Shown here: piece by piece, positions 1 to 36,978 of the stretch
How the letters are laid out: each line of letters begins with the position of its first letter
How positions within the stretch are numbered: the stretch's first letter is position 1
Assembly: GCA_029210545.1 (NCBI GenBank)
Contig: JARGFV010000013.1
Location: 1-36,978 of the forward strand
From: a bacterium
GTDB lineage: Bacteria; BMS3Abin14
Length of the DNA stretch: 36,978 bases
Reading direction: 5' to 3'
Translations under genes and position numbers: made by a program
Notes under the pieces: generated by a model
What the model saw: only the letters and a program-made list of their open reading frames with translations
Database searches by the model: none
Told to the model about the DNA's origin: nothing

Positions 1-77
1 GTAAGGAAAGGGAAAACCACGCTTTTCCCTTTCCGTGGAGCGAAAAGTCCCGGATTGGACTTTTTGCGACCCTGTCA
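1..77 (+). repeat. Module C copy of dispersed palindromic repeat (left end)
   Basis: Two hairpins in tandem. The first is a perfect 12-bp stem, GGAAAGGGAAAA at 5-16 against TTTTCCCTTTCC at 23-34, with a 6-nt loop. The second pairs GCGAAAAGTCC (40-50) with GGACTTTTTGC (57-67) through one G-U pair, closing a CGGATT loop. The trailing GACCCTGTCA is shared with other copies. Further copies are at 20388-20462 and 35778-35847, a partial one at 9473-9515, and an inverted one at 36904-36978. The element starts at the first bases of the window, as expected if assembly stopped inside a repeat. Confidence 0.85.
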
Positions 78-194
78 CAGTTAAAAGTCCGAAACCAGCG
101 TCCCAGGGAAATATCGCGTTAGGGGTATCAAAGCGATTGTATCCATCCAGTTGAACCGTAAACATTGAACAGTGAACGGTTCCCCAAATACCTC

Positions 195-223
195 TTGTAC
201 CCAACAATATGTTGTGCTATCTT
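195..223 (+). promoter_or_regulatory. Possible nrdJ promoter with palindrome in spacer
   Basis: TTGTAC (195-200) and TATCTT (218-223) are 17 bp apart, each matching four of six bases of the sigma70 consensus. The spacer holds an imperfect palindrome, ACAATATGTTGT (204-215), which faintly resembles an NrdR box. It lies 75 bp upstream of the nrdJ start. This is a weak call from pattern alone. No cobalamin riboswitch signature was seen in this leader. Confidence 0.25.
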
Positions 224-297
224 GCGTTGGAAGTACAAGATATGGGAGCCTTCCCTTCCTATTCCGTTTATAAATCAACGAGTTTTCGGAGGATAGA

Positions 298-3200
298 ATG
301 ACCGTGAGCAAGTCGGAAAGTGCCGGTCGGGGTGCCGTCGAGGGGCAGGAAAACCTCAACTTCGGTTCCAGCCTGGCATCAGCGGAGCTGTCGGAAAACG
401 CGAAAGTCGTTCTGGCCAAGCGTTACCTGAAAAGGGATGGGGAGGGGAACCTTCTCGAGGAGCCAGAGGACCTTTTCAGGAGGGTGGCCGGGAACATCGC
501 CCAGGCCGAAAAAAAGTTCGGGGGCAGCGACGAGAAAGTGGCCCGGACCGCCGATCTGTATTTCAACCTCATGTCCTCCCTGTCTTTTATGCCCAACTCG
601 CCGACCCTCATGAACGCCGGCAGGGAACTGCAGCAGCTTTCCGCCTGTTTCGTTCTCCCTGTGGGCGATTCCATGGAGAGCATCTTCGATGCTGTCAAGC
701 ACACGGCCATGATCCACAAGAGCGGCGGCGGTACGGGTTTTTCCTTCAGCCGGCTGCGCCCCGGCAGGGACGTGGTCAGATCCACATCAGGGGTCTCCTC
801 CGGTCCCATCTCCTTCATGAAGGTCTTCAACCAGGCCACCGAGGTCATCAAGCAGGGGGGCACCCGCCGCGGGGCCAACATGGGGATCCTTCGCATCGAC
901 CATCCGGATATCCTGAACTTCATCCGTTGCAAGGAAGAGAACGACCAGCTCAACAACTTCAACATTTCCGTGGGGCTCACCGAGGAGTTCATGAAGGCGG
1001 TGGCCGACGACGAGGAGTATCCCCTCATCAACCCCCGGACGGGGGAAGAGGCCATGCACCTCAGGGCCAGGGAAGTTTTCCAGCTCGTCGTCGAGAAGGC
1101 TCACCAGAACGGCGAGCCCGGCATCATCTTTCTGGACAGGGTCAACCGGGACAACCCGACGCCGGCCCTCGGGGAGATGGAGAGCACCAACCCGTGCGTC
1201 ACGGGAGACTCGTTCGTCATGACGACCGATGGACCGCGGCAGGTGCGGAACCTTCTGGGTAGCGGTTTTGAGGTCATCGTTAATGGTCAGCCCTTCCCCA
1301 CCACCGGCCGGGGTTTTTTCGCCACTGGAAGGAAACAGGTTTTCCGCCTGACCACGAAGGAAGGGCATCACTTGCGCATCACCGGTGACCACCCCGTCCT
1401 TCAGGCGGTGTCCGTTTCGCGTTACAGTATCGCCAGAGAGTGGACGCCCGCCTCGTCCCTCGAACCTGGCGACCGCATCGTCCTGCACGACCATCGAAGG
1501 TGCTCGGGGTGGAACGGGAGGTTCGGCCGAGCTGAGGGGTATCTCCTCGGCCTTCTCGTCGGCGACGGCACGCTGAAGCGGGACAAGGCCGTGATCTCCG
1601 TCTGGTGTCCGGAGCGCGTCGTGAACGGTGACACCCTGCTGCCTGCCGGATCGGCCGGCGTCATGGCCGCCGCCCTGGAGGCCGCCGCCACCCTTCCTCA
1701 TCGCGCGGACTTCATGGGTTGGCAGAAGATCTCCGGGCGGGAGGTGTATCGCATGAGTCTGGCCTCCGTCCGCAGCGTCGCTCTGGAACTGGGCTTAAAG
1801 CCTGGATGTAAGATGATCACCCCTGAACTGGAGAAGTGCTCCTCCCTCTTCTACGGGGGGTTCCTGGGCGGCCTTTTCGACGCCGACGGTTCAGTCCAGG
1901 GAAACATTGAGAAGGGCGTCAGCGTCCGCCTCGCACAGAGCGACCTCCCCCTCCTCGAAGCGGTGCAGCGCATGCTGATGCGCCTGGGTATCGTCAGCGT
2001 CATTTATCGTGAAAGGCGGCCTGCGGGAAAAACGCTCTTTCCCGATGGACGCGGTTCGACCGCCGAATACCCGACGAAAGCACAGCATGAACTCGTCATT
2101 ACCCGTGAGAACGTGGCCATTTTCGAGGAGCGGGTCGGGTTCAACGATGATGTCAAGAGGGCACGGCTCAAAGCCCTCGTTAGCTCCTTCAGGAGGCGGA
2201 TGAACAGGGAAAGGTTCCTCGCAACCGTTGATTCGGTTGTACCGGAAGGGGTGGAAGAGGTCTACGACGTTCAGGTGCCGGGTGTCAACGCCTTCGACGC
2301 CAACGGACTTTACGTTCACAACTGCGGCGAACAACCGCTTCTCCCCTACGAGTCGTGCAACCTCGGATCGATCAACCTCTCACGGACCCTCAAGTACGAC
2401 GGCAGCCGCGTATCCATCGATTACGATAAACTCGCCCAGGTAGTCACCCACTCGGTCCGGTTCCTGGATAACGTCATCGAGATGAACCGGTACCCCCTCG
2501 AACAGATCGAGGAGATGACCAGGAAGAACCGCAAGATCGGCCTCGGTATCATGGGGTGGGCCGACCTCCTTTTCCGGCTGGGGATCCCCTACAACTCGGA
2601 AGAGGCAGTCGCTCTCGCCGAGAAGGTGATGGGCTTTGTCCACCAGAAGGGCGTCGAGTCGTCCAGCCAGCTCGCAGCCGAGAGAGGTCCTTTTCCCGCC
2701 CACGAGGGCAGCGTGTTCGATGTTCCCGGGCGGCCGCCGGTCAGGAACGCCACCGTGACCACCATCGCTCCCACAGGGACCATCAGCATCATCGCTAACA
2801 CCACCAGCGGGATCGAGCCGCTCTTTGCCATCGCTTTTCAGCGGAACGTCCTGGATAACCAGCGCCTTGTTGAGGTCCATCCCTACTTCAAGGAAGTGGC
2901 GAGGCGGGAAGGGTTCTACAGTGATGAGCTCATGGATCAGATCGCCCGGGAGGGTTCCCTTCAGCACATCCCGGGCATCCCGGACTGGGTAAAGAAGGTC
3001 TTCGTGACATCTCACGATATAAACCCCGAGTGGCACATTCGCATGCAGGCCGCCTTCCAGAAATTTACCGACAACGCCGTGTCCAAGACCGTTAACTTCC
3101 CCCACGAGGCGACAAGGAACGATATCGAGGAGGTTTACCTCCTCGCCTATGAGCTCGGGTGCAAGGGAGTCACGGTCTATCGCGACGGCAGCCGGGACGA

Positions 3201-3789
3201 ACAGGTCCTGTCTATCGGCACACGAAAGGGTCAGGCTGCCGCTGCCGCCGGCGATCACGGTATGATCATGCCTACCCCGCGCCCAAGGCCTTCCCTGACC
3301 CAGGGGATGACCATCAAGATGAAGACAGGCTGCGGAAACCTGTATGTCACCATCAACGAGGATGAGAAAGGTCTTTGCGAGGTTTTCACACAGATGGGCA
3401 AGGCTGGCGGGTGCGCGGCATCCCAGTCCGAATCGGTGAGCCGCATGGTCTCCCTGGCTCTGAGGTCTGGGATTGAAGCCGATGCCATTTTAAAGCAGCT
3501 CTCGGGTATCCGGTGCCCCTCTCCACTGTGGCAGAACGGGGAGATGGTCCTTTCCTGCTCCGACGCCATCGCCAAGGCACTCAGGCAGTACGTGGAGATC
3601 CGCCGGGAACGGGGCGGCGAACAGCCGCCCAAGGTAGTCGAGTTCCCCGCCCCAGGCAGGAAAGCGGGCCCGGCCATGGACAATATGATCGCCTCCATGG
3701 GACGGTTGTGCCCCGACTGTAGCGGAACTCTGGAGTTTGCGGAAGGGTGCGCCACCTGCCACTCCTGCGGATACTCGAAGTGCAGCTAG
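298..3789 (+). CDS. nrdJ: Adenosylcobalamin-dependent (class II) ribonucleotide reductase with intein
   Basis: Reduces ribonucleotides to deoxyribonucleotides using a B12-generated thiyl radical, without oxygen. The start is ATG at 298 with GGAGG at 288-292. The 1163-residue precursor consists of a 299-residue N-extein, a 376-residue intein (C300-N675) and a 488-residue C-extein. After splicing, about 787 residues remain, normal for NrdJ. The junction rebuilds [20 protein letters not shown], the class II motif with the catalytic Asn-Cys-Glu triad. The PTGTIS nucleotide-binding segment follows, then a TSCPD domain (around [18 protein letters not shown]) and a C-terminal cysteine cluster (C1138, C1141, C1151, C1154, C1157, C1162) fit for redox relay or zinc. 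No NrdR or thioredoxin reductase is adjacent, but thioredoxin lies about 1 kb downstream. Confidence 0.97.
   Translation: [1163 protein letters not shown]
1195..2322 (+). other. Intein with LAGLIDADG homing endonuclease in NrdJ
   Basis: In-frame protein intron of 376 residues. Block A begins at Cys300 (CVTGDSFV). Block B has TGDH at 362-365. The two endonuclease motifs are [10 protein letters not shown] (415-424) and [10 protein letters not shown] (522-531), both with the key aspartates. Block F is VYDVQV, and block G ends His674-Asn675 followed by the +1 nucleophile Cys676. All splicing residues (Cys1, block B Thr/His, penultimate His, terminal Asn, +1 Cys) are present, so splicing should work, and the endonuclease looks intact. 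The insertion point is immediately before the NPCGE active-site cysteine, so the +1 residue is also the radical-bearing catalytic residue. Confidence 0.95.
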
Positions 3790-3815
3790 CGGCGTGTCTG
3801 GAAACCCCACGCCTG

Positions 3816-3851
3816 CTATATTTTTGTCGCGTTTATCAGGCAAAAATATAG
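3816..3851. repeat. 11-bp AT-rich inverted repeat after nrdJ
   Basis: CTATATTTTTG (3816-3826) and CAAAAATATAG (3841-3851) are perfect inverted repeats separated by 14 bases, 26 bp after the nrdJ stop. No U-run follows, so it is not a classic terminator. It could be an mRNA 3'-end hairpin or a protein site. Confidence 0.55.
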
Positions 3852-3906
3852 ATAGACAGGATTTCCCAAAGACTCCATTTCCGCTAATAAATTCAGGTTA
3901 CGCCAC

Positions 3907-3936
3907 AAAATCGGAGGGCATTTGCCCTCCGATTTT
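3907..3936 (+). terminator. Intrinsic terminator downstream of nrdJ
   Basis: A 13-bp perfect stem, AAAATCGGAGGGC (3907-3919) with GCCCTCCGATTTT (3924-3936), has a 4-base ATTT loop. The A-rich and T-rich flanks are part of the stem, so it could act in both directions. It separates nrdJ from the ferredoxin, and a TTGACT box (3942-3947) follows it directly. Confidence 0.8.
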
Positions 3937-4046
3937 ATGGGTTGACTTTTACCAGACAGGCGGGTAATGAACCTCTGTCTCTAATATTGGAAGAGCCGCA
4001 CAAACTCCGCCTATTATGTCTGGAACCCCTGAAGGAGGTGAACGCC

Positions 4047-4217
4047 TTGGCTTACGTGATCACTGATGAGTGTACCGCCTGTGGAAGCTGTGTCGATGAG
4101 TGCCCCGTTGAGGCTATCAGCGAAGGTGACATCTACGTGATCGATGCCGAGACCTGTACCGACTGCGGCGACTGCGCCGCCGTCTGTCCCGTCGAGTGCA
4201 TCCATCCTGGAGAGTGA
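4047..4217 (+). CDS. 2[4Fe-4S] ferredoxin
   Basis: Small low-potential electron carrier of 56 residues. The start is TTG at 4047, chosen because AAGGAGGTG lies 7-15 bases upstream and because family members begin MAYVITDECTACG. Two complete cluster motifs are visible: Cys9, 12, 15 and 19 (CTACGSCVDECP), and Cys37, 40, 43 and 47 (CTDCGDCAAVCP), each ending CP. An extra Cys51 is present. It probably has its own promoter (TTGACT at 3942-3947; the -10 is unclear) since it lies between two terminators. It could serve anaerobic oxidoreductases elsewhere in the genome; no dedicated partner is adjacent. Confidence 0.95.
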   Translation: MAYVITDECTACGSCVDECPVEAISEGDIYVIDAETCTDCGDCAAVCPVECIHPGE

Positions 4218-4244
4218 TCGATCAGATCGGGACCATTTCGCATG

Positions 4245-4268
4245 AAAAAGGGCGGCCATTGGCCGCCC
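4245..4268 (-). terminator. Terminator for the minus-strand thioredoxin operon
   Basis: GGGCGGCC (4250-4257) pairs with GGCCGCCC (4261-4268) around an ATT loop. Read on the minus strand, the stem is followed by five U residues (AAAAA at 4245-4249 on plus). It sits downstream of the zinc-ribbon gene. Confidence 0.7.
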
Positions 4269-4280
4269 AGATCACTGACA

Positions 4281-4317
4281 AACCCCGCGTTTTTTGATGC
4301 GGGGTTTGATTTTTTTT
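4281..4317 (+). terminator. Terminator for ferredoxin
   Basis: AACCCCGC (4281-4288) pairs with GCGGGGTT (4299-4306) over a 10-base loop and is followed by a run of eight T (4310-4317). Together with the preceding minus-strand terminator it makes a back-to-back pair between convergent units. Confidence 0.8.
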
Positions 4318-4344
4318 ACCGGCGAACCGCCGGCAGATCTCTCA

Positions 4345-4545
4345 TCACCCTCCGCCGGCTGTTATGCCGCAGGCGAGTAGCTCGGTCCCCGTCAACTTCC
4401 GCGTTTTTTCGAGATCTGCGTCGCAGGAGGGGCACGGTATGGGCAGATGCTCCTCCCGGTCCAGGATCATCTGGGCATACAGCAGGTTGCACTCCCTGCA
4501 TTTCAGTTCGTATATCGAGTAAGTTGCCATGTCGTGCCGATTCAT
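4345..4545 (-). CDS. FmdB-like zinc-ribbon protein
   Basis: Small protein of 66 residues (61 if the internal ATG at 4530 is used, giving MATYSIYELKC, the more family-like beginning). It has a CREC...CPSC pair of CxxC knuckles about 19 residues apart, typical of the FmdB/CxxC_CxxC_SSSS zinc-ribbon family, followed by a Lys/Glu helix. The start lies 12 bases after the thioredoxin stop, so the two are probably cotranscribed. Neither start has a strong ribosome site. The function of the family is not settled; regulatory or metal-binding roles are proposed. Confidence 0.7.
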   Translation of the reverse strand: MNRHDMATYSIYELKCRECNLLYAQMILDREEHLPIPCPSCDADLEKTRKLTGTELLACGITAGGG

Positions 4546-4557
4546 GGTGAAAGGTGG

Positions 4558-4887
4558 TCAGATGCTCTGCTCGACGATCTTCTTGATCTCGGCGGCGTTG
4601 GCTCCGATGACCTGCTCGACCACCTCCCCGCCCTTGAACAGCAGGACGGTGGGGATGCTGCGGATCCCGTACTGGTTAGGGGTTTTCGAGTTGTCGTCAA
4701 CGTTCACCTTGCCCACCTTGATTTTTGAGCCAAAGGTGTCGGCGATCTCCTCGATGACGGGAGCGATCATGCGGCACGGAGCGCACCAAACGGCCCAGAA
4801 ATCGACCAGGACGGGTTTGTCTGATTTAAGGACTTCTTCCTCGAAGTTGGCGTCACTGAGTTCAACCACATTCTTGCTATCGGTCAT
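4558..4887 (-). CDS. trxA: Thioredoxin
   Basis: Cytoplasmic protein-disulfide reductase of 109 residues, the usual length. The active site is WCAPCR (Cys35, Cys38) rather than the commoner WCGPC; Ala in this position is known in some bacterial thioredoxins. The SIPTVLLF segment carries the cis-proline. The start ATG at 4887 follows AGGAGGAGG closely. First gene of a short minus-strand unit with the zinc-ribbon gene. It may reduce the C-terminal cysteines of NrdJ, which lies about 0.8 kb away, but that link is inferred from function, not shown by an operon. Confidence 0.95.
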
Positions 4888-5089
4888 GGTCCTCCTCCTT
4901 TATGGCAATCCCTAAAATTATGGTTCTGCTCCATTGTCAGGGAACTTGTTGTGTTATTATCCTGGGAAATATGATCTGGAGGCTGAATCCTGTCGACTAA
5001 CCTCCAAGTTGATAGTAACCTCCAAGGCAGGTGCTGTCAATGCTAAATCAGAATATTTGAAAAGTATAATACACAAGGAGGCCTTGACC

Positions 5090-5878
5090 GTGCCGCTGCC
5101 TGAACTCAGTCGTGAAAAACTGCGGATTCTCCGTTCCCTTACCTCCGCGAAGGTAAGAAAAAGAAGAGGGCTGTGTCTCGTCGAGGGTGAAAGAGCCCTG
5201 ACTGAGGCTTTCCGCTCGAACCGGCTCAAGTACCTGGTGACAGCCGATAAATTATCTGGAAAAGATCGCGCGGCTCTGGCCGGGCAGCACGGGGTGATGG
5301 CCGATCTGCCCCTTTATGTCCTGGATGGGGGGAGTTTCGAGGAACTGTCCGATGTGCGTGCCGGCACCGGCCTTCTTGGAGTTGCCGGGATCCCCGCTTC
5401 GGCCGGGATCGATGACCTGCCCGGACAAGGGAAGCCTGTGAACCTTTTCTTCCTGGACGCGGTTCAGGAACCCGGGAACGTGGGGACCTTGATCCGCACG
5501 GCCTGGGCCCTGGGCTTGGCGGGAGTCCTGCTCGGTCCCGGAACGGCTGACCCTTTCAGCCGGAAAGCGGTCAGGGCTTCAGCCGGAGGAGTGTTTCACC
5601 TGCCCCTTTTCGAGGGAGTCAGCCCCGGTGATATCGATTCCCTGCTGGCCCGCGGTTTTTCCCTCTTTTTCGCCGAGAGGGGGGGGGAGGATTATCGAAA
5701 GGTCCGGTATCCGGACAGATCGGTCCTTGCACTTGGCAACGAGGGAGCCGGGACGTCCGACTGGGTGCGGGAACGGGGCAAAGCCGTCGGGGTTCCGATG
5801 GCCCGGGGCGTGGATTCCCTTAACGTGGTGGTGGCGGGGGCTATCTTGATCTCTGCCATGAAGCGAGAGTCAAGGTGA
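5090..5878 (+). CDS. SpoU/TrmH-family RNA 2'-O-methyltransferase
   Basis: Methylates a ribose 2'-OH in rRNA or tRNA using S-adenosylmethionine. I place the start at GTG 5090 because AAGGAGG (5075-5081) is 8 bases upstream; an upstream extension has no family similarity. The 262-residue protein has an N-terminal substrate-binding domain (about 8-100; LVEGERAL near 30) and a C-terminal SPOUT knot. Motif 1 is EPGNVGTLIRTA (128-138), motif 2 LGNEGAG (215-221), and motif 3 MARGVDSLNVVVAGAI (237-252). This pattern is closest to RlmB/TsnR-like enzymes; the exact target base cannot be told. Confidence 0.9.
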   Translation: MPLPELSREKLRILRSLTSAKVRKRRGLCLVEGERALTEAFRSNRLKYLVTADKLSGKDRAALAGQHGVMADLPLYVLDGGSFEELSDVRAGTGLLGVAGIPASAGIDDLPGQGKPVNLFFLDAVQEPGNVGTLIRTAWALGLAGVLLGPGTADPFSRKAVRASAGGVFHLPLFEGVSPGDIDSLLARGFSLFFAERGGEDYRKVRYPDRSVLALGNEGAGTSDWVRERGKAVGVPMARGVDSLNVVVAGAILISAMKRESR

Positions 5879-5891
5879 GGAGGTCGGTAGC

Positions 5892-5918
5892 ATGAAGACC
5901 CGTGTTGTGCCGGGATGA
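5892..5918 (+). CDS. 8-codon leader ORF coupled to the glycosyltransferase gene
   Basis: ATG at 5892 has GAGGAGG at 5877-5883 (8-base spacing), a far better ribosome site than the large downstream gene has. The frame encodes MKTRVVPG and stops at TGA 5916-5918, which overlaps the ATG at 5915 as ATGA. That is the normal geometry for translational coupling, so ribosomes ending here could restart on the long gene. Alternatively, the long gene formerly began at 5892 and a frameshift separated the two. No attenuation hairpin is evident. Confidence 0.45.
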   Translation: MKTRVVPG

Positions 5919-7645
5919 TCAACTCCAGGCTGACCTCTCTAAAGTCTCTGGTTGTAGATCATCCATGGCTTCGAAAGCGGCACATGTCAGTTTTATCTGT
6001 TGTTATCCTGGTAGCTGCGCTTACCGCTGCCGTAGTCGGTTGGAAGCTTTTTTTCTTTTTAACAGACGATGCGCACATCGCCTTTCGTTACGTTTCGAAC
6101 GCTCGTTCGGGTTGGGGACTAACCTGGAATCCGCCACCTTTTAAACCGATAGAGGGGTACACCAGCTTCCTGTGGGTGACCATCTTGAAGGTGGTCTGGG
6201 ATCTCTTCGGTGTCGAGCCGCCCAGGTCATCGAACATTCTCGCCCTCCTTTTTGGCCTTGGTACTTTGGGTTTGGTCTGGCTGTTCATGCTCCGCATGAA
6301 CCTCCCCCGTAAACTCGAGGGGGCCAGGACCCCCCTCCTTGCCCTGGTCCTCCTCGGGACTGTCACAAACCGGACTTTTCTGACCTGGCTTTCCTCCGGA
6401 CTGGAAACGGCCCTTTTCAATTTTCTCCTGATCTGGTGGGTCTATGAGGGGTTAACTGACCCTCTGAAGAGAACCTCCGGATGGGTGTTCCGGTTCACTC
6501 TGGCGGCCTCCCTGGCCGCTCTCGCTCGACCCGATGGATACCTGGCCTGGCTGGCGACCTTCGTCATCCTGGTCAAGCTATATCTGTCTGCTGAAAAAAG
6601 AGTCCATATTCATCTGGCGATCCCGGTTCTGGCAGCGGTTCCGCTACATATGGTCTGGCGCCAGTTCACTTACGGAACATGGCTTCCCAATACCTATTAT
6701 GCAAAGTCTGACTCATTCTGGCCGGAGAGCGGAGTTCGATATCTGGGAAGTTTTCTCCTGGAAAACGGTTTCTGGTTCCTGGTGATCCTTCTTTGCCTGG
6801 TGCTGGCCTTGTCCCTCCATCGGATAAAAAAAGAGGTCCGAAGTGGGAGAAAAGTTACCCTTTCTCTACATTTGTTGCTGGATGAAAAAGGGCTGGTATT
6901 GGGCACTCTCCTCGCTCACTTCTCCTACTACACCTTTGCCATCGGGGGAGATCATTTTGAGTACCGCGTTTACAGTCATCTTATTCCCCTCGGTTTCATC
7001 CTTGCTGCCTGGACTGTGGCGAGATTGAGTCACAGGGCCACGTTGGTGCTTGCGCTCTTATCGCTGATAGTAATCCTGTCTTACCCCATTCCGTGGACCC
7101 ACTGGCGGGAAACGAAGGATCTCACCACCCGGAAAGACACACAAATGATGGTCATCCCCATCGCCCATAAATTTCCATACCCCATAAGACCCGCTGTGAG
7201 GGCCTGGGATAGTTGGCAGGAATGGTTGATCCGTCATTACGTCTGCATGCGCCACCAGGAACACAAGGTGTTTTTCCTCTGGATGGAGAGCCAGTTCCCC
7301 ACCCGCGCCGAGGGAAAAAAAGCCAGTTGGGAAGACCGTAACGTTCTGGCAACGATGGCGATTGGAACGGTGGGATGGACCTTCCCGGAAGTGGCGATCA
7401 TCGACAAATTGGGGCTCACCGATGGAGTTGTTGCCCGATCGCCCCTGGATCTTGTGAATGGGGAGAAAATGATGGCTCACGCCCGAAAACCTCCGCCCGG
7501 ATACCTGGAATGTTTTCGTCCCAACTTTTTCCTGGGAGTCTCGAAACCCGAAGGGGATTGGGAGCTGCGTTCCCGGTATACACCCAGGTCCAATCTCTTG
7601 ACTGATGCCGAGATCATTGCATGTGAGGCAAGGGCCTGGTGGTAG
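5915..7645 (+). CDS. GT-C-type polytopic membrane glycosyltransferase (AftB-like)
   Basis: A 576-residue inner-membrane protein with about 11 hydrophobic segments. The first (about 25-48) is followed by DDAHIAFRY (51-59) with an Asp-Asp pair in the first outer loop. Then come GWGLTWNP and IEGYTSFLW (79-87). The DD...R/N...GxGLxxN...EGYTxFLW pattern is that of the AftB/GT-C superfamily, which uses polyprenyl-phosphate sugar donors on the periplasmic side. A soluble C-terminal part (about 440-576) probably faces the periplasm. The start ATG overlaps the stop of the leader ORF. Sugar and acceptor are unknown. It lies 36 bases after the methyltransferase and is probably in the same transcript. 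Confidence 0.75.
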   Translation: MINSRLTSLKSLVVDHPWLRKRHMSVLSVVILVAALTAAVVGWKLFFFLTDDAHIAFRYVSNARSGWGLTWNPPPFKPIEGYTSFLWVTILKVVWDLFGVEPPRSSNILALLFGLGTLGLVWLFMLRMNLPRKLEGARTPLLALVLLGTVTNRTFLTWLSSGLETALFNFLLIWWVYEGLTDPLKRTSGWVFRFTLAASLAALARPDGYLAWLATFVILVKLYLSAEKRVHIHLAIPVLAAVPLHMVWRQFTYGTWLPNTYYAKSDSFWPESGVRYLGSFLLENGFWFLVILLCLVLALSLHRIKKEVRSGRKVTLSLHLLLDEKGLVLGTLLAHFSYYTFAIGGDHFEYRVYSHLIPLGFILAAWTVARLSHRATLVLALLSLIVILSYPIPWTHWRETKDLTTRKDTQMMVIPIAHKFPYPIRPAVRAWDSWQEWLIRHYVCMRHQEHKVFFLWMESQFPTRAEGKKASWEDRNVLATMAIGTVGWTFPEVAIIDKLGLTDGVVARSPLDLVNGEKMMAHARKPPPGYLECFRPNFFLGVSKPEGDWELRSRYTPRSNLLTDAEIIACEARAWW

Positions 7646-8271
7646 GGGCTGTTGCCAGGACACGGGGGAAGACCAGACACGGTGACCCGCCTTCGCTGAA
7701 GCTTCCGTCTACGCTCTTTGAGCTTCGACGTGACAATTCGGCGTGGCAAGCACGGAAACGCGGGGACACGGGGGAAGATCGTCATTCCGGACGCGGCAGC
7801 GCCGCGATCCGGAATCCATGATCACAGGTTCCGTGGAAAAGCGGTAAAAGCGGGTTAACCACAGTACAGCCACCCGCAGGCTGTACCACTGGGTGACACA
7901 GGGTAAATACCTCAAAGAGGAAACAATGGTTTTATTCCCGTGAAATCCTGTGAAGCGGTCTGCAATGCGACCGCGCTGTGGTTTATTAGCCCTGTACTTC
8001 ATTCTATGCGGGGCTTTTGAAGGCTCACGGCTCGCAACGACGGCTGTCGTTATTTATGAAGCCATATCCCCAAAAAAGACTGGATTTCAGATAATGTCGC
8101 TTAAGCGTTCATTTCCGAAATGACGAGCCGGCCTGAGGCCAGTATTTCAATTCGAGGTCGCTGCATCCCCCACAGGCTGGGGACTTGCAATGGAATAAAG
8201 CTTTTCAACTCCGTGTCCCCGTATCCCCCCTGCTCCGTGTCTCCGCGTCTGACGTTCGAATCGTGAAATCT
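7646..8271. other. Repeat-bearing intergenic region, no gene seen
   Basis: It lies between convergent genes. It holds low-complexity ACACGGGGGA / ACGCGGGGACACGG runs (7658-7775), a bulged 14-bp hairpin at 7784-7815 (ATTCCGGA...TCCGGAAT enclosing CGCGGC/GCCGCG), degenerate CACAGGGT/CCTGTG runs (7855-7990), and a mirrored CCGTGTCCCCG/CCGTGTCTCCGCG run (8211-8255). I see no coding frame with family similarity and no tRNA. Confidence 0.7.
7784..7815. repeat. Hairpin of GTCATTCC...GGAAT type
   Basis: ATTCCGGA (7784-7791) pairs with TCCGGAAT (7808-7815). Within it CGCGGC (7792-7797) pairs with GCCGCG (7801-7806) around AGC, leaving one bulged A. The GTCATTCC...GGAATCCA form is like short intergenic palindromes found in many genomes. 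Confidence 0.6.
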
Positions 8272-8991
8272 CTATTTCAATGATTCCACGATTCGAACTA
8301 AAGCCTCCGCCGACCTTTCCACGATGAGCCTTCCCTTGTCTCCATCCGCGGCGCGGGGGTTCCCCCACACACCCCCTGGCCAGTAACGCTCCGGATCGGG
8401 TACCACGTGTCCGGGAGGAAAATCAGGGTACTCTTCGGGAGGAGGCTCCCTTACCCGGTCCGGATAAAGATGCATCATCCTCGAGGTCTCGATCTCTCCC
8501 GCGTGGCCGTCCCCCGGGGTGGCCAGCAGGTCCGCCGAGACCTCTTTTACGAGATCCAGGTCGCAGATCACCGCCAGTCTGAGCCCGGGCTCTTCCCGGA
8601 TGCACGATTCTGCGGCTTCCCGAAGGGCCGCCATGTGGATGCGGCCGGCGTGACCGGAGAAAAGAACGATGTGGATAAAACCTTGTCCGGCCAGGGAGCG
8701 GATGATATCCGCTGCCAAAAACCTCAAAGTGTCTCCCGAGATCGTTATGGTCCCGGGGTGGTTCCTGGTGCTGCTGCACTGGCCGTAGTGGACCGGGGGA
8801 GTTACGAGGGCCCCCGTTGATGAAGCGGCCCGTACCGCGATGCTGTAAGCCTGCAGCGTGTCGGTGGATAAGGGCAGATGCGACCCATGTTGCTCCACGG
8901 TCCCGAAGGGCACGATGACCGGAGCCCCCGTGTGCTGCATCCCGCGAATATCCTCCATGGTCATCCACATCATCTCGGTCATCTCGCCCAT
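8272..8991 (-). CDS. Creatininase/creatinine-amidohydrolase-family protein
   Basis: Predicted metal-dependent amidohydrolase of 239 residues, close to the family's length. The start ATG at 8991 has GGGAGGG four bases upstream. The metal-site pattern is visible: Glu33 and His35 in GTVEQHGSHLPL, Asp44 in STDT, His114, and Glu166/168 in GHAGEIETS. The usual NGHGGN motif is replaced by SGHAGRIH, which keeps the His but changes its surroundings, so the substrate may differ from creatinine. Other family members act in cofactor maturation (MftE) or riboflavin-like hydrolysis. The gene stands alone between two repeat-rich gaps, so context gives no substrate. Confidence 0.85.
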   Translation of the reverse strand: MGEMTEMMWMTMEDIRGMQHTGAPVIVPFGTVEQHGSHLPLSTDTLQAYSIAVRAASSTGALVTPPVHYGQCSSTRNHPGTITISGDTLRFLAADIIRSLAGQGFIHIVLFSGHAGRIHMAALREAAESCIREEPGLRLAVICDLDLVKEVSADLLATPGDGHAGEIETSRMMHLYPDRVREPPPEEYPDFPPGHVVPDPERYWPGGVWGNPRAADGDKGRLIVERSAEALVRIVESLK

Positions 8992-9132
8992 GTTCCCTCC
9001 CTTCGTCCGGTTGCCTGATGGATAGGGGTTATAATATCATGAACAAGCTGTCAGCGGAAAGCTCAGGCGTATGCCGTAAAGGTCCTTAAGAGCATCGACC
9101 ACGGAGACACGGAGAAAATCGGAGGAAGGCGC

Positions 9133-9260
9133 CCCCCCTCACCTGTCCTCTCCTTTGGGAGAGGGATTTTCTGGAAATCAGCTGTTGGGTCCTGGGGGCC
9201 GGGATAAAAGTGAACTTTAATCCCGATATGCCAGGACCCCGATCAGCTTTGGTGAGGGGG
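9133..9260. repeat. Nested inverted-repeat element
   Basis: The outer arms are CCCCCTCACC (ending 9143) and GGTGAGGGGG (9251-9260). Inside are a CCTCTCC/GGAGAGG hairpin, GGGTCCTGG paired with CCAGGACCC, and a central CGGGATAAAAG/CTTTAATCCCG hairpin with one mismatch. About 128 bp in total, with at least four concentric or adjacent stems. No transposase is nearby; it may be a small non-autonomous palindromic element. Confidence 0.6.
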
Positions 9261-9472
9261 AATGGACTGATCGACAAAATGTTTTCTTAGCGTCTTTGTG
9301 TGAGATAGCTCTTCAGGACAGCGGAACCGTGCGGCGAGTAACTCTGTTTTCAGGTTTTCTCCGCCTCTCTCCGTGCCTCCAGTGAGTCACATGTCTGTTG
9401 TGACGAACGGGTGGTGAACGCTCTTCCGGGTTTGGGTGTGACGCCGCACAGGTATTCATTAACCGGATGAAC

Positions 9473-9515
9473 CGAAAGTCCCGGATTGGACTTTTTGCGA
9501 CCCTGTCAAGGTTGA
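9473..9515 (+). repeat. Partial module C repeat
   Basis: It carries CGAAAGTCCCGGATTGGACT and the TTTTTGCGACCCTGTCAAGG tail of module C, but lacks the first GGAAAGGG hairpin. The join to the preceding direct repeat is abrupt, so this is a truncated or recombined copy. Confidence 0.75.
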
Positions 9516-9650
9516 CCCTGTGAAACCCTGTGTCTGACAGCCGTAGCCTTGGCGAAGGCTGTTACCCTGTGGTGGATTAGCTTTTTGAGATGTGAGATGT
9601 GAGATTTGAGATCGAAAGATCTGGCAGCGATACTGTTCAGAGGTAAAAAA

Positions 9651-10343
9651 ATGAATAATGACACATTCGGCAGGTTAAACCGGGTGAGAGGAATTCTTTT
9701 CGATCTCGACAACACGCTCTATCCGAGAGAAAAAGGGGTTTTCGACCGGATAAACGAGAGAATCGACAGCTACGTCGCCCGATGGACAGACCGTCCCGGG
9801 AGCGAGGTGAGTTCCCTGAGGCGGGAGTACATCGACCGTTACGGTACGACCCTGGGCGGGCTCAAGCGGCATCATGGGGTGGACCCGGGTGAATACATGG
9901 AGTACGTCCACGATGTGCCCGTTGAGGAGATGCTCGACCCGGACGAAGGGTTGTCCCGATTCCTCGGAGCCATCGAACTTCCAAAATTCATTTTCACCAA
10001 CGCGTCCGCGGCTCACGCGGCCAGGGTCCTTGCCGCCCTGGGTGTCGGCTTCCACTTCGAGGGCATCATCGACCTGGCGGATACTGGATACCTCGGCAAA
10101 CCGGACAAACAGGCCTTTGCGTCCGCTGTCGGACGTCTGGGAGCCGAACCCGGTGAAACCCTGTTCGTGGACGATATCCCGGCCAACGTTCAGGCCGCCC
10201 GTCAGCTCGGGATCCTGACGGCGCATGTGGGGGAGGGCGGTAACGGGATCGGTGACTTTTCGGCGGGGAAGGCGACAGAACTGGGGGAACTGTTCGCGGG
10301 CACATCCTGGTATAGGTGCGCGGGAAGCCCCCAGACACGGTGA
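9651..10343 (+). CDS. HAD-superfamily hydrolase, pyrimidine 5'-nucleotidase type
   Basis: Probable phosphatase of nucleoside monophosphates or another small phosphate, 230 residues, cytoplasmic. I use ATG 9651, with GAGG about 8 bases upstream, rather than the longer frame, whose extra residues look non-coding. The four HAD motifs are present: FDLDNTLY with Asp18 (nucleophile) and Asp20, Thr116 in FIFTNAS, Lys150 in GKPDK, and Asp174-Asp175 in FVDDIP. The helical cap (about 30-105) matches the SDT1/pyrimidine-nucleotidase subgroup. The gene is flanked by diverged direct repeats and repeat DNA on both sides and stands alone. Confidence 0.85.
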   Translation: MNNDTFGRLNRVRGILFDLDNTLYPREKGVFDRINERIDSYVARWTDRPGSEVSSLRREYIDRYGTTLGGLKRHHGVDPGEYMEYVHDVPVEEMLDPDEGLSRFLGAIELPKFIFTNASAAHAARVLAALGVGFHFEGIIDLADTGYLGKPDKQAFASAVGRLGAEPGETLFVDDIPANVQAARQLGILTAHVGEGGNGIGDFSAGKATELGELFAGTSWYRCAGSPQTR

Positions 10344-10710
10344 CGCGGAGACACGGGGACGCGGGGAAAGACCGTGAAACAGAATCTGGTTTTGCATGTG
10401 AGATTATCTTTTGCGCCCAATTGACCTCATTTTTTAGTTCATTGGAGAAATCCCTTTCCCGAATGGGAAAGGTCAGGTGAGGGGAAGGATCGTTGCTTTC
10501 CTCTGTGATCTCTGGTGCGCCAGGTGGTGATCGCTTTTAAGGGCCTTGCAGTGACACCACACAGCTACGCATTAACCGGAAGAACCGAAAATTCTCCGCG
10601 TCTCCGTGTCCCCGCGCCTGCTCTTCCCCCTTCCCCTTTTCTCCTCTCGTGGTTAAATTTTTACTCATGCCCTTGATAATCAAACCTCAAAACTGGAGTT
10701 ATTCCCGATC
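10344..10710. other. Repeat-bearing intergenic region, no gene seen
   Basis: It begins with ACACGGTGACGCGGAGACAC-type iterations (10335-10375). A hairpin CCTTTCCC (10453-10460)/GGGAAAGG (10465-10472) follows. The right copy of the direct repeat (about 10520-10589) ends CATTAACCGGAAGAACCGAAA. Then TCTCCGCGTCTCCGTGTCC lies at about 10590-10610. Only a weak ribosome site precedes the next gene. Confidence 0.7.
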
Positions 10711-13395
10711 ATGAAAAAACAAACTACCAGATCCCGGAGACATTCCCTGGTTTGCCTTTGCTTTCTGCTTTTCCTTCACACTTTCCTCTTTCCACTTTCT
10801 ACTTCCTTTGCCTTCGTGGACCGGGGGGAGACCCTGTCCCGCACTCTCCCCAACGGGTTTGAAGTGCTGGTCCGGGAAGAGCCGACCCAGAAGGTGGTGG
10901 AACTCCAGGTCTGGGTCGGTGTTGGAAGCCGTGACGAACCCGAGGGGAAGGAGGGGATCGCCCACCTTTTCGAGCATATGCTGTTCAAGGGCACCACGCG
11001 CCGGGGCGTCGGCGAGATCGCCCGGACCGTTGAGGCTGCGGGAGGCGGGATCAACGCCTACACCTCAATGGACCACACCGTTTACCATATCACCATCGCC
11101 AGGAATTATTTCGATACGGCCATGGACGTGCTTGCCGACGCTGTGCAAAATCCCACCTTCGATGCTGGTGAGCTGAAGCGGGAAAAACTGGTCGTCGTCG
11201 AGGAAATCCACAGGGGAAAAGACAACCCTTCCAGGGTCTTTTCCGAAGAGATGTTAAAAGCGGCCTACAAGGTCCACCCCTACGGCAGGACCGTTATCGG
11301 CACTCCCGAATCGGTGGGCAGCGTCTCGCGTTCAGATATGGTCAGGTTCCACCAGGGCTGGTACGGGGCTGACAATATGAAACTGGTGGTCGTGGGCGGA
11401 GTCCGGGCCGAACATGTGTTCGAGCTGGCAAACCGCCATTTCGGAGAGGCTCTTCCCGGCCGGGACCTTCCCGGAGTGGGCCGCCGCAAGGAAGTGCTTG
11501 AACCAGCCCGGGACGGTCTCAGGACCTTCGGGATCACCATGGACACCGAGCCGGCGCGGCTGGCAGTCACCTTCCCCATCGGAAACCTCACCGATCCCGA
11601 GACCCCTGTCCTGGATCTTCTGGCGGCCATCCTGTCCACCGGGCGCAGTTCCCGCTTTCCTGTCCGGCTCAGGGACGAAGGGATCGTCCACAGCGCCTGG
11701 GCCTACGCCTATACCCCCAGGGATCCGGGCATTTTCGTCCTGGGCGCCGCCTCGGGCCAGGACCGTGTCGGCGATGCCCTGGAGGGGATCATCAGTGAGC
11801 TCGCACAACTTCAGACAGAGATGGTCAGTGAGGAAGAACTGGACCGCGCCAGGGACCAGGTGGTGAACGACAAGCTTTTTTCCAGGGAGACGGTGGAAGG
11901 GCTGGCGAGAGAGATCGGCTACCAGGCCTTGACCCTGGGCGATGTCCGGTTCAACGACAGGTACTATTCCCGCCTCCAGTCCGTCGACCCGGGCGATATC
12001 CGCGCCGCGGCCCGCCGGGTGTTCAGACCTGATACGGCCGCGGTGGGTTTTATGACGAAGGTTGCGGGTTCCAGGCCCGGTGAGGAGGATATCCGCCGTC
12101 TCCTGGCTGATACCCTCAAGCCGGACGAGGTTCAGGCAGACCCGGAAAGAGTCCCTGTCTACAGGAGCACCCTGCCCAACGGGATCGTCCTCACGGTCCG
12201 GGAGGACCACAGCCTGCCTCTCGTCGCCGTCCGGGCGGGTGTCCTTGGCGGAAGCCGCTACGAGACCGAAAAAAACCAGGGGATATTCAACCTGATGGCG
12301 CACCTGCTGACCAGGGGTACCGAGGGGTACACGGCCCAGGAGATGGCCAGAAAGCTGGATGGGATGTCCGCCACCCTGGGCGGGTTCTCAGGAAGAAACA
12401 GCTTCGGCGTCACGGGGAAGTTCCTCGCGAGGGACGCGGGCGTCGGGTTTTCTCTCGTCAGGGAAGTCCTCACCCGGGCAGTATTCCCCCGGAACGAGGT
12501 CGAGCTGTTCCGCGAAAGGATTATCAGCGGCATCCGTGCCCGGAAAGACGATATGACCTCCTTTTCCCTGGACCTTTTTCGCCGGACCCTTTTCCGGGAA
12601 CATCCGTACCGTTTCCCGGTCATGGGCACCGAGGAGACGGTTGCCGGTCTTACCGGTCAGGATATCAGTGCCCTCTACCGGGCAGTGGTGCAGCCCGAGG
12701 GGATGGTCATCTCGGTGACCGGCGATATCACGGTCGCGGAGGCCTACCGGCTGGTCGAGGATAACTTCGGGAATATGAGCGGAGAACCCCACGACCCGGG
12801 TCCTCTTCCCGTTGAAGTCCGCTCCCCGGGGGTGGTCTCCGACAGGGTGGACAGGAGAGACAAGACCCAGACTCATGTCATCCTCGGGTACCCTGGCCCC
12901 ACTCTCAAGGATAACGACCTTGATACCCTGGAAGTGCTCAATGCCGTGCTCGCTGGTCAGGGAGGGCGCCTGTTTACGCGGCTTCGTGACGAGGAAGGGC
13001 TCGCCTACAGCGTTTTTTCCTTCGTGGCTCCCGGGATCGATCCGGGTTTCATCGCCTTCGGGATCGGGGTCAGTCCCGATCGGGAGGCGGAGGCTGTGGA
13101 GGGGTTCCTGCGGCAGGTCCTCCTGCTGAGGGAGGAACCGGCATCGGACGATGAGATCGACCGGGCCGGGAGGTACCTCGTCGGGAACCACATGATCGAG
13201 CTCCAGACGCTGCAATCGCGGGCCGACGAGCTGTTTTTCCCTGTTCTTTACGGCCAGGAGCTCGAAAAGGCCCTCGCCTTCGAAAACCGGATCCTGTCGG
13301 TAACCGCGGAGCAGGTGCAGGCCGCGGCGGTCAGGTACCTGGATCCGGATAACTATACACTGGCCGTGGTCCAGGGCGGGGAGAGGAAGAACTGA
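10711..13395 (+). CDS. Secreted M16B zinc peptidase, active and inactive halves fused
   Basis: An 894-residue periplasmic protease of the insulinase/processing-peptidase family. An N-terminal signal peptide (about 1-34) has a basic start, a long hydrophobic core and an SFA end. The first half (about 40-450) carries the inverted zinc motif HLFEH (His85, Glu88 catalytic, His89) and the third ligand Glu164/165 in VVVEEIHRGKDNP, at the expected 75-residue distance. The second half (about 475-894) has the same fold (TLPNGIVLTVREDH; later GQGGRLFTRLRDEEGLAYSV), but the equivalent site reads NLMAHLLT, so it cannot bind zinc. Fusion of the usual pair of proteins into one chain is known in this family. 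The start ATG has only a weak, distant TGGAG. Confidence 0.93.
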   Translation: MKKQTTRSRRHSLVCLCFLLFLHTFLFPLSTSFAFVDRGETLSRTLPNGFEVLVREEPTQKVVELQVWVGVGSRDEPEGKEGIAHLFEHMLFKGTTRRGVGEIARTVEAAGGGINAYTSMDHTVYHITIARNYFDTAMDVLADAVQNPTFDAGELKREKLVVVEEIHRGKDNPSRVFSEEMLKAAYKVHPYGRTVIGTPESVGSVSRSDMVRFHQGWYGADNMKLVVVGGVRAEHVFELANRHFGEALPGRDLPGVGRRKEVLEPARDGLRTFGITMDTEPARLAVTFPIGNLTDPETPVLDLLAAILSTGRSSRFPVRLRDEGIVHSAWAYAYTPRDPGIFVLGAASGQDRVGDALEGIISELAQLQTEMVSEEELDRARDQVVNDKLFSRETVEGLAREIGYQALTLGDVRFNDRYYSRLQSVDPGDIRAAARRVFRPDTAAVGFMTKVAGSRPGEEDIRRLLADTLKPDEVQADPERVPVYRSTLPNGIVLTVREDHSLPLVAVRAGVLGGSRYETEKNQGIFNLMAHLLTRGTEGYTAQEMARKLDGMSATLGGFSGRNSFGVTGKFLARDAGVGFSLVREVLTRAVFPRNEVELFRERIISGIRARKDDMTSFSLDLFRRTLFREHPYRFPVMGTEETVAGLTGQDISALYRAVVQPEGMVISVTGDITVAEAYRLVEDNFGNMSGEPHDPGPLPVEVRSPGVVSDRVDRRDKTQTHVILGYPGPTLKDNDLDTLEVLNAVLAGQGGRLFTRLRDEEGLAYSVFSFVAPGIDPGFIAFGIGVSPDREAEAVEGFLRQVLLLREEPASDDEIDRAGRYLVGNHMIELQTLQSRADELFFPVLYGQELEKALAFENRILSVTAEQVQAAAVRYLDPDNYTLAVVQGGERKN

Positions 13396-13441
13396 CGGGC
13401 AGGCAGCGTTCTTCTTGCTTGGAATCAACCCGGGATCCCGG

Positions 13442-15076
13442 TCAGGAGCCGGTGAGAAGATCCCAATCGGTATCCATCTGTATGTTGCGGCGGACAGACT
13501 CCCTGATCCAGCTGTCATAGAAATCCACGGGGTTGTAGTTGTCGGTAAGGATTATCGCATCAGGGTGGACAGGTATTCTCGGCGGCGAGATGAGGGGTGT
13601 CATCAGCTGTTTCCTGGCCAGAGGATGGGCCGGAAAGGATCTGATCATGTTCCAGTCCGGACTCCAAGGCCTGCCATCGTACGCCACGATGATCATGTTT
13701 CCGAATGCGGCGCCGGTTTCAGGGGAAAACAGGGGGATCACATCCACATTTTCAAATACGGATTGAAAAGTCTTTACAACCGATGCAGTCATGTAGGTTT
13801 TCCTGTCCAGGCTTCCGATCAGGTTGGTTGCAAGGATGCCTCCTTCCTTCATCGCTCTTTTGACCACTTCGAGAGCTTCCCTGGAAACCAGGTGCGCCGG
13901 CGTTGTATCGCCGTTGAACACATCCAGGATAATGTAATGCCATTTGCTTGTTGTCGTGTTCAGGAAATACCGTGCATCCTGGATGTGGGTCTTGCCGTTT
14001 GTACTGAAATTAAAATATTCACGGGCAAGCCTGACCACGGAAGGGTCTATATCGACGACATCGGTCTTTATACCTAGCCTTTCATAATATTTTGGTGTGA
14101 TTCCTGCCCCTAATCCGATCACGAGGCAGCTCTTCCCATCCGGTCGTATCACCGTGGGCAGGTATTGTAAGAAATAGGAGTAACCGTAGACAGATTGCCC
14201 GTTTTGCTTGTCGATCCCACCTTGCACCAGCCCGTCGATGACCATCTCCCTGGTCTTGAATCCGCCAAGGTCATAATCCACGACTTTCAGGTTTCCATAA
14301 TAGCTGTCCACATTGGCCACTTCACTGACAATGACACCGCTTGAAAGTTGTTTTCTGACGAACGGTTCCGGCATGGGAACCATGAAAACAGGGATAAAAA
14401 ACAGTAGCGCCCATCTTTTTTTTCGAAAAAGGATGAGGTAAAGGACGGATAGTGTGATCAACAACCCCCCGGTAGCCTGGAAGATGCGATCCACCCCGAA
14501 AAAGGCGATCAGATAAAAACCGGTCAAAACGGTCCCGATAAAGCTCCCCATTGTTGAGATCGAATAAAGCACACCGGCTGTTCGACCGACGTTAGTGATC
14601 TCGTGGGCCAGAATCCTTACGAGGTAGGGCGAAACGAAACCCAGTAAAAGGAGCGTGGGTCCGAAGAGAAAGGCTGAACTGGCCAGGGAACCCATCCTTA
14701 ACCCAAGGGGTTGGAACATCTGAAGGATCGGTGTTCTCAGTATCGGAATGAATGTGCACATCAGGCCGGAAACAGCAATGACGCCGTAAAGCCAGTCTGG
14801 ATGGTTCCGTTGTACTGAAAGAGAACCACCGATGGCATATCCGAGTGCAAGTGCGATCAGCGTTACGGTGATCAGGGAGGTCCAGACGAAAAGGCTGACC
14901 CCATAGAAAGGTCCGATGACCCTCGATCCCATTACTTCGATCACCATGATGAGAGAGCCGCATACGAACGCGGTTATCAGAAGATAGGCAAGGAAAACGC
15001 GGGAGTAACCGTTTACCGGATTTTTCGATGAAATATTATCGCCTGTGCTGTTTACAGTTTTCTTCTTTGAGGCCAT
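13442..15076 (-). CDS. Membrane-fused spermidine-synthase-like protein
   Basis: A 544-residue protein with about seven N-terminal hydrophobic segments (roughly 20-240) followed by a soluble methyltransferase-fold domain of the spermidine-synthase type (about 255-530). The nucleotide-binding loop is IGLGAGIT (320-327), followed by TDVVDIDPSVV with the acidic ribose contact, and ILDVFNGDTTPAHLV in place of the usual catalytic D(A)YG segment. The start is ATG 15076, after a run of eight G bases; an upstream extension is not supported. Such fused proteins are common in delta-proteobacterial genomes and their product is usually unproven. It converges on the peptidase gene with only 46 bp between. 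Confidence 0.85.
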   Translation of the reverse strand: MASKKKTVNSTGDNISSKNPVNGYSRVFLAYLLITAFVCGSLIMVIEVMGSRVIGPFYGVSLFVWTSLITVTLIALALGYAIGGSLSVQRNHPDWLYGVIAVSGLMCTFIPILRTPILQMFQPLGLRMGSLASSAFLFGPTLLLLGFVSPYLVRILAHEITNVGRTAGVLYSISTMGSFIGTVLTGFYLIAFFGVDRIFQATGGLLITLSVLYLILFRKKRWALLFFIPVFMVPMPEPFVRKQLSSGVIVSEVANVDSYYGNLKVVDYDLGGFKTREMVIDGLVQGGIDKQNGQSVYGYSYFLQYLPTVIRPDGKSCLVIGLGAGITPKYYERLGIKTDVVDIDPSVVRLAREYFNFSTNGKTHIQDARYFLNTTTSKWHYIILDVFNGDTTPAHLVSREALEVVKRAMKEGGILATNLIGSLDRKTYMTASVVKTFQSVFENVDVIPLFSPETGAAFGNMIIVAYDGRPWSPDWNMIRSFPAHPLARKQLMTPLISPPRIPVHPDAIILTDNYNPVDFYDSWIRESVRRNIQMDTDWDLLTGS

Positions 15077-15531
15077 GTTCCCCCCCCCGGATCCTGTTTC
15101 CTGACAATGCGTGATCTTGTGACCGACGATGGCGGATGCCAATATAACCGAACCTTCTATCGAAATAAACAGGGAAACTCGGGATTCGGGCAGTGAGAGA
15201 GGGAGAGGGGGATTGATTCTCTGACCCGGACACAGACGCAGGTATCAAGGCAAAGGTGTACAATATGTACGTATTTGCGTTGAAAAATAGGCACTTAGAT
15301 ACATGGACACATAGATATATAGATCCATTGTAACCCGGTTCCGAAGACCCGTGATGATGCCACAGGCCGGGTAACTTCACATTCTCCCGAGCGTATTAAC
15401 ATCCGAAATGGTATCTAATCTGGGCCGCGGATGTGGAATTGACACCGTAATTCCCCCTGTGGTATACACTTTGGACCGTAGGCGTTGTGAAATATCAGAC
15501 ATGCTATATCCAATTTCAAGGAGGTAAGTCA
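15077..15531. other. Divergent intergenic region with cytochrome promoter
   Basis: It separates the spermidine-synthase-like gene from the cytochrome. An AT-richer stretch (about 15240-15330) has ATACATGGACACATAGATAT-like near-repeats. The promoter of the cytochrome is at 15439-15468. No coding frame of note. Confidence 0.6.
15439..15468 (+). promoter_or_regulatory. Sigma70-like promoter for tetraheme cytochrome
   Basis: A perfect TTGACA at 15439-15444, an 18-bp spacer, then TATACA at 15463-15468 (4 of 6). Transcription would begin near 15475, about 57 bases before the ATG. It probably drives the cytochrome and possibly resB. Confidence 0.65.
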
Positions 15532-15897
15532 ATGAGCAGAAAACTGGCCGTCGTTTTGATTGCTATCGTCGTAGCCACAGCCTTCGCGGCTTCCATGGCT
15601 ATCGCCGGTGACCCCCCCGCACAGGTGACCATCGACAAGAGCTTGGCGAAGAAGGGTGCGGTGACCTTCGACCACGCCAAGCACTCCGAGACCATCGATT
15701 GCATGAAGTGCCACCACAAGGCCGCTTCCAAGGAAGAGGTCAAGAGCTGCTTCGAGTGTCACGGCAAGGACCCGGCTGCAAACGATCCTGCCAGCGGCAA
15801 GGCGGATAACCCCTTCCACGTCCAGTGCAAAGGCTGCCACAAGGAGCAGGCCAAGGGGCCGACGAAGTGCAAGGAGTGCCACGGCGGAGCGAAATAA
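15532..15897 (+). CDS. Tetraheme cytochrome c, class III (c3) type
   Basis: Periplasmic electron carrier, 121-residue precursor. The start is ATG 15532, with AAGGAGG eight bases upstream; the longer in-frame extension lacks a signal and is rejected. A signal peptide spans about 1-25 (SMAIA end). Four CxxCH haem-binding motifs lie at 57-61 (CMKCH), 73-77 (CFECH), 99-103 (CKGCH) and 113-117 (CKECH). The FDHAKHSETIDCMKCHH spacing, with histidines before the first haem site, is typical of cytochrome c3/c7. Lys-rich, as c3 proteins are. It is followed by a strong hairpin and then resB, fitting a set of haproteins and their assembly factors. Confidence 0.93.
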   Translation: MSRKLAVVLIAIVVATAFAASMAIAGDPPAQVTIDKSLAKKGAVTFDHAKHSETIDCMKCHHKAASKEEVKSCFECHGKDPAANDPASGKADNPFHVQCKGCHKEQAKGPTKCKECHGGAK

Positions 15898-15933
15898 GCG
15901 CCAGTACAGGCAGGTCTTTATCCGGTTAGCGAT

Positions 15934-15966
15934 CCGGGGGGGCGGCCAAAGCCGCCCCCCCGGTTT
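15934..15966 (+). terminator. GC-rich hairpin after tetraheme cytochrome
   Basis: A 13-bp perfect stem, CCGGGGGGGCGGC (15934-15946) with GCCGCCCCCCCGG (15951-15963), has a CAAA loop. Only TTT then GATGTT follows, so it may be a leaky terminator or an RNA-stabilising hairpin that allows lower expression of resB downstream. Confidence 0.6.
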
Positions 15967-16009
15967 GATGTTACCTTCGGGCAAACAAACCCAATAGAGA
16001 GACCATAAA

Positions 16010-17437
16010 GTGACCAACGAAAACGGCAAGGCAGTTCCCTCCACCCCCCCTGGAAACAATGCCGCGGAGGAAAAGCAGGCCAGATCGATCTTCACGGTCG
16101 TCACCGATACCATGGCCTCGGTGACCCTGGCCATCTTCCTCCTCGTCTCCCTGGCTCTTACGTCCGTCATCGGTACTGTCGTCCTCCAGAAGGGCAGGCC
16201 GGAACAGTACCTCGTGGAGTACGGTCCGGGTGTTTACAAATTCCTCCAGTTCCTTGACTTGGACGACATGTACCGCTCCTGGTGGTTCCTGACCCTGCTG
16301 CTGCTCCTCATGGTCAACATCACCACCTGCTCCGTCAAGCGGTTCCCCCGGGCATGGAGGCTCATGACCCAGACCCCGACGGTCCTGGACGAGGCCCTGT
16401 TCAAGCGAATGAAGCACCGCGGCTCGATCAGGCGCGGCGTGGCCCCTGAAGAGGCGGTGCGGCAGGCCCGGGCTGTGGTGGAGAAGCACTACGGCAAGGT
16501 CAAGGAGAACCGTAGTGAAGGCGCCGTGACCCTTTACGTCGATAAGGGCTGGTACGGGCGCCTCGGCGCCTACATCGTTCACCTGAGCCTTCTGATCCTG
16601 GCGGTCGGGGCCGTCTACGGCGGCATTGTGGGTTTCAAGGGTTTTGTGGCCATCGTGGAAGGAACAGCTGTTGACCGGGTCCCCCTCAGGGGCAAGGACA
16701 CCGCGCTCAAGCTTCCCTTCCTCGTCCGGTGCGATGATTTCCAGGTTGAGTATTATCCCGACTCCCAGCAGCCCAAGGACTATTTCAGTGATCTGACGGT
16801 CATCCGGGACGGCCAGGAGGTCGTGAAGAAGAGGATCGAGGTCAACCACCCCCTCATCGTCGACGGCATCTACTTCTACCAGTCGAGCTACGGGGTGGAT
16901 CGCAACTCCTCGGTGACACTCCAGCTCCTCGATCCTTCCGGGAAAGTAGCCGGCCCTGACGTCACCGTTGTGGCCGGACAGAGCTTCCAGGCAATGGGCG
17001 ATCCTTCCAACTACCAGGTGGAGGAGATCATCCCCAACATCACCGGAGGCAGGCCGGGTGTCAAGATCGCCCAGTTCCTGGGCAACACCCATCGGGATTT
17101 CTATCTTCTAGAGGCCGCTCCCGACCGGGACAAGTCCAGGGGCGGTTCGGTCTATTTCCGGATCAAGGGTACCAGCATCAGGGAGTACACGGGCCTGCAG
17201 GTGGCCTGGGACCCGGGGGTACCGGTGGTCTGGCTGGCCTGCTTCGTGATGATCATCGGCCTTTACATCGCTTTTTTCGTGGCCCACCAGAGGATCTGGG
17301 TCCGGGTAGACCTGGATTCGGACAAATCGGCAGTTCTCATGGCCGGTACGACCAACCGTAACCCGGCCACCTTCGAACGGGAGTTCGAAACCGCTCTCGC
17401 GGAGCTCAAGGAAGCCGTGGGAGGGAAACAACGCTGA
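16010..17437 (+). CDS. resB: Cytochrome c biogenesis protein ResB
   Basis: Subunit of the System II (Ccs) machinery that moves haem to the periplasm and attaches it to apocytochromes c. The 475-residue inner-membrane protein starts at GTG 16010 with a weak purine-rich site. Hydrophobic segments lie at about 38-57, 87-106 and 182-205, and one near 405-425 after a large periplasmic domain (about 206-400). Family signatures include SVIGTVVLQKG near the first segment, the WWFLTLLLLLMVNITTCS stretch, and NHPLIVDGIYFYQSSYG in the periplasmic domain. Partner ccsB follows after 330 bp, and two c-type cytochromes flank the pair, so these are likely substrates. Confidence 0.93.
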   Translation: MTNENGKAVPSTPPGNNAAEEKQARSIFTVVTDTMASVTLAIFLLVSLALTSVIGTVVLQKGRPEQYLVEYGPGVYKFLQFLDLDDMYRSWWFLTLLLLLMVNITTCSVKRFPRAWRLMTQTPTVLDEALFKRMKHRGSIRRGVAPEEAVRQARAVVEKHYGKVKENRSEGAVTLYVDKGWYGRLGAYIVHLSLLILAVGAVYGGIVGFKGFVAIVEGTAVDRVPLRGKDTALKLPFLVRCDDFQVEYYPDSQQPKDYFSDLTVIRDGQEVVKKRIEVNHPLIVDGIYFYQSSYGVDRNSSVTLQLLDPSGKVAGPDVTVVAGQSFQAMGDPSNYQVEEIIPNITGGRPGVKIAQFLGNTHRDFYLLEAAPDRDKSRGGSVYFRIKGTSIREYTGLQVAWDPGVPVVWLACFVMIIGLYIAFFVAHQRIWVRVDLDSDKSAVLMAGTTNRNPATFEREFETALAELKEAVGGKQR

Positions 17438-17767
17438 GACACGGGGACGCGGAGTCCAGCATGATCCGCCTGCCACGGCGTAGTCTGAAAGACGAAGACG
17501 GGTCATTCCGGGCCGATCAATAGTCCCTTCCTTATTCTTCCTCCCCCTGCCGAGGGGGGAGGATCGAGGTGGGGGTGATAGTGTTCAGACCCGGAATCCA
17601 GGTCAAGAGCGTTCACCACAGAGGACACAGAGGACACAGAGGAAGACCAACATCTGGGGATAGGTTCAGGTGTGTGCCGCAAAACCTTGCACCTTGAACG
17701 TTGATGGCTTGGCAAAAAGTCATCAACGTTGAACGTTTTTTCTCAATCGATCACGAGGTGATTAAAC
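17438..17767. other. resB-ccsB intergenic region with repeats
   Basis: It holds GAGACACGGGGACGCGGAG (17430-17448), a CCTCCCCC...GGGGGGAGG palindromic patch (about 17530-17575), a tandem AGAGGACAC run (about 17618-17642), and the U-tailed hairpin at 17697-17741. This is an unusually long and repeat-filled gap for two genes whose products form one complex. Confidence 0.65.
17697..17741 (+). terminator. Hairpin with U-tail between resB and ccsB
   Basis: A 14-bp stem pairs 17697-17710 (AACGTTGATGGCTT) with 17717-17730 (AAGTCATCAACGTT) through one G-U pair, with a six-base loop. Six T follow at 17736-17741. The loop and stem resemble module A of the dispersed repeats (TTGATGG...CAAAAAGTC.CATCAA). 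It lies 26 bases before ccsB, so it could terminate resB transcripts or attenuate ccsB. Confidence 0.55.
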
Positions 17768-18607
17768 ATGGACAGCACCGTTCTTCATAACATGGCGACC
17801 TTCGCCTACCTTTTCGCCACCTTTTTTTACGTTGCCTACCTGGCATTCAAGAACCGCGCCGTCGGGACTCTGGCAACCCTGACCGCCTCGGCCGGCGTGG
17901 TTGTCCATGCCATCGGCAAGGGTCTCAGGTGGGTCGAGTCCTACCGCATGGGGATCGGGCACGCGCCTCTGTCCAACATGTACGAATCGATGAGCTTCTT
18001 CGCTCTTTGCGTCATGGCCGCTTACCTGGTGGTCGAGTGGCGGTTCAAGAATAAAGCTCTCGGAGCGGTTGTGGCGCCCATAGCCTTCATTCTCCTCGCA
18101 GCCAACGCCCTATTGTTTCCGGACGATATCCGCCCACTGGTGCCTGCCCTGCAGAGTGACTGGCTCCTTTACCACGTCATCACCTCTTTCGTGAGCTACG
18201 GGGCTTTCGCTGTCTCCTTCGGCGTGTCCGTCCTGTACCTTGTGAAGAGCAAGGCGGAAAAGAAGGGCCTCAAGGAGGGTTCCCTCCTGGCTACCTTTCC
18301 GGACCTGAAGTTCCTTGACGAGGTGAACTACAAGTCCGTCGCCGTCGGGTTCCCCCTCCTGTCCCTGGGGATCATCACCGGGGCCGCCTGGGCCAACTAC
18401 GCATGGGGGACTTACTGGAGCTGGGATCCCAAGGAAACCTGGTCCCTCATTACGTGGTTCGTTTACGCCGCGTACCTTCACGCCCGGTTCACGAGGGGTT
18501 GGGCCGGAAAACGGGCCGCCCTGCTGTCTATCATCGGCTTCGCTGCCGTGGTGTTCACATATTTCGGGGTCAATTTCCTTCTTTCCGGGCTTCACAGCTA
18601 CGCGTAA
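17768..18607 (+). CDS. ccsB: Cytochrome c biogenesis protein CcsB/CcsA (haem handler)
   Basis: Inner-membrane subunit of the System II cytochrome c synthase, 279 residues with about eight hydrophobic segments. The haem-binding WWD domain is plain: WANYAWGTYWSWDPKETWSL near 217-236, with conserved tryptophans and WDPKE. Histidines for haem ligation occur near HAIGKGLRW (about 47), in VITSF at about 137 (YHVITS), and at the end (GLHSYA). The start ATG 17768 follows GAGGTGA by about six bases. The family is called CcsA in chloroplasts and CcsB in many bacteria. It works with the upstream resB and probably serves both cytochromes here. Confidence 0.95.
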   Translation: MDSTVLHNMATFAYLFATFFYVAYLAFKNRAVGTLATLTASAGVVVHAIGKGLRWVESYRMGIGHAPLSNMYESMSFFALCVMAAYLVVEWRFKNKALGAVVAPIAFILLAANALLFPDDIRPLVPALQSDWLLYHVITSFVSYGAFAVSFGVSVLYLVKSKAEKKGLKEGSLLATFPDLKFLDEVNYKSVAVGFPLLSLGIITGAAWANYAWGTYWSWDPKETWSLITWFVYAAYLHARFTRGWAGKRAALLSIIGFAAVVFTYFGVNFLLSGLHSYA

Positions 18608-18973
18608 ATCGGGATATCCATTCCATAATCCCGCCTTCCGTCTTCGTCACGCCTATGGCATGACTACGCCGTGACAAGCAAGCGGCGATGTCCTGAATGA
18701 CGATAGGAGGTTGCCCTCGCCCCCTCGCCCCTGCGCACTTCCCCGCATCAACTCTTCCTCCTGTACCCGGGACCCGCCCGAATTAAATGTTTGCGGATTC
18801 CCGGTTCTGGTTGACAGTTCCGACCGCAGTCATCTAATATAGCCGGTGTTTCGCCCAGGTTGTGAAATTTATATTATGATGGTAACAGGCTTCGAAGGGA
18901 TTTCTGGCGAGGTTGTCACTCTTCGCTGTTCGCGATTTTTATGAAACATCTTCCCACGGAGGAGGGGTAGAGA
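18608..18973. other. Intergenic region with promoter of multiheme cytochrome
   Basis: Early part: a degraded GTCACGCC...GCCGTGAC palindrome (about 18646-18675) like the hairpin at 23575-23593, and a C-rich CCCTCGCCCCTCGCCCCTG patch (about 18714-18735). Later part: the promoter at 18811-18840 and a leader of about 125 bases. Confidence 0.6.
18811..18840 (+). promoter_or_regulatory. Sigma70-like promoter for multiheme cytochrome
   Basis: A perfect TTGACA at 18811-18816 and TAATAT at 18835-18840, separated by 18 bp. The start would be near 18847, giving a leader of about 127 bases to the ATG at 18974. The same layout as the promoter of the tetraheme cytochrome (TTGACA, 18 bp) hints at shared control. 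Confidence 0.6.
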
Positions 18974-20272
18974 ATGGAGAGGAAAAGAGGCGTTCTCGCT
19001 GTCGTCGTTCCCGTCATCATGCTGATCGCGCTGGTGATGGCCGCCCAGGCCCAGGCCCAGGAGTGTGTTTCCGCGGAGTGCCACTCGGGGATGGGGAAAG
19101 CAAAGTTCGTTCACGGACCGGTAGGCGTGGGGCAGTGCGTGGTGTGCCACACCAGCGGCAACCCGAAGCATCCCACGAAGTCGCCGAAAACGGATTTCAA
19201 GTTGCAGGCATCGGGAAAGGACCTGTGCTACCTGTGCCACGAGCCCAAGGACGCACAGCCGGTGGTCCACGGACCCATCCAGAAAGGTGACTGCATCTCG
19301 TGCCATGATCCGCACCAGTCCAACACGGAAAAACAGCTCACCAAGGAGACCACCAGCCAGCTGTGCTTCTCTTGCCACGAGAACAACAAGACCACCAAGA
19401 AGGTGGTCCACGGACCGATTGCGGCAGGTGACTGCAACATCTGTCACAACCCTCACTCGTCCGAGTACCCGGGCCTCGTGGAGATGCAGGGAGCAGACCT
19501 GTGTTTCCTGTGCCACCTTGACCGGCAGGCACAGTTCGAGCTCAAGTACAAGCACCAGCCGGCCGCCGAGGGGTGCAACAAGTGCCACAACTCCCACGCC
19601 ACGGATTTTCCCTACATGCTGATCGCCGAGGGTGAGACCCTGTGCAACGATTGTCACAAGCCGATGGCCGAGCACCTTGAAGCGTCGTCCATCAAGCACA
19701 GCGCCCTGGAAAAGAAGGAGTGTACCGTCTGTCACACGGCCCACGCTTCCGACTATCCGAGGCAGCTCAAAGCCTCTGCCAAGGAAATCTGCTACACATG
19801 TCACAAGGAGTTGGGGATCCAGGTCAAGAAGGCGACCTATGTCCACGGCCCTGTCAAGCAGGACGACTGCTACGCCTGCCACGATTCCCACGGGTCCAAC
19901 TACACCAAGATCCTCAAAAAACCGTTCCCGGCCGAATTTTACATGCCCTACGCCACCGAGAACTACGCCATCTGCTTCGATTGCCATAACAGGGACATCG
20001 CCCTGGACCGGTTCACCACCACGCTGACCGGTTTCCGGAACGGTGACCAGAACATGCACTTCCTTCACGTCAACAGGGAGAAGGGCCGCTCCTGCAAGGC
20101 GTGCCACGAGATGCACGCCGGCAGCCAGCCCAAGCACATCCGGCCGGAGGTCCCCTTCGGGAAGGCATGGATGCTCCCGGTGAACTTCACCCAGACGAAG
20201 AACGGGGGGAGCTGCGTGGTTGGCTGCCACAAGCCCAAGGATTACGACCGGGTCAACCCCGTGAAATATTGA
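18974..20272 (+). CDS. Secreted multiheme cytochrome c, doubled CxxCH family (13-15 haems)
   Basis: A 432-residue periplasmic or surface electron-transfer protein. Signal peptide at 1-29 (AQAQA end); ATG 18974 follows GGAGGAGG. I count 13 CxxCH motifs (from CVVCH to CKACH), plus CVSAECH (CX4CH) near residue 31 and CVVGCH (CX3CH) near the C-terminus, which may bind haem in unusual ways. The chain is built of repeated units of roughly 45-60 residues. In each, a VHGP-like phrase precedes a CxxCH-x-x-H pair, and a second CxxCH follows, as in Paired_CXXCH (doubled CXXCH) proteins. Its TGA stop is inside a repeat hairpin. Probable substrate of ResB/CcsB upstream. Role (metal reduction, extracellular or respiratory electron transfer) is inferred. 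Confidence 0.92.
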   Translation: MERKRGVLAVVVPVIMLIALVMAAQAQAQECVSAECHSGMGKAKFVHGPVGVGQCVVCHTSGNPKHPTKSPKTDFKLQASGKDLCYLCHEPKDAQPVVHGPIQKGDCISCHDPHQSNTEKQLTKETTSQLCFSCHENNKTTKKVVHGPIAAGDCNICHNPHSSEYPGLVEMQGADLCFLCHLDRQAQFELKYKHQPAAEGCNKCHNSHATDFPYMLIAEGETLCNDCHKPMAEHLEASSIKHSALEKKECTVCHTAHASDYPRQLKASAKEICYTCHKELGIQVKKATYVHGPVKQDDCYACHDSHGSNYTKILKKPFPAEFYMPYATENYAICFDCHNRDIALDRFTTTLTGFRNGDQNMHFLHVNREKGRSCKACHEMHAGSQPKHIRPEVPFGKAWMLPVNFTQTKNGGSCVVGCHKPKDYDRVNPVKY

Positions 20273-20465
20273 TGGACTCGCAAAAAGTCCATCAACGCGC
20301 CCCGCGCGGGGCGCCCAAATCAATGACTAGCCGCGCCTGGGAAGGGCGCCCGGATCGATGACCGGAAATCATGTCAGCGATCCGTGAGGAAAGGGAAAAT
20401 GACACTTTTCACTTTCCGTGGAGCGAAAAGTCCCGGATTGGACTTTTTGCGACCCTATCAAGGTT
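20269..20465 (+). repeat. Composite palindromic repeat A-B-C
   Basis: Module A: stem TTGATGGACT (20269-20278)/AGTCCATCAA (20286-20295) with loop CGCAAAA, then an 18-bp perfect palindrome, GCGCCCCGCGCGGGGCGC (20297-20314). Module B: AGCCGCGCCTGGGAAGGGCG and CCCGGATCGATGACC (20329-20363). Module C: GGAAAGGGAAAA (20388-20399)/TTTTCACTTTCC (20406-20417) with one mismatch, then the GAAAAGTCC...GGACTTTT hairpin and the GACCCTATCA tail. The cytochrome stop codon is within the first arm. The same A-B-C order occurs at 35588-35847, with B doubled. Confidence 0.85.
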
Positions 20466-20493
20466 GAATCTTTCCGCCTCAGGGCGGAGTCAT

Positions 20494-20531
20494 CTATAAA
20501 AAACAGCCAAAGAGGGCGCTGTTTTTTATAG
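20494..20531 (-). terminator. Terminator of outer-membrane protein gene
   Basis: A 14-bp perfect stem, CTATAAAAAACAGC (20494-20507) with GCTGTTTTTTATAG (20518-20531), has a 10-base loop. It sits directly after the stop codon (20532-20534) of the minus-strand gene. The T-run is in the stem, so it may work in both directions. Confidence 0.7.
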
Positions 20532-21173
20532 TTAAAAGTTGTACCCCACTCCAATGGACAAGGTGTCCTGCCCGAAAAGGTGGGCTTCGGCGCTGAAGAA
20601 AAAGTTGTAATCCATGAAATAGTCCATACCGAAGAACAGGTGGGCCTGGCCGTCGTCCTTCTCGCCGTCCAGGTTGATGAACGAGGTGGCGATCCCGGCG
20701 TAGGCGTTTGTACCGCTGCTGCGCGCCGAACCCAGAAGAGAAACCTGCCCCTCGAACATGTCGTAGGATGCCGATCCCTCGCTGCTTTCCGACCACTGGG
20801 CCTGGCTGTCGAGACTGACCCGGAACCCGCTGCCGCTTTGCTGCGTGATCAGATCGAGGAGAACGCCGCCGCCGAAGGCGAATCCCAGATTACCCTTAAA
20901 ACCGCCTTCCACTTCGAGATCGGCAAACCCGAGCCTCAGGTAGGGAGTCACTCCGTCGGTGCCGCCGAACGCCCCTTTGAAAAAGAACGACTTCGTGGTG
21001 ACGTCCGAATTCCTCACCTCAAGGTCGGTATAACCGATGGTTCCGGAAAGGGAAAAACCCCCCACTTCGACAGTCCTTCCGGGAGCCCCCACCGGCAGAG
21101 CATGGGCCGAGGGAAGAGCGATGACGAAAGACAGGAAAAGGGTGGATATCAGGATCAAGTCGCGCGACCTCAT
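20532..21173 (-). CDS. Outer-membrane beta-barrel protein, function unknown
   Basis: 213 residues with a signal peptide (MRSRDLILISTLFLSF to AHA, about 1-25). ATG 21173 is preceded by GGAGG at seven bases; a longer frame adds ten residues but no signal. The mature part is Gly/Ser-rich with alternating polar and hydrophobic strands (FSLSGTIGYTDLEV; FGMDYFMDYNFFFSAEAHLF). It ends in a Phe after LSIGVGYNF, the usual outer-membrane sorting signature. It may be an eight- to ten-stranded barrel. It converges on the multiheme cytochrome gene, but I cannot show that they form a porin-cytochrome complex; the barrel is smaller than known ones of that kind. Confidence 0.75.
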   Translation of the reverse strand: MRSRDLILISTLFLSFVIALPSAHALPVGAPGRTVEVGGFSLSGTIGYTDLEVRNSDVTTKSFFFKGAFGGTDGVTPYLRLGFADLEVEGGFKGNLGFAFGGGVLLDLITQQSGSGFRVSLDSQAQWSESSEGSASYDMFEGQVSLLGSARSSGTNAYAGIATSFINLDGEKDDGQAHLFFGMDYFMDYNFFFSAEAHLFGQDTLSIGVGYNF

Positions 21174-21196
21174 TTCAGTCCTCCAAGGGGAAAGAT

Positions 21197-21262
21197 AGTC
21201 CAAAGTCCAAAGTCCTAGGTCCTGGTTCCTGGTTCCTGGTTCCTGGTTCTTAGTTCCTGGTT
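21197..21262. repeat. Short tandem repeats (AGTCCAA then GGTTCCT)
   Basis: AGTCCAA is iterated about twice (21198-21214), then a GGTTCCT unit is repeated about five times with drift (21219-21262). Seen directly. It fills most of the 97-bp gap between the YHS-like gene and the barrel gene. Confidence 0.75.
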
Positions 21263-21270
21263 CTCCCTTT

Positions 21271-21507
21271 TCAGCGGCCAGCTGAATACTTCTTCTCGCA
21301 CTCCCGGGAGCAGAAGTACACCTTTTCTCCTACTGTTCGCCGGGAGACAGATCTGCTCTTCGGAACATAGACGCCGCACACCGGGTCCCGGACCATCTCC
21401 TCCCCGCGCCCCCCGTCATCCCCGGGTGAGCGGGCGTCTGAACCTGTCAGTTCCCTGACCGCCCACACCAGGGCCGCCGCCATGATCAGCCAAAGAAGAA
21501 TTCTCAA
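21271..21507 (-). CDS. Small membrane-anchored YHS/TRASH-like metal-site protein
   Basis: 78 residues. One N-terminal hydrophobic helix (about 2-18) is followed by a linker and a short Cys-rich domain, MVRDPVCGVYVPKSRSVSRR then VYFCSRECEKKY. DPVCG and FCS..C are the hallmark of YHS/TRASH-type domains that bind copper, nickel or other metals. The start is TTG 21507 with GGAG about nine bases upstream; ATG at residue 9 would leave too short a helix. Its role could be metal trafficking, perhaps for the periplasmic cytochromes or the barrel gene 97 bp downstream, but this is only suggested by position. Confidence 0.75.
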   Translation of the reverse strand: MRILLWLIMAAALVWAVRELTGSDARSPGDDGGRGEEMVRDPVCGVYVPKSRSVSRRTVGEKVYFCSRECEKKYSAGR

Positions 21508-21667
21508 TTCACATCACTCCACACCGCGGGGAGCATCGTGTGTAAAGAATGCTCCGGCCCGCGTCCCAGGTTCCGGGATTGCTTCGCCCGGTTCCGGCTC
21601 GCAATGACAAGCTCAGAGAAACTCCTCTCCGCGTCTCCGTGTCTGGCGCGTCTGGCGCGTCAAACCT

Positions 21668-22240
21668 TTACCGCCCCTGCTTCCTCCCGTGGATAAGGGC
21701 CAGAGTCTCACTGCGGGTCCGTTCATCCCTGCGGAACGAACCCCTGACAGCGCTGGTCACCGTCATGGAGTTCGGCTTGCGAACCCCTCTCATGGATATG
21801 CAGAGATGCTCGGCCTCGATGACCACCATGACTCCCTTGGGATTCAACCCCTTCATTATGCTTTCAGCCACCTGGGTGGTCAAGCGTTCCTGGACCTGCG
21901 GCCTCGAGGCCCAGGTTTCCAGAACCCGGACGATCTTGGAAAGCCCGACGATCCTGCCGCCCTCGGGGATATAGGCAACGTGGGCCATTCCGGCAAAGGG
22001 GAGCAGGTGATGCTCACACACGGAATAGAGGGGGATATCCCGGATGAGGACCATTTCATCGTGGGATTCACCTTTCACCGGATGGAGGTGTTCCATGGGA
22101 TCGGCGCCGATCCCCGAGAAGATCTCCTCGTACAGCTGGGCGACGCGATGCGGGGTGTCGGCCAGCCCGGGTCGGTCCGGGTTTTCACCAACACCCTCGA
22201 GGATCATGCGGACGCCCTTTTCAATTTTCTTCAAGTCCAT
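21668..22240 (-). CDS. folE: GTP cyclohydrolase I
   Basis: Catalyses the first committed step of tetrahydrofolate synthesis, GTP to 7,8-dihydroneopterin triphosphate; 190 residues, usual length. The start ATG 22240 (MDLKKIEKG) has GGAG seven bases upstream; ATG 22246 is too close to it. Zinc-site residues are present: Cys75 and His78 in [10 protein letters not shown], and Cys147 in [10 protein letters not shown]. The [12 protein letters not shown] and RPQVQERLT signatures also fit. The gene overlaps the 3' end of larC by 20 bases, so the two are translated from one message. folD lies about 2.4 kb upstream in the same direction. Confidence 0.96.
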
Positions 22241-23417
22241 CGTCATTCTCCGCAAGGTATGCCGCGACTGCCAGCTCCTTCATCTTCAGGATCGGCACCC
22301 CGGCCTGGTCGGCCAGCCGCCTGACTTCCTCGTATTCGGGTTTGAAACGCCAGTACCCGGATGGTGTCCGCCATCGCTTGAAGGTAACAGGGCCATGGGG
22401 TGTGGACACGACAACCTTTTCTCTGGGAAGCACCTGGCGTCCCACTTCCCAGAACCGAAGCCCCGAGCTGCCTGTCGCCTCGAGCACCGCCCGCACGACC
22501 GCGTCGCGGTCCTCCAGGCCGGCAAGGACCCTGACGAGGACACCAGGCCTCCCTTTCTTGGTGTGAACAGGGATGAGGTGGACCTCCTTCGCACCTGCCG
22601 CCTGGATAGTCTCGACCGCCGGAGCAAGGTACTCGGGAGACAGGTCGTCGATCCCGCACTCGATGATCACGGCGCTTTCACCCTGGGCCGCATCCTGGAC
22701 ACTCCCGCGGAAAACCCTGAGGAGGTTGGGGAAACCGTCGTGGTCGGCTGTTCCCGCTCCGACACCCACCCCCTCTACCTTTATGGCCGGCAGCGGCCCG
22801 AACCGGTTCACGACCCCCTTCATCAGAGCAGCGCCGGTGGGTGTGGTGAACTCACCCTCGGGCCCGGCCGAGTGAACGGGCAGACCTTCGACCAGGAAAG
22901 CTGTCGCAGGAGCCGGGACGGGCATCATCCCGTGGCTCGTACCCACGTATCCGCATCCAAGGTTCAACGAGCCGCTTACGATCTCATCAGGGTTCAGCCA
23001 GGCGATGGCCGCCTGGACCCCAACGATGTCGGCCAGGGTATCCTGGCCGCCGAGTTCGTGGAGATGAACGGCTCCACCGGAACTGCCGTGGGCCCTCGCT
23101 TCGGCCTCACCAAGTGATTTGAGGACCTCGAGACTGGCCGCGGCGACCCTGTCGTCGAGTCCGGCCCCGCGGACCGCCGAGATCATCCCGCCCAGGGTTC
23201 TTTTCTCCGGCCCGCCAACAACCTCGACATCACACTTTATCCCTGCCAACCCGGACCTCGTTACCTGCGTCGCGCTGATCCGGACCTCTCCCGGGATGAC
23301 TTTTTCCACGGCATCCATGATCACCTCGATGGGGACTCCGGAGGAGATCAGCGCAGCGAGGAGCATGTCACCGGACACCCCGCTGAAAGGATCGATGTAA
23401 AGAATAGTCTCAGTCAC
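22221..23417 (-). CDS. larC: Nickel-insertion protein LarC
   Basis: Inserts nickel into the pincer nucleotide cofactor (NPN) used by lactate racemase and related enzymes; 398 residues. The start is GTG 23417, giving [20 protein letters not shown]; upstream residues derive from an AT-rich tandem repeat and are rejected. The N-terminal domain shows [12 protein letters not shown] and [16 protein letters not shown], and the C-terminal domain [17 protein letters not shown]. It is one continuous frame here, unlike the frameshifted larC1/larC2 pair in Lactobacillus. larB lies 350 bp upstream in the same direction. larA and larE are not in the window, so the cofactor user cannot be named. Confidence 0.93.
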
Positions 23418-23769
23418 AGTCTCAATTCCATATTTCAAATTCCAGATTTCAAATTTCAAAAGGAATCCAAGATCCAATTAGAACTTAATCTCAGATCTCA
23501 AAGGTTTCCCCTGCGGCCCCTGCGTCTCTTCGTGAGGCCGCCTTCACCGCTTTTACAGGACCCGGGATTGCTTCGTCACGCCACTGGCGTGACTCGCAAT
23601 GACAGGCTTTAACCCAAGACTTAGGCCTTTCTCTGTGACCTCTGTGAGCTCTGTGGTGAAATCGCTCTTAACGCTTTTACAGAAACCGCGCTTTCTACCT
23701 GTGTACCCTGTGGTAAAACGATCGGTTTTGGGTTTTGAGTCCAAAGTTGATGGACTCGCAAAAAGTCCA
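23418..23769. other. larB-larC gap filled with repeats
   Basis: It contains a tandem AATTTCAAAT-type run (about 23428-23462), CTGCGGCCCCTGCG, the 8-bp hairpin GTCACGCC/GGCGTGAC (23575-23593) set in an ATTGC...GCAAT frame (23567-23600), and a CTCTGTGACCTCTGTGAGCT run (23630-23655). At the end is a TTTTGGGTTTTGAGTCCAAAG run leading into module A. No gene seen. Confidence 0.65.
23567..23600. repeat. GGATTGCTTCG...CGCAATGAC palindrome
   Basis: The outer ATTGC (23567-23571) pairs with GCAAT (23596-23600). The inner GTCACGCC (23575-23582) pairs with GGCGTGAC (23586-23593) around ACT. A related ATTGCTTCGCCC...CTCGCAATGAC copy lies at about 21577-21607. Confidence 0.65.
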
Positions 23770-23798
23770 TCAACGCGCCCCGCGCGGGGCGCCCGAGC
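23746..23798. repeat. Module A repeat overlapping the 3' end of larB
   Basis: The 11-bp stem GTTGATGGACT (23746-23756)/AGTCCATCAAC (23764-23774) has loop CGCAAAA, followed by the GCGCCCCGCGCGGGGCGC palindrome (23776-23793). The larB stop codon (TCA on plus, 23770-23772) is in the stem, and the palindrome encodes the last residues of LarB. Confidence 0.85.
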
Positions 23799-24564
23799 CT
23801 GTCGAAGGGTCCTCTTCCTGGGCATTTCCCAGGATGAGATACGCGGCGACGGCAGCGCTGTAACCGTTGTCTATGTTGACCACCGTCAGGCCGCAGGCAC
23901 AGGAAGAGAGCATGGTCAGCAAAGGTGTAAAACCGGCCAGGGAAGCCCCGTAACCGATGCTGGTGGGGACTCCGATCACCGGGACGCGGACCAGACCGGC
24001 GACCACGCCGGGAAGCGCCCCTTCCATCCCGGCCACGACGATGATGACTCCGGCTTCGGCCATCTCATCCCGATGCGCCGCCAGACGGTGAAGGCCTGCA
24101 ATACCGACATCGTATCCCCGCCGCACCTCCATGCCCAGGAAGACCGCTGTCCTTGCGGCCTCTTCCGCCACAGGGAGGTCGGAGGTCCCTGCGGCCATGA
24201 CCATGACCCGCCGCCCCCCGGTGTGTGGAAGCATCCCCAGATGGAGAGTTCTGGAGACAGGATCGTGATCTGCTTCCGGCCAACGATCCAGGACCGCTGC
24301 AGCGGCCGTTTCCGACACCCTGGTCACCAGGACCGGATCACCGGAAGCCGACAGGCGCCCCACGATCCCGACGATCTGCTCCGGGGTTTTCCCCTGTCCG
24401 AAGACCGTCTCCGGCACTCCCCTGCGCACCCGGCGATGAGTGTCCAGGTGGGCGTACTCCATGATGGCGGAGGGAAAATCGGCCAGGACGGAAAGCCCTT
24501 CATCCGGCTTCATCCGGCCCGAGGCGATCTGTTCAAGTATGTCGAGGAGCTGTTTTCGGTCCAT
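23770..24564 (-). CDS. larB: Pyridinium-3,5-biscarboxylic acid mononucleotide synthase LarB
   Basis: Carboxylates and hydrolyses nicotinic acid adenine dinucleotide in the first step of nickel-pincer cofactor synthesis; 264 residues. The start is ATG 24564 (MDRKQLLDILEQIASG), with GAG about six bases upstream. The C-terminal half has the PurE-like fold: VMAAGTSDLPVAEEAARTA, YDVGIAGLHRL, VVAGMEGALPGVVAGLV, VPTSIGYGASLAG. The natural end is near ILGNAQEED; the following STGSGAPRGAR is encoded by a repeat (a CCTTCGACAGGCTCGG patch and the module A palindrome), which also supplies the stop. The gene reads toward larC and folE. Confidence 0.92.
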   Translation of the reverse strand: MDRKQLLDILEQIASGRMKPDEGLSVLADFPSAIMEYAHLDTHRRVRRGVPETVFGQGKTPEQIVGIVGRLSASGDPVLVTRVSETAAAAVLDRWPEADHDPVSRTLHLGMLPHTGGRRVMVMAAGTSDLPVAEEAARTAVFLGMEVRRGYDVGIAGLHRLAAHRDEMAEAGVIIVVAGMEGALPGVVAGLVRVPVIGVPTSIGYGASLAGFTPLLTMLSSCACGLTVVNIDNGYSAAVAAYLILGNAQEEDPSTGSGAPRGAR

Positions 24565-24684
24565 AGCTAACTCAGTCCAAAGCCCAAAGTCCAAAGCCCA
24601 AAGTAACAGTTCGTGGATCCACATATCCAAATACAAAAAGGGTTCTGCGGGTTCTCTTTGGGCGTTGGTCTTTGGACATTGGAC

Positions 24685-25608
24685 TCATCCCTTCACTCTC
24701 CACCTTGCCGCCTTCATGGTGTTGGACATGAGAATGGCCCGGGTCATGGGCCCCACTCCTCCGGGAACCGGTGTCATGAGGGAGGCCGTTTCAGCCGCGT
24801 CCGGGGAGACATCACCCACGAGGGTGTAGCCCTTCTTGTCGAAATCGGCCACCCGGGCCGGGTCGCCGAGGATGACGGGCGGGGCATCGTCCCTTGCCAG
24901 GGAGTTCATACCCACGTCGATGACCACGGCACCGGGCTTTACCCACCCTTTTTCGATCATGAGGGCACGCCCTACGGCGGCAACCAGGATGTCGGCGCTG
25001 CGGCACACATCCGCAAGATCCCGGGTGCGGGAGTGACAGATGGTCACGGTGGCGTGTCGGTGAAGGAGCATGAGGGCCATCGGTTTGCCCACGATGTCAC
25101 TTCTCCCCACCACAACGGCGTTTTTACCCCTGGGATCCACTCCTTCCTCGTCCAGCATCCTCATGACCCCCGCGGGTGTGCACGGCATGAGAACCTCCAG
25201 ATCGCCCCTGACCAGCCGTCCCACGTTGGCGGGGTGAAACCCGTCCACATCCTTGGCCGGGTCGATGCCGTCGAGGATCTTCTTGGTGTCGATACCTTCG
25301 GGCAGGGGAAGCTGTACGAGGATGCCGTCTACAGAGTCATCCCCGTTGAGGCGCTCAACCAGCGCCAGGAGTTCCTGTGTCGTGGTATCCGCCGGCAGAC
25401 GGTGAGAAAAAGATTCGATACCGCACAGGCCGCAGTCCCTGATCTTCATCCTGACGTACACAGCGCTACCCGGATCGTCTCCCACAAGGACAACGGCAAG
25501 GCCCGGAGCGCGGCCGTGGTCCTTGTTAAACCGGGCCGCCTCGACGGCCACTTCCGCCAGGACTTTGGAGGCGATGAGATTGCCGTCAACAAGTTTCGCA
25601 TGGCTCAT
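24685..25608 (-). CDS. folD: Methylenetetrahydrofolate dehydrogenase/cyclohydrolase
   Basis: Bifunctional enzyme interconverting 5,10-methylene-, methenyl- and 10-formyl-tetrahydrofolate with NADP; 307 residues, slightly longer than usual. The start is ATG 25608, with AGGAG eight bases upstream. Substrate and catalytic residues Tyr51 and Lys55 occur in [13 protein letters not shown]. Further signatures are [37 protein letters not shown], and the Rossmann motif [27 protein letters not shown] closes the domain. Between this gene and larB lies a short gap filled by AAAGCCCAAAGTCC-type repeats. Confidence 0.96.
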
Positions 25609-25719
25609 GGTACGCACTCCTGTTTCAGATTTCAGAGGTCAGATTTCAGACCCCGGATCTATCATATTAAAGTTCTTCTCTCTTCAGGTTACTGACTACT
25701 GATTACCGGCCACTGCTTA

Positions 25720-26202
25720 TTACAGCTCCTTCATTCCCCCTCTCAGGGTCCTGACGGTCAGGACCCCGGTATCGGTCATGAATTCGACACTCCTTCCCAC
25801 TGTCCCCCCAACATCCTGTGCCACCAGACGAATGCCGAAATTGTCCAGGGCCTTTCTGGCAGCCAGGATGTTCCGAGCCCCGATCCGCCTCCCCTTACCC
25901 TTGAACTGCCCGGCGAACATATCGGCCCCTCCGGTTATCTTCGCAACGATCCCGGGAGGCGATATTCCCTGCTGCTCCATCATCCGGACCATACCGGCAA
26001 CGGCCGTGTCCGCGAATTTGCCCGGGGTGTCCGTATCGTTATTGCCATAGGCCATGGGCAGCATGATGTGGGCCATGGACCCGATGCCCTCATCACGGGC
26101 AAACAGGACCACTGCCACGCAGGATCCCAGACCATAGGTAACCAGTTTTACGGGCCGCCAGGCCAGGCGAAACTCCGATATACCCACGACAACCGGTTTC
26201 AT
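25720..26202 (-). CDS. cheD: Chemoreceptor glutamine deamidase CheD
   Basis: Deamidates glutamines on chemoreceptors and binds CheC; 160 residues. The catalytic triad is in the expected places: Thr22, Cys28 (TYGLGSCVAVVLF) and His45 (MAHIMLP), matching Thr21-Cys27-His44 of Thermotoga CheD. KITGGADMF and the C-terminal VGGTVGRSVEF also match. The start ATG 26200-26202 overlaps the cheC stop as ATGA. Last gene of the chemosensory operon; downstream is 110 bp of degenerate repeats before folD, without an obvious terminator. Confidence 0.95.
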   Translation of the reverse strand: MKPVVVGISEFRLAWRPVKLVTYGLGSCVAVVLFARDEGIGSMAHIMLPMAYGNNDTDTPGKFADTAVAGMVRMMEQQGISPPGIVAKITGGADMFAGQFKGKGRRIGARNILAARKALDNFGIRLVAQDVGGTVGRSVEFMTDTGVLTVRTLRGGMKEL

Positions 26203-26828
26203 GAACCGGATTCCAGCCGTCCGGCGGCCTCCAGGAGGAGCTCAATACCGGCGTCCCCCGGCAGAAAAACGGATCGTACGAGGCTGCCTCCCGAACTGGC
26301 AGCGAGGTTGAAGACCAGCACTGTCACCTCGTCGGTGGCAGAACCGATATCAGCCAGGACAGCGTCCAGGATCGCCCCGGCCATATCCTGAACGGGACAG
26401 GGCGGAAGGCTGATCAGGATCCTGTCTGAAAGGCTGGACAAAACGGTGAGCAGGTTGCCCGTCAGGATGTTGCCGATCTCGGCAAATGCGGAAAGTTTCA
26501 GATCCTCGTCGCCGTCCCTGTCCCGACCCAGGAGAACTTCCTCCAGAGCCTCCACTCCCGCCTCGGGAAACAGGAGCAGGGCGTTTCCCTCCAGGTCGCC
26601 CTGAAAAGGTACGAGGACACCGATTGCCGGAGCGTTCAGCCCACCGAACAGGGAAGGGATCTCCTCCAGCTTCAGGGTCAGGACCTCGGATGATGTAATG
26701 CCCACAGGCAGTCGGGAAAGCCTGCCCAGAGCGTTCCCGGTCTGGGCAGCGGCAATGGCCGCCACCTCCCTTATAGCCTCGACCTGTTTATCAGAAAGGG
26801 TCGCTCGTGAGGCAGATCCGTCTGTCAT
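26199..26828 (-). CDS. cheC: CheY-P phosphatase CheC, one active site intact
   Basis: Dephosphorylates CheY-P and is stimulated by CheD; 209 residues. ATG 26828 starts five bases after the cheA stop. The family has two copies of the (D/S)xxxExxN-x22-P site. The second is complete here: Ser113, Glu117, Asn120, Pro143 (SAFAEIGNILTGN). The first reads EAIREVAAIAAAQ, keeping Glu21 but with Ala24 in place of Asn, so it is probably dead. CheC/FliY/CheX proteins with one working site exist. The neighbour cheD overlaps, fitting the CheC-CheD complex. Confidence 0.9.
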   Translation of the reverse strand: MTDGSASRATLSDKQVEAIREVAAIAAAQTGNALGRLSRLPVGITSSEVLTLKLEEIPSLFGGLNAPAIGVLVPFQGDLEGNALLLFPEAGVEALEEVLLGRDRDGDEDLKLSAFAEIGNILTGNLLTVLSSLSDRILISLPPCPVQDMAGAILDAVLADIGSATDEVTVLVFNLAASSGGSLVRSVFLPGDAGIELLLEAAGRLESGS

Positions 26829-26832
26829 CGGT

Positions 26833-28872
26833 CTAAAAGAGGTTACCCAGATCAAGGATCGGCACGATGCGCCCGTCACCGAGGACCGTCATCCCGGAGT
26901 ACCGTTTGAGGTACTGGATCGGATAGCACAGCGGTTTGACGACAATGTCCACCTGGCCGACAACGCTGTCGACGACAAGGCCGACGACACGGTTGGTCGC
27001 CTCCACCAGGACGACATTGTAGACGGGCCGGCCGTTCATGGGCGACTGGATATCGAGTAACTGGCCGAGATCGAACAGGGAAATGAGATCTTCGTCGAGA
27101 TCCAGATAACGCCTTCCCTGGCTCTCGCTGACTTCTCCTTCTGTAACCCGGATGGTTCTCGCCACCCTGGTGATGGGAACGGCAAAGGTGTGGTCCCTGA
27201 CCGAAACAAGCAGCATCTTGACGATGGCCACCGTCAGAGGCAGCCTGAGGGTAAACGTGGTGCCCTCTCCGGTACTGCTCTCGATGGACAGTGAACCTCC
27301 CAGGCCCTCAACTGCGGACTGGACGACATCCATCCCGACTCCGCGCCCGGAAACATCCGTGATCTCGGTGGCAGTGGAAAATCCCGGACGCGACACCAGC
27401 ATCACCGTCTCCTCTTCGCTGATGACTTTGGCCTGTTCGCGGGACAAGATCCCCTTCTCCACAGCCTTGGCCTTGATCCGGTGCAGGTCCATGCCGCGCC
27501 CGTCATCAATGACCTCGACGTAAACCATATCCCTCTCACGGTAGGCTCTCAGGACGATCCTGCCTGTCTCATCTTTCCCGGCCGATGCCCTTTCCCTGGC
27601 ATCCTCAAGCCCATGGTCGACGGCGTTCCTGAGGATATGGATGAGGGGGTCACCCAACTCCTCGAGGATGACCCTGTCAAGTTCGATGTCAGCACCGATG
27701 ACTTCCAGGCTGACCTGTTTGCCCCGTTGGCGGGCAAGATCACGCACGACCCTTGGCAGTCTCTGGGTCACCGTTTCCAGGGGCATCATCCTGACCTTCA
27801 TCACTTCACTGTGAAGACCGCCCACCAGGTGATCGAGCCTGGTCAGAACCTGGTCCACATCCCTTGAGCCACTGCCGGCGAGCAGATCTTTCAGGCGTCC
27901 CTTGGTCACGATGAGTTCACCGATCAGGTTGATGAAGGTGTCGAGAAGGAGGGTGCTGATACGGACAGTCTTGGCATGAGCAGATGTCGCTGAGGACGGT
28001 TCCATCTTCGGCTTCGAAACCTCGGCCAGCGGAGCCGTTGCCGGGGAAACGGGCGCTCCTGGTGACAGACCGGGCGTTTCCACCCCCTCCCTGCGGGAGG
28101 CGGAAACCTCGACCTCACCCATTTCGGCCAGTGACTGCAAGGTTTTGACCACCTTCTGCTCATCGGCGCCCACCAGGCTCACCGTGACTCGCCCGGGATA
28201 GTTCCCTGACTTGATCTCCTCGAGGGAAGGTTCACAACGGGTTATCGTGCCCAGGGATTCAAGTTTTCTGACAGCCAGGTAGGCCCGGGCGGCCGGGACG
28301 AGGCTGTCCTCGGCGATCTGGAACCGGAGCACTATTTCACCCTCTTCCGCTGTGCCCGGTCCGATCGGACCAGGTCCCGTGGGCTGGTCGGCCGTCCCGG
28401 CTTTAGCTTCGGGGATTGGTTCAGGTTCAGGTTCCGAGGCAGGCCCGGGCTGGGTCGGGACCGCCTGCTCCCCCGGGGCGGTCCCATCGATGACCCCCCT
28501 GATCCTGGAAAGCAGGGCGGATGTCTGGAGCTCATCCAGGCCCTTGTCCTGCTCCACCGCGTCCACCAGTTTATCCAGGATATCCATCCCCTCGAGGAGG
28601 ATGTCGATGATCGGTGATGAGATCGCTGTCTGCCCCTTGCGGACCGTGTCCATCATGTCTTCGAGCTGGTGGCTCAGCTCCGCGATGATCCCATAGCCCA
28701 TGGATGCCGACATCCCCTTGACGGAGTGGGCGTGACGAAAGAGCTCGTTGATGCTGCCCTCAGACCCGGGTTCCTTCTCAAGGACCAGGATACAGTTACT
28801 CATCCCCTGGACATGTTCCCTGGCTTCGGAAATAAAAAGATCTTTGTATTTGGACATGTCCATGGTGGTCAT
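26833..28872 (-). CDS. cheA: Chemotaxis histidine kinase CheA
   Basis: Central kinase of the chemosensory array, 679 residues. Domains in order: Hpt (about 5-110) with phospho-acceptor His49 (FRHAHSVKGMSA); a Pro/Glu linker; a P2-like domain (about 178-258); a second linker; dimerisation domain (about 300-365; LIGELIVTKGRL). The ATPase follows (about 365-545; N-box HILRNAVDHGLE 412-423, DDGRGMD 456-462, SGRGVGMDVV 508-517), then the CheW-like domain (about 550-679). All catalytic motifs are intact. The start ATG 28872 follows AGGAGG by three bases; ATG 28863 is an alternative. It lies 22 bases after cheY. Confidence 0.97.
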   Translation of the reverse strand: MTTMDMSKYKDLFISEAREHVQGMSNCILVLEKEPGSEGSINELFRHAHSVKGMSASMGYGIIAELSHQLEDMMDTVRKGQTAISSPIIDILLEGMDILDKLVDAVEQDKGLDELQTSALLSRIRGVIDGTAPGEQAVPTQPGPASEPEPEPIPEAKAGTADQPTGPGPIGPGTAEEGEIVLRFQIAEDSLVPAARAYLAVRKLESLGTITRCEPSLEEIKSGNYPGRVTVSLVGADEQKVVKTLQSLAEMGEVEVSASRREGVETPGLSPGAPVSPATAPLAEVSKPKMEPSSATSAHAKTVRISTLLLDTFINLIGELIVTKGRLKDLLAGSGSRDVDQVLTRLDHLVGGLHSEVMKVRMMPLETVTQRLPRVVRDLARQRGKQVSLEVIGADIELDRVILEELGDPLIHILRNAVDHGLEDARERASAGKDETGRIVLRAYRERDMVYVEVIDDGRGMDLHRIKAKAVEKGILSREQAKVISEEETVMLVSRPGFSTATEITDVSGRGVGMDVVQSAVEGLGGSLSIESSTGEGTTFTLRLPLTVAIVKMLLVSVRDHTFAVPITRVARTIRVTEGEVSESQGRRYLDLDEDLISLFDLGQLLDIQSPMNGRPVYNVVLVEATNRVVGLVVDSVVGQVDIVVKPLCYPIQYLKRYSGMTVLGDGRIVPILDLGNLF

Positions 28873-28894
28873 CGACCTCCTGGAGGGGAACGGA

Positions 28895-29287
28895 TCAGGC
28901 GCCGCGGGTCTCGTCCAGGATCCTTACGACGACATCGAGGACCTTTTCCGGCTGGAACGGTTTGACGATAAAATCTTTCGCGCCGGCGTCCAGAGCCTCC
29001 ATGACCAGGCTGTCCTGGCCCAGGGCGCTGCACATGATCACGTTGGCGGCGGGATTGAGGTGCATGATCTCCCGCAGCGCCTCGATCCCGGTCATCTCGG
29101 GCATGACGATATCCATGGTGACGATATCAGGGGTGTGCTCCTTGTACCTTTCAACAGCCTCAATGCCGTTTTCCGCTTCGGCGACGACCTCATACTTCTC
29201 ACCGCTGTAATTCTTCCCGTTGAAGATCTCCGCGATCATGTTGCGCATGAACATGGCATCGTCAACGATCAACACCTTGATAGCCAT
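28895..29287 (-). CDS. cheY: CheY-type single-domain response regulator
   Basis: Phosphorelay output of CheA, 130 residues, receiver only. Acidic pocket Asp9-Asp10, phospho-acceptor Asp59 (TMDIVMPEM), switch Ser87 (MCSALG) and Lys109 (VKPF) are all present. Its ATG overlaps the cheW stop as ATGA, so the two are translationally coupled. No flagellar motor genes are in the window; the output target could be a motor, a pilus or something else encoded elsewhere. Confidence 0.95.
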   Translation of the reverse strand: MAIKVLIVDDAMFMRNMIAEIFNGKNYSGEKYEVVAEAENGIEAVERYKEHTPDIVTMDIVMPEMTGIEALREIMHLNPAANVIMCSALGQDSLVMEALDAGAKDFIVKPFQPEKVLDVVVRILDETRGA

Positions 29288-29784
29288 CAGTTATCCCCTT
29301 TCGTGAACTCACTGTCGATCCAGACCCGGAGCTTTCCAGGGTTGATCAGTGATACAAGTTTTCCTTTGTCACGGAAAACGCCCTCGATAAACGCAACAGA
29401 GCTGTCGTCTTCCACATTGTCCCTGGCAACCTCTTCCAGGGTCGTGTAGGCGGTGAACCCGGTGGTGCTGTCTATGAGAAGAGCGAACCCTCCGTATTCC
29501 GCTGTCAGGATGAGCAGGAGCCCATCAACGCCGGGAGTTTCGGAAAGACCCAGGAGCCCGGCAAGTGAGAGCACCGAGGCCAGGTTGCCGTGAACGTTGA
29601 TCACGCCCGTCATGAAGGCAGGTGACAACGGCAGCGGCGTGATGTCAGCAGCCTTGTAGATCTCGGCCATGGCCTCAAGGGGCAGGGCAAAATATTCTTT
29701 CCCCACGGTGCACATGACCACCTCGTGCTCAGGGTGCCGGCTTTTTTCCTCGGAATTGCTTTCCAGGATCACAGGGTCAGTCAT
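29287..29784 (-). CDS. cheW: CheW-type coupling protein
   Basis: Links the chemoreceptor to CheA; 165 residues, a CheW-like SH3-type domain throughout, with EVVMCTVGKEYFALPLEAMAEIY at the start and FMTGVINVHGNLASVLSLAGL in the core (the usual GxxNLRGxxxPVxDL region, here varied). An extra N-terminal stretch of about 18 residues (SNSEEKSRHPEHE) is polar. The start lies four bases after the receptor stop; the stop overlaps cheY. Confidence 0.9.
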   Translation of the reverse strand: MTDPVILESNSEEKSRHPEHEVVMCTVGKEYFALPLEAMAEIYKAADITPLPLSPAFMTGVINVHGNLASVLSLAGLLGLSETPGVDGLLLILTAEYGGFALLIDSTTGFTAYTTLEEVARDNVEDDSSVAFIEGVFRDKGKLVSLINPGKLRVWIDSEFTKGDN

Positions 29785-29788
29785 GATA

Positions 29789-31048
29789 TCAGACCTTGAA
29801 CTCCTCTGACAGTTTTCTCAGCTTGTCGGAGAGAGCCGTCAGGTCCTGGGCCGAAGCCGCGAGTTCCTCCATGGAAGCGGTCTGTTCCTCTGTGGCGGCC
29901 GACACTTCCTCCGTGGAGGCGGCGTTGTCCTCGGCAACCTTGGAAACTTCGTCGATAATACCGGTGATGTCACTGGCAGCCGCACTCTGGGCCTCCGTCA
30001 GCTGGGATATCTCCTGTGCATGGGAGGTGGATTCCATGACCGCCTTGACGATCTCGTCCAGGGACTCTCCCATCGTCTGGAGGGTGTCCTGGCCCTCGTC
30101 GAGAACTCCCGTCACATCCTTCATGTTCAGGAGGACCTGCTCGCTCTCGTTCTGGATCCTTCCAACAATGCCCGAGATGCGTTCGGCGAACTGTTCGGTA
30201 TTGGCGGCCAGTTTCCGGATCTCCTCGGCGACCACCGCGAAACCGCGACCTGCCTCCCCGGCGCGTGCAGCCTCGATAGTGGCGTTCAGGGCCAGGAGCG
30301 TGGTCTGCTGGGCCACGTTGGTGATGATACTGACGATCTCCCCGATCTCCTTGCTCCTCTCTCCAAAACTCATGACCGAATCCCCGGTCCTTGAAACCGA
30401 GTCGAAAACCTGGCCGATCTTGGCGATGATGTTTTCGGCATGTTTCCTGCCCGCTTCCGCGGTAAAACCAGCCTCTGAAGACACCTTGGAGGAGGTCCTC
30501 GCCTTTTCGGCTACGGCCACGAGGTTCTGGGCCATGTGATGGACAGTGCCGGACATCCGCTCCACCTGGCTGGCCTGTGTCTCCGCGCCCTTGCTGATCC
30601 CGTCGATGGCAGCGGCGATCTCCTCAGTGGACGCGTTCATCTCCTCAGCTGTTGCGGACAGGGTCTGGGCCGAATCGTGGACATCTTCGGAAGAACCCTT
30701 GAGACTCCTGGCGAGAATGGACAAGCGCTGAACCATGACCCGGAACGATTCCCTCAGATCCGTGAACTCGTCCTCGAAGTTTCTCCTGGCCGGTGTCAGG
30801 TCGAGGGTGAGGTCTCCCTCGCTGATGCTGTTGGCGACGTCCCGCATTTCCCGGATGTCCCTCGTGATCCCCGTTGCGAAAAGGCTGCCGAGGCTAAGGC
30901 CCACAGCGATCGCGGCTGAGGCGGCGCCGAACTCCTTCCAGGCCCCTTCGTTGACCCCGAAGAGGTCGAAGAGGTAAGGGACAAAGACCACAACGGCGAC
31001 GACGACCAGAAAGGCGAGGATCAACTTGTATCGCATTTCCATTCTCAT
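29789..31048 (-). CDS. Methyl-accepting chemotaxis protein without a sensor domain
   Basis: A 419-residue receptor with two closely spaced membrane helices (about 7-28 and 40-60), leaving an outer loop of only about a dozen residues. It then has HAMP (about 58-115; [21 protein letters not shown]), long coiled coils and the signalling tip [20 protein letters not shown] with [20 protein letters not shown]. Glu/Gln-rich heptads in the flanking helices are likely methylation or deamidation sites for CheR and CheD. There is no C-terminal NWETF-like pentapeptide (it ends EEFKV). The lack of a ligand domain suggests sensing of membrane state, redox or internal signals. Confidence 0.93.
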
Positions 31049-31072
31049 GACAGGAGACTCCTTTTCCGCAAT

Positions 31073-31966
31073 TTAAAGGTCTATCGGGCCAGGCTGTACG
31101 TTCCCGTCAGCCAGAGGCATATCCCTGAGCCGGTAGATCCGCTCGGTGGGCGATATGCTCTGGAAAAAGAGCCTGTTCCGCCCGATGAGCGTTTCGGCTT
31201 TGCCCAGCATGAGGAAACCGCCGGGGTGCAGCTTGCGGGAGAATCCGCTGATGACCCTTTCCTGGTTCTCCCGTGAAAAATAGATCAGAAGGTTCCTGCA
31301 GACGACAAGGCTCTGGGCCTTAACGGGGTTATCCCTGAGGATATCCTCGGTGCGGAATGTAACACGTTCCCTCACCTCGTCGCTGACGCTGAAACTCCCT
31401 TCCTCTTCAACAAAGTACTCTCTGATATCCTCGTCCTCAAGGTTCTTGAGTGCCTCCAGGCCGTATCTCCCCACCTTTCCCCTGGCGAGGATCCTGTCGT
31501 CAACATCGGTGGCCAGGACGGTGAAGGGTGTCTGGATCCGGTGCCGTTTTTTGGCTCTGAGAAGAACGATAGCCAGGCTGTACGGTTCCTCCCCGCTTGA
31601 GCATCCCGCGCTCCAGACCCTGAAATGACCGTAAACGCTGTGTTCCGCCACCAGCCTCGGGAGGACGCTTCTCTCGAGGTATGCGAACGCGGTGGGATTG
31701 CGGAAGAACTCGGTGACGTTGATGGTCATGTACTGGAACAAACGTTCCAGCTCTTCCCGGTCCCTGGACAGCTCCCGGTAATAAGAACCCAGGTCGGCGT
31801 GTCCCTTGGAACGGACCTTGAGGTAGATCCTTCTCAGGATACACCTCTCCTTGTAGGCCTCCAGATCGAACCCCTTTTCCCGGATCAGGAGCTCCTTGAG
31901 GGCCTCGAAAGCCCACCTGTCCTTTTCCGGGAGATGACCGACCTGGGAAGCCTTGACCGCTACCAA
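31073..31966 (-). CDS. cheR: Chemoreceptor methyltransferase CheR
   Basis: Transfers methyl groups from S-adenosylmethionine to receptor glutamates; 297 residues. N-terminal helical domain (about 15-85), then the catalytic domain with NVTEFFRNP, the SAM-binding WSAGCSSGEEPYSLA, VLATDVDDRIL and SLVVCRNLLIYF. The start is TTG 31966, with GGAGG seven bases upstream; no better ATG exists. First gene of the chemosensory operon. No cheB esterase is present in the window to reverse the methylation. Confidence 0.95.
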   Translation of the reverse strand: MVAVKASQVGHLPEKDRWAFEALKELLIREKGFDLEAYKERCILRRIYLKVRSKGHADLGSYYRELSRDREELERLFQYMTINVTEFFRNPTAFAYLERSVLPRLVAEHSVYGHFRVWSAGCSSGEEPYSLAIVLLRAKKRHRIQTPFTVLATDVDDRILARGKVGRYGLEALKNLEDEDIREYFVEEEGSFSVSDEVRERVTFRTEDILRDNPVKAQSLVVCRNLLIYFSRENQERVISGFSRKLHPGGFLMLGKAETLIGRNRLFFQSISPTERIYRLRDMPLADGNVQPGPIDL

Positions 31967-32040
31967 AGGGCGGCCTCCGTAACCTCCGGAGATTTATCCG
32001 TTTTTTGTATCATAGCGAATTTTAGGGGTCAACGGAGAAC

Positions 32041-32125
32041 GGTGAAAAGTTTACAGTTCACGGTTCACGGTTCACCGTTGAAATCCTCCCGTTTCCGTTC
32101 TCAGCGCCAAGCGCCAAGCACGAAG
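32041..32125. repeat. Tandem GTTCACG and CCAAGCG repeats upstream of cheR
   Basis: A GTTCACG unit is repeated about three times (32055-32078) and, with a GGTGAA patch before it, can fold back (ACGGTGAA/TTCACCGT). A run of GCGCCAAGC-like units follows (32102-32133). The possible che promoter lies between this and cheR but is not clear. Confidence 0.6.
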
Positions 32126-32187
32126 CGCGAAGTTACTTGAACGATTCCATCTTCTGTTCTGCATCTCTCTTCGTTCTTCGCTCTATT

Positions 32188-33513
32188 TTACCCTATCGGC
32201 AACCCCTGTTCGGGGAAAACCACCTTCGGCGGAGACGGCTTACGGGCCAGGGCGAGGATAAGGCTCAGGGGGCCGACGCGGCCGGCGAACATGGTGAGAA
32301 TAATGATCACCTTGCCCGCGGCGGTAAGCGAGTCGGTCATCCCCATGCTGAGCCCTACGGTACCGAATGCCGACACGGTCTCGAAGATCACCGCTGCGAA
32401 CCTTCCGCCGCCGCCCGTCGTGCCGAAGAGAACCATGAGGAAAGTGGCGACAAGGACCCATGCCACCGAAAGGAAAAAGATCGCGTTGGCGCGGGTCACT
32501 ACCGTTTCCGGCAAGGTGTTCCCGCCGATCTCGGTCCGCTCCTTGCCCGCCAGGACACTTCTAAGGTTGGCGACCAGGACGGCGAAAGTGGTTGTCTTTA
32601 TCCCTCCTCCGGTAGAACCCGGCGAGGCACCGACAAACATCCATATCATCATCCACAGGATAGTGGGAAGCGCCAAAGAACCGATATCGACCGTGTTGAA
32701 ACCGGCTGTCCTGGTGGTCACCGACTGGAACAGTGCCGTGGTCACCTTGTCCAGGTATCCTGAACCGGAGAGAGAGCGGCCAGACTCCACGAACAGGAAC
32801 AACAAGGTGCCCACAACAATGAAAAGCCCGCTCATCCTGAGCACCACACGGCTTTGAAGGCTCAGGGGCCGCACCGTCCCCCTCCCCAGTCTCGACCGCA
32901 GATGCCGATAGAGATCGTAGACAACCCAGAACCCCAGGCCACCGGATACGATGAGGACCATGAAGACAAGGTTTACCCACTGGGATGACCTGAACCCTTC
33001 CAGGCTTTGCGGGAACAGTGTAAAGCCTGCGTTGCAAAAAGCCGAGATGGAGTGGAAAAGGGCCCTTGGCAACCCGCTGTCCCCCGGCCCCATCATCAGG
33101 AAAAGGGCTCCTGTGAACTCCATGGCGAAGGTGAACAGGATGATGCTCCCGATGAGGTGGGGGATCGAGAACTCCTCAACCTGGTTCAGGGCTTCACGGA
33201 GGGCGAGGCGATCCCTCAACCTCGGATTGACTCCAAGGAGCAGGCCGAAAAAGGTGGACAGGGTCATGAGACCAAGCCCTCCCACCTGCATCATGACGGC
33301 AATGGTCGCCTGGCCCAGGGGCGAAAGAGCCCGGCCGATATCCAGGACCGAAAGTCCCGTAACACATGTGGCTGAAGTCGCTGTGAAAAGGGCATCCAAA
33401 AGGGGCAGAGGCTGTCCGCCCACCGCTGACCACGGGAGGGAGAGGATCACCGTCCCGACAGCGATCACCGAAATGAACCCTATGAGGATCGCGAGGTAGG
33501 GGTTCTTTTGCAA
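32188..33513 (-). CDS. TrkH/KtrB-family potassium transporter subunit
   Basis: Integral membrane K+-translocating subunit, 441 residues. The four pore-loop repeats are visible: TSATCVTGLS (about 46-55), SISAFCNAGF (about 160), TTRTAGFNT (about 275) and VSAFGTVGLS (about 392), each with the selectivity glycine. Length is closer to KtrB than to the longer TrkH. The start is TTG 33513, with GGAG about ten bases upstream, 12 bp after the kinase stop, so it is probably coupled to the kinase. No TrkA/KtrA regulatory subunit is seen. Confidence 0.93.
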   Translation of the reverse strand: MQKNPYLAILIGFISVIAVGTVILSLPWSAVGGQPLPLLDALFTATSATCVTGLSVLDIGRALSPLGQATIAVMMQVGGLGLMTLSTFFGLLLGVNPRLRDRLALREALNQVEEFSIPHLIGSIILFTFAMEFTGALFLMMGPGDSGLPRALFHSISAFCNAGFTLFPQSLEGFRSSQWVNLVFMVLIVSGGLGFWVVYDLYRHLRSRLGRGTVRPLSLQSRVVLRMSGLFIVVGTLLFLFVESGRSLSGSGYLDKVTTALFQSVTTRTAGFNTVDIGSLALPTILWMMIWMFVGASPGSTGGGIKTTTFAVLVANLRSVLAGKERTEIGGNTLPETVVTRANAIFFLSVAWVLVATFLMVLFGTTGGGGRFAAVIFETVSAFGTVGLSMGMTDSLTAAGKVIIILTMFAGRVGPLSLILALARKPSPPKVVFPEQGLPIG

Positions 33514-33525
33514 AAAAACGATCTC

Positions 33526-35151
33526 CTACGGACCGGTATTTTCAGCTACGGGCAGCGTGATGATAATGCGGCACCCTTCGTCGAACTGCTCGTCGAGGGA
33601 GATGTCCCCTCCCTGCCTGGCCATGATGGCACCGGCAATGGTCAGGCCAAGGCCCGTACCCTCCGGTTTTCCGGTCATGATGTCCCCGCCCTGTTCAAAG
33701 CGGTCGAAGATCCGGCTGCGGTCTTCCAAAGAGATCCCGGCCCCCGAGTCCTCCACCTGGATAAGGACCTTGCTGTCCCCTTCGCTGCGAGCCGTCACCC
33801 GCGTGTAACCACCCTGCGGTGTGAACTTCAGGGCATTATCCAACAGCTTTTCGAAGACCTTGATCATCTTGTCAGGGTCCACCCTCACCAGTGGCAGACC
33901 TTCGGGAAGATCCAGGGAGAGGTCGACACCCTTGTTCCCGAAACGGCCCCACTGCCCCCGCACCGCCTCCTCCAGGAAGTAGTCCACCCCCACATCGCGG
34001 TATATGAAGAGGGTCGTACCGGTGTCGAGCCTCAAAAGATCGGTGCTGTCATCGATGAGGCTCGAAAGCCGGGAGGCTGCCTCCATGATGACGTTGACCT
34101 TGTCGATGTGGGTTGCATCAGCCAGGCTTCCCTTGAGGAGTTCCAGGTAACCGAGGATGATCGTGACCGGTGTTCTGTATTCGTGGGAAACATTGATGAT
34201 AAAATCGGACTTTATCCGGTCGATGGCCTGGAGCTTTTCATAGGCCTCCCTGAGCTCCACGGCCTTGCGCTCAAGGTTGTGATAAAGACGTGTACGCTCG
34301 ATGCTGACAGAGATGTGGGCAGCCACCACGGTGAGGATGTGGAGGTCGTAATCGCCGAGGGGCTCATCCCTCCACTTGTTATTGGCGTTGATCACCCCGA
34401 TGACCCGATCGCCAACCTTGAGGGGGACGCAGATGAGGGACTTGCTGCTATACCTCTTGTGGCTCTGCGGCTTACCGAACCTGGCGTCGGCCTCCACATC
34501 CTGGACGAGGAGAGGTTCTCCCGTCAATGCCACCGTACCTGAAACGCCCTTGCCCACCTCCATCCGCGTGATCTCGATGATCCGTGCGCTCAACCCCCGC
34601 GCCGCCCTGATGGTGAGGTGTTTCTCGTCGTCGTCAAGGAGCATGATAGATACGATGGAGTAACCAAGGTCTTCGGAGAGGTGGATGACGATCCTTTCGA
34701 GCACATCGTCGATCCCCATCCCCGGCTCGAGTTCCAGGGCCAGGTTCACGATGACCGTCGCTTCGGCGTAGCGCTCCTCCATCTCGTGCCACATGGCGAA
34801 CTCCTGGCGCCTGCTCCGATAGACCTGCGCAGCCTCAGCAAAGACCCGGGCTATCTCATCCTTTCCGGAGGTCGGGGGAAGGAAAGCCGTCACCCTCACA
34901 CCCAGGAGATCCTCGCTGGTAACATCCCCGGGGAATGCCCACAGAAGGAGCTGGGGCTGAAGATCGGCACGGGACGAAAGGCAGGGATGGCGACCAATCC
35001 TTTCGGCCCTTGTGACCAGGATGTCAGGGGGGACGGCCCCCGGGGCGCCCAGGATGACCTCGAAACCTTCGCGGCCGGCCGCCTCCGAAAGGGTGGTGGT
35101 CGCAGCCTGGTCGACCACATCGAGATGGATCCTGATGGCTGCCATGGTCAC
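33526..35151 (-). CDS. GAF-domain sensor histidine kinase
   Basis: Soluble kinase of 541 residues. The N-terminal part (about 5-100; IRIHLDVVDQAATTTLSEAA, PPDILVTRA) is like a degenerate receiver. A coiled segment follows, then GAF (about 143-285; VSGTVALTGEPLLVQDVE, KSLICVPLKVGDRVIGVINA). HisKA has His323 (INVSHEYRTP) and HATPase_c has Asn439, DSGAGIS (468-474) and GTGLGL (498-503). No membrane helices. The start GTG 35151 overlaps the upstream stop as GTGA; ATG 35145 is also possible. It lies between the GTPase-like gene and the K+ transporter; the REC-DUF4388 regulator further up is a candidate partner. Confidence 0.92.
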   Translation of the reverse strand: MTMAAIRIHLDVVDQAATTTLSEAAGREGFEVILGAPGAVPPDILVTRAERIGRHPCLSSRADLQPQLLLWAFPGDVTSEDLLGVRVTAFLPPTSGKDEIARVFAEAAQVYRSRRQEFAMWHEMEERYAEATVIVNLALELEPGMGIDDVLERIVIHLSEDLGYSIVSIMLLDDDEKHLTIRAARGLSARIIEITRMEVGKGVSGTVALTGEPLLVQDVEADARFGKPQSHKRYSSKSLICVPLKVGDRVIGVINANNKWRDEPLGDYDLHILTVVAAHISVSIERTRLYHNLERKAVELREAYEKLQAIDRIKSDFIINVSHEYRTPVTIILGYLELLKGSLADATHIDKVNVIMEAASRLSSLIDDSTDLLRLDTGTTLFIYRDVGVDYFLEEAVRGQWGRFGNKGVDLSLDLPEGLPLVRVDPDKMIKVFEKLLDNALKFTPQGGYTRVTARSEGDSKVLIQVEDSGAGISLEDRSRIFDRFEQGGDIMTGKPEGTGLGLTIAGAIMARQGGDISLDEQFDEGCRIIITLPVAENTGP

Positions 35152-35567
35152 ACGGCTGCCAGGTTCTTCTCGTGTTCTGACAGGAGAGTGAGAAGAGCTT
35201 TTTTGGCCGTCTCCTTGTTCAGGTCACCGAGCCCCCCGAAAACCCAGCTTTTCATAGCCGTTGCCCAGCCTGCCGACTGGAGCCACTCGCTGATGGCTTT
35301 AGCTTCACTCCACGAACCGTCATCACCCGAGGGGATCAGGACCAGGATACCGTCGATCCGGACACCGCCTTGAATCAGCTTGACCGTCATGTCCCTGAGC
35401 TTGCCTTTAAGACCGGTTGCCACGATCTCGAGATCACCGCCGTCGACAGTCAGGGTCGCCTTTTCACCGCGTCCCCTGGGAGAAAGCTCAAAGGTGCCAA
35501 AAAGCCCGCCTAAAAAAGCCTGCCGGGCCTCCTCGGAAGGTGAAAGGATCAAGTAGCGGACTTTCAC
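35148..35567 (-). CDS. Small protein resembling a P-loop-less Ras-like GTPase
   Basis: 139 residues, not firmly recognised. The start is GTG 35567, with GAGGTGATG about five to eight bases upstream. The layout recalls small GTPases: a first strand MKVRYLILSPSEEARQAF, where a GxxxxGKS loop would be expected but only SPSEEAR is present; a middle LTVDGGDLEIVATGL; then IDGILVLIPSGDDGSWSEAK, like the ADGIIFVVD strand; and a final helix with Lys/Glu. The missing P-loop means it probably does not bind nucleotide. It overlaps the kinase gene by four bases (GTGA), so it is likely a kinase partner or regulator. Alternative: an unrelated alpha/beta domain, such as a degenerate receiver. Confidence 0.6.
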   Translation of the reverse strand: MKVRYLILSPSEEARQAFLGGLFGTFELSPRGRGEKATLTVDGGDLEIVATGLKGKLRDMTVKLIQGGVRIDGILVLIPSGDDGSWSEAKAISEWLQSAGWATAMKSWVFGGLGDLNKETAKKALLTLLSEHEKNLAAV

Positions 35568-35587
35568 ATCATCACCTCATAAACTTT

Positions 35588-35847
35588 ATTGGACTTTTTG
35601 CGACCCAACTACAGGTAATGGACTCGCAAAAAGTCCATCAACGCGCCCCGCTCGGGGCGCCCAAATCAATGACCAGCCGCGCCTGGGAAGGGCGCCCGGA
35701 TCGATGACCGCCAAAAGCAGCCGCGCCTGGGAGAGGCGCCCGGATCGATGACCGCCAAATATGCCAGCGATCCGTGAGGAAAGGAAAAACCCCGCTTTTT
35801 CCTTTCCGTTGAGCAAAAGGCCCGCACGGACTTTTGCGACCCTATTA
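35588..35847 (+). repeat. Composite palindromic repeat, A-B-B-C
   Basis: Starts with a module C tail (TTGGACTTTTTGCGACCC, 35589-35606). Module A: ATGGACT (35618-35624)/AGTCCAT (35632-35638), then GCGCCCCG-CT-CGGGGCGC (35643-35660). Module B occurs twice in tandem, 44-bp period (from 35675 and 35719); the second copy has GCGCCT...AGGCGC, restoring a perfect stem. Module C: GGAAAGGAAAAA (35778-35789)/TTTTTCCTTTCC (35796-35807), a perfect stem with changes on both sides relative to the copy at 5-34, then GCAAAAGGCC/GGACTTTTGC. It separates the regulator gene from the GTPase-like gene. Confidence 0.85.
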
Positions 35848-36822
35848 TAGTTTATCAATAGCAGCCCTGACGCCGCGCAGGAAAGCTGTCATCCGCCCCG
35901 TTTCCGTCTGTACACTGAGCAGCCCCTTTTTCACCGCGGCGGTCACGAGGGGATAGAACCTGTACGGCGGCAGGCCGGAAAGTCTGAGGGCGTCGGCAAC
36001 CGTGCTGCCCCCCTTGAACGCTGCCGCAAGGAGTATCATCTCCTCATCGTCAACGGCAGCCTTTTCCGAAAGAAAGAGAGGCCCGTCACCGGGTGGAAGT
36101 TCGCGGATGGCCTCTTCCATCTCGTCCGACAACCGGACCCCTTCCATGAGAAGCTCCTGTCCGCTGCCCGGATCGATGTTGCCCTCGATCTCCAGGGCCT
36201 TCTGATCGAGTTTGAAGCGGCCATCCCTCCAGCTGAGCATGACGTTGAAGGCCTCCACCCCATTCCAGGCCCCTGTCTGGGCGAAGATCGGCCCCCCCTT
36301 GTCGAAATAGACTTTCCCCGTCCCTCCCGGGGTCTCCAGCAGGAGCATCCCGGTCTTTCGACCCATGTCGATGAGCTGGATGACATCGACCAGATCGACC
36401 TCTTTCAGCAAGCCTTCCAGGCTTCCGAGTTCCTTCAGGTCGGTGACCTTCCTGGTAATGGAACGTACCTTGGCCTTGAGTTCCTTGATGGAGAAAGGCT
36501 TCGTGATGTAGTCGTCAACTCCCATCTCCAGGCCCACGACCCGTTCATCCACATCCTTTTTGGCGCTGAGGAAAACGAAGGGGACTGCCGAGGTCTCGGG
36601 CCGGGATTTGATCTTGCGGTAAAGGCCATACCCGTCCAGCCTGGGCATCATGATGTCGGAGAGGATAATATGGGGCTTGATCCGGACAGCCTTCTCGAAG
36701 GCATCAAGACCGTCAACGGCCTCCACCACCTCGAACTCTTCCTCGAAGGCCAGGCGAAGCAGATGGCGGATATTCTCCTCGTCGTCGACGATGAGGATCC
36801 TTGTCATGGATGTATCGGCCAC
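35845..36822 (-). CDS. Response regulator, REC plus DUF4388 (PATAN) output
   Basis: 325 residues. The start is GTG 36822 (ADTSMTRILIVDDEEN), with GGAAGGGG five bases upstream; the longer frame runs back toward the repeat, and ATG 36807 lacks a ribosome site. The receiver (about 7-125) has Asp13-Asp14, phospho-acceptor Asp56 (LSDIMMP), Ser86 and Lys108. The following domain (about 135-235; LKEVDLVDVIQLIDMGRKTG, GKVYFDKGGPIFAQTG, AFNVMLSWRDGRF) fits DUF4388/PATAN, a protein-interaction output found in delta-proteobacteria and cyanobacteria. The C-terminal 80 residues look like a winged-helix or helical tail. Its stop abuts the composite repeat. Possible partner of the GAF kinase. Confidence 0.88.
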   Translation of the reverse strand: MADTSMTRILIVDDEENIRHLLRLAFEEEFEVVEAVDGLDAFEKAVRIKPHIILSDIMMPRLDGYGLYRKIKSRPETSAVPFVFLSAKKDVDERVVGLEMGVDDYITKPFSIKELKAKVRSITRKVTDLKELGSLEGLLKEVDLVDVIQLIDMGRKTGMLLLETPGGTGKVYFDKGGPIFAQTGAWNGVEAFNVMLSWRDGRFKLDQKALEIEGNIDPGSGQELLMEGVRLSDEMEEAIRELPPGDGPLFLSEKAAVDDEEMILLAAAFKGGSTVADALRLSGLPPYRFYPLVTAAVKKGLLSVQTETGRMTAFLRGVRAAIDKL

Positions 36823-36903
36823 TGGTACCCCTTCCAGGCAGCGTGTCGGAACCCGAAACCCTCCGGGGACCACATGAGGGTCAGGATTTCGGGTAATAAC
36901 TCT

Positions 36904-36978
36904 TGACAGGGTCGCAAAAAGTCCAATCCGGGACTTTTCGCTCCACGGAAAGGGAAAAGCGTCGTTTTCCCTTTCCTT
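36904..36978 (-). repeat. Module C repeat (right end, inverted)
   Basis: On the minus strand this reads almost exactly as bases 3-77 of the window, with one difference in the first loop. It has both hairpins and the GACCCTGTCA tail. It runs to the last base. Confidence 0.9.

Follow-up and report, generated by a model that had tools for sequence, protein, structure and literature searches.

The window analysed here, 36,978 bp in length, makes up the whole of contig C13 in a draft genome of 2.72 Mb and 97% completeness. Its minus strand carries, in order of transcription, the genes for a response regulator that joins a receiver to a DUF4388 (PATAN) domain, termed here REC-PATAN; a 139-residue protein, p139; a cytosolic histidine kinase; a potassium transporter subunit of the TrkH family; and the components of a chemosensory system (Table 1).

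Gene content and arrangement of the locus

The gene layout given in a preliminary description of this DNA, including the GTGA overlap of the p139 and kinase genes and the 12-bp gap between the kinase and TrkH genes, proved accurate. The p139 stop codon overlaps the start of the kinase gene (GTGTGACCATG), which begins at GTG or at an ATG two codons further along; after the kinase stop codon, TAG, come GAGATCG and the TTG that starts TrkH, the gap being 12 bases, and a GGAG motif ahead of TrkH overlaps the kinase stop codon. The upstream end previously assigned to REC-PATAN corresponds to an in-frame GTG at 36822, upstream of the ATG adopted here. Start codons of the locus genes are predictions from the sequence, and scans for consensus promoters and terminators yielded little above chance.

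Table 1. Features of the locus, with positions in the window.
Feature	Position	Strand	Start codon or domain evidence
REC-DUF4388 (REC-PATAN) response regulator, 320 aa	36807-35845	-	ATG start; Pfam Response_reg 3.8e-25, DUF4388 2.8e-21
Intergenic block with dispersed-repeat copies, between REC-PATAN and p139	35588..35840	none	
p139, predicted Ras-like pseudo-GTPase, 139 aa	35567-35148	-	GTG start
Cytosolic histidine kinase: predicted pseudo-receiver (~residues 5-115), GAF, HisKA, HATPase	35151-33526	-	Pfam; N-terminal model
KtrB-type TrkH family K+ transporter subunit, 441 aa	33513-32188	-	TTG start; PF02386 2.1e-59
CheR methyltransferase	31073..31966	-	PF01739 2e-52
MCP, HAMP present, ligand-binding domain not recognised	29789..31048	-	Pfam
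CheW	29287..29784	-	PF01584
CheY-type response regulator	28895..29287	-	PF00072
CheA (Hpt, P2, dimerisation, HATPase, CheW)	26833..28872	-	Pfam
CheC/CheX-type phosphatase	26199..26879	-	PF13690 5.6e-7, PF04509 6.1e-6
CheD	25720..26202	-	PF03975 3.2e-29

The gap between REC-PATAN and p139 is about 12-17 bp in most relatives; in the window genome it holds the repeat block. This dispersed repeat, which contains GCAAAAAGTCCA and the palindromes GGAAAGGAAAAA/TTTTTCCTTTCC, occurs in the window at 35588-35840 and 36909-36978 and also at 56, 9487, 20280, 20439 and 23758, its core giving 8 matches against 0.17 expected. Other contigs and two relatives carry it as well; it sits at the contig end and may account for assembly breaks.

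The chemosensory system is complete for CheA, CheW, MCP, CheY and CheR, and CheC/X and CheD are also present; no cheB stands beside CheR, CheC/CheX and CheD in the che operon (window 25720-31966), and folD sits after cheD. In the loci that were read, REC-PATAN, p139 and the GAF kinase precede cheR-mcp-cheW-cheY-cheA as a conserved unit in which REC-PATAN, p139, kinase, cheR and mcp adjoin one another; the contig of one relative (G005) starts inside p139, the REC-PATAN side of its locus lying outside the contig. The tie of regulator, p139 and kinase to the chemosensory operon, first noticed in the window, thus recurs in other p139-carrying genomes. REC-PATAN is 57-69% identical in seven relatives, and the MCP and CheY are the most conserved among the genes compared (72-88%). 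The proposal that REC-PATAN supplies a possible phospho-acceptor agrees with its receiver sequence, in which the acceptor residues are present.

The usual order in relatives is Lon, REC-kinase, REC-PAS-kinase, PocR-HD-GYP, REC-PATAN, p139, GAF kinase, cheR, mcp, cheW, cheY, cheA, the upstream Pfam domains having been read in one locus (L019, 9079-16667) and partly in a second relative, and the other genomes matching by size and position. Because Lon, two REC-histidine kinases and PocR-HD-GYP precede REC-PATAN there, the signalling locus extends beyond the part seen in the window and may include c-di-GMP turnover.

Residues ~1-115 of the kinase match no Pfam domain; their model (pLDDT 81.7) has a receiver fold, and most of its Foldseek matches are receiver domains (e.g. 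3h5i at 2.6 Å, HupR, AmiR, FrzS). In the alignment, strand 3 (PDILVT) does not end in an aspartate and strand 5 lacks a lysine, and for this reason the domain is taken to be a pseudo-receiver. The kinases of G004, G007 and G009 do not have it; in them similarity begins at residue 111-122.

p139: conservation, predicted fold and lost motifs

p139 has no match above cut-off in Pfam or NCBIfam. Profile searches place it in 9 of the 12 genomes of the phylum-level group, that is, the window genome and 8 of the 11 others, one of these homologues being a fragment; across the 7 full-length aligned homologues identity to p139 is 45-70%, and the closest pair shows dN ~0.08 against dS ~0.38. This conservation and substitution pattern indicate that the gene is real and under purifying selection. 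Neither p139 nor a close homologue of the kinase was detected in G006, G010 and G011; since these genomes are fragmented and 71-91% complete, absence from them is unproven, and the p139-kinase module may be non-essential. Among 386 sampled genomes no convincing match to the p139 profile was found outside the phylum-level group: the marginal ones (E 0.001 to 1) are partial, and the two that were read, G268 and G247, fall within the tsf-pyrH region and within a substrate-binding protein, so that they were taken as chance. The module would so far appear restricted to one poorly known group of uncultured bacteria.

The AlphaFold2 model of p139 is confident (pLDDT 91.6, pTM 0.86), with the order beta1-alpha1-beta2-beta3-alpha2-beta4-alpha3-beta5-alpha4. 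All of the top 50 Foldseek matches to it in the PDB are Ras-like GTPases (Ras, Rab, Rheb, Arl, septin), at E values of 4e-5 to 2e-4, probability 1.00 and TM-scores by query of 0.40-0.64, with 8-17% identity; the TM-scores to Ras proteins are moderate and were counted against our best explanation. The small Ras-like fold of the preliminary description is therefore what prediction gives, rather than an unrelated one, and the lack of a P-loop extends to the family: G1, GxxxxGK[S/T], is found in 0/8 aligned sequences, as are G3, DxxG, and G4, [N/T]KxD. In p139 strand 1 is followed by a loop of sequence SPSEEARQ, and the final Ras strand and helix are missing from the model. "GTPase-like", as p139 had been called, accordingly suits the fold but not a working switch. 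With a Ras-like fold that has neither G1, G3 and G4 nor the closing strand and helix, p139 is best called a Ras-like pseudo-GTPase, predicted to keep the core of the small-GTPase fold. The equivalent of switch I, residues 23-35, holds 8 of the 34 invariant columns within 13 residues (hypergeometric P 0.003, for an interval picked after viewing the alignment), which suggests that these residues form a protein-binding surface.

Two other views of p139 bear on this assignment. It might be some other alpha/beta domain with a Ras-like topology and not a degenerate GTPase by descent, as the moderate TM-scores, the low identity and the failure to find a nucleotide-binding intermediate in the 386 genomes would allow; we think this improbable, given that every one of the 50 best structural matches is Ras-like, that strands and helices follow the Ras order as far as the model extends, and that p139 matches the profile of the genome's own MglA weakly but in register, over helices 2 to 4 (P 0.007, probability 5%). 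Taken alone, that match is not significant as a case for direct homology to MglA, and a profile search against PDB sequences found no GTPase; what it returned was mostly designed beta-trefoils, matched over short stretches. Retention of nucleotide binding through an unorthodox site, as in some small GTPases with degenerate motifs, could explain why the loop residues P10, R15, G24, G32, G34 and G52 are so well conserved; it is very unlikely, however, for a family in which all three motifs are missing from every aligned sequence and a fold from which the part that would bear the G5 region is gone.

The TrkH gene and its probable partner

The TrkH protein scores 332.0 bits against TIGR00933 (cut-off 331.15; model name "TrkH family potassium uptake protein"), which we take to be KtrB. 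Its gene stands between the kinase gene and cheR in four of the nine loci, those of the window genome (G000), G004, G005 and G009; in the remaining five (G001, G002, G003, G007 and G008) the kinase gene is followed by cheR without TrkH, p139 and kinase being kept. Of the trio proposed earlier, the neighbourhood thus preserves p139 and the kinase but not TrkH. The four TrkH-bearing genomes do not form one clade in a tree of six proteins (AU test P 6e-5), which implies three changes; because the insertion point is identical in these four genomes of three lineages, the simplest reading is that ktrB stood at the locus ancestrally and was lost repeatedly. Across genera the locus KtrBs share 58-63% identity. 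Their identity is 38-46% to the KtrBs of a different KtrB-KtrA pair, whose two genes lie side by side outside the locus in the genomes without locus KtrB.

No RCK domain is encoded in the locus. That TrkH lacks its TrkA is correct at this scale and fails for the genome, where contig C67 carries a separate TrkA-TrkH pair and C61 an orphan KtrA gene; a TrkA-type partner is therefore available elsewhere. All four genomes with locus KtrB, and none of seven others, have a KtrA gene between rplT and pheS (4/4 against 0/7): G001, G003, G006, G007 and G008 have rplT and pheS with no KtrA between them, and genome-wide search found no rplT-linked KtrA in G002 or G011. The KtrA of G005, with TrkA_N and TrkA_C domains, is 65% identical to that on C61. 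As the genomes are few and related, the co-occurrence is only suggestive of a partnership between locus KtrB and rplT-linked KtrA; together with the distribution of the locus gene, it points to a regulatory subunit encoded in trans and to a KtrB separable from p139 and the kinase. Use of the C67 TrkA by the locus TrkH was judged less likely, because the locus gene is the sole TrkH-type gene in G004 and G009 and because rplT-linked KtrA tracks locus KtrB exactly. We found nothing pertinent in the literature on KtrA and KtrB genes placed apart. In one relative (L084, G006:C196) three short RCK/TrkA_N genes cluster beside a TrkH gene.

These distributions tell against the idea that had been advanced from the window, namely that p139, kinase and TrkH make up one system coupling potassium uptake or turgor to a chemosensory output. 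Gene overlap, tight spacing and the constant insertion point speak for it, but TrkH is absent from five of nine loci in which p139, kinase and che genes persist, KtrB goes with the unlinked KtrA and not with p139, and the locus offers no RCK domain; we consider it highly improbable. A looser connection, in which KtrB is a co-expressed output and the kinase signal also adjusts K+ uptake without direct contact between KtrB and p139, would account for an operon position kept in divergent lineages though KtrA lies elsewhere, and for three tree changes most simply read as one origin and repeated losses. This too is rather unlikely, since KtrB has been lost repeatedly with the rest of the locus visibly unchanged, and genomes without it have their KtrB-KtrA pair outside the locus. 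Locus KtrB is probably a passenger, outside the mechanism in which p139 acts.

Type IV pilus setting and a possible mechanism

No flagellin was found in any of the 12 genomes of the phylum-level group. Contig C39 of the window genome carries type IVa pilus genes, with PilB, PilT, PilC, PilS-like and PilR-like genes in a row, PilB matching TIGR02538 above cut-off; the Che operon lies on a different contig from these. All 12 genomes have an MglA-type sequence. In the window genome MglB and then MglA, its P-loop GPGLCGKTTN intact, are encoded on contig C76; p139 and MglA genes are unlinked, and the p139 locus contains no MglB roadblock gene. PATAN regulators of Synechocystis contact PilB1 (PMC12288463), and an MglA gene occasionally has a PATAN gene in its vicinity (Wuichet and Sogaard-Andersen, PMC4316618). 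Given this literature, the Pil and MglA/MglB genes and the lack of flagellin, the type IV pilus is the most plausible output of the locus.

In our preferred reading p139 would serve a two-component and chemosensory pathway as a constitutive adaptor that does not switch. It would bind REC-PATAN, the GAF kinase or both, encoded on either side of it, and position or gate phosphotransfer between them; REC-PATAN and the adjoining Che system would drive the type IV pilus motor as the likely output; and KtrB, in the operon of some lineages, would work with the KtrA encoded between rplT and pheS. For this combination of pseudo-GTPase adaptor, type IV pilus output and KtrB outside the mechanism, whose partners, adaptor role, output and KtrB-KtrA complex we infer, we estimate a probability of about 0.45. 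A more specific form, in which p139 is a fixed pseudo-GTPase adaptor between the PATAN regulator and the pseudo-receiver kinase in a type IV pilus chemosensory pathway, possibly competing with MglA for shared partners, is tentative and, on balance, doubtful.

REC-PATAN, pseudo-GTPase and kinase with a Che operon can be regarded as a variant of known associations between PATAN proteins and small GTPases. p139 resembles the MglA/Rup GTPases (PMC4316618) in its predicted Ras-like fold and in being a small, single-domain protein encoded beside PATAN and signalling genes, but it lacks G1, G3 and G4, has 139 residues against 160-180 and is accompanied by no roadblock gene. Proteins like it would have been missed by the survey in that paper, which excluded 19 sequences of <150 aa without such motifs. 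The cyanobacterial PATAN-REC regulators of type IV pili, PixG among them (PMC12288463), share the combination of receiver and PATAN by a Che system, with pilus genes and no flagellin; they belong to another phylum, and the p139 locus differs in interposing a pseudo-GTPase and a GAF kinase, in placing the receiver first and in a pilus link that is putative. The Frz-RomR-MglA/MglB polarity pathway of Myxococcus (PMC3441718) likewise employs a Che-like system, a receiver protein and a Ras-like protein in type IV pilus control; the Ras-like protein of our locus lacks the switch motifs, and true MglA/MglB genes are unlinked to it. The pseudo-GTPases that we found in the literature are eukaryotic. 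The pseudoGTPase domains of p190RhoGAP (PMC5593906) likewise belong to a signalling protein and keep a GTPase fold that no longer does what GTPases usually do, but are embedded in a large GAP protein. The window resembles the KtrAB system in that its TrkH falls in the KtrB subfamily and its genome also encodes a single-RCK KtrA; this KtrA gene lies between rplT and pheS rather than beside KtrB.

A small, conserved and genetically linked bacterial pseudo-GTPase raises the question of what a Ras fold does in signalling without a nucleotide switch, and p139 would add to the links already recorded between PATAN regulators and small GTPases. Such proteins would escape any survey that admits only sequences with a P-loop or with 150 residues or more. 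The KtrB result cautions that a shared operon alone is a poor guide to function.

The window genome also encodes a second MglA-like GTPase (L136, G000:C2:28505-29074), which has an intact P-loop and is about 57% identical to MglA. It has a long, acidic, proline-rich C-terminus, giving 449 aa in all, and is preceded by a 250-aa gene without a Pfam match; counterparts are present in 8 other genomes (L130, L132-L135 and L137-L139).
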